A DNA stretch of 64,000 nucleotides from contig NZ_AYMV01000018.1 in NCBI RefSeq assembly GCF_000633415.1, positions 62,001 through 126,000 of the forward strand, read 5' to 3'. The DNA is from Leucobacter sp. PH1c (GTDB lineage Bacteria > Actinomycetota > Actinomycetes > Actinomycetales > Microbacteriaceae). The notes under the pieces are model-generated. The model did no database searches and was not told where the DNA came from. It worked only from the letters and a program-made list of their open reading frames with translations. A program made the position numbers and the translations under genes. Positions 1-64,000 of this stretch are shown here, piece by piece. Within the stretch, counting starts at the first letter, position 1. Each line of letters opens with the position of its first letter.

Positions 1-814
1 CGGGGTCGCTGCTCGCGACGGTGACCCGCGATCCGCCGCCCGCGACCGGATCGGCGCTCCATCCCTCGTCCACCGCGGAGGCGATGAGCTCCCGGGGCGT
101 GCCCGGAGGGACGGTGAACGAGAGCTCCGCCGTCGCGCCGTGCGCACGGATCAGCGCATCGGGGGCGCCCTCGCGGGCGACCCGCCCGTCGACGAGGATC
201 AGGATCCGGTCGCAGAGCGACTGGGCCTCGTCGAGGTGGTGCGTCGTGAGCAGCACGGCCGTCCCGGCGGCGCGGATCTCCCGGATGAGCGCGGCGATGC
301 CGACGCGGCTCGCGGGATCGAGCCCGGCTGCGGGCTCGTCGAGGATGACGAGGCTCGGGCGCCCGACGAGCGCGATCGCGATGAGCAGCCGGCGCAGCTC
401 GCCCCCGGAGAGGTGCCGCACCCGGGTCGCCCGGCACGCGTCGAGCGCAACGAGCGCGCGCAACTCGGCGAGCGCGACCGGCCGCTCGTGGAACGACGCG
501 AAGAGCTCCAGCGTCTCATCGACCGTGAGCATCGGGAAGAGTGCGGCTTCCTGGGGCTGCACGCCCACCGCGGCCGTGATCGTTGCGCGCTCGCGCACGG
601 GGTCGACGCCGAGCACTCGAACGCTCCCCTCGCTCGGCGCAGCAAGGCCCGCGAGCAGATCGACGGTCGTGCTCTTCCCGGCCCCGTTGGGGCCGAGCAG
701 GCCGATGATCTCCCCCGGCCTCACGGTCAGGTCGATCCCGTGCAGGATCTCGATCGCGCCGAAGCGCTGGCGTGCGCCGGCGAGCGCAATGATCGGGTCC
801 GGGTGCGCGCTCAT
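1..814 (-). CDS. ABC transporter ATPase, 3' end cut by window edge
   Basis: Cytoplasmic ATPase that would power the ABC-2 permease encoded three genes upstream. Visible motifs are Walker A GPNGAGKST (about residues 41-49), signature LSGGE (135-139), Walker B LVILDEP (155-161) and the H-loop TTHH (about 190-193). The order is that of drug, lipid or bacteriocin exporter ATPases (CcmA/DrrA type). The ATG at 814 overlaps the stop of the HTH regulator as ATGA, so the pair is translationally coupled. The frame stays open to the left edge, with 271 codons visible; a C-terminal domain of such ATPases usually follows, so roughly 30-40 residues may be missing. The substrate cannot be read from the sequence. 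Confidence 0.93.
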   Translation of the reverse strand, partial: MSAHPDPIIALAGARQRFGAIEILHGIDLTVRPGEIIGLLGPNGAGKSTTVDLLAGLAAPSEGSVRVLGVDPVRERATITAAVGVQPQEAALFPMLTVDETLELFASFHERPVALAELRALVALDACRATRVRHLSGGELRRLLIAIALVGRPSLVILDEPAAGLDPASRVGIAALIREIRAAGTAVLLTTHHLDEAQSLCDRILILVDGRVAREGAPDALIRAHGATAELSFTVPPGTPRELIASAVDEGWSADPVAGGGSRVTVASSDP

Positions 815-1035
815 CGCTTCCCCCCGGAGGGCGGCGCGTCGGACGCGTCGGGGGTGAAGATCTCCTCGATCGGCTGCCCGAACAGGTGCGCGATGCGGAA
901 GGCGAGCGGGAGCGAGGGATCGTAACGGCCCGTCTCAAGCGCGTTGATGGTCTGCCGCGAGACGCCGAGCGACTCGGCGAGCTGCACCTGCGACCAGCCG
1001 GCCGCCGTGCGGAGTGCGCGTACCTCGTTCTTCAC
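811..1035 (-). CDS. XRE-family HTH transcriptional regulator
   Basis: A 74-residue protein consisting almost only of a helix-turn-helix: LAESLGVSRQTINALETGRY is the classic XRE recognition helix region. The short tail (EEIFTPDASD) matches the small actinobacterial and firmicute regulators that sit inside ABC-export operons. The GTG at 1035 overlaps the preceding stop as GTGA, and its own stop overlaps the ATPase start as ATGA. It probably represses its own operon through the two palindromes at 2563-2578 and 2605-2624; that link is inference from position and symmetry. The inducing signal is unknown. Confidence 0.9.
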   Translation of the reverse strand: MKNEVRALRTAAGWSQVQLAESLGVSRQTINALETGRYDPSLPLAFRIAHLFGQPIEEIFTPDASDAPPSGGKR

Positions 1036-1433
1036 CGCGCACCCCGCCGCGTCAGCACCATCGCTGCGAGCCCCCAGGCAGACATGCCGGTGACGAAGAC
1101 GCCCCACACGAGGTGCGGGATCCCGCCGACCACGCCCTCGATCATGCCGAGCACGACGGCGGCCAGCATCGCCGCGACGAAGCCGACCCCCGCCGCCGTC
1201 ATCATCAGGGGGCGCAGGTACTCGTCGAGGCCGCGCACGAAACGGAGCGCGGCGAGCAGCATCCACACCACGGGGATGATCGGGAGGAGCTCGAGCACGG
1301 CGCCGGCCGGGCTGTCCGAGTCGGCGAGCGCGCCGCCGCCCACGATGAGCCCCACGTACAGGGCCGCCGCGGCGGCCATCTGCCAGGTGTAGCGGCGCAC
1401 GTTGCTGCGCTCGGCTGCGGTCTGTTCGGTCAT
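1032..1433 (-). CDS. four-helix membrane protein of the ABC operon
   Basis: A 133-residue hydrophobic protein with about four membrane segments (roughly residues 18-37, 45-64, 77-99 and 105-126) and a basic C-terminal end (TRRGAR). It lies between the permease and the HTH regulator, overlapping both genes by four bases, so it is made together with them. Small multi-pass proteins of this kind commonly accompany HTH/ABC-2 modules, but no enzymatic motif is visible. It could be a sensor or an immunity-like accessory component. Function unknown. Confidence 0.85.
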   Translation of the reverse strand: MTEQTAAERSNVRRYTWQMAAAAALYVGLIVGGGALADSDSPAGAVLELLPIIPVVWMLLAALRFVRGLDEYLRPLMMTAAGVGFVAAMLAAVVLGMIEGVVGGIPHLVWGVFVTGMSAWGLAAMVLTRRGAR

Positions 1434-2551
1434 GGGCGGGCCTCCTGCGGGCGGTCGGATGCGATCAGGTGGGTGCGCGCGCGTTCGGGGCGGGGCTCCC
1501 AGGTGAAGCGGCGCGCGGCGAGCATGAAGCAGGCGAGCCCCGCGGCGAGACAGAGGCCCCAGTACGCGGGAACGGGGAGCAACGGGCTCGTCCCCGCGAG
1601 GTCCGCGCTCGCGGGTTCGACGAGCCAGGCGCCGGGCAGGAGACCGCTCGCGATCCGAAGCGGCTCGGGCAGCAGCGTGACGGGCAGCACGGATCCCGCG
1701 CTCGCGAGCAGGGCGAAACAGACGCCGACCAGGAGGCCCTGGCTCGCCTCGGGGTCGCTCGCGCGGGAGGCGGCGAGCGCCGCGAATCCGAACAGCAGCA
1801 CCAGGGCGCAGCAGACGCTCACGAGCAGCCGGGGAAGCGACGCCGGCTCCATCGCGCGAGTGAGCACGGCGATGCCGATCACGCCGCTCACGCTCACGAG
1901 CACGAGCGCCAGGCGATTCGGCACGCGCGAGAGGAGCATGAGGCTCCGGGGCAGCGGGGTCGTGCCGAGCAGGCGCAGCGTTCCTCGTCCGCGGGCGGCG
2001 ATGAGCGGCACGGCGGTGCCGAGGAGGGCGATGGACGCGAGCGCGGCGACGAGGATCGTGCCCAGGTTGAGGCGCAGGAAGTCGGGGATGGGCTCACCGT
2101 CCCGGCCGAGCACATCGATCTGGCCGGCGGGCACGCCCGCGGCGCGCACGGCCCGCCACACGGGATCCCAGCCCACGCGGGGCTCGTCGACGGCGATCAC
2201 GATGCGCTCGCCCGCACTCTGGACCCGCACCGTGTGCGCCGGAGCGTTCGGATCGTTCGGACCGTTCGGGCCGTTCGGGCCGTGCGCGGCCGGCGCGCCG
2301 TCCCCGCGGAGCTCGTCGAGCGCCGTCGCCACCGCGCTCGCGTGCGGCCCCGCGAGCCCACTCGCGTCGACGCGCGGGGTCGCACCGGCGACCGAGAACG
2401 CGAGCCACATGCACCCGTGCAGGATGAGCAGCACGAGCGCCATCGTGAGCGTCGACACGCCGACGAAGCGGTCCCGTCTGAGTTCCCGCGCGTCGGCGCG
2501 CACGAGCGCCCGAAACGCTCGGAAAGATTGGCTCCGTGCCCGCAGCTCCAT
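1430..2551 (-). CDS. ABC-2 type permease
   Basis: Membrane component of the exporter, 373 residues. One helix lies near the N-terminus (about 30-52), then a large extracytoplasmic stretch of about 130 residues, then about five helices in the C-terminal half, as in ABC-2 permeases. The outer region carries a short Gly-Pro-Asn repeat (NGPNGPNGPNDPNAP), unusual in this family. I chose the ATG at 2551 because GAGGGGGTGT just upstream is a good ribosome site. A longer reading from 2617 would start inside the operator palindrome and has no such site. First gene of the four-gene operon; its stop overlaps the next start as ATGA. Confidence 0.88.
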   Translation of the reverse strand: MELRARSQSFRAFRALVRADARELRRDRFVGVSTLTMALVLLILHGCMWLAFSVAGATPRVDASGLAGPHASAVATALDELRGDGAPAAHGPNGPNGPNDPNAPAHTVRVQSAGERIVIAVDEPRVGWDPVWRAVRAAGVPAGQIDVLGRDGEPIPDFLRLNLGTILVAALASIALLGTAVPLIAARGRGTLRLLGTTPLPRSLMLLSRVPNRLALVLVSVSGVIGIAVLTRAMEPASLPRLLVSVCCALVLLFGFAALAASRASDPEASQGLLVGVCFALLASAGSVLPVTLLPEPLRIASGLLPGAWLVEPASADLAGTSPLLPVPAYWGLCLAAGLACFMLAARRFTWEPRPERARTHLIASDRPQEARP

Positions 2552-2562
2552 GACACCCCCTC

Positions 2563-2578
2563 GTAAAGTTTCCTTTAC
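2563..2578. promoter_or_regulatory. palindromic operator candidate 1
   Basis: A perfect 6-bp inverted repeat with a 4-base spacer, GTAAAG-tttc-CTTTAC, 12 bases upstream of the permease start. It has the same spacer and a related half-site to the palindrome at 2605-2624, with centres 44 bp apart. Probable site for the operon's own XRE repressor (inference). Confidence 0.6.
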
Positions 2579-2604
2579 ATCCAGGGAATCACGAGCGCAC
2601 TCGG

Positions 2605-2624
2605 ATGTCAAGCACACTTGACAT
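2605..2624. promoter_or_regulatory. palindromic operator candidate 2, overlapping a -35 box
   Basis: A perfect 8-bp inverted repeat with a 4-base spacer, ATGTCAAG-caca-CTTGACAT. Read on the minus strand, its downstream arm contains TTGACA, a consensus -35 box pointing at the ABC operon. A repressor bound here would block RNA polymerase directly. No equally good -10 is visible about 17 bases further on. Confidence 0.65.
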
Positions 2625-2697
2625 CAGCGGGCGGGGTGCAGCGGGCGGGCCGAGCGGCGGCGCGGGCGGGAAGCGCGCGGCGGGTCGCGCAAGCCCT

Positions 2698-2750
2698 GGC
2701 CGAGCGCGCAGGACCGGCCGAGCGCGCAGGCCCGGCCGAGAGCGCGGACC
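2698..2750. repeat. 18-bp tandem repeat, about 2.9 copies
   Basis: Units GGCCGAGCGCGCAGGACC, GGCCGAGCGCGCAGGCCC and a shortened third copy that runs into the rpe stop codon. It fills much of the gap between rpe and the ABC operon promoter. Low-complexity GC-rich DNA surrounds it. Confidence 0.75.
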
Positions 2751-3412
2751 TAGTGCGTGTGCGTGGCCGCGGCTGCGCGGAGCGCCGCGATCCGGTCCTC
2801 GGGGACTCCCCCGTAGACGGCGGAGCCGGCGACGAAGGTGTCCGCGCCCGCCTCGGCCGCGATCCCGATCGTGTCGACCGTGATGCCGCCGTCGACCTGC
2901 AGCCACACGTCGAGGCCGAGGCGGGACTTCGCCTCCGCGAAGCGGCGCAGCTTGGGCATCATGTCGGGCATGAACGACTGCCCGCCGAAACCGGGCTCGA
3001 CCGTCATGACGAGCACCTGATCGAACTCGGGGAGCAGCTCCAGGTACGGCTCGGGGTCCGTGCCGGGCTTGAGCGCGATACCGGCGCGCGCGCCGATCTC
3101 GCGGAGGCGCCGGGCGAGCGCGACCGGGTCGGCCGCCGCCTCGGCGTGGAACGTGACCGAGTACGCGCCGAGCTCCGCGTAGCCCGGCGCCCAGCGATCC
3201 GCGTCCGAGATCATGAGGTGCACGTCGAGCGGCACGGGCGAGACGGCCTGGATGCGCTCCACGATCGGCGGCCCCATCGTGAGGTTCGGCACGAAGTGGT
3301 TGTCCATCACGTCGACGTGCACGAGATCCGCGGAGCGGATGGCCTCGAGCTCCGCCTGGAGGTTCACGAAGTCGGCGGACAGGATGCTGGGGTTGATGCG
3401 CTGCGCGGTCAC
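2750..3412 (-). CDS. rpe: ribulose-phosphate 3-epimerase
   Basis: Interconverts ribulose 5-phosphate and xylulose 5-phosphate in the cytosolic pentose phosphate pathway. It is 220 residues, the normal family length. TIM-barrel signatures are visible: [10 protein letters not shown] at the N-terminus, [13 protein letters not shown] and LDVHLMI (metal-binding His and Asp), [10 protein letters not shown] (phosphate and catalytic loop) and QVDGGI with the second catalytic Asp. The start is a GTG at 3412 preceded by a GGTGGG ribosome site. It follows rsmB by 48 bases on the same strand, the common actinobacterial fmt-rsmB-rpe order, so it is probably co-transcribed with them. Confidence 0.97.
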
Positions 3413-3460
3413 CCCACCAGTGTAGGCGGGGGCCGCGTCGGACGGCGCATCCGGCGCGGT

Positions 3461-5074
3461 CTAGGCGTCCTCCCGCTGCAGGAGCGCGACGAACATCGCG
3501 TCCGTGCCGTGCCGGTGCGGCCACAGCTGCGCGCTCAGGGCTTCGCCCGCCAGGTCGATCTCCCCGCGAGCGACGGCGCCCACCGCGGCACGGGCGTCGA
3601 GCTCCACGATGCCGGGGGTGCGGCGCAGCAAGCGGTCCACCGCGATCCGGGTCTCTGCGAGGTGCGGCGAGCACGTCACGTAGGCGAGGATGCCGCCGGG
3701 CGCGAGGTGCGCGACGGCTGCGTCAAGCAGCTCCGACTGGAGCGCCGTCAGCACGGGGAGGTCCGCCGGCTGCTTCCGCCAGCGGGCCTCGGGGCGCCGC
3801 CGGAGCGCGCCGAGCCCGGTGCAGGGCGCATCGACGAGGATCCGGTCGAACGTCTCGCCGCCGTAGGCGGCATCGTCGCGGCCGTCGTGCGAGACGACCT
3901 CCACGGTGTCCGACACCGCGGTGACGGAGCGGCGCACGAGCTCGGCCCGGTGCTCGGAGACCTCGTTCGCTCGCACCGTCGCCCCGCCCACGCGCGCTTC
4001 GGCGCCGAGCACGGCGGTCTTCCCGCCGGGGCCCGCGCAGAGGTCGAGCCACCGCTCCCCGCGGCGAACCGGGCGGACCCGGCTGAGCGCGAGCGCCGCG
4101 AGCTGCGAGCCCTGATCCTGCACGCGCAGCTCCCCCTCGGGGAGCCCGGCCTCGGAGATCGCGCGCGCGGGGTCTCCGCCGGCGAGCTCGAGCCCGATCG
4201 GCGAGGGTCCGCGGAGCGCCAGCAGCGGGTCGGGAGTGGACGCGTGCTCGTCCTCGACCAGGCGCTCGGGATCGGCGCCGCTTCCCGGCAGCACGACGAG
4301 ACTGACGCGCGGCGCATCGTTGTCGGCCGCGAGCAGCGCATCGAGTTCTTCCTCGCGCCCCTCGCTCCGCAGCGTCTCGCGCAGCGCGCGGAGCACCCAG
4401 GCGGGGTGTGACCGGACGGTCGCGAGAGCGGCGTCGGCGGAGTCCGCGGTGCTCCGGATCTCGGCGTCCCACTCCTCGTTCGAGCGGCGGCCCACGGCGC
4501 GCAGCACGCCGTTGACGAAGCCCGCGGCGTTCTGGTTCGCGACGCGGCGCTGCAGTTCGACGCTCTCGTTCACCGCGGCGTGCGCCGCCGTGCGCATGCC
4601 GAGCAGCTGGTGCACGCCGAGGCGCAGCACGTTGCGGGTGCGGGGATCGACATCGTCGATCGCTCGCCCCGAGGCGAGCTCGATGATCCGGTCGTAGCGG
4701 CCGCGCCAGCGCAGTGCCCCCGCGACGAGCTCGGTCGCGAGCCCCGCATCGCGGGAGTCGAGGCCGGCGTCGCGCACGCGGGCGGGGAGCGCGAGATTCG
4801 CGTAGGCCTCACGCTCGTCGACATCGCGCAGCACGTCGTAGGCGACGAGTCGGGGCGCGGAGATCCGCGCGCGGGGCTGGCGCTGGTCCTGACCTCGCTG
4901 ACCACGCTGGCCGCCCTGGCCTCCTCGACCGCGCTGGCCACCGCGGTCATGCGAGCCGCGGCCGCCACGGCCGCCGCTGCGGTCGTTGCGTCCGCCGCGG
5001 TCGTTCCGGCCGCCGTCGTTGCGGTCGTTCCGGCCGCCGTCGTTGCGGTGCTGACCGCCCTCGTTCCGGCTCAT
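3461..5074 (-). CDS. rsmB: 16S rRNA (cytosine-5)-methyltransferase with RGG-like N-terminal tail
   Basis: SAM-dependent enzyme that methylates a cytosine of 16S rRNA (C967 in E. coli). Residues 1-68 are an Asn/Asp/Gly/Arg-rich tail built on NDGGRNDR-like repeats, a probable RNA-contact extension not found in the E. coli protein. Then come a NusB-like domain (about 70-200) and the Rossmann methyltransferase: motif I LDLCAGPGGKT (343-353), catalytic-loop Cys418 in DAPCTG and nucleophile region Cys468 in YVTCSP. Both cysteines of the RsmB/NSUN mechanism are present. Length is 537 versus about 430 in E. coli, the difference being mainly the tail. Its ATG overlaps the fmt stop (ATGA). Confidence 0.95.
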   Translation of the reverse strand: MSRNEGGQHRNDGGRNDRNDGGRNDRGGRNDRSGGRGGRGSHDRGGQRGRGGQGGQRGQRGQDQRQPRARISAPRLVAYDVLRDVDEREAYANLALPARVRDAGLDSRDAGLATELVAGALRWRGRYDRIIELASGRAIDDVDPRTRNVLRLGVHQLLGMRTAAHAAVNESVELQRRVANQNAAGFVNGVLRAVGRRSNEEWDAEIRSTADSADAALATVRSHPAWVLRALRETLRSEGREEELDALLAADNDAPRVSLVVLPGSGADPERLVEDEHASTPDPLLALRGPSPIGLELAGGDPARAISEAGLPEGELRVQDQGSQLAALALSRVRPVRRGERWLDLCAGPGGKTAVLGAEARVGGATVRANEVSEHRAELVRRSVTAVSDTVEVVSHDGRDDAAYGGETFDRILVDAPCTGLGALRRRPEARWRKQPADLPVLTALQSELLDAAVAHLAPGGILAYVTCSPHLAETRIAVDRLLRRTPGIVELDARAAVGAVARGEIDLAGEALSAQLWPHRHGTDAMFVALLQREDA

Positions 5075-6027
5075 CCGAGCACCGCCGATCCCCCGCGGCC
5101 GCGCAACCAGGCGGCGGCGTCCATGGCGGGCTTCCCGGCGGGCTGCACCCGCTGCAGTTCGAGCACGCCGGGCGAGCCGTCACCTCCCGAGCCGGTCGTG
5201 AGGAGCACGCGCCCGTCGACGAGCTCGACGCTGCCCGGAGCCGCCGCGGTCCCAGCGTCCGTTGCGGCATCCGTCACGGTGGGCGCCGGTGCGAGTTCGA
5301 GGAGCTTGATCGGCTGCTCCTCGTGCAGCGCGAAGGCGCCGGGCTCCGGGGTCATCCCGGCCCAGCGCGCGAGCACGGTCGGCGCGGGCTGCGTGAGGTC
5401 GATCTTGCCGTCCTCACGCGTGAGCTTGTGGGCGTAGGTTGCGTCGCCCTCCTGGGGCTGGCCGGCGCCCGGCTGCTCTGCGAGCAGGGCGACCGCGTCG
5501 CGCACCGCGCTCGTGCCGAACTCGGCGAGCGTCGTGAGCGCGGCCCCGGCGGAGGTGCCCGGCGCGAACTCGCGCGCATCGCGGGTGAGCACGTCGCCGG
5601 CGTCGAGCGCGGCGACGAGGCGGAACACCGTGACCCCGAGGGTCTGCTCCCCCGCTTCGAGGGCGCGCTGCACGGGCGCGGCGCCGCGCCAGCGAGGCAA
5701 CTCGGAGAAGTGGAGGTTGATCCAGCCGTGGCTGGGCAGGCTGAGGAGCGGCTCGCGCACGAGTCCGCCGTAGGCCACGATGACGCCGAGCTCGGGCGCG
5801 AGCGCCGCAACCCATTCGGTGGCGGCGTCGTCGAGGCGGTTCGCGCGGAGCACGGGGATCCCGAGCTCCTCTGCGGCGACCGCGACCGGCGAGGGGGTGA
5901 GCACGCGCTTCCGGCCGAGCGGCGCGTCCTCTCGGGTGATGACGCCCGCCACCTCGTGGCCGGCCTCGACCAGCGCTCGGAGGCTGGGGACGGCGAACTC
6001 GGGGGTTCCGGCAAAGACAATCCGCAT
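5071..6027 (-). CDS. fmt: methionyl-tRNA formyltransferase
   Basis: Formylates initiator Met-tRNA using 10-formyl-THF; cytosolic. It is 318 residues, the standard length. The N-terminus MRIVFAGTPEFAVPSL is the family hallmark, and the catalytic loop reads INLHFSELPRWRGAAPVQ, with the Asn-His pair intact and a Glu where Leu is usual. The C-terminal tRNA-binding domain follows. I chose the ATG at 6027, where homology starts; an in-frame upstream extension is low-complexity Arg-rich sequence. The gene overlaps rsmB by four bases. Upstream neighbours are not the usual priA but an accessory block, so its promoter must lie in or before the region upstream of 6027. Confidence 0.96.
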   Translation of the reverse strand: MRIVFAGTPEFAVPSLRALVEAGHEVAGVITREDAPLGRKRVLTPSPVAVAAEELGIPVLRANRLDDAATEWVAALAPELGVIVAYGGLVREPLLSLPSHGWINLHFSELPRWRGAAPVQRALEAGEQTLGVTVFRLVAALDAGDVLTRDAREFAPGTSAGAALTTLAEFGTSAVRDAVALLAEQPGAGQPQEGDATYAHKLTREDGKIDLTQPAPTVLARWAGMTPEPGAFALHEEQPIKLLELAPAPTVTDAATDAGTAAAPGSVELVDGRVLLTTGSGGDGSPGVLELQRVQPAGKPAMDAAAWLRGRGGSAVLG

Positions 6028-6059
6028 CCCGCTATTCTCGCACCTTCGCACGATGCACC

Positions 6060-9000
6060 TCAGCCGAGCAGCTCGGCCCGCAGGGCTCGAGCTTTCACGA
6101 GTGCCGCCTGCGAGCCCTTCCGCTCCGCGAGCTCTGCGAGGCCGGGCCACGCGGCGGCGGCTGGCGGGATCGCGCCGCGCTCGGCCGCGGATCGGAGGGC
6201 GGGAGCGCGAAGCAGCGCCGCGTCAAGCACCCGGTTCAGCCAGCGGGGCGGCGGCGTGCTGCCGGCCCCGGCCCGGATCCCTTCGACGAGCACCGGCCAC
6301 AGGGTGCCGAGCGTGTCCGGCTCAGCCTCAATCATGCCGGCGAGCTTCACCGGAGTGAAGTCTGCGCTCTCGAGCAGTTGCTGCACGGCGCGCTGCACGC
6401 CGGCGGCGTCGAGGAGACCGCTCCGCACGGCCTCGCGCACCGTGAAGCCGTGCCCGTTGTCGTGCTGCATTCCGCTGATGAGCACGGCGATCATTCCCGT
6501 GGTCAGCGGGCCGACGGCGGGCGCTGCCGCTTCGCCGTCTCGGCTGAGCGGGCCCGCGCTCCCGCCGCGCCAGTCGCGGTGCGGCGACACGCGGATCCCT
6601 CCGGCTTCCGGGTCCCACCGGAGCCACTCGCGCCCCGCCGGGTCGATGTCTTCGACGCCCGGCAGGATCTCGGTCATGCCGCACTGCCCCTCGTGTTCGA
6701 TGTCGTAGAACCAGGAGGTGCGGGTGCGGAACCGGCGAGGGGCCTCCGGCGTTTCGGCGAAGCACTCAGGCGAGAACAGGAGCTCGATCTCAAGGAGCCT
6801 CGTCGACGCCGCCGGGTCGTGCCAGCGGGCGGTGATCCGCGCACCGTCGTCGACGGTCGCGCGAGTCTCCCTCCCCTGCGGCCAGAACGCGGCGAACGCG
6901 GCGTCATCGAGCCCGTGCGCGGGCGGCGCCGCCGCGGGGCCCGGGGCGGCGCCCGTGTCGGGGCCCTGCCCCGATGAGGCCAGGGACGCGGGGGCTGGCG
7001 CGGTGCTCCGCTCCGGTCGGGTCGCGGGCTCGGATCCCACGCTCGGATCCGGGTCCGGCGCGGGTTCCGGGAGCCGGGCCACGATCTCGCGGGCTCGCTG
7101 CACCGCGCGAGAGGCGCCGCCCGCCGCGGCGATCGCTCGCGTGCCGGGCAGCGCGAGCGCCTCAGCGCTCGCCTCCCCCGCGCGCACCGCGTGCTGCACG
7201 GTCGGCAGAAGCTCACCGATCGCTTCGAGCAGTTCCGCGGTTCCCGAGAGTCGTCGCGGCGCCGCGTTCGAGCGGACGACGCACGCGTCGAGCAGCGGCC
7301 AGACGAGCGACAGCAGCCCCTCGTCGGCGAGGTCGAGGCACGCGCGAGCGAAGGCGGCCAGCTTCCCGGGGGTCTCCTGCCAGTCGAGCAGCGCCACGTC
7401 GGGGACACCGGGGCGCAGGAGGCCGCGTTCCCAGGCCTCCGAGATCGCGAGCGCACCGTCGGCGATCGCGCGCTCGTGGAAGCCGCGCTGCGCTCCGATC
7501 AGGTTGATCGCGAGCCCCGGCGTGAGCGGCGTCGCACGCCGCACCAGCTGCCGCAGGTCGCGGCCGAGCCCGGCCAGGTCGCTGTGCGCGATCCCGGTCC
7601 CGACGCCGTCGCCGCCGCCAGGAAGCGCGTCGAGTTCGAGGCCACTGAACAGCACGTCGGAGCGCAGCCGCGGGGGAAACTCCGCGAGCGACGCCGGGAC
7701 GACGAACGGGCTCGGTGCCCACCAGTGGCGTTCCGGGTCGAGTACCCGTGCGGGCTCGACGACGGGGTCCGCGAAGTAGCGCACGGCCGCGGGGCCCGCG
7801 GCCGTGGCCATCTCGCTGCCGTCCTGCAGGAGCACGGGCACGCGCAGCGCCTCCAGATCGCCGAGAAGCTCTGGGGTGAGAAGCAGCCGGTCAGTGCGCA
7901 GCAGGGCGAGGAACAGGTCCGCCTCGCTCGCGGCCGCACCGGAAGCAGCGTAGGCGCGGAGCCGGTCGCGCAGCTCGACGGGATCGATCCGCAGGTCGTC
8001 CCAGCTCGGCGTGGACAGGAGTGCGGGGACCTCTCCGAGGCGCTGCAGCACTGCGGCGTCGCGGGCCGGGACCGGGCTGTAGTGGGTGGGGCTCGACCCC
8101 GGGATGCCCGGGTGCGGGGGTCGGTCGAGCATCGGCAGTGGCTCGGAGGCGCACCACTCCGCGATGCCGCGGATCCCGGGCACCCACGCCGCGCGCACCC
8201 CGCGGAGTGCGGTCCGTGCAGCCGCGGCATCCGCGGCCGCGACCTGGTTCGCGAGCGCGAGCAGCCGCTCCGCCTCTGGCGTGGACAGCGTGCTCTCGGG
8301 GAGCCCGGTCAGCGCCGCTGCGGCCGCCGTGAGCGCGGCCGGCGAGGCCTCTCCCACGTCGAATCTCGGCACCGACCACAGTTCCGGCGTCGGGACCCAG
8401 CGCCCCCGGGATTCCGCGGGCGCCTCCGGAGCGCGCTCGCCACGGATCCCCCACGCGTCGAGCACGGCGGTCGCGGCGCGCGCGAGGTCGCGGTCGCGGC
8501 CGTCGGCCAACGGAGTGAGCAGTGCAGCCAGCTCGGTCGCGTTCTCGGGCGCGGGGCGTCGTGCCGCCGCAGCGAGGAGTGCGCGCTTCGCTTTCTTCGT
8601 CCGGGACGCGAGCCCGAGCTCGAGCGTCTCGCGGAGGATGTCCGCGTCGGCGTGCTCGATGAGGCTCGGCCCGAAGGCCTCGGCCAGTCCCGCATCCCCC
8701 GTGGCGATCGCAGAGACGAGGGCGTCCGCGTGCCGGAGCAGCTCCGCGGTCCGCTCGGGTCGCGTGAGGCCGAGCTGCTCAGTGAGGAACGCTGCCCACA
8801 CCTTCCGGTCGCCGGGGCGCTGGGCGGCGTCGAGGCCGGAGAGCGCTGCGGCGAGCGCCTCGCTCTCGGCGAGCCAGCCGCGCTCGAGTGCGGCGGGGAG
8901 GAGCGCGCCGAGCGGGCCGGTCACGCTCAGCCCGAGCGCAACGGCCTCGCGAAGGTGCTCGGTGAAGCGCGGGGCGAGCAGCTCGGCCGGCACGGGCTCT

Positions 9001-9566
9001 CGCTCGGGCGGTTGCACCCAGCCCCGGTTCGCGGGGTCGCCCAGCGCGAAGACCGCCCAGTCCCGCAGGTAGTCGAGCGATGCGGGGATCGGGAGTTCGA
9101 GGTCGTGCACGAGGCGCACGCTCACGCTGCCGAGTCGTGAGGAGGCGTCGAGCCACATGCGCCCGCTGCCCCCGGAGGCGCGGGCCGCGAAATCGCCCGC
9201 GTAGGCAGGGCCGCGCTCGCGCACGACGTGCACGATCGCGGCGTCGTCGATCCCGCGCGCCGATCGGAGCAGCGCGACCGCGCGCTGCGCGGACACTCCG
9301 ACGCGGACGGCGAAGAGCGCGAGCACCGTCTCGTTCACCGCCGCGCCGAGGAAGCTCTGCCACCCGAAGGTGGCGGGGTTGAGCGCAGCGAACACGCCCC
9401 ATTCGCCCGACGCGAGGCCGGTCTTCGCGATCCGGCGATGCTCCGCGCTGCCGAGCGGGCGCGACACGGCCTCGTTCGGTGTGGCATCAAGCCAGCCCAG
9501 TTCGGCGAACACCTCCACCGCGCGCCGGAGCTTCGCGGGGGCGGCTGACGTGGTGAGTTCGGTCAC
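6060..9566 (-). CDS. large DUF6493-like helical-repeat protein, partner of SWIM protein
   Basis: 1168 residues, no enzymatic motif recognised. The N-terminal 450 residues look like short Ala/Leu-rich helical pairs (HEAT-like). The middle contains aromatic-rich blocks (DPERHWWAPSPF, HSDLAGLGRDLRQLVRR). A disordered Pro/Ala/Ser linker lies at about residues 830-880, and the C-terminus is again helical. The layout resembles the actinobacterial DUF6493 family that neighbours SWIM proteins; this assignment is from memory of the family and moderate. GTG start at 9566 overlaps the SWIM gene stop as GTGA, so the two products are made together. Its stop lies 32 bases before the fmt start. No transmembrane helix or signal peptide is visible, so it is probably cytosolic. 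Function unknown. Confidence 0.85.
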   Translation of the reverse strand: MTELTTSAAPAKLRRAVEVFAELGWLDATPNEAVSRPLGSAEHRRIAKTGLASGEWGVFAALNPATFGWQSFLGAAVNETVLALFAVRVGVSAQRAVALLRSARGIDDAAIVHVVRERGPAYAGDFAARASGGSGRMWLDASSRLGSVSVRLVHDLELPIPASLDYLRDWAVFALGDPANRGWVQPPEREPVPAELLAPRFTEHLREAVALGLSVTGPLGALLPAALERGWLAESEALAAALSGLDAAQRPGDRKVWAAFLTEQLGLTRPERTAELLRHADALVSAIATGDAGLAEAFGPSLIEHADADILRETLELGLASRTKKAKRALLAAAARRPAPENATELAALLTPLADGRDRDLARAATAVLDAWGIRGERAPEAPAESRGRWVPTPELWSVPRFDVGEASPAALTAAAAALTGLPESTLSTPEAERLLALANQVAAADAAAARTALRGVRAAWVPGIRGIAEWCASEPLPMLDRPPHPGIPGSSPTHYSPVPARDAAVLQRLGEVPALLSTPSWDDLRIDPVELRDRLRAYAASGAAASEADLFLALLRTDRLLLTPELLGDLEALRVPVLLQDGSEMATAAGPAAVRYFADPVVEPARVLDPERHWWAPSPFVVPASLAEFPPRLRSDVLFSGLELDALPGGGDGVGTGIAHSDLAGLGRDLRQLVRRATPLTPGLAINLIGAQRGFHERAIADGALAISEAWERGLLRPGVPDVALLDWQETPGKLAAFARACLDLADEGLLSLVWPLLDACVVRSNAAPRRLSGTAELLEAIGELLPTVQHAVRAGEASAEALALPGTRAIAAAGGASRAVQRAREIVARLPEPAPDPDPSVGSEPATRPERSTAPAPASLASSGQGPDTGAAPGPAAAPPAHGLDDAAFAAFWPQGRETRATVDDGARITARWHDPAASTRLLEIELLFSPECFAETPEAPRRFRTRTSWFYDIEHEGQCGMTEILPGVEDIDPAGREWLRWDPEAGGIRVSPHRDWRGGSAGPLSRDGEAAAPAVGPLTTGMIAVLISGMQHDNGHGFTVREAVRSGLLDAAGVQRAVQQLLESADFTPVKLAGMIEAEPDTLGTLWPVLVEGIRAGAGSTPPPRWLNRVLDAALLRAPALRSAAERGAIPPAAAAWPGLAELAERKGSQAALVKARALRAELLG

Positions 9567-10993
9567 AGCGGCTCCTCGGTGACGATGGCGACGGCGAGTA
9601 CGTGTTTGCAGGGACCCCGATCGGTTCCGTGGCGGAGGCCCCAGGCACAGCTGCAGCTGAGGCTCTCAACGCCTGGTGCACCGTGCGGATCGCGCCGCAC
9701 CACGGAGTCGGATCCCGGGTCCGCGCCGCGCACGGTCCAGCTCTCGGCCCCCGGGGAGGCGGCGACGACGCGCCCCGCGGCGGCCAACGCCCGCGCCGCC
9801 GAGAGCCGAGGGTGATCCCGGTCCACCCGCGCGGGATCGTCGGGCAGCTCGCGATGGAAGTATGCATCCTCGGCGAGGTCCCAGCCGACACGGCCGGATG
9901 CGGCGAGCACCGCGACGGCGCCGCGCACGCGTGCCGGGCTGAGCCCGGTGCGCCCCGCGAGCCGAGACAGGTCGAGGATCGCTTCGAATCCGAGCTCCGC
10001 CGAGACCCGCTCCGCGTCCGCGAGCACGCTGTCCCCCGCAAGCGCGGTGAGGAGCGCGCCCTCCCCCGAGTGCCCCCGCCAGGGCTCGGCAGTGAGCCCC
10101 AGGGTCAGGCGGGCACCGGGGAGCCTGATCTCGATCGCGCTGGCTCCTGCCGCGTCGAAGCCGTAGAGCGCCAAGCCGGTGACGTGCGGGAGGAGTCGAC
10201 GTGCCGCGCTCAGCCGGTGCAGGCCGGCGACGCTCACCGCGCCCGCTGCTGGCCGGTGCGCGATGCGAATGCCACCCCGGGAGGGGACGAGCCACACTGT
10301 GCGCCCGGAGGCCGTCGCCGGGGGCACCGCGCCCAGGAATGCGCGCGCAGCGGCGGCGTCGAGCGTCGCGCGCACCGAGAGCCGGCGGTGGAGCTCAGCC
10401 ACGTTGCCGAGCGCCCGGATCCACCGCTCGGGCATTTCGACGGGCCGCTCCCGGCTCTGGTGCTCCGGTGTGGCGATTCCGAGGCCGTACTCCCCCACGG
10501 CGAGGTGCAGCAGTTCCGTTCGCCGCACGGCGGAGAGCACGGACCGGGAGGCCACGCCGAGGTCGACGTTCGTGGTGCCGAAGCCGATCTCCCCGCTCTC
10601 GAACCCCGCGCTGAGCAGATCGAGCCGCGCGTACACGCCGTTGCAGGCGGAGAAGACCTCGGCGCGCAGCCGATCCCCGTGGGCGGTGAGCACCGGATCG
10701 CGCTGCGTCGTGGGAACGTACTGGAAGTAGCGGGTCGCCGCGACATCCGCGAGCGCGAGCAGCCCCCGGGCGAGCACCAGCGGATGCGCCACGAAGCCCG
10801 CGAAGAAACTCGGCGTCGCATCGAGGCCCGCCGGGGTGAGCGCCGGAGCGAGCGCGAGCTCCAGCGCGGTGCCCGAGCGCCCCGCGGCTGCGCGCGCCTC
10901 CGCCACGCCCTCCGTGCGCCCAAGCGCCACCGGCAATGCGTGCGCGCGCGTGTGCCCCAGGAACTGTCGCGGGGCAGACGTCGGGGTGTGCAT
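9563..10993 (-). CDS. SWIM zinc-finger protein
   Basis: 476 residues ending in a SWIM zinc finger, CxC-x12-CxH (Cys447, Cys449, Cys462, His464; CSCAWG...GPCKHVLAV). SWIM domains bind nucleic acid or protein. The rest is a mixed alpha/beta protein without visible catalytic motifs; a Trp/His/Arg-rich segment follows about residue 225. E. coli YehQ is a SWIM protein encoded beside a MoxR-type AAA ATPase and a VWA protein; here neither is present, only the 1168-residue partner downstream. ATG at 10993 is the first gene of the two-gene operon, divergent from trpL-trpB. Role unknown. Confidence 0.88.
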   Translation of the reverse strand: MHTPTSAPRQFLGHTRAHALPVALGRTEGVAEARAAAGRSGTALELALAPALTPAGLDATPSFFAGFVAHPLVLARGLLALADVAATRYFQYVPTTQRDPVLTAHGDRLRAEVFSACNGVYARLDLLSAGFESGEIGFGTTNVDLGVASRSVLSAVRRTELLHLAVGEYGLGIATPEHQSRERPVEMPERWIRALGNVAELHRRLSVRATLDAAAARAFLGAVPPATASGRTVWLVPSRGGIRIAHRPAAGAVSVAGLHRLSAARRLLPHVTGLALYGFDAAGASAIEIRLPGARLTLGLTAEPWRGHSGEGALLTALAGDSVLADAERVSAELGFEAILDLSRLAGRTGLSPARVRGAVAVLAASGRVGWDLAEDAYFHRELPDDPARVDRDHPRLSAARALAAAGRVVAASPGAESWTVRGADPGSDSVVRRDPHGAPGVESLSCSCAWGLRHGTDRGPCKHVLAVAIVTEEPL

Positions 10994-11078
10994 GCTTCGA
11001 TGCTAGCGACGACCACCGACACTGGCGCTGCGCGATGCGGGGTGCGCGAAGCCCGGGCGCCCGGGCGCCCGGCGCCCA

Positions 11079-11120
11079 GTGCGCGGTGCGCGGTGCGCCG
11101 TGCGCCGTGCGCGATGCGCG
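11079..11120. repeat. 7-bp tandem repeat, six copies
   Basis: Six consecutive heptamers of the form GTGCGC(G/C), the last one ATGCGCG, just upstream of the trp leader promoter. They are preceded at 11052-11077 by GGGCGCCC-type palindromic GC sequence. They sit where a -35 box for trpL would be expected, and no conventional -35 is visible. Confidence 0.8.
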
Positions 11121-11135
11121 GCTCCTGGATAGTGC

Positions 11136-11141
11136 TACACT
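11136..11141 (+). promoter_or_regulatory. -10 box of the trpL-trpB leader
   Basis: TACACT, followed by exactly six bases and then the ATG of the leader peptide. This spacing puts the transcript start at or next to the A of the ATG, so the leader peptide would be translated from a leaderless mRNA (inference). Confidence 0.6.
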
Positions 11142-11147
11142 CGCCCC

Positions 11148-11180
11148 ATGCACAACGTGAATCAGTGGTGGGCCGCCTAG
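11148..11180 (+). CDS. trpL: trp operon leader peptide (tandem Trp codons)
   Basis: A 10-residue peptide, MHNVNQWWAA, with two adjacent UGG codons at 11166-11171 placed just before the first attenuator hairpin strand. Ribosome stalling on these codons when Trp-tRNA is scarce is the classic attenuation sensor, and tandem-Trp leader peptides of this type are known from corynebacteria and streptomycetes. No ribosome site exists; the -10 box six bases upstream implies leaderless initiation. trpB starts 103 bases after its stop. Confidence 0.92.
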   Translation: MHNVNQWWAA

Positions 11181-11243
11181 GGCGGTCACTCTTCACGCAT
11201 TCTGCATGCACACGACACCGCCTCTCGGAGGCGGTGTTTTTTT
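11173..11243 (+). promoter_or_regulatory. tryptophan transcription attenuator
   Basis: Alternative pairings can be read directly. Region 1 CCGCC (11173-11177) pairs with region 2 GGCGG (11181-11185) across the leader stop codon. Region 2 GGCGGT (11181-11186) can instead pair with region 3 ACCGCC (11217-11222) as antiterminator. Regions 3 and 4 form the terminator: ACACCGCCTC (11215-11224), loop TCG, GAGGCGGTGT (11228-11237), a perfect 10-bp stem followed by a T-run to 11243. A ribosome stalled on the Trp codons masks region 1, freeing region 2 to break the terminator. Confidence 0.93.
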
Positions 11244-11282
11244 GTCTCACGAGCGGCGCAACGAAGCGAAGGAACCCCTCCC

Positions 11283-12491
11283 ATGACTCAGCAGTCCACG
11301 TCCCCCTACCGCGCCGATGAGGCCGGCTACTTCGGCGAGTTCGGCGGCGCCCCGCTGCCGCCGTTCCTGGTCGAGCCCATCGCCGAGGTCGCACGCGAGT
11401 ACGCTGCGGCGAGCGCGGATCCCGCATTCCAGGAGGAGTACCAGGCGCTGCTCTCGAAGTACGTCGGCCGCCCCTCGCTGCTCTACTTCGCCGAGAATCT
11501 CACGCGCGAGCTCGGCGGCGCCAAGATCTACCTCAAGCGCGAGGACCTCAACCACACGGGTGCGCACAAGATCAATCACTGCCTCGGCGAAGCGCTGCTC
11601 GCGAAGCGCATGGGCAAGACGAAGCTGATCGCGGAGACCGGCGCGGGGCAGCACGGCGTTGCCCTGGCCACCGCTGCGGCGCTCGTGGGGCTCGAGTGCG
11701 AGATCCACATGGGGGCCATCGATGTCGCCAAGCAGCACCCCAATGTCGTGCGGATGGAGCTGCTCGGCGCGAAGGTCGTCTCGGTCGAGGAGGGTGGGAA
11801 GACGCTCAAGGAGGCCGTCGATTCTGCGTTCGCCGTCTACGCCGCGCACCCCGAGGAGTACTTCTTCGCGATCGGCTCCGTCGTCGGCCCCCACCCCTAC
11901 CCGTCGATGGTGCGCGATTTCCAGTCTGTCGTGGGCCGCGAGGCGCGCGCGCAGGTGCTCGAGGCCGAGGGCAAGCTGCCCGACGTGCTCGTCGCAGCGG
12001 TCGGCGGCGGCTCGAACGCGATGGGCCTCTTCGACGCGTTCCTCGGCGACGAGTCGGTGCGCATCGTCGGTGTCGAGCCTGCGGGCGAGGGGCTCGACGG
12101 GGATCGCCACGCGGCGACCATGACGCTCGGCACCCCGGGCATGCTGCACGGCATGCACACCAAGGTGCTCCAGGACGAACACGGCGAGCCCTCCCCCGTG
12201 CACTCGATCGCGTCGGGGATCGACTACCCCGGTGTCGGGCCGCAGCACGCCCACCTGGAGTCGATCGGGCGGGCCGAGTACGTGACGGCGAGCGACGCCG
12301 AGACGCTCGATGCGTTCCAGCTACTCACCCGCAAGGAGGGGATCATCCCCGCGCTCGAGTCGGCGCACGCCGTGGCGCACGCGATCAAGCTCGCTCCCAC
12401 GCTTCCGGCCGACGCCGTGATCATCGCGAACCTGTCGGGTCGCGGGGACAAGGACGTCGATTTCGTGGCGGATCGCCTCCGGAACGCCTGA
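11283..12491 (+). CDS. trpB: tryptophan synthase beta subunit (stand-alone)
   Basis: PLP enzyme condensing indole with L-serine to tryptophan. It is 402 residues. Motifs: the PLP lysine in [15 protein letters not shown] (Lys96), [10 protein letters not shown], the PLP phosphate loop VGGGSNA and catalytic-region EGIIPALE. The COMM-domain segment ([19 protein letters not shown]) and [14 protein letters not shown] differ from the usual GTAAGPHPYP and RQALNVFRM, suggesting a divergent TrpB subgroup. An AAGGA ribosome site precedes the ATG. No trpA, trpC or trpE lies nearby, so the alpha subunit is elsewhere or the enzyme salvages free indole. Expression is governed by the attenuator upstream. It is one of few plus-strand genes in this half of the window. 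Confidence 0.96.
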
Positions 12492-12500
12492 GCCGCACGC

Positions 12501-12542
12501 CGGGAGGGGCTCTGTGCCAGGGTTCCCTCCCGATCGGGGTGC
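12501..12542 (+). terminator. possible trpB terminator hairpin
   Basis: 8-bp arms CGGGAGGG (12501-12508) and CCCTCCCG (12535-12542) with a long 26-base loop, ten bases after the trpB stop. There is no T-run, which is common for GC-rich actinobacteria. Confidence 0.45.
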
Positions 12543-12586
12543 TCAGCCGGAGGCTGCCCGCGTATTCGTCAGCCGCTCCCTCATTC

Positions 12587-12652
12587 GCAGGAGAAATCGC
12601 GTATCTCGGAGATTTCGCTGGGGCAGGCTCCGAGATTCCGGATTTCTCCTGC
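12587..12652. repeat. dispersed 65-bp imperfect palindrome, copy A
   Basis: Arms at 12587-12611 and 12628-12652 match as an inverted repeat in 22 of 25 positions around a 16-base loop. The left arm contains GGAGAAATCGCGTATCTCGG. The same palindrome recurs at 39841-39904 (left arms 21 of 22 identical). It lies between convergent trpB and the symporter gene and encodes nothing recognisable. Confidence 0.85.
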
Positions 12653-12654
12653 TG

Positions 12655-12813
12655 AATCGGAGGCGCGGCCGAGACACCTCACTCAGGACCCGCCAACTCG
12701 GAGCCGCAGCCGAGACACCTCACTCAGGACCCGCCAAATCGGAGGCGCGGCCGAGACACCGCACTCAGGACCCGCTAACTCGGAGGCGCGGCCGAGACAC
12801 CGCACCCCACACC
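12655..12813. repeat. 41-bp tandem repeat, about 3.9 copies
   Basis: Units at 12655-12694, 12695-12735, 12736-12776 and a truncated one at 12777-12813, each starting AA(T/C)TCGGAG and containing CCGAGACACC(T/G)CACTCAGG. Each unit holds a small internal inverted repeat (CTCGG...CCGAG). Together with copy A of the palindrome it fills the 325-bp gap between trpB and the symporter; I see no gene there. Confidence 0.92.
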
Positions 12814-12816
12814 AGC

Positions 12817-14301
12817 TCACTCCCGCGCGGCGGGGACCGGGATCGTTCCCGTGACGCTGAGCTCGTCCTCCCAGCAGCTGATGCCGGTCACCCCGGGAAG
12901 GCGGTCGCGGGTGAACACGGGGTCGCGCCCCGCCCGCCGCTGCGCGGAGTAGTCGCGCATGAGACGGAACACGAGCCCGGAGAGCAGCGCGATCGCCACG
13001 AGGTTGACGAGCGCCATGAGGCCCATGATCGCGTCCGCGGTGTTCCAGATGAGGTCGGCGGAGGCGACGGCGCCGACGAAGATCGCGAGCACCGCGAGCA
13101 CGCGGTACCCGAACAGCACGCGGGGGCGGGTGGAGATGAACTCGATGTTCGATTCGCCGTAGTAGTAGTTCCCGAGAATCGAGCTGAAGGCGAGCAGGAA
13201 GATGATGACGCTGAGCAGCACGCTCGCCCAGGGGCCGAGCGCGCCGACGATCGCGTTCTGCGTGAGCGCGATCCCGCGGGTCGCCTCGGACAGATCGGGC
13301 GCCGTCACGAGGATGATGAACGCGGTGATCGAGCAGATGAGGAACGTGTCGAAGTAAACCCCGAGGGTCTGCACGAGCCCCTGCTTCACGGGGTGGGTCA
13401 CGGCCGCGGAGGCGCCCGCGTTGGGGGCGGATCCGAGCCCCGCCTCGTTGGAGAACATGCCGCGCTTGATGCCGGTCATCAGGATCATGCCGAACGCCGC
13501 GCCCACGACCTCGTTGAAGCCGAAGGCCTGCGTGTAGATCTCGGCGAAGACGCCCGGGAGCCGCTCGATGTTGAGGAACACGATCACGAGTCCGAGCAGG
13601 AGGTAGCTGAGCGCCATCGCGGGCACGACCGCCTGGGTGACCGTGGCGATCCGGCGCACGCCGCCAAACACGACGAGCCCGGTGAGGAGCGCCAGCACGG
13701 CGCCGATGAGGATCGTGACCCAGCCGCCGCCGGACGAGATCCCCGCCGTGCTCGTGAGTGTGGCGCTGATCGTGTTGGCCTGCAGCGAGGAAAACGCGAA
13801 CGGGAAGCAGACGATGAGGATCCCGGCGAAGAGGGTGCCCATCCAGCGGGATCGGAGCCCGTGGAGCATGTAGTAGGCGGGGCCGCCGCGGAAGCCGTCG
13901 GCGTCGCGCACCTTGAAGAGCTGGCCGAGCGTCGACTCGACGAAGCTCGACGCGCCGCCGATGAACGCCATCGTCCACATCCAAAACACGGCCCCCGGCC
14001 CGCCGATCGCGATCGCGGTGCCCACGCCCGCGATGTTGCCGACGCCCACCCGCGAGGCCGCCGAGATCGTGAACGCCTGGAACGCCGACACCGACTGCGG
14101 GGTGCCGTCGCTGCGCACCGGTGTCTTGTCGGCGAGGGTGCGGAACATCTCCGGCAACCACCGGAACTGCACCACGCCGGAGCGCACCGTGAAGTACACG
14201 CCGAGGATCACGAGCACGGGCAGCACCGCGAAGGTCCACAGCCGGTCCCCCGCCGCGAGCACGAAGTCGTTGAAAGCGTCCATGCGTTCAGGGTATTTCA
14301 C
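12817..14301 (-). CDS. alanine/glycine:cation symporter (AGCS family)
   Basis: Sodium- or proton-coupled amino acid uptake carrier of the inner membrane, 494 residues, about 10-11 helices. The family signature is present: NIAGVGTAIAIGGPGAVFWMW (about residues 88-108, quoted in part), followed by FRGGPAYYM and GMFSNEAGLGSAPNAGA. The GTG at 14301 is supported by AGGAG seven bases upstream; an internal ATG at 14283 is possible. The C-terminal 70 residues are a hydrophilic tail (DYSAQRRAGRDPVFTRD...). It stands 32 bases downstream of the S33 peptidase gene on the same strand, which suggests peptide hydrolysis outside followed by amino acid uptake. Confidence 0.94.
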   Translation of the reverse strand: MKYPERMDAFNDFVLAAGDRLWTFAVLPVLVILGVYFTVRSGVVQFRWLPEMFRTLADKTPVRSDGTPQSVSAFQAFTISAASRVGVGNIAGVGTAIAIGGPGAVFWMWTMAFIGGASSFVESTLGQLFKVRDADGFRGGPAYYMLHGLRSRWMGTLFAGILIVCFPFAFSSLQANTISATLTSTAGISSGGGWVTILIGAVLALLTGLVVFGGVRRIATVTQAVVPAMALSYLLLGLVIVFLNIERLPGVFAEIYTQAFGFNEVVGAAFGMILMTGIKRGMFSNEAGLGSAPNAGASAAVTHPVKQGLVQTLGVYFDTFLICSITAFIILVTAPDLSEATRGIALTQNAIVGALGPWASVLLSVIIFLLAFSSILGNYYYGESNIEFISTRPRVLFGYRVLAVLAIFVGAVASADLIWNTADAIMGLMALVNLVAIALLSGLVFRLMRDYSAQRRAGRDPVFTRDRLPGVTGISCWEDELSVTGTIPVPAARE

Positions 14302-14333
14302 GCGGGCGCTCCTGTCGCGGATCCCGCGGCGCG

Positions 14334-15908
14334 TCAGTTCGCCGGGCAGACCGTGCCGGGCTCCGGCAGCTCCCCCTCCAGCAGGAAGGCGGTCGTCGCC
14401 TCGTCCGCGCAGCTCGAGCGATCGGTGAAGGAGGCGCCGTGCCCGTGCCCTTCAACGGTGAGGAAGCGGGTGTTCCCCATCTGGCGGGCCAGGTTCTTCC
14501 CGTTCTCGAACGGCGTCGCGTGATCCCCCTCGATCCCGATCACGAGGATCGTCTGGTCGTCGGGGGCCGTGAAGGCGTCGAGGTCGGTCCCGCTCTCGGG
14601 GAGCGCGTCGCACGAGAGGTCGGCGAAGGGGCGGAGCACGTCGTCGGTGATTTCGGGGCCGCCGAGCAGCCGCGGCACGCCCTGCTCCTCCACGTGCTCG
14701 AGTAGCTGCAGGATGCCCGGATCCTGGGGCAGCGAGTGGCAGCGGACGATCTGGCCGCCCGCGCTCACGGAGGCGCCGCCCTCGGCCATCGCCTGGATCA
14801 CGGCGTCGATCTCCTCGGGATCCCGTTCGAACAGTCCGGCCACGTGGTTCAGCACCGTGACGCGCGTGACGGCGCGCCCGTAGAGCCCGGTCATGAGGTA
14901 CCCGCGCAGCATCGCGCCGCTCACCTCCGTGCCGTCGCTGCCGACGAGCGGTTCGGCGTCGAGCGCTTCCTCGGCTGCGAGCAGCTGGTCCTCGGAGGTG
15001 ATGGGGCAGGCGGTGACGCCCTCGGTCTCTTCGCAGTCCTCGAGCATGGCGACGAGCTCGTTCGCCATGCTGACGGCCTGGTCGAAGGTGCCCGCCGGCG
15101 CGGCCCAGGTCTCGTCGGGGGCGCTGTCGAGCACCATGCGGCCCACCCGCTCCGGGAACAGCGTGGCGTACGTCGCGCCGAGAATGGTGCCGTACGAGTA
15201 GCCGAGGTAGTTCATCTCCTCCTCGCCCTGCAGCGCACGAAGGAGGTCCATGTCGCGCGCGACCTGGGAGGTGCCCATCGAGCGGGCGAGGGGTTCCTCG
15301 TCGGCGCAGACCGCGAGCTGCACTTCGAAGATGCTGGAGATCGGTTCGCAGTCGACGGCGCTGGATCGGCCGATCCCGCGCGGGTCGAAGCCGATCACAT
15401 CGTAGTGCTCGAGCAGGCCGCGGAAACCGGGCGACGCCGTCTGGTTCCAGGTGTAGTCGATGCCGGATCCACCGGGGCCGCCCGGATTGCCGAACAGCGA
15501 GCCGAGCTTCTCGGGCCCCGTCGCGGGGATGCGGACCACCGCAAGATCGATCGTCTCGTGCACGCGGGGGCGGTCCCAGTCGAGCGGCGCCTCGACGGTG
15601 GCGCACTCGAAGGTGTCGACCGGTGAGCCGAGCCCGTCGAGCCGTTCCGCGGTCTCGGCGTTCGGCCCGAAGCTCTCGTCGCAGGAGCCCCACGCGATCG
15701 TCTGCGCGTAGACGCCGGGGAAGGTCTCGCTCTGCAGCGCACTCGGGGTGCGCTCGGCGGGCGCGCACGCGGTGAGGAGTCCGAGCAGCGCTACGAGGCC
15801 CGCGCTCGCGGTGGCCGCGACGACGCGCCGGCCGGCGCCGCGGGTGCGAGCGGTCGAGCCGGATCGGTGCGGGCCCGCATCCGCGGGGGTCTTCGACGTC
15901 GTGTGCAT
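14334..15908 (-). CDS. secreted lipoprotein alpha/beta-hydrolase, tripeptidyl aminopeptidase-like (S33)
   Basis: 524 residues. N-terminal Arg-rich region, hydrophobic segment (about 29-45) and lipobox LTAC with lipidation Cys48 indicate an exported lipoprotein. The hydrolase core shows the oxyanion region FGNPGGPGGSG (140-149), DPRGIGRS, the nucleophile elbow GYSYG (Ser238) and a late His in VEGHGHG, as in Streptomyces SlpD/SlpE/Tap peptidases, which remove N-terminal tripeptides. ATG at 15908 follows an AGGAGG site. Ten or so cysteines in the catalytic domain suggest disulfides. Placed just before the amino acid symporter, it may feed that carrier (inference). Confidence 0.9.
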   Translation of the reverse strand: MHTTSKTPADAGPHRSGSTARTRGAGRRVVAATASAGLVALLGLLTACAPAERTPSALQSETFPGVYAQTIAWGSCDESFGPNAETAERLDGLGSPVDTFECATVEAPLDWDRPRVHETIDLAVVRIPATGPEKLGSLFGNPGGPGGSGIDYTWNQTASPGFRGLLEHYDVIGFDPRGIGRSSAVDCEPISSIFEVQLAVCADEEPLARSMGTSQVARDMDLLRALQGEEEMNYLGYSYGTILGATYATLFPERVGRMVLDSAPDETWAAPAGTFDQAVSMANELVAMLEDCEETEGVTACPITSEDQLLAAEEALDAEPLVGSDGTEVSGAMLRGYLMTGLYGRAVTRVTVLNHVAGLFERDPEEIDAVIQAMAEGGASVSAGGQIVRCHSLPQDPGILQLLEHVEEQGVPRLLGGPEITDDVLRPFADLSCDALPESGTDLDAFTAPDDQTILVIGIEGDHATPFENGKNLARQMGNTRFLTVEGHGHGASFTDRSSCADEATTAFLLEGELPEPGTVCPAN

Positions 15909-16063
15909 GCTGCGTCCTCCTCGGCCGAGCGAGCGGCCGGGAGCGGCCCCCTCGCGAACGATGTCTCGAGGATCGCACGGTTCGCGCGCCCGGTGCGGTT
16001 CGGGTCCGGGATCCTGCGCGGATTGCCGCGCGGCTGCGCAGGATGATCGCGAGAGGCGCGGAC

Positions 16064-16149
16064 CACCGGGAATCCGCCGGGACACCGGGAATCCGCCGGA
16101 GCGCCGTGGCACGCGGAGTCCGTGGCACACGGAGTCCCGTGGCACGCGG
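16064..16149. repeat. two adjacent tandem repeats (19-bp and about 16-bp units)
   Basis: CACCGGGAATCCGCCGGGA is repeated at 16064-16082 and 16083-16100. Then GTGGCAC(G/A)CGGAGTCC is repeated at 16106-16121 and 16122-16138, with a partial third copy to 16149, ending four bases before the priA stop. They lie in the 244-bp gap between priA and the hydrolase; no gene is visible there. Confidence 0.85.
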
Positions 16150-16152
16150 CGC

Positions 16153-18225
16153 TCAGGAGTCGAAGACCCCGCGATCGTCGAAGCGGAGCCGCAGCGCCTC
16201 GGGCCGGGCCCGGCCGGGCGGGCTCTTCGCCCGGGTGCGGGAGGCCGAGCCGGCAGCGTCCGCGACGAGCGCGCCGCGGAGCCGCCTCGCGACCTCCCCG
16301 CCCTGGGCGTAGTCGAAGCGGACGATCGCGCGGACGAGCCCGGCGGGGCGGCGGGCGACGCCGCCGGAGGGCAGCGGGGTGGGCCCCAGGAAGTCCACGC
16401 CCGGCAGCTCCCGGAGGGGCTGCAGGGCGCGCTCCACCTCGTCGGGCCCGCCGCTCACGCTGGCGACACGAACGACGGGCGGGTAGCGCAGCGCCTGCCG
16501 GTCGTGGAGCTCGGCGCGCAGCCATTCCTCGGTGCGGCCCGTGACGAAGGCGCGGACCACCGGGCCGCCGCCGGACGCCATGAGGCAGATCCCGTCGGGG
16601 GCGGCGAGCGCCGCCGCGTTCTCCCACCAGCGCAGGCAGTCCTCGCCCGCGCGGAGCGTCTCGATGCTGAGGAGGCGCTCCGCGTCGAGGAGCACGACCG
16701 CACGGTAGCCGCCGGCGGCGAGCGGCTCGGCGCCCCGGGTGGCCACGACGAGCGCCGGGCGCCCATCGACGCGCTCGCGCGGGTGCTCGCCGTCGCTCAG
16801 AATCACGCGGGCGCCCTGGAACTGTCGCTCGAACTGCTCGACAGTGCGCGCGGAGCCCATGCCCCGCTCCTCGAGCCGTCGACTGTCGCACGTACCGCAG
16901 CGCCAGTCGCTCGCGTACTCGCCGCACCAGCGGCAGGAGGCGCGGCCCACGACGCGGAAGCCGATCGGCCCGGCGCAAGCGCGGCAGCGGGCGAGGTCGC
17001 CGCACTCGCCGCACACGGCGACGGGCGCGTAGCCGGGAGTGGCCACCTGGACGAGAACGGGGCCGGATCGGAGCGCCTCGCGAATCGTGCGGGCGGCGAA
17101 CTCCGGTACCCGCCCGGCGAACGCGTCGGGCGTGAGGGAGGCGTCGGCGTGGACGACGCGGGTGCGACGCGGCGGGTGCTCCTGCGCGCGCACGTAGCCG
17201 ATCTCCACGAGGCGCTGCACCTCGGCGCTGCGGGTGTGCCCCGAGAAGAAGAGCCCGGCGCCCGCCTGTTCGGCGCGAACGAGGGCCGCATCGCGGGCGT
17301 GCACGTAGGGCGTGAGGGGCTCGGCGAGCACGGGGTCGCCGTCGTCCCAGAAGAGGATGGCCCCGAGCTCGTGCGCGGGCGCGTAGACGGCGGATCGGTT
17401 GCCGAGGATGATGCGCGGCTCCGCGTCGAGCGCGCGGAGGAACCCGGCGTAGCGCTCGCCGTTCGACTGCCGCGAGTCGACGCGCACCGCGTCCTCGTGG
17501 CCGAGCGCAGCGAGCGCGTCGCGGAGCTGATCGAGGTCGCGATAGTCGGGGGCGACGAGGATCGTGCTGCGGCCCCGCGCGTGGAGCGCGAGGGCGAGCC
17601 GGGCGAGCTGGGCGGCCCAGCCACCCACCCACTCCCCCGTGTGCAGGCGCTCCGGCCCGTGGGACGCGGTGAATGCCAGGCGGGCACCCGCGAGGAGCTC
17701 GTCGGCGACCTCGGCCTCGGGGCTGGGCTCAAGGCTCTGCTCGGGGCTGGCCTCGGGGCTCTGCTCAGAGCTCGGCTCGGCACTCGGTTCGGCGCCCGAG
17801 TCGGCGTCCGCAGCACCAGCGCGTTCCGCCGCCGCGAGATGCTGCTTCTCGACCCGCACCTGCCGGGTCGGGATCGCGAGGCGGAGGATGTCGCCCGCGG
17901 AGCCGCCCGCGCGATCCGCGACCGCGCGGGCGAGCTGCCACACCTCGGGCGTGAGCTGCGGCACCCGGCTCACGATGTCGGCGATCGGAGCGAGTTCGCC
18001 GCCGAACTCGCTCCGCGCCACGAACTCGATGACGTAGCCGAAGCTCTTCCGCTCGCGCGAGCGGAACGGCACGCGGACGCGCTGCCCCACCCGGATCTCC
18101 TCGGCGAGTTCGGGCGGGACCGCGTAGTCGAAGAGGTGATCGAGCTGCGGGAGCGCCGAGTCGAGCAGGACGCGGGCGACGGCGCGGCCCGCCGCCCCCT
18201 CGGCGCGCTCGAACGCGGAGCTCAC
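16153..18225 (-). CDS. priA: PriA-like primosomal protein without helicase motifs
   Basis: Replication-restart protein homologue, 690 residues. The N-terminal 3'-DNA-end-binding domain (about 15-125) is clear: LDHLFDYAVPPEL, RVGQRVRVPF. Eight zinc-binding cysteines remain (405, 408, 414, 417, 431, 434, 443, 446). The Walker A loop of active PriA is absent, and where DEEH should be the sequence reads LFWDDGDP, so ATPase/helicase activity is unlikely, as known for actinobacterial PriA. Residues 138-175 are a Glu/Pro/Ser repeat linker. GTG at 18225 is eight bases past the metK stop; no strong ribosome site is visible, so translation may be coupled to metK. Confidence 0.9.
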   Translation of the reverse strand: MSSAFERAEGAAGRAVARVLLDSALPQLDHLFDYAVPPELAEEIRVGQRVRVPFRSRERKSFGYVIEFVARSEFGGELAPIADIVSRVPQLTPEVWQLARAVADRAGGSAGDILRLAIPTRQVRVEKQHLAAAERAGAADADSGAEPSAEPSSEQSPEASPEQSLEPSPEAEVADELLAGARLAFTASHGPERLHTGEWVGGWAAQLARLALALHARGRSTILVAPDYRDLDQLRDALAALGHEDAVRVDSRQSNGERYAGFLRALDAEPRIILGNRSAVYAPAHELGAILFWDDGDPVLAEPLTPYVHARDAALVRAEQAGAGLFFSGHTRSAEVQRLVEIGYVRAQEHPPRRTRVVHADASLTPDAFAGRVPEFAARTIREALRSGPVLVQVATPGYAPVAVCGECGDLARCRACAGPIGFRVVGRASCRWCGEYASDWRCGTCDSRRLEERGMGSARTVEQFERQFQGARVILSDGEHPRERVDGRPALVVATRGAEPLAAGGYRAVVLLDAERLLSIETLRAGEDCLRWWENAAALAAPDGICLMASGGGPVVRAFVTGRTEEWLRAELHDRQALRYPPVVRVASVSGGPDEVERALQPLRELPGVDFLGPTPLPSGGVARRPAGLVRAIVRFDYAQGGEVARRLRGALVADAAGSASRTRAKSPPGRARPEALRLRFDDRGVFDS

Positions 18226-18233
18226 GGCGGCTG

Positions 18234-19424
18234 CTAGAGGCCTGCGGCGGCCTGGAGCTCGGCGACGCGGGGCGTCGCCTCCCAGGTGAAGCTGGGCAGC
18301 TCGCGGCCGAAGTGACCGTAGGCACTCGTCTGCGCGTAGATGGGGCGCAGGAGGGCGAGGTCGCGGATGATCGCGAGCGGGCGCAGGTCGAAGACCTGGC
18401 GCACGGCCTCCTCGATGCGCTCACGCGGCACGGTCTCGGTCCCGAAAGTCTCCACGTACAGACCGACCGGATGCGCGCGACCGATCGCGTAGGCGACCTG
18501 CAGCTCGGCGCGCTTCGCGAGGCCGGCGCGCACCACGTGCTTCGCCACCCAGCGCATCGCGTACGCCGCGGAACGGTCGACCTTCGACGGGTCCTTCCCG
18601 CTGAACGCGCCGCCGCCGTGGCGGCTCGCGCCGCCGTACGTGTCGATGATGATCTTGCGGCCCGTGAGCCCGGCATCGCCCATCGGCCCGCCGACGACGA
18701 AGGGGCCGGCCGGGTTGATGAAGAACTCAGCCCCGTCGCTCGCGAGCTCAACGCGATCGAGCACGGGTCGGATCACTTCGCGCTCGACGGCCTCGCGCAG
18801 CGCGGGCTGCGTGATGTCCGCGTGGTGCTGCGTGGACACGACGACGGCCTCGATGCTGGCCGCGCGATCGCCGTCGTAGCCGATGGTCACCTGCGTCTTG
18901 CCATCGGGCCGCAGCTCGGGGATCACCCCGGCGCGCCGCACAGCGGAGAGCTGCTCGGCCAGGCGGTGGGCGATCCAGCTGGGCAGCGGGTGCAGTTCGG
19001 GGGTCTCATCGGTGGCGTAGCCGAACATGATGCCCTGGTCGCCTGCGCCCTGCCGGCTCAGCTCGTCGTCGAGTGCGCCGCTGCGCAGCTCGAGCGAGGA
19101 GTCCACGCCGCCCGCGATATCCGGGGACTGCTGCCCGATCGAGACGGACACGCCGCAGGAGGAGCCGTCGAAGCCCATGTCGGAGCTCGTGTACCCGATC
19201 TCCCGAACCGCGTCGCGCACGATCTGCGGAATCTCGACGTAGCCGGAGGTCGACACCTCGCCGGCGACGTGCACGAGCCCCGTCGTGACAAGCGTCTCGA
19301 CGGCCACACGGGCGCCAGGATCCTGCGCGAGCATCGCATCGAGGATCGAATCCGAGATGCGGTCGCAGATCTTGTCGGGGTGCCCCTCAGTGACCGATTC
19401 CGAGGTGAACTGACGCAGCGACAC
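18234..19424 (-). CDS. metK: S-adenosylmethionine synthetase
   Basis: Makes SAM from methionine and ATP; cytosolic tetramer. It is 396 residues, typical. Signatures: [12 protein letters not shown] at the N-terminus, [12 protein letters not shown] (ATP site) and [16 protein letters not shown] (phosphate loop). GTG at 19424 is preceded by AAGGAG at good spacing. It follows rpoZ on the same strand; in many actinobacteria coaBC sits between these two, and it is absent here. The 119-bp leader holds a hairpin candidate (19474-19493); I did not recognise a SAM riboswitch. Confidence 0.98.
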
Positions 19425-19473
19425 AGTGGCTCCTTGAGCGTGGAAGATGAATGGTGATGCGGGGCGTGGCCAG

Positions 19474-19493
19474 AAAACGCCGGTGGCGCCGGC
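19474..19493 (-). terminator. possible rpoZ terminator
   Basis: On the minus strand a GCCGG / CCGGC hairpin with a five-base loop is followed by GTTTT. It is short and could be partial attenuation between rpoZ and metK rather than full termination. Confidence 0.4.
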
Positions 19494-19543
19494 CCCCTCA
19501 GGGTATCCGACGCCACAGACACTGCTGCGAGTGCAACAGAAGA

Positions 19544-19810
19544 TTACTCGGCGGCCTCCGGCGCGCGCTTGGTCATCGTGAGCTTGCCCTCGACGACCTC
19601 GTGCAGCGCGATCGACAGCGGCTTGTCGTCGACGGACGAGTCGACGAGCGGGCCGACATTGTCGAAGAGGTTTCCGTCGTGCAGATCCGTGTAGTAGTCG
19701 TTGATCTGACGCGCACGCTGCGAGGCGAAGATCACCAGCGCGTACTTCGAATCCACCTTTTCGAGCAGGTCGTCGATGGGCGGGTCGATGATCCCGTTGA
19801 CATTTGCCAT
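19544..19810 (-). CDS. rpoZ: RNA polymerase omega subunit
   Basis: Small RNA polymerase assembly subunit, 88 residues. The body ([28 protein letters not shown]) is the conserved omega core with the ARQIN(D) box, and the C-terminus ends in a charged tail. I chose the ATG at 19810: GGAGG lies nine bases upstream, whereas the in-frame GTG at 19816 would sit only three bases from it. First recognised gene of the rpoZ-metK-priA run; the usual upstream gmk is missing. Confidence 0.96.
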
Positions 19811-19893
19811 GTACACACTCCTCCGGTTGACCTCACCATCTTAGCCGAGGATTCGCGTTCCCGCACCGCGGGCCGCGATCCGCGCGGGGCGGA

Positions 19894-20541
19894 TCAGCCG
19901 AGGAGCGAGCGCACGAGCACGTGGCCGCGCGGCGTGGAGAGCCGAGTCCAGGTCAGCGAGCGCGAGACCCGCACGGGCTCGGCGGCATCGAGAAAGCCGA
20001 GCGCCTCTGCCGCGAATGCCGCCGCCGCAGGGATTCCGGGGGCGATCTCGGCTCCCCACACCGACGCTCGGACCTTGTGCACGACGGCCTCGCCCGGATC
20101 CTCCGGGAGCGCTGCCGCCACGCGGGAGATGCCCTCGCGCGCCACCTCACCGAGCGAGGCGGTGTCGAGTGCCCCCACAGCGCTCCAGCCGGAGATCGGC
20201 GGCAGCACGCCGGCCCACGCCGCCATGGCGGTAACATCGGGCATCTCGAGCGCGAGCCCGATGATCCCGAGCCGCGCGATCCGGTCGAGCAGTGCGCGAC
20301 CCTGCACGGTCTCGTCGAGGTCCTCAGCGGCCGGCTCGGCGAGCGCGAAGCCGCGCATCGCGAGCACGACCGGCACGGTGTCCGTGATCCCGCGCGGGGC
20401 CTGCGTGCAGCCGTAGACCGCGAGCACGGCGCCCCGCGTCACGAGCCGCACCTCATCCTGCCCCGCCCGCTGGAGGCGCTCGAGGAAGATTCGGAGGTCG
20501 TCTCGCGTCGCGTGATCCGCGAGCTGCAGTGTGGCACCCAT
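19894..20541 (-). CDS. conserved actinobacterial protein of unknown function
   Basis: 215 residues, soluble, Ala-rich, no membrane segment, signal peptide or known motif. The N-terminal part alternates helices and strands (DDLRIFLERLQRAGQDEVRLVTRGAVLAVYGCTQ), and the C-terminus has SLTWTRLSTPRGHVLVRSLLG. ATG at 20541 has TAGACT seven bases upstream on its strand, implying a leaderless or near-leaderless transcript. It is divergent from tesB. It occupies the place where gmk or mihF is often found before rpoZ, but resembles neither. I do not recognise the family. Confidence 0.8.
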   Translation of the reverse strand: MGATLQLADHATRDDLRIFLERLQRAGQDEVRLVTRGAVLAVYGCTQAPRGITDTVPVVLAMRGFALAEPAAEDLDETVQGRALLDRIARLGIIGLALEMPDVTAMAAWAGVLPPISGWSAVGALDTASLGEVAREGISRVAAALPEDPGEAVVHKVRASVWGAEIAPGIPAAAAFAAEALGFLDAAEPVRVSRSLTWTRLSTPRGHVLVRSLLG

Positions 20542-20548
20542 TCCATGC

Positions 20549-20599
20549 AGTCTAGCGACCGCCGCGCTCCGGTCCCTGGGCCCGGCGCGGGCCTAGACT
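20549..20599. promoter_or_regulatory. divergent -10 boxes for the 215-aa gene and tesB
   Basis: TAGACT on the minus strand at 20549-20554 (seven bases before the 20541 start) and TAGACT on the plus strand at 20594-20599 (about 40 bases before the tesB ATG). No clear -35 element is seen for either. Confidence 0.5.
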
Positions 20600-20638
20600 G
20601 GCTCACAGACCCCACCCGAGATGCCGCCAGGAGGACCC

Positions 20639-21520
20639 ATGACCGCCGCAGATCTCCTCACGATGCTCGCCGTGCTCGACTCGGGTGCCCGCACCCGCGA
20701 AGACATCCTCACGGGCCCCGCGCTGCCCACGCCGCACGGCCGCTCCTTCGGCGGACAGGTCCTCGGCCAGGCGCTCGCCGCTGCCGGCACGACGACGCCA
20801 GAGGGTCGCACCATCCACTCGATGCACGGCTACTTCCTCCGCCCGGGGAACAGCTCCGAGCGCATGACCTTCGAGGTGGATCGCCTGTACGACGGTCGCT
20901 CGTTCTCCACGCGCCGCGTGCAGGCGTATCAGGAGGGCGAGGTGCTGATGTCGCTCATCTCCTCGTTCCAGGAGCCCGACTCGGGGCTCGAGCATCAGGA
21001 GGGCATCGACCTCGCGGGCCTGCCGGAGCCGGAGTCGCTCCCCTCGGTCTGGGAGAAGTACGGCCACCTCGCGGGCAACGGCCAGGCCTCGTGGGTGCTG
21101 AACCGGCCGTTCGACTTCCGCTACCTGGAGTCGGACATCATCCTCGACGTGCCCGAGCGCACCAACCGGCAGCGCGTGTGGATGCGCAGCCGCGACACGC
21201 TCGACGCGCCCCCGATGCTGCACGCGGCGGCGCTCGCCTTCGCGAGCGACTACCTGCTGCTTGAGCCCATCGCGCGGCAGCACGGGATCCCGTGGGCGAC
21301 GCCGGGCATGCGCTTCGCGAGCCTCGACCATGCCATGTGGTTCCACCGCCCATTCCGCGTGGACGAGTGGCTGCTCTACGAGCTCGACTCCCCCACGGCT
21401 CAGGGTGGGCGCGGGCTCACGCACGGCCGCTTCTACGACCGGAGCGGGGCGCTCGTCGCGAGCGTCGCGCAGGAGGGCATGATCCGGCTCCCCGGCGGCC
21501 CGGACGCCTCGGGCGACTAG
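20639..21520 (+). CDS. tesB: acyl-CoA thioesterase II (TesB family)
   Basis: Hydrolyses acyl-CoA to free fatty acid and CoA. It is 293 residues with the double hot-dog layout. First half: PHGRSFGGQVLGQAL and SMHGYFLRPG; second half: LAFASDYLLLEP, FASLDHAMWFHRPFR and the C-terminal catalytic Gln in VASVAQEGMIR. ATG at 20639 follows AGGAGG; an upstream in-frame ATG at 20621 has none. Convergent with the 4HBT thioesterase, separated by a strong hairpin. Confidence 0.95.
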   Translation: MTAADLLTMLAVLDSGARTREDILTGPALPTPHGRSFGGQVLGQALAAAGTTTPEGRTIHSMHGYFLRPGNSSERMTFEVDRLYDGRSFSTRRVQAYQEGEVLMSLISSFQEPDSGLEHQEGIDLAGLPEPESLPSVWEKYGHLAGNGQASWVLNRPFDFRYLESDIILDVPERTNRQRVWMRSRDTLDAPPMLHAAALAFASDYLLLEPIARQHGIPWATPGMRFASLDHAMWFHRPFRVDEWLLYELDSPTAQGGRGLTHGRFYDRSGALVASVAQEGMIRLPGGPDASGD

Positions 21521-21527
21521 CGGCGCC

Positions 21528-21570
21528 CGGGGCACGCCGCCGACGGCACGCGCCGCGGCGGCGTGCCCCG
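21528..21570. terminator. bidirectional terminator hairpin
   Basis: Perfect 14-bp stem CGGGGCACGCCGCC (21528-21541) and its complement (21557-21570), 15-base loop, placed between the convergent tesB and thioesterase genes. Confidence 0.8.
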
Positions 21571-21589
21571 CAGAGCCTGGCCGCGCCGC

Positions 21590-22057
21590 CTAGCCCCGGC
21601 GCATCCGAACGGGCTCGTCCATCCACTCGGACACCGAGGCCCGGCCCTCGTCGGAGAGCCGGATCGGGCGCATCGTGACGCCGTCCACGATCACGATCTG
21701 AGAGATCGCGCGGGCGACCACGGTGCGCTCCTCAGCGGCGCCGTCCACGATCTCGTAGTGGACCTCCAGGCTCGATCCGCCGAGCTTCCCGATCCAGAGC
21801 TCGATCGTGATCGGGCGCTCGCCATACTCGAGCACCCGCAGGAACTCGATCTGCTGGTTCGCGACGAGCATCTTGGGGCCCGCGGGGTCGTCCCCGCGGA
21901 AGTGGCGCTCCATGCCCGTGCGCTCGCGGCCCGAGCCGAGCCAGAAGGTGCGCACGCGCGCCTCCTCCAGAAAGCGCGCGTAGGCGACGTTGTTGACGTG
22001 CCCGTAGGCGTCCTGATCGCCCCAGCGGAGCTCGAGATCGATGTGCGTGCGCGCCAT
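21590..22057 (-). CDS. 4HBT-type acyl-CoA thioesterase
   Basis: 155-residue single hot-dog protein. The N-terminus LELRWGDQDAYGHVNNVAYARFLEEAR is the 4-hydroxybenzoyl-CoA thioesterase signature with catalytic Asp, and the body has QQIEFLRVLEYGE and SSLEVHYEIVDG. ATG at 22057 has GGAGGGG directly upstream. It lies 72 bases downstream of ettA, separated by a hairpin at 22090-22122, so it may have its own promoter or depend on read-through. Substrate unknown. Confidence 0.93.
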   Translation of the reverse strand: MARTHIDLELRWGDQDAYGHVNNVAYARFLEEARVRTFWLGSGRERTGMERHFRGDDPAGPKMLVANQQIEFLRVLEYGERPITIELWIGKLGGSSLEVHYEIVDGAAEERTVVARAISQIVIVDGVTMRPIRLSDEGRASVSEWMDEPVRMRRG

Positions 22058-22089
22058 GGCGCCCCTCCCGTCCGGATCGTGAAACGAAG

Positions 22090-22122
22090 CGGGGCCCGGC
22101 TCCGCAGTGGAACCGGGCCCCG
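22090..22122 (-). terminator. ettA terminator hairpin
   Basis: Stem CGGGGCCCGG (22090-22099) and CCGGGCCCCG (22113-22122), seven bases after the ettA stop; followed on the minus strand by CTTCGTTTC, weakly U-rich. Confidence 0.7.
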
Positions 22123-22128
22123 TGCGCG

Positions 22129-23811
22129 CTAGTCGCGCGTGAGCTTGCGGTAGGTGACCCGCGACGGCTTCGCCGCGTCGGCACCGAGCCGCTCGATCTT
22201 GTTCGCCTCGTACGCCTCGAAGTTGCCCTCGAACCAGTACCAGTTCGCGGGGTTCTCCTCGGTGCCCTCGTAAGCGAGGATGTGCGTCGCGATGCGATCG
22301 AGGAACCACCGGTCGTGCGTGATGACCACGGCGCAGCCGGGGAACTCGAGCAGCGCGTTCTCCAGGCTCGTGAGCGTCTCGACGTCGAGGTCGTTCGTGG
22401 GCTCATCGAGGAGCAGGAGGTTGCCGCCCTGCTTCAGGGTGAGCGCGAGGTTCAGTCGGTTGCGCTCACCGCCGGAGAGCACGCCCGAGGGCTTCTGCTG
22501 GTCCGGCCCCTTGAACCCGAAGGTCGAGACGTAGGCGCGCGAGGGGATCTCGGTGTTGCCCACCTGGATGTAGTCGAGCCCGTCGGACACGACCTCCCAG
22601 ACCGTCTTCTTGGGATCGATGCCCCCGCGGGTCTGGTCGACGTAGCTGAGCTTCACGGTCTCGCCGATCTTCAGCTCGCCGCCGTCGAGGGGCTCGAGCC
22701 CCACGATCGTCTTGAAGAGCGTGGTCTTGCCCACGCCGTTCGGGCCGATGATGCCGACGATGCCGTTGCGCGGCAGCGAGAACGACAGGCCGTCGATCAG
22801 CGTGCGGCCGTCGAAGCCCTTCGTCAGCCCCTTCGCCTCGAGCACGAGGCTGCCCAGACGCGGGCCTGCCGGGATCTGGATCTCCTCGAAGTCGAGCTTC
22901 CGGGTGCGCTCCGCCTCGGCCGCCATCTCCTCGTAGCGCGCCAGACGCGCCTTCGACTTGGCCTGGCGGCCCTTCGTGTTCGAGCGGACCCACTCGAGCT
23001 CTTCCTTCAGGCGCTTCTGGAGCTTCTGGTCCTTCTTGCCCTGCACCTCGAGTCGTGCGGCCTTCTGCTCGAGGTAGGTCGAGTAGTTGCCCTCGTAGGG
23101 GTAGAGACGACCGCGGTCGACCTCGCAGATCCAGGTCGCGACGTGGTCGAGGAAGTACCGGTCGTGGGTGACCGCCATGACGGCGCCGGGGTACTTCGCG
23201 AGGTGCTGCTCGAGCCACAGCACGCTCTCGGCGTCCAGGTGGTTCGTGGGCTCGTCGAGGAGGAGCAGATCGGGCTTCTCGAGGAGGAGCTTGCAGAGCG
23301 CCACACGGCGCTTCTCGCCGCCCGAGAGGTGCGACACGACCGCGTCCGAGGGCGGGCAGCGGAGCGCGTCCATCGCCTGCTCGAGCTGGTTGTCGAGGTC
23401 CCAGCCGTCGACCGCGTCGATGGCCTCCTGCAGCTCGCCCATCTCGGGGAGGAGCTTGTCGTAGTCGGCGTCCGGATTCGCCATCTCGGCCGAGATCTCA
23501 TTGAAGCGGTCGAGCTTGCCCTTGATGTCCGCGACACCCTGCTGCACGTTCTCGAGGACCGTCTTGTCCTCGTCGAGCTCGGGCTCCTGCATGAGGATGC
23601 CGACCGTGTACCCGGGGGTGAGGATCGCCTCGCCGTTCGACGGGGTGTCGAGACCGGCCATGATCTTCAGGATCGTCGACTTCCCCGCGCCGTTCGGGCC
23701 GACGACGCCGATCTTCGCACCGGGCAGAAACGCCATGGTCACGTCGTCGAGGATCACCTTGTCGCCGTGCGCCTTGCGCGCGCGGACCATCTGGTAAATG
23801 TACTCAGCCAT
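22129..23811 (-). CDS. ettA: energy-dependent translational throttle protein (ABC-F)
   Basis: Ribosome-binding ABC-F ATPase that gates the first elongation cycle according to ATP/ADP. It is 560 residues. Two ABC cassettes: Walker A GPNGAGKST and GPNGVGKTT, signatures LSGGEKRR and LSGGERNR, Walker B LLLLDEPTNHLD and LLLLDEPTNDLD. The inter-domain linker (about 245-310) is rich in Lys/Arg/Glu, as expected for the P-site tRNA interaction motif. No membrane segment, so it is not a transporter. ATG at 23811 has GGAAAG upstream and TAGAGT (minus strand, 23874-23879) as a likely -10. Confidence 0.97.
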   Translation of the reverse strand: MAEYIYQMVRARKAHGDKVILDDVTMAFLPGAKIGVVGPNGAGKSTILKIMAGLDTPSNGEAILTPGYTVGILMQEPELDEDKTVLENVQQGVADIKGKLDRFNEISAEMANPDADYDKLLPEMGELQEAIDAVDGWDLDNQLEQAMDALRCPPSDAVVSHLSGGEKRRVALCKLLLEKPDLLLLDEPTNHLDAESVLWLEQHLAKYPGAVMAVTHDRYFLDHVATWICEVDRGRLYPYEGNYSTYLEQKAARLEVQGKKDQKLQKRLKEELEWVRSNTKGRQAKSKARLARYEEMAAEAERTRKLDFEEIQIPAGPRLGSLVLEAKGLTKGFDGRTLIDGLSFSLPRNGIVGIIGPNGVGKTTLFKTIVGLEPLDGGELKIGETVKLSYVDQTRGGIDPKKTVWEVVSDGLDYIQVGNTEIPSRAYVSTFGFKGPDQQKPSGVLSGGERNRLNLALTLKQGGNLLLLDEPTNDLDVETLTSLENALLEFPGCAVVITHDRWFLDRIATHILAYEGTEENPANWYWFEGNFEAYEANKIERLGADAAKPSRVTYRKLTRD

Positions 23812-23873
23812 ATGCTTTCCAGGCGCTACTCGCGCCCCGAACTCCCTGCTCGTGGTCGATGATGAATGCCACT

Positions 23874-23879
23874 ACTCTA
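23874..23879 (-). promoter_or_regulatory. -10 box for ettA
   Basis: TAGAGT on the minus strand, giving a leader of about 55 bases before the ettA ATG. No convincing -35. Confidence 0.4.
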
Positions 23880-23947
23880 CCGGGCGCATCCGTGCGCCCG
23901 GGGCGGCGATCCGGAAGTGCCGCGGGCGCTGTGCCAGAATCGCCTGC

Positions 23948-24790
23948 ATGACTCCGACCGGCCCCCTCGCGATGATCCCCGATGCCCCGATCGCCGTCCC
24001 CGCCCGGGTGCGCGAGCTCGCCGCGGGCCGCCCGCTCACTGCGGTCTGGGTGAACGGGCTGGGCGGGATCACGTTCCGCGACCCCGGCGCGGCGCCGGGG
24101 ACGCGCTCCGCCGAGGGAGCGGGCGAGCGGTTCATCAAGTGGGCCGCGGCCGGCGCGCCCGCAGAGGACCTCGGCGCCGAGGCCGAGCGGCTCGCGTGGG
24201 CGCGCGGGCACGGCGCCGCCGTCCCCGCCGTGCTCGACGTCGGCGCCGACGCGCAGGGCGCCTGGCTCATCACCCGCGGCATTCCCGCGCAGTCGGCAGT
24301 GACCCCGCGCTGGCGCCGCGACCCCGAGCGCGCGGCCCGCGGAATCGGGGCGGGGCTCCGTGCCCTGCACGAGACGCTCCCCGTTTCCGCGTGCCCGTAC
24401 TCCTGGTCGGTCGAGACGCGGCTGCCCGAGTTCGAGGCGCGCCTCGCCCGCGGCGAGGGGCCCGAGAGCTGGGACCGGGCATTCCGCGGGTTGAGCGTCG
24501 CCGAGGCGCGCGCCCGGCTGCGCGATGCGCCCGAGCCGGATCGCCTCGTCGTCTGCCACGGCGACGCCTGCGCCCCGAACACGCTCCTCGACGCGCACGG
24601 CGGCTTCGCGGCGCACGTCGATCTCGGCGCGCTCGGCGTGGCCGACCGCTGGGCCGACCTCGCGGTCGCCGCCTGGAGCACCGAGTGGAACTACGGTCCC
24701 GGCTTCGCGCACCGCGTGTACGAGGGGTACGGGATCGACCCCGATCCCGAGCGGATCGCCTACTACCGGCTGCTCTGGGACCTGAGCTAG
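23948..24790 (+). CDS. aminoglycoside 3'-phosphotransferase-like kinase
   Basis: 280-residue small-molecule kinase of the APH/choline kinase fold. Visible: GGITFRD near the ATP pocket, FIKWA with the likely ATP-binding Lys, catalytic loop VVCHGDACAPNTLLD (HGDxxxxN) and HVDLGALGVADRWADLA (metal-binding DLG). These match APH(3') proteins closely, but chromosomal homologues are widespread and resistance cannot be assumed. The ATG at 23948 has CAGAAT seven bases before it and no ribosome site, suggesting a near-leaderless mRNA. Divergent from ettA; convergent with the lipoprotein gene four bases away. Confidence 0.88.
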   Translation: MTPTGPLAMIPDAPIAVPARVRELAAGRPLTAVWVNGLGGITFRDPGAAPGTRSAEGAGERFIKWAAAGAPAEDLGAEAERLAWARGHGAAVPAVLDVGADAQGAWLITRGIPAQSAVTPRWRRDPERAARGIGAGLRALHETLPVSACPYSWSVETRLPEFEARLARGEGPESWDRAFRGLSVAEARARLRDAPEPDRLVVCHGDACAPNTLLDAHGGFAAHVDLGALGVADRWADLAVAAWSTEWNYGPGFAHRVYEGYGIDPDPERIAYYRLLWDLS

Positions 24791-24794
24791 CCGG

Positions 24795-25283
24795 CTACTG
24801 GCCCGCGATGGGCGCCGTCGTGCCGATGAGGCAGATGTCCTGCTGCGGGCCGACGGCCGGCTCGGTCACGGCGACGAAGCTGCGATCGGCGGCGACAACC
24901 TGGCCGATGAGGCACTCGGCGCCCGCGCGCACGGAGACGAAGATGTTGTCGGCGTCGAGGTTCGTCTTCGTGCGGTCGAAGCTCACCTGCATGAGCGCGG
25001 GATCGAAGCCGGCATCGGTCACCGCCTGCACGATGGGGGCGCCCTGCACGGGGCCCTCGCCTGCGGTGTAGGTGCGCAGCACCTCGGTGAAGTACGGCAG
25101 GTTCTCCTCCGCCGTGCCACCGGGTACGAGCTCGGGGGCGATCTCCGGGGCCGGGGCGGAGGCCCGCGGCGGCGTCTCGGGCGAGGGGCCCTCGAGCAGC
25201 GAGCAGCCCGCGAGCAGGGGCAGCAGCAGGGCGATCGCGGCACCGGCGATCGCGCGGCGTCGGGGCAGGGCTCCAGGAGTCAC
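24795..25283 (-). CDS. small lipoprotein (DUF6993-like)
   Basis: 162 residues. Signal peptide with PRRR followed by a hydrophobic core and lipobox LAGC (Cys27). A Pro/Ala/Ser linker (about 33-55) leads to a folded domain of about 100 residues with two cysteines (CLIG, DICLIG). It resembles the DUF6993 proteins of Microbacteriaceae (from memory, moderate). GTG at 25283 lies exactly six bases after TAGACT on the minus strand and lacks a ribosome site: leaderless. Function unknown. Confidence 0.85.
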   Translation of the reverse strand: MTPGALPRRRAIAGAAIALLLPLLAGCSLLEGPSPETPPRASAPAPEIAPELVPGGTAEENLPYFTEVLRTYTAGEGPVQGAPIVQAVTDAGFDPALMQVSFDRTKTNLDADNIFVSVRAGAECLIGQVVAADRSFVAVTEPAVGPQQDICLIGTTAPIAGQ

Positions 25284-25289
25284 GGGAAC

Positions 25290-25295
25290 AGTCTA
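25290..25295 (-). promoter_or_regulatory. -10 box for leaderless lipoprotein mRNA
   Basis: TAGACT on the minus strand, six bases (GTTCCC) before the GTG start at 25283. Confidence 0.55.
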
Positions 25296-25385
25296 TGCGC
25301 ACCCGTTCCGGCGCGGCTGGCCGTCCGCTCACAGCCGTGCGATCCCCGTCCGCGGGGCGCTGCTCTCCACAGCACGGGGCAGGCG

Positions 25386-25465
25386 TGCCCACCGGGGTGG
25401 GCAGCGAGGGAAGCTGATGGCGGGCGAACGGCCCGTCACCCCCGCACGGCACGGGCCGTTCGCCC
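25386..25465. promoter_or_regulatory. two strong inverted repeats upstream of ssb
   Basis: TGCCCACC-gg-GGTGGGCA at 25386-25403 is a perfect 18-bp palindrome. GGGCGAACGGCCCGT (25422-25436) and its perfect 15-base complement (25451-25465) form a hairpin with a 14-base loop, about 50 bases before the ssb ATG. Either could be a protein-binding site or a leader structure controlling ssb; there is no U-tract after the larger one. Confidence 0.6.
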
Positions 25466-25514
25466 CCTTCCCCAACCGCGACCGAGCGCGGCCCATCAGA
25501 GAAAGCGAGCCCCC

Positions 25515-26009
25515 ATGTCCGCACACTTCAGCGTCGTCGGTACCGTCGGCACCTCTCCCCGTCTCCTTCGCACTGCGACGGACGTCGCTCTGTGTTCGTT
25601 CCGTCTCGCCCACACCACGCGTCGCTACGACCGTTCGAGCGACTCCTGGGCGGACGGGGAGACGAGCTGGTTCACGGTGAACGCGTTCCGCGGTTTGGGC
25701 GAGCACGCGGCGGCCTCGCTCACGCGGGGCGATCGCGTGCTCGTCGCCGGCAGGCTGCGCATGCGCGCCTGGCAGAGCGGCGACCGCTCCGGGATCACCG
25801 CCGAGATCGAGGCGGACGCCGTCGGTCCGGATCTGCGCTGGGGCACCACGCAGTTCACGCCCGAGACCCCGCCCGTCACCGACCAGAACGATCCAGCGCA
25901 GCCGGACACCGCGCAGCCGGACGCCGCGCAGAGTGCCGCCTCGGGAGCGTCCTCGGCCCCGGCAGCTGGCCTCACCTCGGGTGACGCCGACGAGCGGGCA
26001 GCGGCCTGA
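25515..26009 (+). CDS. ssb: accessory single-stranded DNA-binding protein
   Basis: 164 residues. The OB fold occupies about 1-115 (FSVVGTVGTSPRLLR, FRLAHTTRRYD, WFTVNAFRGLGEHAAASLTRGDRVLVAGRLRMRAW, quoted in parts). The tail is a Pro/Asp/Ala/Gln-rich linker with short DPAQPDTAQPDAAQ repeats. It ends GDADERAAA, lacking the acidic DD(I/L)PF tip that recruits replication and repair partners. It is therefore probably a second, specialised Ssb rather than the essential replicative one, which normally sits beside rpsF/rpsR. Convergent with msrA. Confidence 0.88.
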   Translation: MSAHFSVVGTVGTSPRLLRTATDVALCSFRLAHTTRRYDRSSDSWADGETSWFTVNAFRGLGEHAAASLTRGDRVLVAGRLRMRAWQSGDRSGITAEIEADAVGPDLRWGTTQFTPETPPVTDQNDPAQPDTAQPDAAQSAASGASSAPAAGLTSGDADERAAA

Positions 26010-26021
26010 TGCGGGGCAGGC

Positions 26022-26549
26022 TCAGCGCAGGTACGCCGAGAACGCTGCGCGCACCTTGTTCACCTTCGGCACCGCGACGGCGAGGCAGTAGCCCTGCGTG
26101 GGGTTCTTCGCGAAGAAGTCCTGGTGCGCCTCCTCGGCGGGGTACACCTCACCGAGCGGCTCGATCGTCGTCACGATCTCCCCCGGCCACCACTCCGCGG
26201 CGCGCGCCCGCGCGGCCTCGAAGCGCTCGGCCTGCTCGGCGTCGGCCGGGAACATGGCGGAGCGGTACTGGGTGCCGACATCGTTGCCCTGGCGGTTCAA
26301 CTGGGTCGGATCGTGCATCGTGAAGAACGCGTCGAGGATCACCTCGGCGGGAATCGTCTCCGGATCAAACGTGACCGCCACCGCTTCGGCGTGGCCCGTC
26401 GTCCCGGTGCAGACCTGCGGGTAGCTCGGGTTCGGCAGCGTGCCGCCGGTGTAGCAGGAGAGCACCTCGGAGACGCCGCGCAGCTGGCGGTACGCCGCGT
26501 CGAGGCACCAGAAGCAGCCGCCCGCAAGGACGTATGTCGTCTCGGTCAT
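26022..26549 (-). CDS. msrA: peptide-methionine (S)-S-oxide reductase
   Basis: Repairs oxidised methionine in proteins. It is 175 residues with the GCFWC active-site motif (catalytic Cys12), [21 protein letters not shown] and [23 protein letters not shown] at 26549 overlaps the nadE stop as ATGA, so it is translated with nadE. The C-terminal part has only one cysteine near the end (QGYCLAV), consistent with a resolving Cys. Confidence 0.96.
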
Positions 26550-27400
26550 GCGCTCGTCTCCGTTCCATCGGCCTCGGGCCGCCACCAGGTGTCCTGCGGC
26601 GTCACCGGGAGCTGCCGCTTGTGCTCGGTCATGCGGTAGCGACGCTCGAGGTTCTCGGCCGCCTCCACCGCAACCTCTTCACCGCGCAGGTAGGCGTCGA
26701 TGACGGGATAGCTCACGCCGAGGCTCGCCTCGTCCGACTGGCCCGGCTGGTCGTCGAGCAGGTCCGCCGTCGGCACCTTCTCCCAGAGCCGCTCCGGCGC
26801 ATCGAGTGCGCGCAGCATCGCGGCACCCTGGCTCTTCGTGAGGCCGGCGAGCGGCACGACATCGGCCGCACCATCGCCGAACTTCGTGAAGAAGCCCGTG
26901 ATCGCCTCGGCGGCATGGTCGGTGCCGATCACGAGGAGCCCGCGGTCCCCCGCGATCGCGTACTGGGCAACCATGCGCATGCGTGCCTTCACGTTGCCGC
27001 GCGTGAAATCGCTCACGGGCTCCCCCATCGCCGCGGCGACCTGCGCGACGATGCCGTCGGTGCCCGGTGCGATATCGACGGAGACCGCCCGGTCAGGGGC
27101 GATGAACGACAGCGCCAGCTGGGCGTCGTCCTCATCGCGCTGCACGGCGTAGGGCAGCCGCACCGCGACGAACTCGGCCTCGGCGCCCTCGGCACGGAGC
27201 CGCTCGACGGCGAGCTGGGCCAGACGCCCCGCGAGCGAGGAGTCCTGCCCGCCCGAGATGCCGAGCACGAAGCCACGCACGCCCGGGATCGAGCGCGCGT
27301 ACTCCACGAGGAAGTCCACACGGCGCGCGACCTCGGCCGCCGGATCGATCTCGGGAACCGGCCCGAGCTGACGGATGATCTCCTGCTGCATCTCGCTCAC
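26546..27400 (-). CDS. nadE: ammonia-dependent NAD synthetase
   Basis: Final step of NAD synthesis: deamido-NAD plus ammonia plus ATP. It is 284 residues, matching the NH3-dependent class without a glutaminase domain. The PP-loop GISGGQDSS (about 48-56) is present, then [34 protein letters not shown] and [13 protein letters not shown] start at 27400 with a weak GGA site. Downstream gene msrA overlaps; dnaE lies 34 bases upstream on the same strand. Confidence 0.97.
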
Positions 27401-27433
27401 GGTTCCACTCTACTCCGGCAGCCCGGGAGCGGC

Positions 27434-30400
27434 TCAGGCCATGACCTCTTCGAGCGGCATCAGGCAGCGCGGGCCGAGCAGGCCCTTGAGCTCACCAAAG
27501 AGATCCGCGGAGACGCGCACCTGCACCGGCAGCTCGAACACCCGAATCGCCATCGACGTGACGAGGTTCAGCCGTACCTCGCTCTCGCCCCGGTGCCGCA
27601 GCAGCGTGCGCTTGAGCTCGTCCATCAGCTCCTCGGTGGCGCGGGTGTCCGAGATCGTGAGCACGAGCGTCTCCGCGTCCTCCTGCACGGCCGCGTCGAT
27701 CGGGCGCACCCCGTACGCGTGCATCGACATGCCGTCGTCGCGCGCGTTCATCTTGCCGCGGATCGCGACGATCGAGTCTGGCTGCAGCAGGCTGCCGAAC
27801 TCCTGGTACGACTTGCCCATGAAGAGCGCCTGGATCTCGCCCGTGAAGTCCTCGATCGTCACCATGCCGTAGAGGTTGCCCGACTTGGCCGTGCGGTGCT
27901 GCACGCTCGTGAGGAGACCCGCGATCGTCACGATCTCGCCGTCGAAGCCGGGCGAGGCATCGGGGTTCGTCACCTGCTGCACGGTGGCGCTCGCCTCCTT
28001 CGCGAGGGCCGAGTCGAGGCCCCGAAGCGGGTGATCCGAGACGTAGAGCCCGAGCATCTCGCGCTCGAAGGAGAGCTTGTCCTTCTTTGTCCACTCGGGC
28101 CGGTCCGGCACCTGAGAGGCCGTCTCCGAGCTCTCCCCCGCGGCCTCGGCCGCCTCCGCGAAGAGGCTGTCAAAGTCAAACCCGACGTTGCCGTTCTCGG
28201 CGTCGCGCTTCTCCTTCACGGCGCTCTCGATCGTCTGCTCGTGGATCTCCACGAGCGCGCGGCGCGTTCCGCCGAGCCCGTCGAAGGCGCCGGCCTTGAT
28301 CAGCGACTCGATCGTGCGCTTGTTGAGCACGACGAGCGGCACCTTCTTGAGGAAGTCGTGGTAGCTCTCGAAGCTGCCCTTGCCCTCCCGGGCCTCGCGG
28401 ATCGCCTCGACCACGTTCGTGCCGACGTTGCGGATCGCCCCCAGGCCGAAGCGGATGTCGTCGCCCACGGCCGAGAAGTTCGCGAACGAGTCGTTGACGG
28501 CGGGCGGGAGCACCTTGATGCCCATGCGGCGGCACTCGTTCAGATAGATCGCGAGCTTGTCCTTCGAGTCGCCGACGCTCGTGAGCAGCGCGGCCATGTA
28601 CTCGCCCGGGTAGTGCGCCTTCAGGTAGGCGGTCCAGTACGAGACCACGCCGTATGCGGCGGAGTGGGCCTTGTTGAAGGCGTAGTCCGAGAACGGGAGG
28701 AGGATGTCCCAGAGGGACTTGATCGCGGCGTCCGAGAAGCCGCGCTCCTTCATGCCGCCGGAGAAGCCGGCGTACTGCTTGTCGAGCTCCTCTTTCTTCT
28801 TCTTACCCATCGCGCGGCGAAGAATATCCGCCTCGCCGAGCGAGAAGCCCGCCACCTTCTGGGCGATCGACATCACCTGCTCCTGGTAGATGATGAGGCC
28901 GAAGGTGGTGTCGAGGATCTCTCGGAGCGGCTCCTCGAGCTCCGGGTGGATCGGCGTGATCGGCTGCAGGCCGTTCTTTCGGAGCGCATAGTTCGTGTGC
29001 GAGTCGGCGCCCATGGGGCCCGGTCGGTACAGGGCGAGGACGGCCGAGATGTCCTCGAAGTTATCGGGCTTCATGAGTCGCAGCAGTCCGCGCATGGGGC
29101 CGCCATCGAGCTGGAAGACACCGAGCGTATCGCCGCGCGCCAGCAGCTCGTACGACTCTGTGTCGTCGAGCTCGAGCCGCTCGAGGTCGAGCTCGACGCC
29201 CCGGTTGAGGCGGATGTTCTCGAGCGCGTCGGAGATGATCGTCAGGTTGCGGAGCCCGAGGAAGTCCATCTTGATCAGGCCGAGGCCCTCGCAGGTCGGG
29301 TAGTCGAACTGCGTGACGATCTGGCCGTCCTGCTCGCGCTTCATGATGGGGATGATGTCGATGAGCGGATCGCTCGACATGATCACACCGGCCGCGTGCA
29401 CGCCCCACTGGCGCTTCAGCCCCTCGAGGCCGAGGGCCGTCTCGTAGACCTTCGCCGCGTCAGGATCCTCCTGGAGCACCGAGCGGAACTCCGCGGCCTC
29501 CTTGTACCTCGGGTGGTTCGGGTCCGTGATCCCGGAGAGCGGGATGTCCTTCGCCATGACGGCGGGGGGCATCGCCTTCGTCAGCTTCTCCCCCATGCCG
29601 AAGGGGAAGCCGAGCACGCGGGAGGAGTCCTTGAGCGCCTGCTTCGACTTGATCGTGCCGTAGGTGACGATCTGCGCGACGCGCTCGTCACCGTACTTCT
29701 CGGTCACGTACTTGATGACCTCGCCGCGGCGACGATCATCGAAGTCGACATCGAAGTCGGGCATGGAGACGCGGTCCGGGTTGAGGAAGCGCTCGAAGAT
29801 GAGGCCGTGCTGCAGCGGATCGAGGTCCGTGATGCGCATCGCGTAGGCGGCCATCGACCCGGCGCCCGAGCCGCGACCGGGGCCCACGCGGATCCCGTTG
29901 TCCTTCGACCAGTTGATGAAGTCGGCGACGACGAGGAAGTAGCCGGGGAAGCCCATCTGCGTGATGACCCCGGTCTCGTACTCCGCCTGCTTGCGCACGG
30001 GATCCGGGATGCCGTTCGGGTAGCGGTAGTGGAGGCCCTTCTCGACCTCCTTGATGAACCAGCTCTCCTCGTTCTCGCCCTCGGGAACGGGGTAGCGCGG
30101 CATGTAGTTGGCCGAGGTGTTGAACTCGGAATTGCAGCGCTCGGCGATCAGCAGCGTGTTATCGCACGCCTCGGGCATCTCGCGGAAGATGTGCCGCATC
30201 TCGGCCGCGGTCTTCAGGTAGTAGCCGGAGCCGCTGAACTGGAAGCGGTTCGGGTCGTCGAGCCGCGAACCGGACTGCACGCAGAGGAGGGCCGAGTGCG
30301 ACTCGGCATCCGCCTCGTGCACGTAGTGGAGGTCATTCGTCGCGACGAGCGGGATCCCGAGATCCTTCGAGATCGCGATCAGGTCCTTCTGCACGCGGCG

Positions 30401-30994
30401 CTCGATGTCGAGACCGTGATCCATGATCTCGCAGAAGTAGTTCTCCTTGCCGAAGATCGCCTGGAACTCCGCGGCGGCTTCGCGGGCTTCCTTGTACTGT
30501 CCGAGGCGCAGCCGGGTCTGGATCTCCCCCGAGGGGCAGCCCGTCGTGGCGATGAGGCCGTTCGAGTACTGCTGCAGCAGCTCGCGGTCCATGCGCGGCT
30601 TGAAGTAGTAGCCCTCGATGGAGGCGTAGCTCGACAGCCGGAAGAGATTGTGCATCCCCTCCGTCGTCTCCGAGAGGAGCGTCATGTGCGTGTAGGCGCC
30701 CGCACCCGAGACGTCGTCACCGCCGCCGTCGCCCCAGCGTACGCGCGTGCGGTCGCTGCGGTGCGTGCCTGGCGTGACATACGCCTCGATGCCGATGATC
30801 GGGTTGACGCCGTGATCGCGCGCCGTCTTCCAGAAGTCGAACGCGCCGAACGTGTTGCCGTGGTCGGTGACCGCGATCGCGGGCATGCCCTGCTCCGCGG
30901 TTGCTTGAATGAGCGGTTTCACCCGAGCCGCACCGTCGAGCATCGAGTACTCGCTGTGCACGTGGAGGTGAACGAAACCGTCTTTTTCTGACAC
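27434..30994 (-). CDS. dnaE: DNA polymerase III alpha subunit
   Basis: Replicative polymerase, 1186 residues, family-typical. N-terminal PHP domain HLHVHSEYSMLDGAARV; polymerase catalytic Asp cluster PDFDVDFDD at about 410-418; fingers and thumb with FLNPDRVSMP and GRGSGAGSMAAYA; helix-hairpin-helix and OB-fold (IVTIAGLLTSVQHRTAKSGN) near the C-terminus. This is the DnaE1 type without an error-prone cassette nearby. GTG at 30994 with AAAGGGG 14 bases upstream. A long open frame antisense to it is a codon-bias shadow. Confidence 0.98.
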   Translation of the reverse strand: MSEKDGFVHLHVHSEYSMLDGAARVKPLIQATAEQGMPAIAVTDHGNTFGAFDFWKTARDHGVNPIIGIEAYVTPGTHRSDRTRVRWGDGGGDDVSGAGAYTHMTLLSETTEGMHNLFRLSSYASIEGYYFKPRMDRELLQQYSNGLIATTGCPSGEIQTRLRLGQYKEAREAAAEFQAIFGKENYFCEIMDHGLDIERRVQKDLIAISKDLGIPLVATNDLHYVHEADAESHSALLCVQSGSRLDDPNRFQFSGSGYYLKTAAEMRHIFREMPEACDNTLLIAERCNSEFNTSANYMPRYPVPEGENEESWFIKEVEKGLHYRYPNGIPDPVRKQAEYETGVITQMGFPGYFLVVADFINWSKDNGIRVGPGRGSGAGSMAAYAMRITDLDPLQHGLIFERFLNPDRVSMPDFDVDFDDRRRGEVIKYVTEKYGDERVAQIVTYGTIKSKQALKDSSRVLGFPFGMGEKLTKAMPPAVMAKDIPLSGITDPNHPRYKEAAEFRSVLQEDPDAAKVYETALGLEGLKRQWGVHAAGVIMSSDPLIDIIPIMKREQDGQIVTQFDYPTCEGLGLIKMDFLGLRNLTIISDALENIRLNRGVELDLERLELDDTESYELLARGDTLGVFQLDGGPMRGLLRLMKPDNFEDISAVLALYRPGPMGADSHTNYALRKNGLQPITPIHPELEEPLREILDTTFGLIIYQEQVMSIAQKVAGFSLGEADILRRAMGKKKKEELDKQYAGFSGGMKERGFSDAAIKSLWDILLPFSDYAFNKAHSAAYGVVSYWTAYLKAHYPGEYMAALLTSVGDSKDKLAIYLNECRRMGIKVLPPAVNDSFANFSAVGDDIRFGLGAIRNVGTNVVEAIREAREGKGSFESYHDFLKKVPLVVLNKRTIESLIKAGAFDGLGGTRRALVEIHEQTIESAVKEKRDAENGNVGFDFDSLFAEAAEAAGESSETASQVPDRPEWTKKDKLSFEREMLGLYVSDHPLRGLDSALAKEASATVQQVTNPDASPGFDGEIVTIAGLLTSVQHRTAKSGNLYGMVTIEDFTGEIQALFMGKSYQEFGSLLQPDSIVAIRGKMNARDDGMSMHAYGVRPIDAAVQEDAETLVLTISDTRATEELMDELKRTLLRHRGESEVRLNLVTSMAIRVFELPVQVRVSADLFGELKGLLGPRCLMPLEEVMA

Positions 30995-31091
30995 CGAATG
31001 GGCCCCTTTCGCCGACCCATCCAGGGTACCGCCTGCGGATCAGCGCCGGGTCAATCCCGGGGTCCCGGCGGCGTTTCCGAGCGCGGCGCGA

Positions 31092-31238
31092 TCAGCGCAC
31101 GTCGCCCGCGCACCAGGGGCACGCGTACTCGGCGTCGGGGTTCGTGATGCGCTTGAACGAGGTGTGGAATCGCTCGCACACCGCGCGCAGGTTCCACCGG
31201 CCGACGGCCACCTTCGATGCCTGAGTCTTCGTCGCCAT
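31092..31238 (-). CDS. 48-residue conserved CxxC mini-protein
   Basis: Small basic protein with C-terminal YACPWCAGDVR, a possible half zinc site or redox pair. ATG at 31238 is supported by GGGGAGGA about nine bases upstream; a longer reading to 31334 has no ribosome site. It stands alone between rluD and dnaE. I recognise no function. Composition (Lys/Thr/Arg/Asn) differs from the Ala-rich out-of-frame readings around it, which argues for a real gene. Confidence 0.65.
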   Translation of the reverse strand: MATKTQASKVAVGRWNLRAVCERFHTSFKRITNPDAEYACPWCAGDVR

Positions 31239-31347
31239 TTCGATCGTCCTCCCCGGTTCGACCACGGAGCGGGTCCGAGGAAGTCCGAACCCGCCGATGC
31301 CTCCGAGTGAAGCACCTCGGCGAGACGGGTGCATCCCCGGCGGGGGT

Positions 31348-31359
31348 ATTCGATCGAAT
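31348..31359. promoter_or_regulatory. 12-bp palindrome upstream of the CxxC mini-gene
   Basis: ATTCGATCGAAT, a perfect palindrome in an otherwise GC-rich gap, about 110 bases before the mini-gene start. Possible operator; no partner identified. Confidence 0.3.
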
Positions 31360-31373
31360 CCGAACAGCGCGCA

Positions 31374-31392
31374 GCGCGGGCACTGCCCGCGC
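31374..31392 (-). terminator. possible rluD terminator
   Basis: GCGCGGGC-act-GCCCGCGC hairpin, 20 bases after the rluD stop; no U-tract. Confidence 0.45.
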
Positions 31393-31412
31393 CGCGCCTC
31401 AGCCGCCCCGCC

Positions 31413-32345
31413 TCAGGCGCCGGGCGTCACGCCTGCGAGCACGTCGAGCGCGTGCTGCAGATCCGCGGGGTACCGCGAGGAGTACTCCACAGCCTCGCCC
31501 GTGCCCGGATGGCGGAACCCGAGCCGCATGGCGTGCAGCCACTGACGGCGGAGCCCGAGCCGCTCCGAGAGCGTGGGGTCCGCGCCGTACATGCCGTCGC
31601 CCACGCACGGGTGGCGCTGCGCCGACATGTGCACGCGGATCTGGTGGGTGCGGCCCGTCTCGAGTTCGATCTCGAGCAGCGTCGCGTACGGGAACGCCTC
31701 GAGCGTCTCGTAGTGCGTGACGGAGGGCTTGCCGTCCCGGGTCACCGCGAACTTCCACTCGTGTCCCGGGTGGCGGCCGATCGGCCCCTCGATCGTGCCC
31801 GAAAACGGATCCGGGTGCCCCTGCACGACCGCGTGGTAGATCTTCGAGACCTCGCGCTCCTTGAACGCGCGCTTCAGCTCGCTGTACGCGCGCTCGCTCT
31901 TCGCGACCACCATGAGGCCGCTCGTGCCCGCGTCGAGGCGGTGCACGATGCCCTGACGCTCGGGCGGACCCGAGGTCGCGATGCGGTACCCCGCCCCGGC
32001 GAGCGCGCCGAGCACGGTCGGGCCCTCCCAGCCGAGCGAGGGGTGCGCCGCGACACCCGCGGGCTTGTCGATCACGACGATGTCGTCGTCGTCATGAACG
32101 ATCCCGAGCTCGGGCAGGTGCACGGGGATGATCTCGGGGCCGCGCTTCTCCTCCCAGGTGACCTCGAGCCAGCCGCCCGCCGCGAGGCGATCCGACTTGC
32201 CGAGCGTCTGCCCGTCGAGGGCGACGCCGCCGCCCTGCGCGATCTCGGCCGCGAAGCTCCGCGAGAATCCGAGCAGCTTCGCGAGCGCGGCGTCGACGCG
32301 CTCTCCGGCGAGCCCGTCGGGGACGGGCAGGCTACGGTGCTGCAT
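31413..32345 (-). CDS. rluD: 23S rRNA pseudouridine synthase, RluD family
   Basis: Converts uridines to pseudouridine in 23S rRNA. It is 310 residues. N-terminal S4 domain ([25 protein letters not shown]) then the catalytic motif [12 protein letters not shown] with nucleophile Asp138, and [14 protein letters not shown] at 32345 overlaps the lspA 3' end by 14 bases, so the two are coupled. Which uridine is modified cannot be told from the sequence. Confidence 0.95.
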
Positions 32346-33093
32346 CGCCGCGCTCCTCGCGTTCGTTCGTGTCTGACTCGGATGCGGCGGGCTCGGGATC
32401 CGACGCTGCGGCTCCCTCCCCCTGCGCCGGCTTCGCGGCCCGGGCCTCAGCAGTCGAGGCCTGAGCCCCGGCCTTGGCGGCCTGGGCCTCGGCCTTCGCT
32501 TCCGCCTTGGCCGCCTCGGCGGCCGCTTCGGCGGCGCGCGCCTCCGCGCGGGTGCGCCCGTCGATCGGCAGCCCGAGCAGCGTGATCACGATGAAGAGGA
32601 TCATGCCGCTGACGATCCCGATGTCGGCGATGTTGTAGATGGCCTCGGAGAAGCCAAGCCACATCCACGGCGTCGAGATGAAGTCGATCACGTGGCCCTC
32701 GGGGAAGCCGGGCTCCCGGGTGAGGCGATCGGTCAGGTTGCCGAGCACCCCGCCGAGCAGGAGGCCGAGGAAGAGCGCCCAAGGCAGCGAACGCAGCCGG
32801 CGGATCTGCCACAGGATGACGAACACGACGACGGCCGCGAGGATCGTGAAGATCCAGGTCTGCCCTGTCGCGAGCGAGAACGCCGCGCCGGGGTTGCGCA
32901 CGAAGTGCCAGCGCAGCACATCGCCGAGCACGGGCACCGTGACGCCCTCGGGCAGCTCAGCGACGACCCAGTTCTTGACGAGCTGGTCCGCGGCGAAGAC
33001 GGCGAATGCGACGACAAACAGCACGAGCGGCACCCAACGGCGCCACGGCCGAGAGGCCGTGGCGCCGGGTGCCGCGGAAGCGACGGGGGTCAC
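32332..33093 (-). CDS. lspA: prolipoprotein signal peptidase with long Ala/Glu/Lys tail
   Basis: Signal peptidase II, cleaves lipoprotein signal peptides in the membrane. Four helices; the catalytic Asp pair is Asp122 (GNLTDRL) and Asp157 (NIADIGI), with NPGAAFS at 67-73. Residues 181-253 form a 73-residue tail rich in Ala, Glu and Lys followed by an acidic, Ser/Asp-rich end. Most LspA proteins stop within about 20 residues of the last helix. The tail would be cytoplasmic and probably helical or disordered. GTG start at 33093, nine bases after divIVA. At least three lipoprotein genes in this window are potential substrates. Confidence 0.95.
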
Positions 33094-33102
33094 GCGGGAC
33101 GA

Positions 33103-33777
33103 CTACTGCAGGCCGTCGGGTGCGCCGGCCGGCTCGGGCGAGCCGTCGAGGCCGCGCAGCTGCGACTGGATGTAGGAGCGCAGGGTCGAGCGGTACTCGC
33201 TCTCGAACTGGCGGAGGTCCTTGATCTTGAACTGCAGGTCGCTGCGCTCGTCGCCCAGGAGACGCAGCTCCTCGGCGCGCTGCTGCTGGGCTTCCTCGAC
33301 CAGCTGCTTCGCGGTGCGCTCGGCGTCCTGGATCATCTGGTCGCGCTTCGACTCGGCTTCCGAGATGAGCTCGTCGCGGGTGTTCTCGCCCTCGCGCACG
33401 TGCTTGTCGTGCAGCTCGAGCGCGAGCTGCAGCATGGCGCTCGACTTCACGGCGTCCGGGCGGGTGCCCTCGGCTGCGGCCGCCACGGGGGCGGGCGCGG
33501 GCGCTGCGGGGGCGGCGACGGGCGCCTCGACGACGATGGTCTGCTCCGAGGGGGCGGCGTCGGCGTTGCCGTCGTGCCCGGCCCCGGCCTCGCACTCGGC
33601 GAGCTTCGCGGTGAGCTCGTCGATCTTCGCGCGAAGCTCGTCCTTCTCCTGCTCGTGCTGACGGAGCTCCTCGACGATCGTGTCGAGGAAGTCGTCGACC
33701 TGGTCCAGGTCGTAGCCGTCACGGAACTTGGTGATCGTGAACTTCTGGTTCACGACGTCTTCGGGAGTCAGGGCCAT
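33103..33777 (-). CDS. divIVA: polar growth protein DivIVA/Wag31
   Basis: Coiled-coil scaffold that marks poles and septa and directs peptidoglycan synthesis in actinobacteria. It is 224 residues. The N-terminal lipid-binding domain MALTPEDVVNQKFTITKFRDGYDLDQVDDFLD is near invariant. Then come a first coiled coil (about 35-62), a Pro/Ala/Val linker (about 65-105) and a second coiled coil (about 115-205). In mycobacteria PknA phosphorylates Wag31; the substrate Thr there lies near the linker. Likely has its own promoter in the 110-bp gap upstream, which holds an ACCAC-tgac-GTGGT hairpin. Confidence 0.97.
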   Translation of the reverse strand: MALTPEDVVNQKFTITKFRDGYDLDQVDDFLDTIVEELRQHEQEKDELRAKIDELTAKLAECEAGAGHDGNADAAPSEQTIVVEAPVAAPAAPAPAPVAAAAEGTRPDAVKSSAMLQLALELHDKHVREGENTRDELISEAESKRDQMIQDAERTAKQLVEEAQQQRAEELRLLGDERSDLQFKIKDLRQFESEYRSTLRSYIQSQLRGLDGSPEPAGAPDGLQ

Positions 33778-33887
33778 CGTTTCGTCTCTTTCGATTCGGG
33801 ACCACTGACGTGGTCTGTGACAACGCTCGAACGCACGCGGTCTATCACCACGCTAGCAAAGAATGCCGGGTTCGCGCAGAAACCGCC

Positions 33888-34184
33888 TCACCACCGGCCG
33901 GGGATGATTGCGAGGAGGATGATGCAGACGAGCATCGTGAGCATCCAGCCCAGGTCGATCGAGACCTGACCGAGCCGGATCGGCGGGAGCAGCCGCCGGA
34001 ACATGCGGATCGGCGGATCGGTGATCGTGTAGACGAGCTCCACGATCACGGCGAACGCACCGCGGGGGCGGAAGTTCCGGTTGAGCACGGTCACCCAGTC
34101 GAGGATGAAGCGCGCCCAGAGCACGAGGGTGTACACCCGCAGTGCGATCCGGAGCACCAGGAGGAGGACGGCGAGAACTGCCAC
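33888..34184 (-). CDS. YggT-family membrane protein
   Basis: 98 residues with two hydrophobic segments (about 3-25 and 72-94) separated by DWVTVLNRNFRPRG and TDPPIRMFRRLLPP, the YggT signature. GTG start at 34184, three bases after the sepF stop. Part of the conserved ftsZ-yggS-sepF-yggT-divIVA order; the exact role is unclear, probably in cell division or membrane integrity. Confidence 0.93.
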   Translation of the reverse strand: MAVLAVLLLVLRIALRVYTLVLWARFILDWVTVLNRNFRPRGAFAVIVELVYTITDPPIRMFRRLLPPIRLGQVSIDLGWMLTMLVCIILLAIIPGRW

Positions 34185-34187
34185 CGC

Positions 34188-34688
34188 TTACGCCGAGGGC
34201 GAGACGAAGAACGAACCGCTGTCGTTCTGACGGGACTCGTCGCCCGCGATCTCGATGTGCTCCGGCGAGAGCAGGAACACCTTGCTGGTGACGCGCTCGA
34301 TGCGGCCGTTCAGCCCCATCGTGAGGCCGCTCGCGAAGTCGATGAGCCGCTTCGCGTCGCCCTCGTCCATGCGGGAGAGGTTGATGATCACCGGAACGCC
34401 CGCGCGGAAGCTCTCGGCGACGACCTTCGCGTCGCGGTACTCCGTCGGGTGGACCGTGAGGATCTCGTTGAGCGGCTGCGCGACCGGCTGGCTGGTGGGC
34501 GTCACGCGGCGCAGCGGCGTGACCGATGCGCGCGGCGCCGGAGCGGCGCGCACGGGCTCGGGCTTCGCCGCGGCAGGGGTCTGCGCGGCGCGGGGCGCGG
34601 CGGTCTCCTCGGACGCGGCCGACTGCTCCTCGAGCTCCTCCTCGGCGAGGCCCAGGAACACCATGGTCTTCTTCAGCGGATTGCTCAT
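34188..34688 (-). CDS. sepF: cell division protein SepF
   Basis: Membrane anchor for FtsZ in actinobacteria, which lack FtsA. It is 166 residues: N-terminal amphipathic helix ([16 protein letters not shown]), an Ala/Pro linker, then the SepF core (about 75-155) with [20 protein letters not shown] and [23 protein letters not shown] at 34688 follows GGGAGAG; an in-frame TTG four codons earlier is not needed. It should bind the C-terminal peptide of FtsZ encoded two genes upstream. Confidence 0.96.
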
Positions 34689-34718
34689 TTTCTCTCCCAA
34701 CGGTGCGGTGCTCCGAGA

Positions 34719-35414
34719 CTATCGGGGCTCCGGTCGATTCCCGGTGATTGCGCTGCCGATTCGCAGGTGTGTCGCACCGGCGGCGATCGCCTCGGCGTAG
34801 TCGTGCGTCATCCCCGCCGAGATCGCGGTCGCCTCGGGCGCGACGCTGCGGACGCGCTCGGAGTACCCGGCGAGCCGTGCGAAGGCGCGCGCGGGCTCCT
34901 CGTCGAGCGGGGCGACCGCCATCACGCCGCGCAGCCGCAGCGACGGGTTGCCGAGCGTGTGCTCGGCGAGCGATTCGAGTTCGTCCGCGGGGATTCCGCC
35001 ACGGCCCGGATCGTCGGTGAGGTTCACCTGCAGGAACGCGTCGATCGGCCGCTCGAGCTCGGTGAGCGCGTCGACGAGGCGCGCGCGGTCGATCGAGTGG
35101 ATCGCGTGCGCGTAGCGGGCGGCCTGCCGCGCCTTCTTCGTCTGCAGCTGACCGATGAAGTGCCAGTTCAGATCGAGATCCGCGAGCTCGGCGGCCTTGG
35201 CCTGCGCCTCTTGGTGGCGGTTCTCCCCCACGTCGCGGACGCCCAGCTCGGCGAGCGCGGACACGAGCGACGCGGGGTGGAACTTCGTCACGACGATCGT
35301 GGTGACCGATTCAGGGGCGCGGCCCGCGGCGCGGCAGGCGTCCTCGACGCCCGCCCGCACCGCGGCCAGCCGCTCGGCGAGCCCGGGGTGGGCCGCCTGC
35401 GTCGCCTCGCTCAT
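34719..35414 (-). CDS. YggS-family PLP homeostasis protein
   Basis: 231 residues, single-domain alanine-racemase-like barrel that carries pyridoxal phosphate without known catalysis. The PLP lysine lies in IVVTKFHPAS; also GENRHQEAQAK, WHFIGQLQTKKA and ISAGMTHDYAEAIAAGATHLRIGSAI (quoted in part). It begins just after ftsZ (ATG at 35414, or GTG at 35417), so it is co-transcribed. In many actinobacteria a PgeF/YfiH gene sits between ftsZ and yggS; none is here. Confidence 0.95.
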   Translation of the reverse strand: MSEATQAAHPGLAERLAAVRAGVEDACRAAGRAPESVTTIVVTKFHPASLVSALAELGVRDVGENRHQEAQAKAAELADLDLNWHFIGQLQTKKARQAARYAHAIHSIDRARLVDALTELERPIDAFLQVNLTDDPGRGGIPADELESLAEHTLGNPSLRLRGVMAVAPLDEEPARAFARLAGYSERVRSVAPEATAISAGMTHDYAEAIAAGATHLRIGSAITGNRPEPR

Positions 35415-35419
35415 CACGA

Positions 35420-36649
35420 CTACTTCAGGAACTCGGGGATGTCGAGATCGTCGTCATCGCCGTCGAACGCGGGATCCTTGATCTGCGCCTCGACCGGCGG
35501 GTTCGCGAGGATCTCGCCGAACTGGCCCGTCGCGGGGGCCTCGGAGGCCTTCTCGCTGTTCGCGTTGAAGCCGGGGAAACCGAGGCCCGTGGCGTCGGCG
35601 GTCGCACCGGCGGACACCGAGCGCGCACCGGGCACCTCGTCGAGGCTCTCGACGTGGCTGCCGCGACGGCCGCGCTCGGGCGACGGGGCGGCAGCGACGG
35701 CCTGATCGGCGTCGAAGCCCGCGGCGATGACGGTGACGCGCACCTCGTCGCCAAGGGTGTCGTCGATCACGGTACCGAAGATGATGTTCGCCTCGGGGTG
35801 CACGACGTCCTGCACGAGCGTGGAGGCCTCGTAGATCTCGCTGAGCGCGAGGTTCGAGGAACCCTGGATGGAGAGCAGCACGCCGTGGGCGCCCTCGACG
35901 GAGGCTTCGAGCAGCGGGGAGGCGACGGCCAGCTCGGCGGCCTTGATCGCGCGATCGGCGCCGCGCGCGGATCCGATGCCCATGAGGGCGGCGCCCGCCC
36001 CCTGCATGACCGACTTCACATCGGCGAAGTCGAGGTTGATGAGGCCGGGCGTCGTGATCAGATCGGTGATGCCCGAGACGCCCGCGAGGAGCACCTGGTC
36101 GGCGGCCGCGAAGGCCTCGATCATGCTGATGCCGGGCTCGCTGATGTCGAGGAGGCGGTCGTTCGGCACGACGATGAGCGTGTCGACGGCCTCGCGGAGC
36201 GTGTTGACGCCCGCGTCGGCCTGCGCGGCGCGGCGCTTGCCCTCGAAGCTGAAGGGGCGGGTGACGACACCGATGGTCAGTGCGCCAATCGACTTCGCGA
36301 TGCGCGCGACGACGGGAGCCGCACCGGTGCCGGTGCCGCCGCCCTCGCCCGCCGTGACGAAGACCATATCGGCGCCCGTGAGCGCCTCCTCGATCTCCTC
36401 GGCGTGGTCCTCCGCGGCGCGGCGACCCACCTCGGGGTCGGCGCCGGCGCCGAGCCCGCGGGTGAGCTCGCGCCCGACGTCGAGCTTCACGTCGGCGTCG
36501 CTCAGCAGCAGCGCCTGCGCGTCGGTGTTCACAGCGATGAACTCGACACCGCGCAGACCGAGCTCGATCATGCGGTTGACCGCGTTGACGCCGCCACCGC
36601 CGACACCGACGACCTTGATTACCGCGAGGTAGTTCTGGTTCCCTGACAC
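35420..36649 (-). CDS. ftsZ: cell division GTPase FtsZ
   Basis: Tubulin-like GTPase that forms the Z ring. It is 409 residues. GTP-binding T-loop GGGTGTG (103-109), NTDAQAL at 41-47 and synergy-loop sequences around [14 protein letters not shown] are intact. After about residue 318 a variable linker runs to the conserved C-terminal peptide [11 protein letters not shown], the SepF-binding tail of actinobacterial FtsZ. GTG at 36649 has GGAGG six bases upstream. A strong hairpin (36765-36806) and an AT-rich stretch upstream indicate its own promoter apart from the dcw operon. Confidence 0.98.
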
Positions 36650-36680
36650 CTGGATCCTCCGCCCCTAACCTTCAACCTCT

Positions 36681-36712
36681 ACATGAAGTTTAAAGTTAGT
36701 ATTGCTGAATAC
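36681..36712 (-). promoter_or_regulatory. AT-rich ftsZ promoter region
   Basis: The most AT-rich run in this part of the window. On the minus strand it reads TACTAACTTTAAACT followed by TTCATGTAG, offering TAAACT (36687-36692) as a -10. Downstream the direct repeat AGGTTGA-AGGTTAG occurs in the leader. The exact start is uncertain. Confidence 0.5.
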
Positions 36713-36764
36713 GTTTCTGGGGTCCACGGTAGGGCGCGGGCGCTCCCCCGTGCGGCAGACACGC

Positions 36765-36806
36765 CGCGCGCCGCGCCAGAATCGCGAAAGATCGGCGCGG
36801 CGCGCG
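36765..36806 (-). terminator. terminator between ftsQ and ftsZ
   Basis: Perfect 13-bp stem CGCGCGCCGCGCC (36765-36777) with complement at 36794-36806, 16-base loop, 35 bases downstream of the ftsQ stop. It separates the dcw operon from ftsZ transcription. Confidence 0.75.
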
Positions 36807-36840
36807 AATGCGTCCCCGATTCCGCGGCCCCCGCTCCGAG

Positions 36841-38208
36841 CTAGCGGAAGACCGGCGCCTCCGTCGACGAGACATCGATGTGCGTGACCTCGCGGTCGCC
36901 GAGCGAGGCCAGCATCGTGCTCAGCACCGCCGCCTTCCGCCGCGACTGCTCAGCGTCGCCCCACATCACTTCGATGCCGCTCGCGAGCGTGAACGTCACG
37001 TCCTGCCCGCTCGACGCCGTCACGGCCGTGATCTGGGCGCGCAGCTCCGCGGGCATATCGCGCAGCGCACGCGTCGCTGAGCGGTACGCCTGCGAGGCGC
37101 GATCCGTGAGCGCCCCGCTGCCGAGCGGCACGCCGGCCGGCGCCTGCTCGGCGGTGCCGAGGAGCACGCCGGCCGCGTCGTACAGCGCGACCCCGTCGCC
37201 CTCCGGCAGCGAGACCACGGGCACGCGCTCTTCGATCCGGATCGTGAGCGTGTGCGGCGGAATCCGCTCCACCGCGTAGCGCTGGATCAGCGGGAAGGGC
37301 TCGAGCGCCCGGTGCACGTCGGCGTCGTCGACGAGCGCGAGCGGCACGCCGTCGAAGCGGGCGAGCGCCGCGCGCACCTCATCCTCGGGGACCGTCGTCG
37401 CGCCGACGAGCTGGATCTCGCGCACCGCCATGAGCGGGGTGAACACGCCCGCGGCGACGAAGAGGGCGAGCCCGCCGACCGCGGAGAGCACGACCAGCCA
37501 GATCCGCCTGCGACGCCGCGCGGCCACCGTGAAGCGCTGGCGCTCGCGGCGCAGCTGGGCCTTGCGCTGCCGCTCGGCGGCGCGCACCCGACGCTCGGCG
37601 GCGCGCACCGGATCGGCCTCGCGGCCGGCTCGCCACTGCGCCAGCACGGATCCGGATCCGGAACCCGATCCGCCGGCGGCAGCGCCGCCCGTGGAGTCAA
37701 GGAGTTCGCCCGCGGATGCACCGTCGGGCGAACCGCTCCCCGGCGCGGGCTCGTGCGCCTCGATGTCCAGGTCGTCGTAGGCCTCGGTCGCGAGCAGGTC
37801 CTCGTCCCCGCGGGGAGTCGCGGGGTCGACGCCGGCGCCGGCGCGGGACGCGCGGACGGCGGACAGGTCGACGGTCGCCGCCTCCGCCGCCTCGGGAGCG
37901 GCGGTTGCGGGAGGCGCGGTCGCGGGAGGCGCCGCCTCGGCACGCGCGGCCGCCGATCCCGAGCGCTCGCCCGGGAGGCCCGAGCGAAGTCGGTCGAGCA
38001 CGCTGCGCCGGGGCGCTGCGCGCTGCTGGGCGGGCTCACTGGCTGCAGCACCGTCGGCCGTCACGTCGGGATCGTGAGGCGTCGACGGGGATCCAGCGCC
38101 GGATCCGGCGGATTCGAGCCCCCCGCTCAGCGGGAGCTGCGGTTCGACCGCGGGCGGGACGGCTTCCGGGCGCTCAGGCGCCCGGTCGAACCCGCTCGGC
38201 CGCTTCAC
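36841..38208 (-). CDS. ftsQ: cell division protein FtsQ
   Basis: Bitopic divisome protein. It is 455 residues, longer than usual because of a 230-residue cytoplasmic N-terminus that is disordered and rich in Pro/Ala/Glu/Ser. A basic stretch (residues about 205-230) leads to one membrane helix ([20 protein letters not shown]), then POTRA domain ([21 protein letters not shown]) and the beta domain with [23 protein letters not shown] at 38208 overlaps the murC stop (GTGA). The long tail could be a regulatory or phosphorylation platform (inference). Confidence 0.94.
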
Positions 38209-39629
38209 TGCTCGGTGACCTCGAAGCGACCGCGCAGCGCAGCGACGACCTGCGGGATGATCTGGTAGACGGTGCCGCAGCTCATCGTGACCATGACGTC
38301 CCCCGGGCGGGCGATCTCCGCGAGGTACTCGGCCGCGCGGGCCCAGTCGTCGATGTAGGCGACCTTGCTCGCGTCGGCGAAGTCGTTCGACACGAGCGCG
38401 CCGGTCACGCCCTCGACCGGATCCTCGCGGGCGCCGTCGACCGAGAGCACGACGGTGTGATCCGCCCCGGCCTCGAGCACCTCGGCGAACTCCCGGTGGA
38501 AGAGTCTCGTGCGGCTGAACAGGTGCGGCTGGTGGATCGCCACGAGGCGCCCCTCGCCCACGACGGCGCGCGCCGAGTCGAGCAGGGCCGCCACCTCGGT
38601 CGGGTGGTGCGCGTAGTCGTCGTACACGCGCACGCCGCCCACCTCGGCGTGGAACTCGAAGCGGCGCTTCGTGCCGCCGAACTCGGAAATCGCGGCGAGC
38701 GCCGCGGCGGGCTCGAAGCCGAGACCCGTGAGAACTGAGAGCGCACCCACCGCGTTCACCGCGTTGTGGCGCCCGTACACGGCGAGCTGGGCGCTGTACT
38801 CGGCACCGTCGATGGCGACCGTGAAGCGAACGGGCCCCGAATCGTCGATCGCGGTGATCCGCACGTCCGCGTCGGCGGCCTCCCCGAAGGTGCGGATGGG
38901 GGCGTGCGCCGCCGCGTCCGCGCGCAGGGCGCCGAGCACCTCGAGCGCGCCGGGGTCGTCGGAGGAGATCACGATCTGCTCGCGGGCGCCGCGGGCGAAG
39001 TCGACGAAGGCCTGCATGAACGCCTCGCGTGAGCCGTAGAAGTCGAGGTGCTCGGGGTCCACGTTCGTGATGAGCGCGATCGCCGTGTCGTAGAGGAGGA
39101 ACGATTTGTCCGACTCGTCGGCCTCGATCACGAAGAGATCGTCCGTGCCGGGACCCGAGCTCACGCCGAGCGATTCGATGATGCCGCCGTTCACGAACGA
39201 GGGATCCGCGCCCGCACCGAGCAGGCCGGTCACGATCATCCCCGTCGAGGTGGTCTTGCCGTGCGCACCCGCGACCGAGACGACGCGCTTGCCCCGCGCG
39301 AGCCAGGCGAGCGCCTGCGAGCGGTGCAGCACGGGCATGTCCGTGGCGAGGGCCCGCTGGTACTCGGGGTTGTCCTGCCAGAGCGCTCCGGTGACGACGA
39401 GAGTGTCGGCGTCTCCGACGTTGGCGGCGTCATGCCCGATGAACACGGGGATCCCGATTTCCTCGAGCGCTGCGGTCGAGTAGTTCGCGCTGCGGTCGGA
39501 CCCCGTAACCGTGACACCCGCCTGGTGCATCATCCGCGCGATCCCGCTCATGCCGGAACCGCCGATGCCGACGAAGTGGACCTTTCCGAGCTCATCGGGG
39601 ATGGTCAGTTCGAGATCGGGGTAGATCAT
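38205..39629 (-). CDS. murC: UDP-N-acetylmuramate ligase MurC
   Basis: Adds the first amino acid to UDP-MurNAc; cytosolic. It is 474 residues. N-terminal [22 protein letters not shown] (Rossmann, quoted in part), ATP loop [10 protein letters not shown], then [11 protein letters not shown] and [13 protein letters not shown] at 39629 follows AGGAGGATCC, so a long in-frame extension to 40967 is not part of the gene. A 389-bp repeat-filled gap and an MFS gene separate it from murG, unusual for the dcw cluster. Confidence 0.97.
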
Positions 39630-39783
39630 GGATCCTCCTAGCGGGTCGACAGTCAAGCGTACCGCGCGGACCCTGCGGGGCGCCCGGTCGCGTGCGGCGC
39701 GGCGCGCGGTGTGCTCGGGACTCGCTGGTCGACTCTGCCTCGAGCCTTGGATCCCGCGGGTCGCCGCTCCGCGCCTCCGGCCG

Positions 39784-39839
39784 CTCGGCTCGCCGTCCGC
39801 GCCTCCGATCTCTCGGCTCGCCGTCCGCGCCTCAGAACT
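39784..39839. repeat. 28-bp tandem repeat, two copies
   Basis: CTCGGCTCGCCGTCCGCGCC plus TC and six variable bases, at 39784-39811 and 39812-39839, directly abutting copy B of the dispersed palindrome. A related string occurs in reverse orientation beside copy A (CGGAGGCGCGG). Confidence 0.85.
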
Positions 39840-39840
39840 C

Positions 39841-39904
39841 TCGGAGAAATCGCGGATCTCGGAGCGAAACCCGCGAAAACGTCCGAGATTCGAGATTTCT
39901 CCGA
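39841..39904. repeat. dispersed 65-bp imperfect palindrome, copy B
   Basis: Arms at 39841-39863 and 39882-39904 pair at 21 of 23 positions. The left arm contains GGAGAAATCGCGGATCTCGG, one base different from copy A at 12587-12652. It lies in the murC-MFS gap, where no gene is visible. Confidence 0.85.
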
Positions 39905-39983
39905 GGAAAGCGGTGCGTGTGGGGGCCGGGCGCGGGGCGCACGGACCACCCGAGCCGTTGCCGCCCTCGCGACGCAGATCGGC

Positions 39984-40028
39984 TCGACTCTGATCCGGTA
40001 TCGACCCCGGATACCGGATCAGAGTCGA
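39984..40028. terminator. perfect 19-bp inverted repeat at the MFS 3' end
   Basis: TCGACTCTGATCCGGTATC (39984-40002), 7-base loop, and its exact complement (40010-40028). The MFS stop codon (40019-40021) lies inside the right arm. It can act as a transcription terminator on the minus strand, although no U-tract follows; its length and low GC relative to the surroundings also fit a mobile palindromic element. Confidence 0.75.
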
Positions 40029-41401
40029 TGCGATGTTCTGCGAGATGCGGGCGGCGCGAGCGACCCCGAGCCGGACGGTGCAGACGGCGCGGACGGTGCA
40101 GGCGGCTCTGCCGGGGCGCGCTCCGCCGAAGGCGGGGGGACCACCGGGACCGCAAGCGCCGGGGCCAGCGCCACGAGGGCGAGCGTGGCGGGGATCCCGA
40201 ACAGGCCGATCGCCGCGCCCACGACCGGGCCCACCGCCGCAGCCGCGAGGAACTGCCCCGTGTTCTGGATGCCGAGCGCCCGGCCCGCCCAGGACGGCCC
40301 CGCGAGTTCGGCGACGGCGGTGAATGCCAGCCCGTTGTCGGCCACGCTCACGCAGCACGCGATCACGTAGGCCACGGCCGCCGGGATGCCCCACTCGAGC
40401 CACCCGCACGCGGCCGCGGTGAGCAGCGTGACGATGCCCGCGATGGCCACGATGCGGAGGGGGCGGAGGCGCGAGCCCGCGCGATCGCTCCACACCCCGA
40501 CGAGGATGCGCCCCGCGGCCCCGGCGAACTGCGCGCCCGCCACGAGCGCGCCAGCGGCGAGTGCGCTCCAGCCGAAGCCGACCGTGAACCAGACGAGCCC
40601 GAACGTCGACAGCGCGAACTGCGGAACGACGAGCAGCACGGAGGCCGCGTGGATGCGGAGCAGGGTCGCGGAGCCGCGATAGGGGGTGCTGGGGCGCGCG
40701 GGGGCGGCCGCCACCCCGGTCCCGGACGGTGAGCCCGAGCCGGATCCCGCTCCCCGCGCCGGGCGCGGAGCGCGCTCCGGGTCGCGCACCACGGCGACAA
40801 CCGCGACGAGGCTCACGAGCACGAGCACGCCACCGAGCGCGAGCGCCGCACCCATGCCGAAGCCCGCGGCGAGGGGCGGCACGCCGAGCGCCGCCACCGC
40901 CATGCCGAGCGGCTGACAGGTCTGCCGGATCCCCATGGCGAGCCCGCGCCGCTCCGCGGGGAACCACCCCGTGATCAGTCGCCCGCTGGCGCTGTTCGTG
41001 CAGGCGGAGGCCGCGCCGCAGGCGACGAGCGCGATCCCAAGCGGGAGGAGCGCAGCGATGCCGGCCGAGCCGGCATCAGCACCGGCACCAGCACCAGCCC
41101 CGGGGCCGCCGCCCACGACCGCCGCAGCCATCGCCGCGGCGACCGTGAGCACCGTCGCCGCGAGGCCGATGATGAGCACGCGCCGCTCCCCGAAGCGGTC
41201 GGTCGCCGCGCCCCAGAGGACGAGGGCCGCGACGAGCCCGAGGTTCGGGGCACCCGCGAGGAAGCCTGCCTCGGCGAGGCTCAGCCCCGCGGCGTGCAGG
41301 TGCGGGATGAGGAAGGCGGGCGCCGCCGCGACGACGGTGGTCGCCGCCTGGGCGACGACCATTACGGCGAGCATGATCCAGAGGCGGGCGGGGACGTGCA
41401 T
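40019..41401 (-). CDS. major facilitator superfamily transporter inserted in the dcw cluster
   Basis: 460 residues, 12 predicted helices with the usual central cytoplasmic loop (about 205-245, Gly/Pro/Ser/Ala rich). Helix 2-3 loop [13 protein letters not shown] matches the MFS motif GxxxDRxGRR. A Gly/Ala repeat loop ([16 protein letters not shown]) lies between helices 3 and 4, and a Pro/Ser/Ala tail follows the last helix. ATG at 41401 lies 118 bases downstream of murG. Substrate unknown. Not a normal dcw member; repeats and hairpins on its murC side suggest insertion. Confidence 0.9.
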
Positions 41402-41519
41402 GCGGAAACTCCAGACGAGGGTCGGAGACCGGCAGGACGCTGCCGCCGCGGACGGGGAGCCGGTCGGCTCAGACCCCGCCGCGGCTCCGAAGGAGGAGCA
41501 TCACGCGCATGAGACGAGC

Positions 41520-42605
41520 TTAGCGGGTCGGAGCCGCCGCGACGGCCTCGTGCACAAGGGCGAGCAGCCGCTCGGTGCCGTCGAGGCTGCCGGCGCTCCG
41601 GGCACGCTCCCCCATGTCGGCGAGACGCGCGTCGTCCGCGAGGAGCGGGAGCAGGGTGCCGCGCACCCACTCGGGCGTCAGTTCGGCGTCCTCGACGAGC
41701 AGCGCGCCACCCGCGGAGACGACGCCGGCCGCGTTGAAGCGCTGCTCGCCGTTGCCGACGGCGTAGGGCACGAAGACGGCGGGGACGCCGAGGCCGGCGA
41801 GCTCGCTCACGGTCGTCGAGCCGGCGCGGGAGACGGCGAGGTCGCACGCCGCGAACGCGAGGTCCATGCGGTCGCAGTACGGGATCACGTGGTATCCGTC
41901 GACACCGGGATCCTCGATCTCGGTGAGTCCGCCCCAGACGTGCAGCACCTGCACGCCCGCGGCGACGATCTCGGCAGCCGAGCCGGAGATGCCGCGATTG
42001 ATCGCGCGGGCGCCGAGCGATCCGCCCGTGACGAGCAGCGTGCGCCGCGCGGGATCGAGGCCGAAGTGCGCGCGCGCCGAGGCGCGCAGGGCGGGTCGGT
42101 CGAGCCCGGTGATCTCGGGGCGGAGGGGCATGCCGGTCACGCGGGCGTTCGGGATCGGCGTGCCCGCGAAGGTGACGCCGACGTAGGGGGTACGGCGGGC
42201 GCCCATGCGGTTCGCCATGCCGGGGCGCGCGTTCGCCTCGTGGATCACGACGGGCACCTGCTCCTTCGCGCCGGCGCGGTACGCGGGCGCTGCGGCGTAG
42301 CCGCCGAAGCCGACGACCACGTCGATGCGGCGGGCGCGGATCAGCTCGCGCACCTCGCGCACGGCGCGGGCGAAGCGCGCGGGGAACTGCAGCGCGGCGA
42401 GGTTCGGCCGGCGCGGGAACGGCAGGCGTGCGATCGTGACGAGCTCGTAGCCGCGCTCGGGCACGAGGCGGGCCTCGAGCCCCTCCTTCGTTCCGAGCAC
42501 CACGATCTCCGCGTCGGGCTCCGTGCCGCGGATCAGGTCGGCGAGCGCGAGCAGCGGGTTCACGTGGCCGGCGGTGCCGCCTCCGGCGAGCAGGTAGCGG
42601 GTCAT
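41520..42605 (-). CDS. murG: undecaprenyldiphospho-muramoylpentapeptide GlcNAc transferase MurG
   Basis: Transfers GlcNAc to lipid I to make lipid II on the inner membrane face. It is 361 residues. Motifs GGGTAGHVNPLLALAD at the N-terminus, GFGGYAAAPAYRAGAKEQVPVVIHEANARPG (in part), VTGGSLGAR and SRAGSTTVSELAGLG. ATG at 42605 overlaps the ftsW stop as ATGA. Last gene of the uninterrupted mraZ-murG run. Confidence 0.97.
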   Translation of the reverse strand: MTRYLLAGGGTAGHVNPLLALADLIRGTEPDAEIVVLGTKEGLEARLVPERGYELVTIARLPFPRRPNLAALQFPARFARAVREVRELIRARRIDVVVGFGGYAAAPAYRAGAKEQVPVVIHEANARPGMANRMGARRTPYVGVTFAGTPIPNARVTGMPLRPEITGLDRPALRASARAHFGLDPARRTLLVTGGSLGARAINRGISGSAAEIVAAGVQVLHVWGGLTEIEDPGVDGYHVIPYCDRMDLAFAACDLAVSRAGSTTVSELAGLGVPAVFVPYAVGNGEQRFNAAGVVSAGGALLVEDAELTPEWVRGTLLPLLADDARLADMGERARSAGSLDGTERLLALVHEAVAAAPTR

Positions 42606-43843
42606 CGCTTCTTCCGAGTCCTTTCGTGGGGCCGGGCTCCCCCGGCCGCGGCCAGTTCGGCCTGGTAGATGGCGCCGTCGCGGGCGATGGAGATCACCAC
42701 GCCGATCGCGGCGAGGCAGACGACGAGGGCCGTTCCGCCGGAACTGATGAGGGGCAGGGGGACGCCGAGCACGGGGAACACCTCGAGCACGACGCCGATG
42801 TTGACGAGCGCCTGACCGACGATCCAGACGAGGATGCCGCCGACCACCGCCTTGCCGAAGCGGTCGCGGGCACGGGAGATGACGCGGAGCATCACGACCG
42901 TGAGCGCGACGAACATGGCGATCACGAGCAGCGCGCCGATGAGGCCGAGCTCCTCGCCGATGATCGCGAAGATGTAGTCGTTGTCGGCTGCGGGGAGCCA
43001 CGACCACTTGGCTTTGGATCCGCCGAGGCCGACGCCGAAGAGGCCGCCGCCCGCGAGCGCCCAGCGTCCGTGGAGCGGCTGCCAGCCGAGACCGGAGTAG
43101 TCGGTGTTGCCCGCCGCGTGCCCGAACAGCCGGTCGAGCCGGTTCTGACTCGTGACGACGAAGAACACGACGGCGAGCAGGCCGCCGATCGCCGTGACCG
43201 TGAGGCTCTTCCAGCTCACGCCGCCGAAGTACATCGCGCCGAAGACCATGCCCGCCATGATGAGCACGGTGCCGAGGTCCTTGCCGAGCAGCACGACGCC
43301 GAGCGCGAGCAGGGCGCCGGGGATCACCACGGGGATGAGCTCGTGTTTCATGTCGCCGAGCAGCGGCTCCTTGCGCAGCAGCACCGTGCCGACCCAGACC
43401 ACGAGCGCGAGCTTCAGCGCTTCGGAGGGCTGCGCACCGAAGCTGCCGATCTGGATCCAGTTCCGGTTGCCGTACACCTCGATGCCGAGCGGCGTGAAGA
43501 CGAGCATCTGGAGCAGCAGGCCGAAGCCGAAGAGCCACCAGGCCCACTTCTTCCAGAAGTCGATCGGCATGGCGGCGGCGAGCAGCATCATGGGCAGGCC
43601 GACGATCGCGAACGTCGCCTGCCGCCAGAATCCTCCGAAGAAGCCCTGATCGTTCAAGTACGAGGTGATCGAGGACGAGGACAGCACCATGATCAGCCCG
43701 AAGCCGACCAGGAGGAGCGTGATCGCGTACAGTGCGATCACGGTGCGGTCGGTGCCCGTGCGCAGCACAGCGCCGAGGGAGATCCGGGCGACCCCGGAGG
43801 CGCGTTCGCCGCGCGCCGTCTGCCCCGCCGCCATTCGGGTCAC
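42602..43843 (-). CDS. ftsW: SEDS peptidoglycan glycosyltransferase FtsW
   Basis: Ten-helix membrane polymerase that works with FtsI at the septum. It is 413 residues. SEDS signatures: GNRNWIQIGSFGAQPSE, LLGKDLGTVLIM and GQALVNIGVVLEVFPVLGVPLPLISSGGTAL (in part), including the catalytic-region Asp in the large loop. GTG at 43843 overlaps the murD stop (GTGA); an ATG three codons later is possible. C-terminus is basic (RTRKKR). Confidence 0.96.
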   Translation of the reverse strand: MTRMAAGQTARGERASGVARISLGAVLRTGTDRTVIALYAITLLLVGFGLIMVLSSSSITSYLNDQGFFGGFWRQATFAIVGLPMMLLAAAMPIDFWKKWAWWLFGFGLLLQMLVFTPLGIEVYGNRNWIQIGSFGAQPSEALKLALVVWVGTVLLRKEPLLGDMKHELIPVVIPGALLALGVVLLGKDLGTVLIMAGMVFGAMYFGGVSWKSLTVTAIGGLLAVVFFVVTSQNRLDRLFGHAAGNTDYSGLGWQPLHGRWALAGGGLFGVGLGGSKAKWSWLPAADNDYIFAIIGEELGLIGALLVIAMFVALTVVMLRVISRARDRFGKAVVGGILVWIVGQALVNIGVVLEVFPVLGVPLPLISSGGTALVVCLAAIGVVISIARDGAIYQAELAAAGGARPHERTRKKR

Positions 43844-45360
43844 CCGAGCTCAGCGACGGCGGCCTGGAACTGCCGCCCGCGATCCGCGTAGCTCTCGAAC
43901 TGGTCCATGGATGCCGCCGCGGGCGAGAGCAGCACGGTGTCGCCCGGCTGGGCGATGCCCGCGGCCGCGGAGACGGCGGCGCCCATCACGGAACCGCTGG
44001 CGTCGTCTGAGCCGGTCGCGTCGCTGGCGTCGCTCGCGTCGATCTCGATGATCGGCCGCTCCCCCAGGTGGGCGCGGAGCGCCGCGAGGACGGGTTCGCG
44101 GTCGACGCCGATCACCACGGCCCCGCGGAGGCGGTGCGCGTGCGCGGCGACGAGCTGATCGATGTCGACGCCCTTGAGGAGACCACCGACGATCCACACG
44201 ACGTCGTGGAGCGCCCGGAGCGACGCGTCGGCGGCGTGCGCGTTGGTCGCCTTCGAGTCGTCGATCCAGTGCACGCCTGCGCGCTCGCCGAGGCGCTGGG
44301 TGCGATGGGGATCCGGTTCGAAGCTCAGGATCGCGCGCGCGATCTCGGCGGGCTCGACCCCGCGCGAGCGGGCGAGCGCGGCGGCGGCGAGCACGTTCTG
44401 CACCATGTGGGGAGCCGCGAGGTCGCGCTCCGCGAGCTCGTCGATCGTGACGAGCTCGTAAGCCTCGCCCCGGCGCTCCGCGTGGAAGCCGCGGTCGACG
44501 AGGATCCCCTCGACGATGCCGAAGCCGCTCGGCGGGGGCGTGTCGAGGCCGAAGCTGATGGCGCGCGCGCCCTCGACGACGTCGGCCTCCTCGACCATGC
44601 GCTCGGTCGCGGCGTCGGTGCGGTTGTAGATGCACGCGACCTGCGTGCCGGCGTACACCTTGGCTTTCGCGGCCCAGTACGCTGCGGCGCTGCCGTGCCA
44701 GTCGAGGTGGTCGTCCGCGAAGTTCAGGCAGGCGCTCGCGTACGGAGAGATGGCGCCGAGGCGCTCCAGCTGGAAGCTCGACAGCTCCACCACGATCGCG
44801 TCGTAGCCCTGCGGGTCGCGGAGCGCATCGAGGACCGGCGTGCCGATGTTGCCGGCGGGAGTGACGCGCAGGCCGCCCGCGGCGAGCATGTGCGCCGTGA
44901 GCTGCGTGGTGGTGGTCTTCCCGTTCGTGCCGGTGATGCAGATCCAGTCGGCGATCCGCCCCGTCTTGTCGCGGAGGCGCCAGCCCAGTTCGATGTCGCC
45001 CCAGACGGTCACCCCGGCGCCCGCGGCCCACTCCGTGAGCGGGTGGTCGGGGCGGTATCCCGGCGACACGATGACGAGCTCGGGATCGAACTCGATGAGG
45101 TCGGCGAGCTGGGCGGCGTCATCGCTCGCCGAGAACCGCTCGGAGCCGATCACGTCGAGCAGGCGCTCCCGATCCGGATCCGGCGCGCCGAAGATCACCC
45201 GCACGCGGGCGCCCAGCTCGACGAGCGTGTCCGCAACGGAGAAGCCGGTCACGCCGAGGCCGAGCACCGCGACGCGCAGGCGCGTCCAGTCGTGGTGCCA
45301 GCTGCTCAGCCCCTGCACGCGCGCCGCGACGGTCGCCGCGTGATCCTGCGCCTCGGTCAT
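43840..45360 (-). CDS. murD: UDP-MurNAc-L-alanine:D-glutamate ligase MurD
   Basis: Adds D-Glu. It is 506 residues, somewhat long. N-terminal VAVLGLGVTGFSVADTL, ATP loop GTNGKTTTTQ, HRTQRLGERAGVHWIDDSKATN (in part) and the C-terminal LLSPAAASMDQFESYADRG. An Asp/Ala/Ser stretch (DASDASDATGSDDASGS) interrupts the C-terminal domain as a likely surface loop. ATG at 45360 has AGGAG upstream. The 26-base gap to mraY is the only break between mraY and ftsW. Confidence 0.96.
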   Translation of the reverse strand: MTEAQDHAATVAARVQGLSSWHHDWTRLRVAVLGLGVTGFSVADTLVELGARVRVIFGAPDPDRERLLDVIGSERFSASDDAAQLADLIEFDPELVIVSPGYRPDHPLTEWAAGAGVTVWGDIELGWRLRDKTGRIADWICITGTNGKTTTTQLTAHMLAAGGLRVTPAGNIGTPVLDALRDPQGYDAIVVELSSFQLERLGAISPYASACLNFADDHLDWHGSAAAYWAAKAKVYAGTQVACIYNRTDAATERMVEEADVVEGARAISFGLDTPPPSGFGIVEGILVDRGFHAERRGEAYELVTIDELAERDLAAPHMVQNVLAAAALARSRGVEPAEIARAILSFEPDPHRTQRLGERAGVHWIDDSKATNAHAADASLRALHDVVWIVGGLLKGVDIDQLVAAHAHRLRGAVVIGVDREPVLAALRAHLGERPIIEIDASDASDATGSDDASGSVMGAAVSAAAGIAQPGDTVLLSPAAASMDQFESYADRGRQFQAAVAELG

Positions 45361-45386
45361 GTCTGCTCCTGTCCGATCGTCCGACG

Positions 45387-46472
45387 TCACTGCTGCAGCA
45401 GCCATTCGCCGTAGAAGGCGCCGACGCCCGCGACGACGAAGAGCCCGGCGATGATCCAGAACCGCACGACGACGGTGACCTCGGCCCAGCCCTTCAGCTC
45501 GAAGTGGTGGTGGATCGGGCTCATGAGGAAGATCCGCTTGCCCTTCGTCGCCTTGAAGTAGAGGCGCTGGACGATCACGGAGCCGGTCTCGATGATGAAG
45601 AGGCCGCCGATGAGCACGAGGAGGAGCTCCGTGCGGCTCAGGATCGCGAGGGCGGCGATCGCGCCGCCAATGCCCATCGAGCCCGTGTCGCCCATGAAGA
45701 TCTGGGCGGGGTTCGTGTTCCACCAGAGGAAGCCGGCGACGCCGCCGAGGAACGCCGCCGCGATCACGGCGAGGTCCATGGGGTCCCGGGTGGCGTAGCA
45801 GCCGGCCTCGTAGGCGGTGGTCGCGCAGTTCTGCGAGGCCTGCCAGAAGCCGATCACGAGGTACGCGCCGAAGGCGAAGATCGCGGAGCCCGCGGCGAGG
45901 CCGTCGAGGCCGTCCGTGACGTTCACGGCATTCGTGGTCGCGGTGACGATGAGCATCACCCAGACGATCACGAGGATCACGCCGACGACAGCGCCGAGGC
46001 TCATGAAGTCGAACGGCAGATCGCGGAAGAGCGAGATGTGCGTCGAGACGGGGGTGAGCCCGGACTCGTTCGCGAACTGGAGGCCGAGGAGCGCGAAGGA
46101 CACCGCGATGATGACCTGGCCCGCGATCTTCGCCCAGCCGCCGAGTCCCGCGGACTGCTGCTGCCGCGTCTTCATGAAGTCGTCGATGAAGCCGACGAGG
46201 CCGGCGCCAACAGCCATGAGGATCACGAGCAGGGCCGACGGGGTCGGCGTCTCCCCCATGATCAGCTTCCCGAGGAAGTAGGCGAGGACGGAGCCGGAGA
46301 GGAAGATGATGCCGCCCATGGTGGGCGTGCCCCGCTTCACCTCGTGCTCCTTGGGCCCGTCGACGCGGATCGGCTGGCCCCACTTGAGGCGGTTGAAGAT
46401 GCGCACGAACACGGGCGTGAGCAGCAGCGAGTAGAGCAGCGAGAACCCGCCGGCGATCAACAGGGCGATCAT
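45387..46472 (-). CDS. mraY: phospho-MurNAc-pentapeptide translocase MraY
   Basis: Makes lipid I on undecaprenyl phosphate. It is 361 residues, about ten helices. Catalytic Asp motif [33 protein letters not shown] and [12 protein letters not shown] are all present. ATG at 46472 overlaps the murF stop (ATGA). Confidence 0.97.
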
Positions 46473-47878
46473 GCGAAGGCCTCCCCCAGGCGGTCGCCGA
46501 GGAAGCGGAGGCCCGCGGCGTTCGATGACTTGACGAGAACGGTGTCGTTCGGCTGCAGTGTGCCCTCGAGGTACGCGAAGGCCGCGTCCTGATCCTCGAA
46601 GAACACGCTCTCGCCGTCCCAGGATCCCTCGTTGATCGCGCTGATGTGCAGGTTGCGCGCCTCGGCGCCGACCACGACGAGCTCGGAGATGCGCAGGCGG
46701 ACGGCCTGGAGGCCGATCCGGATGTGCTCCTCGATCGAGTACTCGCCGAGCTCGCTCATCGCGCCGAGCACGGCGACCGTGCGGCCACCCGGCTTCGCGA
46801 TCTGCGCGAGCGTGCGCAGCCCCGCACTCATGGAGTCCGGGCTCGCGTTGTACGCGTCGTTGATGATGGTCACGCCGTCACGGCCGCCCATCACCTCCAT
46901 GCGCCAGCGCGCGGCGCGGGTCGCGCCCTCGAGCGCGGCGACGATCTCGGCGAGCGACAGTCCGAGCTCGAGGCCCACCGCCGCAGCGGCCAGCGCGTTC
47001 GTGACGTGGTGCTCGCCGAGCACGCGGAACACGACGGGCAGGGCCTCGCCGTCGGCGTGGATCGTGAAGCGGGTGCCCGACGCGTCCGAGTCGATGTCGC
47101 TTGCGCGGACGTCGGCCTCCGGGTGGCGGCCGAACCAGCGCACGCGCGCGTTCGTCAGCTCGCCCATGCGCGAGACGTAGGCGTCGTCGCGGTTCAGTAC
47201 GGCGACGGCGGTCTCCGGAAGGTCGCGCACCATCTCGCTCTTCGTGCGGAACGTGGTCTCGATCCCGCCGAACTCCCCGGCGTGTGCGAGGCCGACCGTG
47301 AGCACGACGCCGATGTGCGGCGGGGCCATTCCGGTGAGCCGGGCGATCTCGCCCTCGGCGCTCGCGCCCATCTCGGCGACGAGGGTGCGCGTGTCGTCCT
47401 CGACCCGCAGCATCGTGAGCGGACCGCCCACCTCGTTGTTGAAGGACTTCTCGGAGGCGACGTACGTGCCCACGCGCTCCGCCATGGCGGCCACGAGATT
47501 CTTCGTCGTCGTCTTGCCGTTCGAGCCCGTGATGCCGACGATCGTCAGCCCGCCCGCGGCGCGCACCCGGCGCACCACCTCGGTCGCGAGGGCGCCGAGC
47601 GCGTCGGTTGTGTCTGCCACGATGATCTGGGGTACCCGGTCGTCCGTCTCGCGCTCGGCGACGACGAGGGCGGCGCCCGCGTCGATCGCCTGCGGCACGA
47701 AGCGATGGCCGTCGGTCTCCTCGCCGCGGCGGGCGAAGAAGATCTGGCCGGGGCCGACCTCGCGCGAATCGGTCTGGGACGCGCCCAGCACGGTCGTTTC
47801 CGGAGCGGCGCCGGAGGCGCCAGGCACCAGGCGTCCGCCGGTGGCGGCCGCGATCTCAGCGAGCGTCAGTTCAATCAC
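46469..47878 (-). CDS. murF: UDP-MurNAc-tripeptide:D-Ala-D-Ala ligase MurF
   Basis: Adds the D-Ala-D-Ala dipeptide. It is 469 residues. ATP loop [36 protein letters not shown] and the C-terminal [14 protein letters not shown] are intact. GTG at 47878 overlaps the murE stop (GTGA). Confidence 0.97.
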
Positions 47879-49431
47879 TGGAGCAATCCTGCCTCGCGGA
47901 GCGCGCCGCGTACTTCGTCACGCGCCGAGTAGGGAAGAAACTGCCCGGCGATTTCCTGGTGATCCTCGTGTCCGGGACCGGCATACAGGATAACGTCCCC
48001 CGCTTCAGCGAGCGAAATGGCGAGCCGCACGGCACGGCGCGGATCGCCCTCCTCGATGACCTCGGCGTGCTGGGCGGAGCGCGCCCCCGCGAGCAGCTGG
48101 GCGCGGATCGCCTCCGGCGGCTCGGAGCGGGGGTGGTAGTCGCAGATGATGACGGTGTCGGCGCCCGCGGCGGCGATCCGCCCCATCTCCTCGCGCTTCG
48201 TCGTGTCGCGGTCGCCGTCGGCGCCGAACATGAAGATGATCTTGCCGGGTGCGACCTCGCCGAGCGCGTCGAGCATCGCCTCGAAGGAGCCGGGCGTGTG
48301 GCCGTAGTCGACGAAGAAGCGGGGGCCGCGCGAGCCCGGCTCGGTCATCTCCTCGAGCCGCCCGGGGATGTAGACGGGGATCCGGCCGCGGTCGAGGCCC
48401 GCGGCGATGCGCTCGAGCGGCACGCCCGCCTCGTGGAGCATGATGAGCGCGAGCGCCGCGTTCTCCGCCATGAACCGGCCGAACACGGGCACGCTGCCGC
48501 GGAAGTGGGCGCCCTCGGGGCCCTGGAGCACGAAGGAGACGCCGTCGAGCGTCTGCGAGGTGATCGCGAGGTGCCAGTCGGCCTGCTGGCCGTACTCCGT
48601 CGCGAGTCGGGTGACCGGGATCTGCGACTCGCGGGCGACCCGCTGGCCCGCCGGCGAGTCGACGACGACTACACCGCGGCTCGCGCGCTCCGGGGTGAAG
48701 AGCGCGAGCTTGGCGGCGAAGTACGACTCGAGATCGCCGAACTCGTCGAGGTGGTCCTGGGAGAAGTTGTTGAAGGCGACCACGTCGAAGTGGACGCCGT
48801 CGAGGCGGTGCCGCACGACCGCCTGCGCGGAGACCTCGATCGCGACCGCGTCGACGGAGCGCTCGCGCATGCGGGCGAGGAGCCCGTGGAGCTCGGAGGC
48901 CTCGGGGCTCGTGAGGTTCGCGGGGATGACCTCGTCGCCCACGCGGCGCTCGGCGGTGGAGCTGAGCCCCGGGGTGAGGCCCGCGGCGTGCATGAGCTCC
49001 GCGAGGAGGTACACGACGCTCGTCTTCCCGTTGGTGCCCGTCACGCCGAGCATGGCGGGCGCGAAGTCGTCGGTGCGGTACACGGCGGCGGAGACCGCGC
49101 CGAGCAGTTCGCGCGGGTGGGCCGCGGAGACGAGCACGGGGAGCTCCACGCCGGCAGCCCGCGCGCGCTCGGCGCCCGCCGCGTCCGTGAGCATCGCGTG
49201 CGCGCCGAGCCCGGCGGCCTGCGCCGCGAACTCGGCGCCGTGGCGCTTCGCCCCGGGCATGCCGATGTACAGGTCCCCCGCTCGCACGTCGCGCGAGTCG
49301 AGCGAGACGCCGGTCACCGTCGCATCGTCGAGCGCGCCGTCCGGTACGAGCGCGAAGCGCTCGACGAGCTCGGCGAGCGGGAACGGGGCGGGGGTCTGCG
49401 GGCGAATGCTCAGCGCATCTCCGGTACTCAC
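47875..49431 (-). CDS. murE: UDP-MurNAc-tripeptide synthetase MurE (non-DNPR specificity motif)
   Basis: Adds the third, cross-linking amino acid. It is 518 residues. ATP loop GVTGTNGKTS, TSPEASELHGLLARM and FVDYGHTPGSFEAML are present. The specificity loop reads DYHPRSEPP (Asp431-Pro439) where meso-DAP enzymes have DNPR(S/G)E, and the C-terminal GKGHE is GPGHE. This points to a diamino acid other than meso-DAP, fitting the group-B peptidoglycan of many Microbacteriaceae (inference). GTG at 49431 has AGGAGG nine bases upstream. Confidence 0.95.
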   Translation of the reverse strand: MSTGDALSIRPQTPAPFPLAELVERFALVPDGALDDATVTGVSLDSRDVRAGDLYIGMPGAKRHGAEFAAQAAGLGAHAMLTDAAGAERARAAGVELPVLVSAAHPRELLGAVSAAVYRTDDFAPAMLGVTGTNGKTSVVYLLAELMHAAGLTPGLSSTAERRVGDEVIPANLTSPEASELHGLLARMRERSVDAVAIEVSAQAVVRHRLDGVHFDVVAFNNFSQDHLDEFGDLESYFAAKLALFTPERASRGVVVVDSPAGQRVARESQIPVTRLATEYGQQADWHLAITSQTLDGVSFVLQGPEGAHFRGSVPVFGRFMAENAALALIMLHEAGVPLERIAAGLDRGRIPVYIPGRLEEMTEPGSRGPRFFVDYGHTPGSFEAMLDALGEVAPGKIIFMFGADGDRDTTKREEMGRIAAAGADTVIICDYHPRSEPPEAIRAQLLAGARSAQHAEVIEEGDPRRAVRLAISLAEAGDVILYAGPGHEDHQEIAGQFLPYSARDEVRGALREAGLLQ

Positions 49432-49457
49432 GTGGGTGTGCCTCCTGCGGGCGATGT

Positions 49458-51257
49458 CTAGTACTCCGTGGGGAGCGGGGTGTACTCCCCGGTGGACGGC
49501 GGGATGTGGAACGTGCGGATGGTCGCTTCGGCGGCCTCGCGGAAACTGTTGATCGCCGCGACACCGCCGTTTTCACTCACCGACGGGAACGCAATCGATG
49601 CTACCGCGACGTACTGCGGGTCGTCGGCCGGGAAGATGCCCGCGAAGGAGTGGACGTAGTCCTCGCGGTACCCGCCCTGGCCGTCGGCCTGCTCGGCCGT
49701 GCCCGTCTTTCCGGCGATGCGGTAGCCCGGGATCCTGATGAGGTCCTTGTACCAGCCCTCCCCCACGACGGTCTCGAGCATCTGCATCACCTGCGCGGCG
49801 GTGTCCTCCGACACGACCCGGACCTCCTCGCCGTGGTCGAGTTTCTCGGTCTTCCCGTCGGGCGTGGTGCAGCCGCTCACGACGGCGGGGGGAATGCGCA
49901 CGCCGCCGTTCGCGAGCGCCTGGTAGGCACCGGCGGTCTGCACGATCGTCGTGGAGAGCCCCTGCCCGAACATGGTGTTGTAGGAGGTCTGCGGATCCCA
50001 CTCGTCCACGGGGAGCAACCGGCCCGAGTCCTCGAGCGGCATGCCCGCCTCGGTCTGGGTGCCGACGCCGAACTTCTGCAGGTACTCGTAGCGGGTCTCC
50101 GCGGGGAGCACGCTGCCGAGCGTCGCGATACCGACGTTCGAGGACTCCTTCAGGATGCCGGTCAGCGTCCACGGCATGGGCGCGTGGGAGAACGAGTCGC
50201 CGAAGCGCGCGTCTGGCACGGGCTCAAGGTAGTCGGGGGTGAGGTTCTGCGTCAGCGGGGTCGCCGCGCCCTCCTCGATCAGCGTGGCGGCCGTCAGCGG
50301 CTTGAAGGTCGAGCCTGGCTCGTAGGGGGCCACGAAGGAGCGGGCCTCCCGCTTCAGCGGGTCCGACGCGTCCACGTCGTTCGGGTCGACGGAACCGTCC
50401 TCGGCGACGGCGACGAGCTCCCCCGTCTTCACGTTCATGATCACGAGGTAGCCGTACTCCGCGCCGACCGCCTGCACCTGCGCATTGATCGTCTGCTGCG
50501 CCTCCCACTGGAGGTCCCGGTCGATCGTCAGCTCGACCGTGCCGCCGTTCTCCGCCTGCCGCGTGACGACGACGCTGCCGGGCAGCGGGACGCCGTCGGC
50601 GCCGCGCTCGTAGGTCTCGGATCCGGCGACGCCCGTGAGGCACTCGTCCTGCGACACCTCGACGCCGGACTGGGGCACGTCCTCGAAGCCCGAGAAGCCG
50701 ACGATGTTGCCCGCGACGGCACCGTTCGGGTAGGTGCGCGTGTGGTGGCTCTCGAACGTGAGCCAGGGGATGTTGAGCTCCTTGAGCGCGTTCAGCTGCT
50801 GGAGGTCGACCCCGCGCTGCACATAGGCGAAGTCCGACTTCGGATTGATCTCGAGGGCGTCGTCCACGATCTTCTGGATCTCGTCGGCGCTCTGCCCCGT
50901 GATCTCGCCGATCTCGGTAAAGGCCTGCGTCGCGGTGACCTCGACGGTCGCCGCGCCGCCGCGCTCGGGATCCGGCCGCCAGAACCGCCCCTGCTTCACC
51001 TTCGTGTTCTTTGGCGAGAGATTCACGTCGTAGCGCTCATCGGTCGTGGCGAGCACCTCGCCGTTCCGGTCAACGATGTCGCCGCGGAGGCTCGGGATCG
51101 CGACCGGGACCGCGCGCTTGTCCTTCGCGTCCTCCGTGAGCTGCGGCGCGGAGATCACCTGCACGTCGACGAGCCGGATGAGGAACACCGCGGCCGTCGC
51201 CACGACGATGATGAGCGCGATGAGGCGCCGCAGGGCACCGCCGCGCAGACTCCGCAT
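49458..51257 (-). CDS. ftsI: septal penicillin-binding protein FtsI/PBP2b
   Basis: Class B PBP, septal transpeptidase partner of FtsW. It is 599 residues. One N-terminal helix (about 10-32), dimerisation domain with RGDIVDRNG, then transpeptidase motifs SxxK (Ser316-Lys319 in EPGSTFKPLT), SxN (Ser372-Asn374) and KTG (517-519). No PASTA domains at the C-terminus, unlike some Gram-positive relatives. ATG at 51257 follows a GGAGG site; 27 bases downstream of ftsL. Confidence 0.97.
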   Translation of the reverse strand: MRSLRGGALRRLIALIIVVATAAVFLIRLVDVQVISAPQLTEDAKDKRAVPVAIPSLRGDIVDRNGEVLATTDERYDVNLSPKNTKVKQGRFWRPDPERGGAATVEVTATQAFTEIGEITGQSADEIQKIVDDALEINPKSDFAYVQRGVDLQQLNALKELNIPWLTFESHHTRTYPNGAVAGNIVGFSGFEDVPQSGVEVSQDECLTGVAGSETYERGADGVPLPGSVVVTRQAENGGTVELTIDRDLQWEAQQTINAQVQAVGAEYGYLVIMNVKTGELVAVAEDGSVDPNDVDASDPLKREARSFVAPYEPGSTFKPLTAATLIEEGAATPLTQNLTPDYLEPVPDARFGDSFSHAPMPWTLTGILKESSNVGIATLGSVLPAETRYEYLQKFGVGTQTEAGMPLEDSGRLLPVDEWDPQTSYNTMFGQGLSTTIVQTAGAYQALANGGVRIPPAVVSGCTTPDGKTEKLDHGEEVRVVSEDTAAQVMQMLETVVGEGWYKDLIRIPGYRIAGKTGTAEQADGQGGYREDYVHSFAGIFPADDPQYVAVASIAFPSVSENGGVAAINSFREAAEATIRTFHIPPSTGEYTPLPTEY

Positions 51258-51284
51258 TCCGTTCCTCCCGTCGTCGCGGCCGGG

Positions 51285-51875
51285 CTAGTGCGTCTCGGGC
51301 GCCGGCAGCTTGCCCTGCCACCGTACCGCCGGTGTGCTCGGGTCCGGCTGAGCGCCGGTCGTCGCGTCGCGCGGCACGAGGAGCCCCGCGGCGTCGACCA
51401 CGGGCATCGTCTCGAGGGTCGCGTTCGGGATCAGGTTGCCCCGAGCCTCGGAGGTCTCCGATTCCAGCGCGCCGAGCACGGCCCCGTCGCTCATGCGAAG
51501 CGTCGCCGGCCGAGAGTTCTGCACCATGCCGAGCGCTGCGGCGTTCTCCGCGAGGTTCTGCGGCGAGGAGAGCTTGTCGACGTTCTGCGTGAGGACGCGC
51601 TCGACCCGCGCGAGGTCGCGCTTCTCGACCTCGAGCGCACGGGTCTCGTAGGCGCCCTGCGAGATCGCGATGCTGAGCCCGAGCTGGGTCGCGAGAATCA
51701 CGAGGATCACGCCGACCGCGACGAGCGAGCCGACGAGCGGGCTGAGCCCCGCGCGCTTCGCCTGCCGGGGCGCCGGGGGCGCGATCCGGAGGTGGCGTTC
51801 ACTCGGGCCGGCCGGGGCCGGCTGCGCGGCGAGGTCGAGATCGAGGTCGAACTCGACCGGAACCGTGTTGTTCAT
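51285..51875 (-). CDS. ftsL: FtsL-like divisome protein
   Basis: 196 residues: cytoplasmic N-terminus of about 45, one membrane helix ([20 protein letters not shown]), then a coiled coil ([25 protein letters not shown], in part) and an extracytoplasmic tail. Sequence identity of FtsL is always low; assignment rests on topology and position between rsmH and ftsI. ATG at 51875 overlaps the rsmH stop (ATGA). Confidence 0.88.
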
Positions 51876-52840
51876 CGCACATCCCTCGCTCGTTCGGCGG
51901 CGCGGAGCCGCACGGGGATCGCCCGCGGGTTGCGGGCGCGCTCGGCGTCGTCCGCGAGTTCGGCGCCGCGTGTGAGCAGGCGGAACTCGGGACGGTGCTC
52001 GGGAAGCTCGACCGGGAGCCCCGCGGGGGCGGTCGAGCGGCTGCGTCGGGTGAGCTCGCGCTTCACCAGGCGGTCCTCGAGGGACTGGTAGGACATGATG
52101 ACCGCACGGCCGCCCGTTCCGAGGAGATCGAGCGCGGCGGGGATCGCGCGCTCGAGCACGGAGAGTTCGCCGTTCACCTCGATGCGGAGCGCCTGGAAGA
52201 CGCGCTTCGCGGGGTGCCGCTGATCGCGCACCGCTGCGGGCGTCGCCTGCTGCAGCACCTCGACGAGCTGGCCGCTGCGTTCGATGGGCGCCTCGGCCCG
52301 TGCGGCGACGATGGCGCGTGCGTAGCGGCCGGCGAGCGGTTCTTCGCCGTAGCGCTCGAAGATCGCGCGGAGCCGCCCCTCGGGCGCCGTGCGGAGCACC
52401 TCGGCCGCGGTCTCCCCGCGGCTCTGGTCCATGCGCATGTCCAGCGGCGCATCCTGGGCGTAGGCGAAGCCGCGGTCGGCCTCGTCGAGCTGCAGCGAGG
52501 AGACGCCGAGGTCGAAGAGCACGCCGTCGATCCGGTCGAAGCCGGCGCCGCGCACGGCATCGGCGATCTCGTCGTACACGGCGTGCACGCGGATCGCTCG
52601 GTCGCCGAAACGCGCGAGGCGCTTCCCGGCGAGGGAGAGCGCCTCCGTGTCGCGGTCGAGTCCGATAAGGGTGAGGCCCGGGTGGGCGGCGAGCAGCGCT
52701 TCGCTGTGCCCGCCCATGCCGAGAGTCGCGTCGACGACCACGGCTCCGTCTCGGCTCGCGGCGGGCGCGAGGAGCTCGAGGCAGCGGTCGAGGAGCACGG
52801 GGACGTGCAGCTCGCTGGGGTCGCGGGTATCGGTCGTCAT
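51872..52840 (-). CDS. rsmH: 16S rRNA (cytosine-N4)-methyltransferase RsmH
   Basis: Methylates 16S rRNA C1402 (E. coli numbering). It is 322 residues. [15 protein letters not shown] (SAM site), [20 protein letters not shown] (in part), [14 protein letters not shown] and [14 protein letters not shown]-like ending (here [15 protein letters not shown]) are diagnostic. The second gene of the dcw operon, ten bases after mraZ. Confidence 0.97.
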
Positions 52841-52850
52841 CGTGTCCGGG

Positions 52851-53282
52851 CTAGAACATGCCCGGGATCACCTCCCCGTCGGTCTCGGAAAATGCGGCTT
52901 CCTGCTCACGCAGGTAGGTCTCCCAGGCGCCCGCGTCCCAGATCTCAGCGCGAGATCCGGCGCCGATCACTGCAAGATCGCGGTCCAGGCCCGCGTACTC
53001 GCGGAGGCCGGGCGGGATCGTCACGCGGTGCTGCTTGTCCGGCGTCTCCGGGTGAGCGCCGGAGAGGAACACGCGGAGGTAGTCGCGCGCGTGCTTCGAG
53101 GTCATCGGCGCTTGGCTGATGCGCTCGTGCATTGCGGTGAACTCCTGCTCGCTGAAGACGTAGAGGCAGTGCTCCTGCCCCCGGGTAATGACGAGCCCGT
53201 CGGAGAGCTCGTCGCGGAATTTTGCGGGAAGGATGAGCCGCCCCTTGTCGTCGAGCTTGGGCGTGAAGGTTCCCAGGAACAT
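52851..53282 (-). CDS. mraZ: transcriptional regulator MraZ
   Basis: 143 residues, two SpoVT/AbrB-like DNA-binding repeats: [26 protein letters not shown] and a second with [18 protein letters not shown]. First gene of the dcw cluster and its autorepressor in other bacteria. ATG at 53282 follows GGAGGGAGGA. The repeated TGG(A/T) boxes just upstream (53314-53367) are probable binding sites. Confidence 0.97.
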
Positions 53283-53313
53283 GGGTTCCTCCCTCCGCCG
53301 GATCGACTTGGGA

Positions 53314-53367
53314 CCACACTACTCCACTTTCCTCCACCTAGGTGGGTTTCCCCTCCACTTTCTTCCA
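53314..53367 (-). promoter_or_regulatory. MraZ box array
   Basis: On the minus strand TGG cores occur at 53316, 53326 and 53336 (10-bp steps, as GTGGAG/GTGTGG) and again at 53357 and 53367 (10-bp step, GTGGAG/CTGGAAG). MraZ octamers bind TGG-type direct repeats with helical spacing. All five boxes lie 30-85 bases before the mraZ start, so the cluster is probably autorepressed. Confidence 0.75.
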
Positions 53368-53600
53368 GCGCTCAGCGACATCCGCGTGATTCCAGCGCAG
53401 AACAGTGCACAGCGGCACCCGAGGGCTCCGCCGGTTCGGCGCGTTGCAGCGACACTTCCCTGATAATTCCGCGGCATTTGACTGCCTTTCGGCCGAGATC
53501 GCGATTTCGTGGAGGGAAGTGGAGCGAGTGGGGGCCGCGTGGGAGCCCGGGCTGAACCTGGCCCGGTCGGAGAGGACGCGCGCATGCCAGCTCCGGCGTC

Positions 53601-53665
53601 CGCTCAGGCGCTCAGGCGCTCAGGCGCGGCGAGCGTGCGCGGCGAGCGTGCGCGGCGAGCGTGCG
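53601..53665. repeat. 8-bp and 13-bp tandem repeats
   Basis: CGCTCAGG three times (53601-53624), then CGGCGAGCGTGCG three times (53627-53665). Together with the terminator at 53674 and the MraZ boxes they account for the 466-bp gap between mraZ and the DUF3040 gene; no gene is visible in it. Confidence 0.92.
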
Positions 53666-53673
53666 CGGGCACG

Positions 53674-53707
53674 AAAAAACCGGCGCACGGAAATCCGTGC
53701 GCCGGTT
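53674..53707 (-). terminator. intrinsic terminator of the DUF3040 gene
   Basis: 14-base arms AACCGGCGCACGGA (53678-53691) and complement (53694-53707), followed on the minus strand by six T. One of the few textbook intrinsic terminators in the window. Confidence 0.9.
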
Positions 53708-53748
53708 CAGCGTTCGGGCGCCGTGGCGCCGAAACCTTCGGGAGCGGT

Positions 53749-54132
53749 CTAGCGCTCCCCCTCCATTCGCTCATCCCAGCGGCGCTCCATGCGCTCGCTG
53801 AGCGATTCGCGCGGCGCCCCGGACTTGCTGCCCGAGTTGCCGCCGTTCAGTACATCTTCAACGGTCACGGTCTCGGAGCCGCGAGACATCATGAGGGTCA
53901 CACCGCCCACCATGACGGCGAAGCCGATGAGCCCCAACCACAACTGCTGCGCAGCCACTCCACCGATGAGCGCACCGATACCTACCAGGAGCACAACGAT
54001 GCCCAGAACGAGCGAGCGATAGTTCAGGCGACGCCGGCTGACCGAACCGGTCTGCATCACGTCGGCCTCGCTCTGATAGAACCCTCGCTCCATCTCGTCA
54101 AGCAGCCGCTGCTCGTGTTCTGACAGCGCCAT
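53749..54132 (-). CDS. DUF3040 membrane protein
   Basis: 127 residues. MALSEHEQRLLDEMERGFYQSEADVM is the DUF3040 signature of actinobacteria; two membrane helices follow (about 40-60 and 62-83) and a charged cytoplasmic tail (RESLSERMERRWDERMEG). ATG at 54132 has GGGAGG upstream. Usually found next to mraZ. Function unknown; the family is often linked to cell envelope genes by position. Confidence 0.93.
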   Translation of the reverse strand: MALSEHEQRLLDEMERGFYQSEADVMQTGSVSRRRLNYRSLVLGIVVLLVGIGALIGGVAAQQLWLGLIGFAVMVGGVTLMMSRGSETVTVEDVLNGGNSGSKSGAPRESLSERMERRWDERMEGER

Positions 54133-54192
54133 GACGATCCTCCCGACACTCAAACGATCTGTACCCCACAGTCTACGACTCGCAGCCGAGAG

Positions 54193-54198
54193 TAGGCT
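54193..54198 (+). promoter_or_regulatory. -10 box for leaderless polyprenyl synthase mRNA
   Basis: TAGGCT followed by six bases and the GTG start at 54205. Confidence 0.55.
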
Positions 54199-54204
54199 AG
54201 TCGC

Positions 54205-55305
54205 GTGCAAGAAACGACGCGACTCGCAGGCCTTATTCAGGAGCGGATCAACGACACGCTGGCGCAGCATCGCTCGGCGCTCACCGCCCTCGGGCCCGAT
54301 GCGCAGCCGCTGCTCGACGAAGCGTTTGGCTTCCTCACGGGAGGCAAGCGCTTCCGCGCCCAGTTCGCCGTGCTCGGCTTCCGCGCCGCCGCCCCGCTCG
54401 AGCTCGCGGAGGACCTCTCCCCCGAGCTCGACCGCGTACTCGACGCCGCGTGCGCGCTCGAACTGTTCCACGCTGCGGCGCTCATCCACGACGACGTCAT
54501 CGACCGTTCCGACACGCGTCGCGGCCGCCCCGCCGTGCACCGGCTCTTCGCGGCCATGCACGGCCAGCAAGGCTGGGTCGGGTCCGCCGACCACTTTGGA
54601 CTCGCCGGGGCGATCCTGCTCGGCGACCTGCTCCAGTCCTGGGCCGACGAGCTCATGCAGCGCGCGTGCGACGCAACGCCGGATCGCGACGCGGCGCGAC
54701 GCGCCCGGGAGCACTTCAACCGGATGCGCAGCGAGGTGGCCGTCGGCCAGTACCTCGACGTGCGCGAGGAGCAGCAGCCGGTCTTCGCCGAGCACGCGGA
54801 GCAGCTCGAGCGCTCGACTCGGGTGCTCGTGTACAAGTCGGCGAAGTACAGCGTCGAGGCTCCGCTCCTCATCGGAGCGGCACTCGCGGGCGCAGCGCCC
54901 GAGGTGGAGGACGCGCTCGCCGAGTTCGGGCTCCCGATCGGCGTGGCTTTCCAACTCCGCGACGATCAGCTCGGCGTCTTCGGCGACGAGGAGCTCACGG
55001 GCAAGCCGATCGGCGACGACCTGGTCGAGGGCAAGCGCACCGTCCTCGTGACGCTCGCTCGGGAGCAGCTCCCCACGACGCAGCGGCGCATCTTCGACGA
55101 TCTCCTCGGCACCGAACTCGACGAGGAGCAGGTCATGATGATGCAGCGCACGATCCGCGAGAGCGGCGCCGTCGAGCAGGTCGAGGAGATGATCTCCCGC
55201 AATGTCGAGCGCGCGACGGCGTCCCTGCGGAACGCGCCGGTGTTGCCCGAGTCTGCGGCGCAGCTGCTGCAACTCGCCGAGCGCGCGGCGCGGCGCGCCT
55301 CGTAG
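54205..55305 (+). CDS. polyprenyl (geranylgeranyl-type) diphosphate synthase
   Basis: Chain-elongating trans-prenyltransferase, 366 residues. FGFLTGGKRFRAQF (substrate Lys/Arg), first Asp-rich motif DDVID (Asp96-Asp100) with RRG, second motif FQLRDDQLGVFGDEEL, and GKPIGDDLVEGKRT. The product length cannot be told from sequence. GTG at 54205, six bases after a TAGGCT -10 box and with no ribosome site, is leaderless. The order polyprenyl synthase, Rv2175c, PknL, aroG matches M. tuberculosis idsA2-Rv2175c-pknL-aroG. Confidence 0.93.
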   Translation: MQETTRLAGLIQERINDTLAQHRSALTALGPDAQPLLDEAFGFLTGGKRFRAQFAVLGFRAAAPLELAEDLSPELDRVLDAACALELFHAAALIHDDVIDRSDTRRGRPAVHRLFAAMHGQQGWVGSADHFGLAGAILLGDLLQSWADELMQRACDATPDRDAARRAREHFNRMRSEVAVGQYLDVREEQQPVFAEHAEQLERSTRVLVYKSAKYSVEAPLLIGAALAGAAPEVEDALAEFGLPIGVAFQLRDDQLGVFGDEELTGKPIGDDLVEGKRTVLVTLAREQLPTTQRRIFDDLLGTELDEEQVMMMQRTIRESGAVEQVEEMISRNVERATASLRNAPVLPESAAQLLQLAERAARRAS

Positions 55306-55311
55306 CTCGAC

Positions 55312-55367
55312 CGCGGCGCGCGTCGGAACTCGCGGCGCGCGTCAGAGCTCACGGCGCGCATCGGCGC
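55312..55367. repeat. 19-bp tandem repeat, about 2.9 copies
   Basis: CGCGGCGCGCGTCGGAACT (55312-55330), CGCGGCGCGCGTCAGAGCT (55331-55349) and a partial third copy, in the short gap between two convergent genes. Confidence 0.75.
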
Positions 55368-55384
55368 GCATGGCCGCGTGGCGG

Positions 55385-55732
55385 CTAGAACGCGAGCGAC
55401 TGCGTGGCGCGGCGCACTGCGCTCTTGCGCCCGGCGACGAGGGAGTCGACGGGACGCTCGCCCAGTTCGTCGTTGACCTCGAAGAGCCAGTCCATCGCTT
55501 CGTCGTCCGAGAATCCGGCATCGAGGAGCGCGAGGAGCGTCCCGCGCAGCGAGGGCAGCGGGTGATCGTCCTGGACGAACTCGACGGGGACCATGAGGAC
55601 GCCGTCGATCCGCACCGCGGCGAGGTGGTGATCCTCGATCAGGCGGCGCAGCTTGCCCGGGGTGAGCGCGAAGCGCTCCACCAGCTCGGGAATCGTGAAG
55701 TAGGACCTGTCGGGTGCGATGTTCTCGGCCAC
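55385..55732 (-). CDS. Rv2175c-family DNA-binding protein
   Basis: 115 residues. N-terminal winged-helix (YFTIPELVERFALTPGKLRRLIEDHHLAAVRIDGVLMVP, quoted in part) and a C-terminal domain with SLRGTLLALLDAGFSDDEAMDWLF. In M. tuberculosis Rv2175c binds DNA and is phosphorylated by the kinase PknL encoded next door; the same divergent arrangement is seen here. GTG at 55732 with GGAGGG immediately upstream. The target genes are unknown. Confidence 0.93.
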   Translation of the reverse strand: MAENIAPDRSYFTIPELVERFALTPGKLRRLIEDHHLAAVRIDGVLMVPVEFVQDDHPLPSLRGTLLALLDAGFSDDEAMDWLFEVNDELGERPVDSLVAGRKSAVRRATQSLAF

Positions 55733-55814
55733 CCCTCCACTTTGCCAGCGCGATCCGCGAAGCGCAATCCACGGGAACGCGGCGCGCGTCGGGCGACGCT
55801 CGGGCAAACTTCCG

Positions 55815-55820
55815 TAGACT
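55815..55820 (+). promoter_or_regulatory. -10 box for leaderless pknL mRNA
   Basis: TAGACT followed by TTCGCT and the GTG start at 55827. Confidence 0.6.
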
Positions 55821-55826
55821 TTCGCT

Positions 55827-57812
55827 GTGACCTCTGCGCCCTCCGACCCGTTGATCGGGCATACGCTCGACGAGCGATACGCGATCCGCTCGCGGATCGC
55901 TCGGGGCGGCATGGCGATGGTCTACCTCGCGAACGACCTGCGGCTCGAACGCCGCGTCGCCGTGAAGGTGATGCACGAGCACCTCGCGGAGGACGAGAAC
56001 TTCACCCGCCGCTTCGAGCAGGAGGCCCGGAGCGCCGCGCGCCTCTCGCATCCGAACCTCGTCAACGTGTTCGACCAGGGCCAGGACGCGGGCCGCACGT
56101 ACCTCGTCATGGAGTACCTGCCGAGCATCACCCTGCGCGATCTCCTGAAGCAGCAGAAGCGGCTCACCGCCGAGCAGACCCTCGAGATCGGCGAAGCCGT
56201 GCTGTCCGGGCTCGCGGCCGCGCACCGCGCGGGAATCGTGCACCGGGACATCAAGCCCGAGAACGTGATGCTCGCCGACGACGGCCGGATCAAGCTCGGC
56301 GATTTCGGCCTCGCACGCGCGGTATCGGCGAACACCACGACCGGGCAGGCGCTCCTCGGCACGATCGCGTACCTCTCCCCCGAGCTCGTCACCCGCGGCG
56401 TCGCGGACGCGCGCAGCGACCTCTACGCGTTCGGGATCATGTTCTACGAGATGCTCACCGGCACGCAGCCCTTCACGGGCGAGCAGCCGATGCAGATCGC
56501 CTACCAGCACGCGCACTCCGAAGTGCCGCCGCCCTCGGCGAAGTGCCCCGAGGCGACGCCCGAGCTCGATGACTTTGTGCGCTGGACCACGCAGCGCGAC
56601 CCCGAAGACCGGCCGCGCGACGCGGACGAGGCGCTCGCCGCGCTCACCCAGCTCCGGCTGGAGGGCAGCCTTCCCGTGGGGGCGACGCGCGTGCTCGAGT
56701 TCGGAGCGGCCTCGTCCGCGACGACGGTGCTCGACGGCGTGCAGCACGACCCGCTCGCGGGCGGCACCACAGTGCTCCCCGACGCGGGTGCGGCCCTGCC
56801 GGGTGGCACCACCGTGCTCTCGGACCTCGGCGATGGCGGCGCGAGCGGCGAGCCCCCCGCTCCCGCGACGGCGATCGATCGCGCCGCGGCCGCCTCGACC
56901 CGGCGCACCCGCCGAGGCCGGATCCTGGCCACGGCCCTCGTGGGGGCGACGGTGCTCGCGGGCGGTCTGGGCTGGTGGTTTGGCCAGGGGCCCGGCGCGC
57001 AGGTCACGATCCCCGACGTCGCCGGCGCGGACGTTGCTGCCGCGCAGCTCGCGCTCGAGGAGGCCACGCTCGTACCCGAGGCCTTCGAGTGCCCGAGTCT
57101 CACGATTCCCGCGGGCCAGGCCGCACGAACCGAGCCCGAGGCGGGATCTCGCGTCGATCGCGGCAGCACGGTGCGGATCTGCACCTCGACCGGGCCCGAG
57201 TTGAAGGACGTTCCCACGCTCATCGGCCTCAGCGAGGACGAGGCGCGCGCCGCGATCGAGGACGCGGGCTTCACTTTCGGCAAGGTCGTCGACACCCGCT
57301 TCGCCGATGGCGCGAAGGGCTCGGTGCTCGCCGCGCTCGATACGAACGGCGAACCGCTCGGGGCCCAGTACCCGGAGCGCGCACGCGTCGACCTCGTCGC
57401 CTCGGCCGGGCCGCTGCCCGATGTCGTCGGCGACACCGCGGAGCGCGCCACCGCGACGCTCGAGTCGCACGGGCTCGTGCTCGATGCCGGCCTCGGCTCG
57501 GAGGCGTACGATCGGGACACCCCGGCGGGTTCGGTGCTGGCGCTCATCACGAGCACGGACCCGGTGCGCCCGGGCGACGCGGTGGGGCTGCAGGTCTCGC
57601 TCGGGCCAGAGCTGTTCGAGATCCCCGACGTGAGCGGGAAGCCGCTCCAGGAGGCGCTCGATCTCCTCACGGATGCCGGCTTCTCCCCCAGCACACTCGT
57701 ACCGGGCGGCCCGCTCAGGGATCTCGCGAAGGCGACGGCGACGGAGCCCGCTGCGGGCGAGAAGGTGCAGGCGGGCACCGAGATCCGCGTGAAGAGCACC
57801 ATCTCGCTCTAG
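55827..57812 (+). CDS. pknL: PASTA-domain serine/threonine kinase, PknL-like
   Basis: 661-residue transmembrane kinase. Kinase domain about 18-275: ATP lysine Lys47 (VAVKVM), catalytic loop HRDIKPEN (Asp141), DFG (159-161), activation loop with Thr170-172, SDLYAFGI. A linker with repeated GGTTVL segments runs to one helix (about 365-386), then about four extracellular PASTA domains (392-661) that bind muropeptides or lipid II in homologues. The glycine loop is ARGGMAMV, with Ala for the first Gly. GTG at 55827 is leaderless. Neighbour Rv2175c is the likely substrate. Confidence 0.96.
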   Translation: MTSAPSDPLIGHTLDERYAIRSRIARGGMAMVYLANDLRLERRVAVKVMHEHLAEDENFTRRFEQEARSAARLSHPNLVNVFDQGQDAGRTYLVMEYLPSITLRDLLKQQKRLTAEQTLEIGEAVLSGLAAAHRAGIVHRDIKPENVMLADDGRIKLGDFGLARAVSANTTTGQALLGTIAYLSPELVTRGVADARSDLYAFGIMFYEMLTGTQPFTGEQPMQIAYQHAHSEVPPPSAKCPEATPELDDFVRWTTQRDPEDRPRDADEALAALTQLRLEGSLPVGATRVLEFGAASSATTVLDGVQHDPLAGGTTVLPDAGAALPGGTTVLSDLGDGGASGEPPAPATAIDRAAAASTRRTRRGRILATALVGATVLAGGLGWWFGQGPGAQVTIPDVAGADVAAAQLALEEATLVPEAFECPSLTIPAGQAARTEPEAGSRVDRGSTVRICTSTGPELKDVPTLIGLSEDEARAAIEDAGFTFGKVVDTRFADGAKGSVLAALDTNGEPLGAQYPERARVDLVASAGPLPDVVGDTAERATATLESHGLVLDAGLGSEAYDRDTPAGSVLALITSTDPVRPGDAVGLQVSLGPELFEIPDVSGKPLQEALDLLTDAGFSPSTLVPGGPLRDLAKATATEPAAGEKVQAGTEIRVKSTISL

Positions 57813-57881
57813 CTGACGGCGGCGCGGCGGCGCCGCGCTCCCGGAGACCGGATCCCCGAAGAGCGCGGCACCCAGGATCCG

Positions 57882-59345
57882 CTATCGCGGCTCGGGCAGG
57901 AGCTCGCGCTCGGCTTCCGCTCCCGCACGGTCCGCCGCTGCACCAGCGCCCGGACCGGCTTGGGGAGCTGCGGCGGAGGCTGCCGCAGCTGCTCGGCCCC
58001 CGCGCTCGGGGAAGCGCTCCCGCATCCCCTGCTCATCGTCGAGCCAGTTCGGCCCGCGGTTGCTGAGGAAGAAGATGTACACGATGAGCGACACGGCGAT
58101 CACTGCCGTGACGTACCCGACGAACCAGGGGATCTGTCCGGCGTCGCCCGCCGCCTGGTAGAGCATGGGTGCCGTCCCGCCGAATACGGAGTTCGCGAGC
58201 GCGTAGCCGAGGCCTAGGCCGAGCGCCCGGATGTGCGTGGGGAACAGCTGCGCCTTCACGACCGCGTTGATCGAGGTGTAACCCGTGAGGATGATGAAGC
58301 CGACGACGAGGATCCCGAACGCCGCGAGCGGGTTCTGCTGGGCCGGGAGCGCCGTGATGAAGAACCACGTGTAGAGCACGCCGCCCGTGCCGAAGAAGAC
58401 GAGCAGCGTCTTCCGCCCGACCTTGTCGGCGAGCCAGCCGCCGAGCGGCTGCAGCAGCATGAGGATCGTGAGGGCGATCAGGTTGATCACCGTGCCCGCG
58501 AGCGCGTCGCCCCCGGAGAACGCCGACTTCACGATGTTCGGCCCCGTCACCGAGTAGGTGTAGAACGCCACCGTGCCGCCCGCCGTCAGGAGGAAGCAGA
58601 GCAGCAGCGGCTTCCACTGGAAGCGGAAGAGCTCGCGCATGGAGCCGGACTCGACCGAGTGCCCCGCGCGCACCGCGGCGAGAGTCTCCTCGCCGAGCGA
58701 CTCATCCATCGTGCGGCGCAGCCAGAGCACGAGCAGCGCGCCGACTCCGCCGATCCCGAACGCCACGCGCCACCCCCAGGACGCGATCTGGTCGTGGGTC
58801 ATCGTCAGCATCATGACGAGCAGTGTGAGCTGCGCGAGCACGTGGCCGCCGACGAGGGTGACGTAGTGGAACGAAGACAGGAAGCCCCGGCGGCCCGCAA
58901 CCGCCGTCTCCGACATGTAGGTGGCGCTCGTGCCGTACTCGCCGCCCGTGGCGAAGCCCTGCAGCAGGCGCACGAACACGAGGATCGCCACGGCCCACGC
59001 GCCGATCAGCTCAGCGCTCGGGGTGAGCGCGATGATCATGGAGCACGCGGCCATGAGCGAGACGGAGATCGTGAGGGCCAGGCGGCGACCGTGCCGGTCG
59101 GCGAAGCGGCCGAAGTACCACGAGCCGATGGGGCGCATCAGGAAGGTCACCGCGAAGATGGCCCAGATGTACAGCGTCGAGTTCTGCTCATCGGCGGAGA
59201 AGAACTGCGACTCGAAGAAGCTCAGGAACACGGAGTAGACGTAGACGTCGTACCACTCGACCAGATTGCCGGCGGAGCCTTTGAGCGTGTTGGAGATGGA
59301 TCGCCGGATCGAGGGCGCTGTCGCGGTCGTCGTTGACACTGACAT
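57882..59345 (-). CDS. MHS-family MFS metabolite:proton symporter
   Basis: 487 residues, 12 helices. N-terminal GNLVEWYDVYVYSVFLSFFE, GSWYFGRFADRHGRR (MFS motif) and FATGGEYGTSATYMSE are typical of the metabolite:H+ symporters such as ProP, ShiA or CitA. The C-terminal tail is Ala/Pro/Gln-rich. ATG at 59345. It is divergent from a two-component/TAXI operon and the shared 193-bp region holds a direct repeat that may be the regulator's site, so the transporter may be its target (inference). Substrate: probably an organic acid or osmolyte. Confidence 0.92.
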   Translation of the reverse strand: MSVSTTTATAPSIRRSISNTLKGSAGNLVEWYDVYVYSVFLSFFESQFFSADEQNSTLYIWAIFAVTFLMRPIGSWYFGRFADRHGRRLALTISVSLMAACSMIIALTPSAELIGAWAVAILVFVRLLQGFATGGEYGTSATYMSETAVAGRRGFLSSFHYVTLVGGHVLAQLTLLVMMLTMTHDQIASWGWRVAFGIGGVGALLVLWLRRTMDESLGEETLAAVRAGHSVESGSMRELFRFQWKPLLLCFLLTAGGTVAFYTYSVTGPNIVKSAFSGGDALAGTVINLIALTILMLLQPLGGWLADKVGRKTLLVFFGTGGVLYTWFFITALPAQQNPLAAFGILVVGFIILTGYTSINAVVKAQLFPTHIRALGLGLGYALANSVFGGTAPMLYQAAGDAGQIPWFVGYVTAVIAVSLIVYIFFLSNRGPNWLDDEQGMRERFPERGGRAAAAASAAAPQAGPGAGAAADRAGAEAERELLPEPR

Positions 59346-59435
59346 GGAGGTCCAATCGTCGTCGCTTGGGGAGGAGGTCGTGCGGGATCGCACGCCGTCA
59401 TTCTGGGGGCGCGGCCCACGGGCGGGCGAGCCCGC

Positions 59436-59453
59436 CTTAACACTCCCTTTACA
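59436..59453. promoter_or_regulatory. OmpR-type direct repeat in the divergent region
   Basis: CTTAACA (59436-59442) and CTTTACA (59447-59453), spaced 11 bp start to start, the geometry of OmpR-family response-regulator sites. It lies between the MFS gene and the response-regulator gene. Confidence 0.5.
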
Positions 59454-59538
59454 ACGCACCTCGCCTTCCGTGTGCGATCCCGGACCACGCGCGTCTCGGG
59501 CCGCGCGGCGTGCGGCCATGGCGGGCATACTGGAGCGC

Positions 59539-60192
59539 ATGCGAGTTCTGGTCGCCGAGGATGATCGCTCGGTCGCTGCGGCACTCACCGCGGCGCTCAC
59601 CCGGGCCGGGCACACGTGCGTCCGCGTCGCCCGGGGAGACGAGCTGCTCGCGAGGTACCGCGACGTCGACGCGGTGCTGCTCGATCTCGGCCTCGAAGAC
59701 ATGGACGGGCTCGACGCACTGGCCGAGCTGCGCCGCGTGAGCTCGGTCCCCGTCCTCGTCGTCACGGCGCGCGGAGACGAGCGCTCGACCGTGCAGGCCC
59801 TGCGGAGCGGCGCGGACGACTACATCGTGAAGCCCGTGCGGGTGCACGAACTCCTCGCCCGCCTGCTCGCCGTGACGCGGCGCTACGAGCAGCCGACGCC
59901 CGAGCTCCTCCCGGTCGGATCCGCCGCTCTCGACGCCGCCACGCACGAGGTGCACCACGGCGACGCGGTGGTCGCGCTCACCCCGACCGAGGCGGGCCTG
60001 CTCACCGTGCTCGCCCGCAGGGCGGGGGCCTCAGTCCCCCGGCAGGACATCCTCACCGCGGTCTGGGGCGCGGACTACGCGGCCGACTCCCGCGCCCTCG
60101 ACGTCCACCTCGCCCAGCTGCGCAAGAAGCTCCCCATGCTCACGATCACAACGATCCGCGGGGTGGGGTTCCGGCTCGAGGCGCACGGATGA
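59539..60192 (+). CDS. OmpR-family response regulator
   Basis: 217 residues. Receiver domain with acidic pair Asp8-Asp9, phospho-acceptor Asp49 (VLLDLGLEDMDG) and conserved Lys in DYIVKPVR; winged-helix output domain about 130-215 (LTPTEAGLLTVLARRAGASVPRQDILTAVW, in part; HLAQLRKKL). ATG at 59539 lies seven bases after CATACT. Its stop overlaps the kinase start as ATGA. Closest in type to TctD/QseB-like regulators of carboxylate uptake (moderate). Confidence 0.95.
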   Translation: MRVLVAEDDRSVAAALTAALTRAGHTCVRVARGDELLARYRDVDAVLLDLGLEDMDGLDALAELRRVSSVPVLVVTARGDERSTVQALRSGADDYIVKPVRVHELLARLLAVTRRYEQPTPELLPVGSAALDAATHEVHHGDAVVALTPTEAGLLTVLARRAGASVPRQDILTAVWGADYAADSRALDVHLAQLRKKLPMLTITTIRGVGFRLEAHG

Positions 60193-61622
60193 GACTCCGC
60201 GTACTCCTCCCGATCTTCGTGCTCGGGCTCATCGCAGTGGTCGCCGTGCTCATCCCGGCGGGCACCGCGATCGCCGAATCGCGCACCCAGCAGTTGCAAC
60301 TGCAGCGCGCGAGCGCGCTCGGTCAGCTCACGCAGCGCGCCTACGCCGCGCTCGAACGCGGCGACACGGCCGGGCTCGAGCGCACGCTCGCCCGCTTCGC
60401 CGACACCTACGGCGAGGCCGTGCTCGTCGTCGACGCACGCGGAACACCCGTCGCAGCCGTCGGCGACATCGCACCCGAGGGCGCGGTGGCCGATGCCGCC
60501 ACCGCCGCGCTCCGCGGCGTTCCGCAGTGGCAGCTCCCCACGGTGACGCCCTGGAGCGCGCGCACGCACGTCGTCGCAGAGCCCGTGACGACGGACGGGA
60601 CCGCGCCCGCAGGGGCGGTCGTGCTGCGGGTGGACCAGACGGCGGCGCGCGCCGACGTCGCGGGCGGGTGGATCGCGGCCGGCGGCGCGGGCGCCGCACT
60701 CCTGGCGCTGCTGCTCATCGCGTCAGTGCTCTGGACGAACTGGGTGCTCCGTCCGGTGCACGCGCTCGGCGCAGCGACCGATGCGGTCGCGGGCGGGCGC
60801 GGCTTCGACCTGAGCGACGCGTCCGGGCCCCCGGAGCTGCGCCGTCTGGCAGCCTCCTTCACGCAGATGGCCGATCGCGTCGAGACCACACTCGCGCAGC
60901 AGCGCGGCCTCGTGGCTGACGCCTCGCACCAGCTCCGGAACCCGCTCGCCGCGATCCGGCTTCGGATCGACACGCTTCCCCGCGGAAGCGCGGGGATGGG
61001 GATCCCCCACAGCCGGCAGGACAGCGCCGGCGTCGATGCCGCGGAACTCGCCACGGAACTCGCAGCGATCGACGAGGATCTGGATCGGCTCGAACACACC
61101 GTCGATCGCATGCTCACGCTCGCGGACGCCGAGCACCGCGCCAACCTCCTCGCCGAGGGCGGCGCGGACGCGGCCGACCTTCCCGCGCTCAGCGTCTCCG
61201 CAGCGGAACTGCTGGCACCGCACGCCGCGCAGCTCGCGGCCGCCGGGGTGCGGCTGCGAGCTGACGAGCGCATCGCGACGGTGCGCTGCCGCCGCCACGA
61301 CCTCGCGGAGATCGTCGGCATCCTCGCGGACAACGCCGCCAAGTACCTGCCGGATCCTGGGGTCTCCCTCACGGCCGAGTTCGAGCGCTCCGAGACTCGG
61401 GAGATCCTCACAGTATCGGACACGGGGCCGGGGCTCGGCGACGATGAGCTGCGCAGCGTCGGTACGCGGTTCTGGCGCGGCCCCGGGCGCGACGAGCAGC
61501 CGGGTAGCGGGCTGGGCTACGCCATCGTGCTGCAGCTCGCGAGTGCGAACCGCGCCGAGGTGACCGTCGACCGCTCGCCGAGCGGCGGGCTCCGCACCCG
61601 GATCTCCCTGGAGGCGGCGTGA
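60189..61622 (+). CDS. sensor histidine kinase
   Basis: 477 residues. Two membrane helices (about 7-26 and 161-185) flank an extracytoplasmic domain of about 130 residues (VLVVDARGTPVAAVGD). A HAMP-like stretch follows, then the H-box ADASHQLRNPLAAI (phospho-His247), an acidic coil, N-box ILADNAAKYLPD, G1 SDTGPGLGDDEL and G2 GSGLGYAIVLQLA. A 20-residue insertion after the H-box (GSAGMGIPHSRQDSAGVD) is unusual. The gene overlaps both neighbours by four bases. Confidence 0.95.
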   Translation: MRLRVLLPIFVLGLIAVVAVLIPAGTAIAESRTQQLQLQRASALGQLTQRAYAALERGDTAGLERTLARFADTYGEAVLVVDARGTPVAAVGDIAPEGAVADAATAALRGVPQWQLPTVTPWSARTHVVAEPVTTDGTAPAGAVVLRVDQTAARADVAGGWIAAGGAGAALLALLLIASVLWTNWVLRPVHALGAATDAVAGGRGFDLSDASGPPELRRLAASFTQMADRVETTLAQQRGLVADASHQLRNPLAAIRLRIDTLPRGSAGMGIPHSRQDSAGVDAAELATELAAIDEDLDRLEHTVDRMLTLADAEHRANLLAEGGADAADLPALSVSAAELLAPHAAQLAAAGVRLRADERIATVRCRRHDLAEIVGILADNAAKYLPDPGVSLTAEFERSETREILTVSDTGPGLGDDELRSVGTRFWRGPGRDEQPGSGLGYAIVLQLASANRAEVTVDRSPSGGLRTRISLEAA

Positions 61623-62560
61623 ACGCGATCAGCAGGCGCACGGCGCTCCTCGGCGCGGCGGGGGCCGCCGCCGCGCTCCCCCTCGCACTGCCGGGCTGCG
61701 CGGCCCCGCGAACCGAGCGCCGGCTCGCGCTCGCGTGCGGCGAGCCGGGCGGGGTCTACCTCGACTTCGGCGAGCTCCTCAGCGCCGAGCTCGCCCGGGA
61801 CGGGCATCCCCCGCTCCGTCTCCGCGAGACCTTCGGCAGCGGCGAGAATGCGTCGCTGCTGGCCGCGGGCGCGGTGGACCTCGCGCTCGCACTCGCCGAC
61901 ACGGCCGAGCTGCCCGGCCCGGACGTCACGGCGATCGGCCGGGTCTACCAGAACTACCTGCAGTGCGTGGTGCGCTCGGACTCCGGGATCGCGGAGCTCG
62001 CCGACCTCGGCGGCACCGCGGTATCGATCGGGGCGCCCGGCTCCGGCGCCTCACTCACGACGCGACGGCTCCTCGAGGTGCAGGGACTCGGGCCGGCGCA
62101 GGCGGGAACCCGCGCGCGGGAGCTCCCCATCGGCGAGGCGATCGCCGAGCTCGCGGCGGGTCGGATCTCCGCACTGTTCTGGTCGGGCGGCCTGCCCACG
62201 CCGCTCCTCGCCGAGCTCACCGAGACCACACCGCTCGCGCTCATCGATCTCGGCGATGCGCTACCCGGGCTCGCGGCGCGCTACCCCGACCGCTACCTGA
62301 CCACGCGGATCCCGAGCGGCGTCTACCCCGGCACCGGGGCGACGACCACGATCGGGATCCCGAACTACCTGCTCGCCCGCCCCTCGCTCCCCGATGCGAC
62401 CGCCGCAGCGCTCGTGGGCGTGCTCATCGATCGCGCCGAGGCGCTCGTGCCTGGCGGGGCCGTGGGGATTCAGTTCCTCACGCCGGCGAGCCTCATCGAG
62501 ACGGGCGAGATCCCGCTCCACCCGGGCGCCGCGGCGGAGTACCGCCGCCGCTACGGCTAA
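61619..62560 (+). CDS. TAXI-family solute-binding lipoprotein
   Basis: 313 residues. A twin-arginine-like signal SRRTALLGAAG and lipobox LPGC (Cys27) indicate an exported lipoprotein, perhaps Tat-dependent. The body LACGEPGGVYLDFGELLSAELARDG (in part) and DVTAIGRVYQNYLQCVVRSDSGI belong to TAXI (TRAP-associated) receptors that bind organic acids or amino acids. No TRAP permease gene is present nearby. GTG at 61619 overlaps the kinase stop (GTGA), so the receptor is made with the sensor and may present ligand to it. Confidence 0.92.
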   Translation: MNAISRRTALLGAAGAAAALPLALPGCAAPRTERRLALACGEPGGVYLDFGELLSAELARDGHPPLRLRETFGSGENASLLAAGAVDLALALADTAELPGPDVTAIGRVYQNYLQCVVRSDSGIAELADLGGTAVSIGAPGSGASLTTRRLLEVQGLGPAQAGTRARELPIGEAIAELAAGRISALFWSGGLPTPLLAELTETTPLALIDLGDALPGLAARYPDRYLTTRIPSGVYPGTGATTTIGIPNYLLARPSLPDATAAALVGVLIDRAEALVPGGAVGIQFLTPASLIETGEIPLHPGAAAEYRRRYG

Positions 62561-62585
62561 GCGGGGACCGCCGCGCGCACGTCGA

Positions 62586-62612
62586 CCCCGGGCGCAGCGA
62601 GTGCGCCCGGGG
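62586..62612. terminator. bidirectional terminator between TAXI gene and aroG
   Basis: 11-bp perfect stem CCCCGGGCGCA (62586-62596) and TGCGCCCGGGG (62602-62612) with a five-base loop between convergent genes. Confidence 0.8.
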
Positions 62613-62626
62613 CCGACAGCGCCGCG

Positions 62627-63997
62627 CTAGCGAGCGGTCTGCTTGAGCTCCTCCGCCACCAGGAAGGCGAGCTCGAGCGACTGCATGTGGTTCAGCCGAG
62701 GATCGCAGAGCGACTCGTAGCGGGTCGCGAGCGTCGCCTCGTCGATGTTCTCCGAGCCGCCGAGGCACTCGGTGACATCGTCGCCCGTGAGCTCGATGTG
62801 GATGCCGCCCGGTACCGTGCCGACGGCGCGATGCGCCTCGAAGAAGCCGCGCAGCTCGTCCATCACGTCGTCGAAGCGGCGGGTCTTGTACCCGGTCGCC
62901 GTCGTGATCCCGTTGCCGTGCATCGGATCCGTGACCCAGAGCGGCGTGGCGCCCGCGTCGCGGACCCCGGCGAGGAGGCCGGGGAGCACGTCGCGGATCT
63001 TGCCCGCGCCCATCCGGGTGATGAACGTGAGCCGGCCGGGCTCGCGCTCGGGATCGAGCTTGTCGATGAGGCGCAGCGCGTCGTCGACCGTCGCGGTCGG
63101 GCCGAGCTTCACCCCGATCGGGTTGCGCACGTGGGACAGGAACTCGACGTGCGCCCCGTCGAGGTCGCGCGTGCGCTCCCCGATCCAAAGCATGTGGCTC
63201 GACGTGTCGTAGAGCTCGCCCGTGCGCGAGTCGACCCGGGTGAGCGGCCGCTCGTAGTCGAGCAGCAGCGCCTCGTGGCTCACGTAGAACTCGGTCTGCG
63301 TGAGTGCCGTGTGGTCGACACCGCACGCGTCCATGAACTTGAGGGCGCGGTCGATCTCGGCGGCGAGCGACTCGTAGCGCTGGTTCGCCGGGTTCGAGAC
63401 GAACCCCTTGTTCCACTCGTGGACCTGGCGCAGATCGGCGAAGCCCCCCTGCGTGAAGGCGCGGATGAGGTTCAGCGTCGACGCGGACACGTGGTAGCCG
63501 CGCACGAGCCGTTCGGGGTCGGCCATGCGCGACTCCGGCGTGAAGTCGTAGCCGTTCACGATGTCGCCGCGGTACGCGGGCAGCGTCACGCCCTCGCGGG
63601 TCTCCGTGTCGCTCGACCGGGGCTTCGCGAACTGCCCGGCCATTCGGCCGACCTTGATCACGGGCATCGAGGCGCCGTAGGTCAGCACGACAGCCATCTG
63701 GAGCAGCGTCTTCACACGATCGCGGATCTTGTCGGCCGTCGCGGCTTCGAAGGTCTCAGCGCAGTCGCCGCCCTGCAGGAGGAACGCCTCGCCGCGCGCG
63801 GCGGCCGCGAGCCGGGCCTTCAGCTGATCCGCTTCGCCCGCGAAGACAAGCGGGGGCTGCGTGGCAAGATTCGCGGAGGCGCGCTCCGCTGCCGCAAGAT
63901 CCGGCCAGACCGGCTGCTGCTTCGCCTCGAGCGCGCGATAGGCGTCAAGCCCCGCGAACGCTCGCGATTCTGCAGTCTCGATGGTCTGGCTCGTCAT
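62627..63997 (-). CDS. aroG: class II 3-deoxy-7-phosphoheptulonate (DAHP) synthase
   Basis: First enzyme of the shikimate pathway: PEP plus erythrose 4-phosphate. It is 456 residues. Class II features: QPPLVFAGEADQLKARLA, LLQGGDCAETFEA, KVGRMAGQFAKPRS, MLWIGERTRDLDGAHVEFL and WVTDPMHGNGITTATGYKTR (quoted in parts). The ATG at 63997 is at the window edge, so an earlier start outside cannot be excluded; the protein length fits the family. Feeds tryptophan among others. Confidence 0.96.
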   Translation of the reverse strand: MTSQTIETAESRAFAGLDAYRALEAKQQPVWPDLAAAERASANLATQPPLVFAGEADQLKARLAAAARGEAFLLQGGDCAETFEAATADKIRDRVKTLLQMAVVLTYGASMPVIKVGRMAGQFAKPRSSDTETREGVTLPAYRGDIVNGYDFTPESRMADPERLVRGYHVSASTLNLIRAFTQGGFADLRQVHEWNKGFVSNPANQRYESLAAEIDRALKFMDACGVDHTALTQTEFYVSHEALLLDYERPLTRVDSRTGELYDTSSHMLWIGERTRDLDGAHVEFLSHVRNPIGVKLGPTATVDDALRLIDKLDPEREPGRLTFITRMGAGKIRDVLPGLLAGVRDAGATPLWVTDPMHGNGITTATGYKTRRFDDVMDELRGFFEAHRAVGTVPGGIHIELTGDDVTECLGGSENIDEATLATRYESLCDPRLNHMQSLELAFLVAEELKQTAR

Positions 63998-64000
63998 CTT

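Follow-up and report, generated by a model that had tools for sequence, protein, structure and literature searches.

How did a transporter gene come to lie between murG and murC, and did the repeats beside it arrive with it? The window, the whole 64-kb stretch of DNA analyzed here, comes from a Leucobacter genome of 3.12 Mb that is 99.9% complete. It carries part of the division and cell wall (dcw) cluster, in which the order murD-ftsW-murG-murC-ftsQ-ftsZ is intact around a single inserted gene. The initial annotation described this gene as a transporter followed, on its murC side, by a 28-bp tandem repeat, a dispersed palindrome, and a perfect 19-bp inverted repeat around the transporter's stop codon. 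Both the gene and the three repeats are found where it had placed them (Table 1).

Table 1. Positions of genes, putative signals, and repeats in the window
Feature	Position	Strand	Remarks
murG	41520-42605	-	Upstream neighbor of transporter; Pfam GT28 domains; best NCBIfam match TIGR01133, E 3.8e-68
MFS transporter gene	40019-41401	-	Intact ORF, 460 aa; PF07690 (MFS_1), E 2.4e-34
Perfect 19-bp inverted repeat, 7-nt loop	39984-40028 (arms 39984-40002 and 40010-40028)	-	Candidate 3'-end hairpin
Palindrome copy, 66 bp	39840-39905		Arms of 24 nt, 92% complementary, 18 nt apart
28-bp tandem array	39757-39844		TRF period 28, 3.1 copies, score 118
-10-like element GGTACGCT	39656-39663	-	Upstream of murC; conserved in relatives with and without transporter
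murC ribosome-binding site AGGAGG	39634-39639	-	Read from sequence; similar motif upstream of murC in relatives
murC	38205-39629	-	TIGR01082, 409 bits, E 2.4e-122, above cut-off; start codon 39627-39629
Second window palindrome	12587-12652		Family member; copy at orthologous place in G008
41-bp tandem array	12657-12805		Abuts second palindrome; TRF score 256, 3.6 copies

The transporter at the murG-murC junction

The encoded protein belongs to the Major Facilitator Superfamily (PF07690, 119.3 bits; cut-off, 33.4). NCBIfam subfamilies gave weak matches alone, far below cut-off, and no PDB sequence matched at E 0.01. Gene neighborhoods of the homologues are mixed in the nine loci compared, with none pointing to a substrate. 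Upstream, murG scores 230 bits against TIGR01133, slightly below the cut-off of 250.

At E 0.001 the transporter is matched in 34 of 54 Leucobacter genomes (the window's own included) and murC in 53 of 54. In 24 genomes the homologue lies upstream of murC, on the same strand and within 2.3 kb; adding G046, whose contig ends after murG and the transporter, brings the junction genomes to 25 of 54, own included. Seven further genomes carry a diverged copy elsewhere and 20 have no match, while two marginal matches (G033 and G040) are counted neither at the junction nor elsewhere. The 25 junction genes form one clade (support 100/98), separate from the elsewhere copies in the genus; one homologue from another genus (G167) was left out of this tree as too short. 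Homologues outside the genus are common (91 of 299 family genomes at E 1e-60, three of the 91 being Leucobacter), and neither murC nor murG was found in the fetched flanks of 29 loci from other genera. Two of the other-genus homologues (L234:4577-5893 and L237:4567-5877) lie antisense between proB and proA, gene names that we read from the translations.

The transporter is an ordinary inherited neighbor in an unusual place, an old resident of about half the genus. The initial annotation had considered that the gene might be fixed in this lineage, and its presence at the junction as one clade agrees with this. An additional gene separates murG and murC in about half of Leucobacter genomes, whereas murG adjoins murC in congeners without the transporter (e.g., L037 and L039-L043). 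The MurC tree, built without G046 (murC fragment) and G042 (no murC match), does not resolve the backbone, so a single arrival at the junction followed by losses is likely rather than proved. The gene would have entered the junction early in Leucobacter and been inherited there since, other lineages being without it.

Single congeners carry other inserts at the same junction: a DUF2510 protein with a second protein lacking a Pfam match (G053; L034:7206-9721), a LytR_cpsA_psr protein with a cell-wall-anchor-like protein, the anchor being read from its C terminus (G006; L194:4275-6230), and a PIN protein (G052; L186:3417-3782). DUF559 genes occupy the junction in G005, G023, G045, and G049 (one at L230:5556-7097). 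These four form a single clade (support 97/96), making inheritance from one insertion possible, although the G045 copy shares the orientation of murG and the other three have the opposite one.

With a gene inserted upstream, the initial annotation reasoned, murC would need its own promoter, and a candidate is indeed present. In the 120 nt preceding murC, an element like GGTACGCT is present in 23 of the 24 transporter-bearing genomes and in 17 of the 28 that lack the gene there, against 131 of 10400 shuffled sequences. In species whose transporter overlaps murC, a similar -10-like element lies inside the transporter end (e.g., L006 and L009). A consensus scan of 39300-41700, which tests another consensus than GGTACGCT, returned no sigma-70-type promoter, and a scan of the same interval returned no T-tailed terminator. 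The insert would be tolerated because murC has a promoter-like element of its own.

A dispersed palindrome family

The palindrome beside the transporter has at least 44 dispersed copies in its own genome. A search with 91 bp gave 89 rows over both strands, which reduce to 43 distinct copies, and a covariance model adds one site. Alignment of the 43 copies shows 23 invariant columns around a variable loop. Covariation supports pairing of the arms, with 107 cells changed on both sides versus 79.6 (SD 8.7) after shuffling, and none of 500 shuffles as high. Under a simple gene caller 41 of the 43 copies are intergenic; where both neighbors were called (n = 37), the flanking genes are convergent in 23 cases, tandem in 14, and divergent in none. 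The copy at the junction holds the heptamer CTCGGAG twice in direct orientation (18 nt apart, at positions 1 and 19) and twice inverted.

At E 0.001, and among the candidates scored, the covariance model matches at least 14 of the 54 genomes (the window's own counted); G008 has many copies, and G007, G025, and G045 have fewer. Each window palindrome has a same-place copy in the syntenic 64 kb of G008 but not in that of G007 or G021. Since G007 groups with G008 in both the MFS and the DUF559 tree, either loss or parallel gain must be assumed for these two sites. Compared with the palindrome-free sites of G007 and G021, the flanks are too diverged for a target-site duplication, the mark of new MITE insertions, to be read. 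Palindromes of other sequence are also dispersed: in searches of six whole genomes, the G032 type was found at about 6 sites in G032 and 8 in its sister G016, and the G021 type at about 25 sites in G021 and 8 in its sister G020, with none in the other four genomes in either case (counts approximate, collapsed from search rows).

Dispersed intergenic palindromes of two inverted arms recall the REPIN/RAYT system (RAYT, REP-associated tyrosine transposase; PMC3116915, PMC3733652). The 66-bp palindrome would be a REPIN-like nonautonomous element. The GTAG tag is absent from the 66-bp consensus of the 43 copies. A RAYT was rejected as the palindromes' partner, since the Y1 (HUH) transposase family PF01797 has no match in the 99.9% complete genome; the same family is found in 5 of 14 control genomes. 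Some bacterial palindromic repeat families have no known mobilizing enzyme, CGTC-type repeats being one example according to PMC3733652.

DUF559 genes between palindromes

The genome's only DUF559 match (contig C16, E 0.01 or better) lies between two of these palindromes, at C16:90371-90441 and 91491-91554. The encoded protein belongs to PF04480 (24.9 bits; curated cut-off, 20.6). Similarly, a DUF559 gene of G008 sits between two family palindromes, and the junction DUF559 gene of G045 has nearly identical palindromes, of related sequence, on both sides. At its 3' end, the open frame of the window species' DUF559 gene (L249:1315-2442, minus strand) enters one of the two flanking palindromes, so that the palindrome may encode the tail of the protein.

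DUF559 genes are associated with palindromes across the genus. We surveyed 90 loci, hand-picked rather than random, from 127 matches; about 37 matches were left out, as was a duplicate locus (L281). They gave 89 frames (L302 had no recoverable frame), of which 53 belong to subfamily A and 36 to subfamily B. The left and right 350-bp flanks of each gene were then compared. At a threshold of 40 bits the two flanks match in 20 of 53 subfamily-A genes, leaving 33 of 53 without a match, and in 4 of 36 subfamily-B genes (Fisher p 0.007). None of the 159 mispaired A flanks, 600 random intervals, or 103 shifted frames reaches this threshold. Lowering the threshold to 30 bits gives 32 of 53 for A, 5 of 36 for B, 1 of 159 mispaired, 7 of 600 random, and 0 of 103 shifted. 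Among the 20 flank-matched A genes, a strong hairpin is present on one side or both in 18 and on both in 14, compared with 2 of 300 random pieces; L266 and L280 lack one, L280 being the G008 copy that the family model finds.

The absence of matches among mispaired flanks indicates that, in most of subfamily A, each gene has its own palindrome type. Only 2 of 16 pairs whose proteins are at least 60% alike share a palindrome. A correlation of palindrome similarity with protein distance was not significant (Mantel r 0.097, a value reached in 186 of 2000 permutations). The four subfamily-B genes with matching flanks (L282, L284, L287, and L304) have a GTCACTT-like core common across species, unlike most A genes.

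The palindromes of different genes are alike in design. Among 46 strong-hairpin arms beside A genes, which count both sides of genes and hence are not independent, direct repeats of at least 6 of 7 bases occur in 27, with a spacing of 18 to 19 nt in 25 of the 27; shuffled arms hold one in 125 of 920 cases, 15 of those at 18 to 19 nt. Neither palindrome flanking the window species' own DUF559 gene holds such a repeat. On the protein side, residues E175, D201, D213, and H217 (aligned numbering of the own core) are kept in 98 to 100% of the 53 subfamily-A sequences. We take the DUF559 fold to be Vsr-like, and these positions are presumably catalytic, as in Vsr-like families. With PF04480 above cut-off and E, D, D-G, and H conserved, the proteins resemble Vsr-like PD-(D/E)XK nucleases (Pfam DUF559/MTES_1575), differing in that the Leucobacter genes are associated with dispersed palindromes.

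Their N termini bear a weak similarity to AbiEi antitoxins of type IV toxin-antitoxin systems. In relatives, the N-terminal Pfam matches AbiEi_4 and AbiEi_3_N fall below their curated cut-offs, which does not support AbiE membership, and the C terminus, unlike AbiEi, is a DUF559 nuclease domain. The window species' own protein has no Pfam AbiEi match and one PADLOC AbiEi match (E 0.0014); across the DUF559 N termini such PADLOC matches are weak, with E 3.5e-05 at best. According to PMC7319586, AbiEi recognizes a pair of 23-bp inverted repeats in its promoter and Rv2827c four, a repeat length close to that of the palindrome arms (about 25 bp).

The likeness to REPIN/RAYT thus extends from the palindromes to the gene: a flanked gene, a distinct palindrome type per gene, and a gene that is single copy in the own genome, with occasional clusters, all have counterparts there (PMC3116915, PMC3733652). 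The differences are that the flanked gene is a DUF559 nuclease, not a Y1/HUH transposase, and that Leucobacter arms often carry the internal direct repeat of 18 to 19 nt. The partnership of palindrome and nuclease is therefore REPIN/RAYT-like in its apparent working yet fails the defining enzyme test, and it is apparently undescribed; among the matches listed, neither family descriptions nor the literature yielded a description of such a pairing. In the window species, the partner of the palindromes is likely the single DUF559 protein detected. As one joint reading, we consider it probable that a PD-(D/E)XK-type nuclease takes the place of the Y1 transposase as partner of these REPIN/RAYT-like palindromes, and that two unrelated events of different age share the murG-murC junction.

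We infer that the DUF559 protein would bind, nick, and mobilize the palindromes. Its weakly AbiEi-like N terminus would bind the arms of about 25 bp, with their heptamers 18 nt apart, its Vsr-like domain would nick the hairpin or cruciform, and the palindromes would spread through copying or repair of the nicked DNA. A broader form of this proposal stands at even odds: a genus-wide class of palindromes, each type with its own winged helix-turn-helix and Vsr-like (DUF559) nuclease that recognizes four half-sites spaced 18 nt and spreads or maintains them, as a transposase-free analogue of RAYT/REPIN in which iterated borders are cutting scars. A nuclease with a different fold that lies between copies of its own palindrome type, as seen in several Leucobacter lineages, offers a concrete, testable candidate for a mobilizing enzyme, and comparing the two flanks of nuclease genes is a simple way to find more such pairings.

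The same proteins could instead act without mobility, as AbiEi-like regulators that bind inverted repeats at their own gene and at dispersed sites. The weak N-terminal AbiEi matches are consistent with this, as is the binding of inverted repeats by AbiEi and Rv2827c (PMC7319586), to which the Leucobacter arms are similar in length. Operators, however, do not account for matching flanks on both sides of the gene rather than upstream alone, for the complete absence of the 37 intergenic copies from divergent gene pairs, or for a nuclease domain with conserved residues, and we regard a purely regulatory role as unlikely. Less likely still is that the palindromes are intergenic hairpins or terminators kept for a 3'-end function and multiplied by other means, with an indirect link to DUF559. 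Their bias toward 3' ends and their covarying stem would fit such RNAs, but the invariant sequence blocks, the 18- to 19-nt direct repeat common to palindromes of different sequence, and the matching flanks at DUF559 genes, with zero in the three controls, would not. That the nuclease and palindromes form a defense or restriction-like system, with palindromes marking self or decoy sites, is very improbable: a nuclease domain, a weakly AbiEi-like N terminus, and weak PADLOC AbiEi matches suggest it, whereas those matches, with E 3.5e-05 at best, concern the N terminus, and dispersed intergenic copies are, to our knowledge, not typical of restriction.

Relative age of the transporter and its repeats

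The relatives allow the transporter and the adjoining repeats to be dated against each other. Of the repeats, the 19-bp inverted repeat takes in the transporter's stop codon (40019-40021) in one arm and folds stably (-41.5 kcal/mol, z -6.6; 0 of 200 shuffles equal). The hairpin has no T-run, and the own-genome stretches checked hold no second exact copy. The unit of the 28-bp array contains the outer border of the palindrome, CGCCTCCGATCTCTCGG, and its last copy runs into the palindrome. The 28-bp unit was also considered as a dispersed element and rejected: among the 40 of 99 candidates scored there is no close second copy in the genome, the best other match (111-bp query) being 77% over 58 bases, E 8.4e-5.

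The transporter-murC gap could be compared in 23 relatives (that of G046 is unreadable). One of them, G008, has the window's palindrome family there, and none has the 28-bp unit (best 21.1 bits versus 51.8 in the window). Some other tandem array with a period of at least 10 is present in 5 of the 23 gaps. Because almost none of the relatives has the window's repeats, the transporter is older than they are. The repeats are a separate, younger layer that belongs to another genetic system; the palindrome would have reached the downstream side of the transporter at a later time, in the line leading to the window species and G008. At this locus an old, inherited gene can be told apart from young repeats that merely resemble its carrier. 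Among the individual gaps, that of G049 (L015) has a palindrome of another sequence and that of G023 (L008) an 11-bp tandem array of about 6 copies.

These comparisons bear on the suggestion of the initial annotation that the transporter was the cargo of a mobile event, having come together with the repeats. It had held that relatives all carrying the transporter without the repeats would contradict this, and that is nearly the pattern found. The repeats do adjoin the transporter on the murC side, and the junction takes other inserts in congeners, but with a junction gene shared by 25 of 54 genomes as one clade, its repeats missing from nearly all of them, and no matching repeat noticed on the murG side, a joint arrival has very little probability.

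The tandem arrays form a further layer. They abut 23 of the 43 palindromes, whereas 30 shuffled sets average 0.4 and reach 2 at most, and their units differ from one palindrome to another; arrays also occur in 4 of 23 palindrome-free gaps. The orthologous gaps of G008, G007, and G021 lack the 41-bp array of the second window palindrome, and neither of the window's two arrays is found in any of these genomes. Judged by this comparison, the arrays are younger than the palindromes they touch at both window sites. As to their origin, we infer that slippage at the same place as nicking would iterate the palindrome border into local tandem repeats, and the pairing with a nuclease offers a cause for tandem repeats that abut palindromes. 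Elsewhere in the window, at 53601-53668, two perfect short tandem arrays with units of 8 bp and 13 bp adjoin each other.
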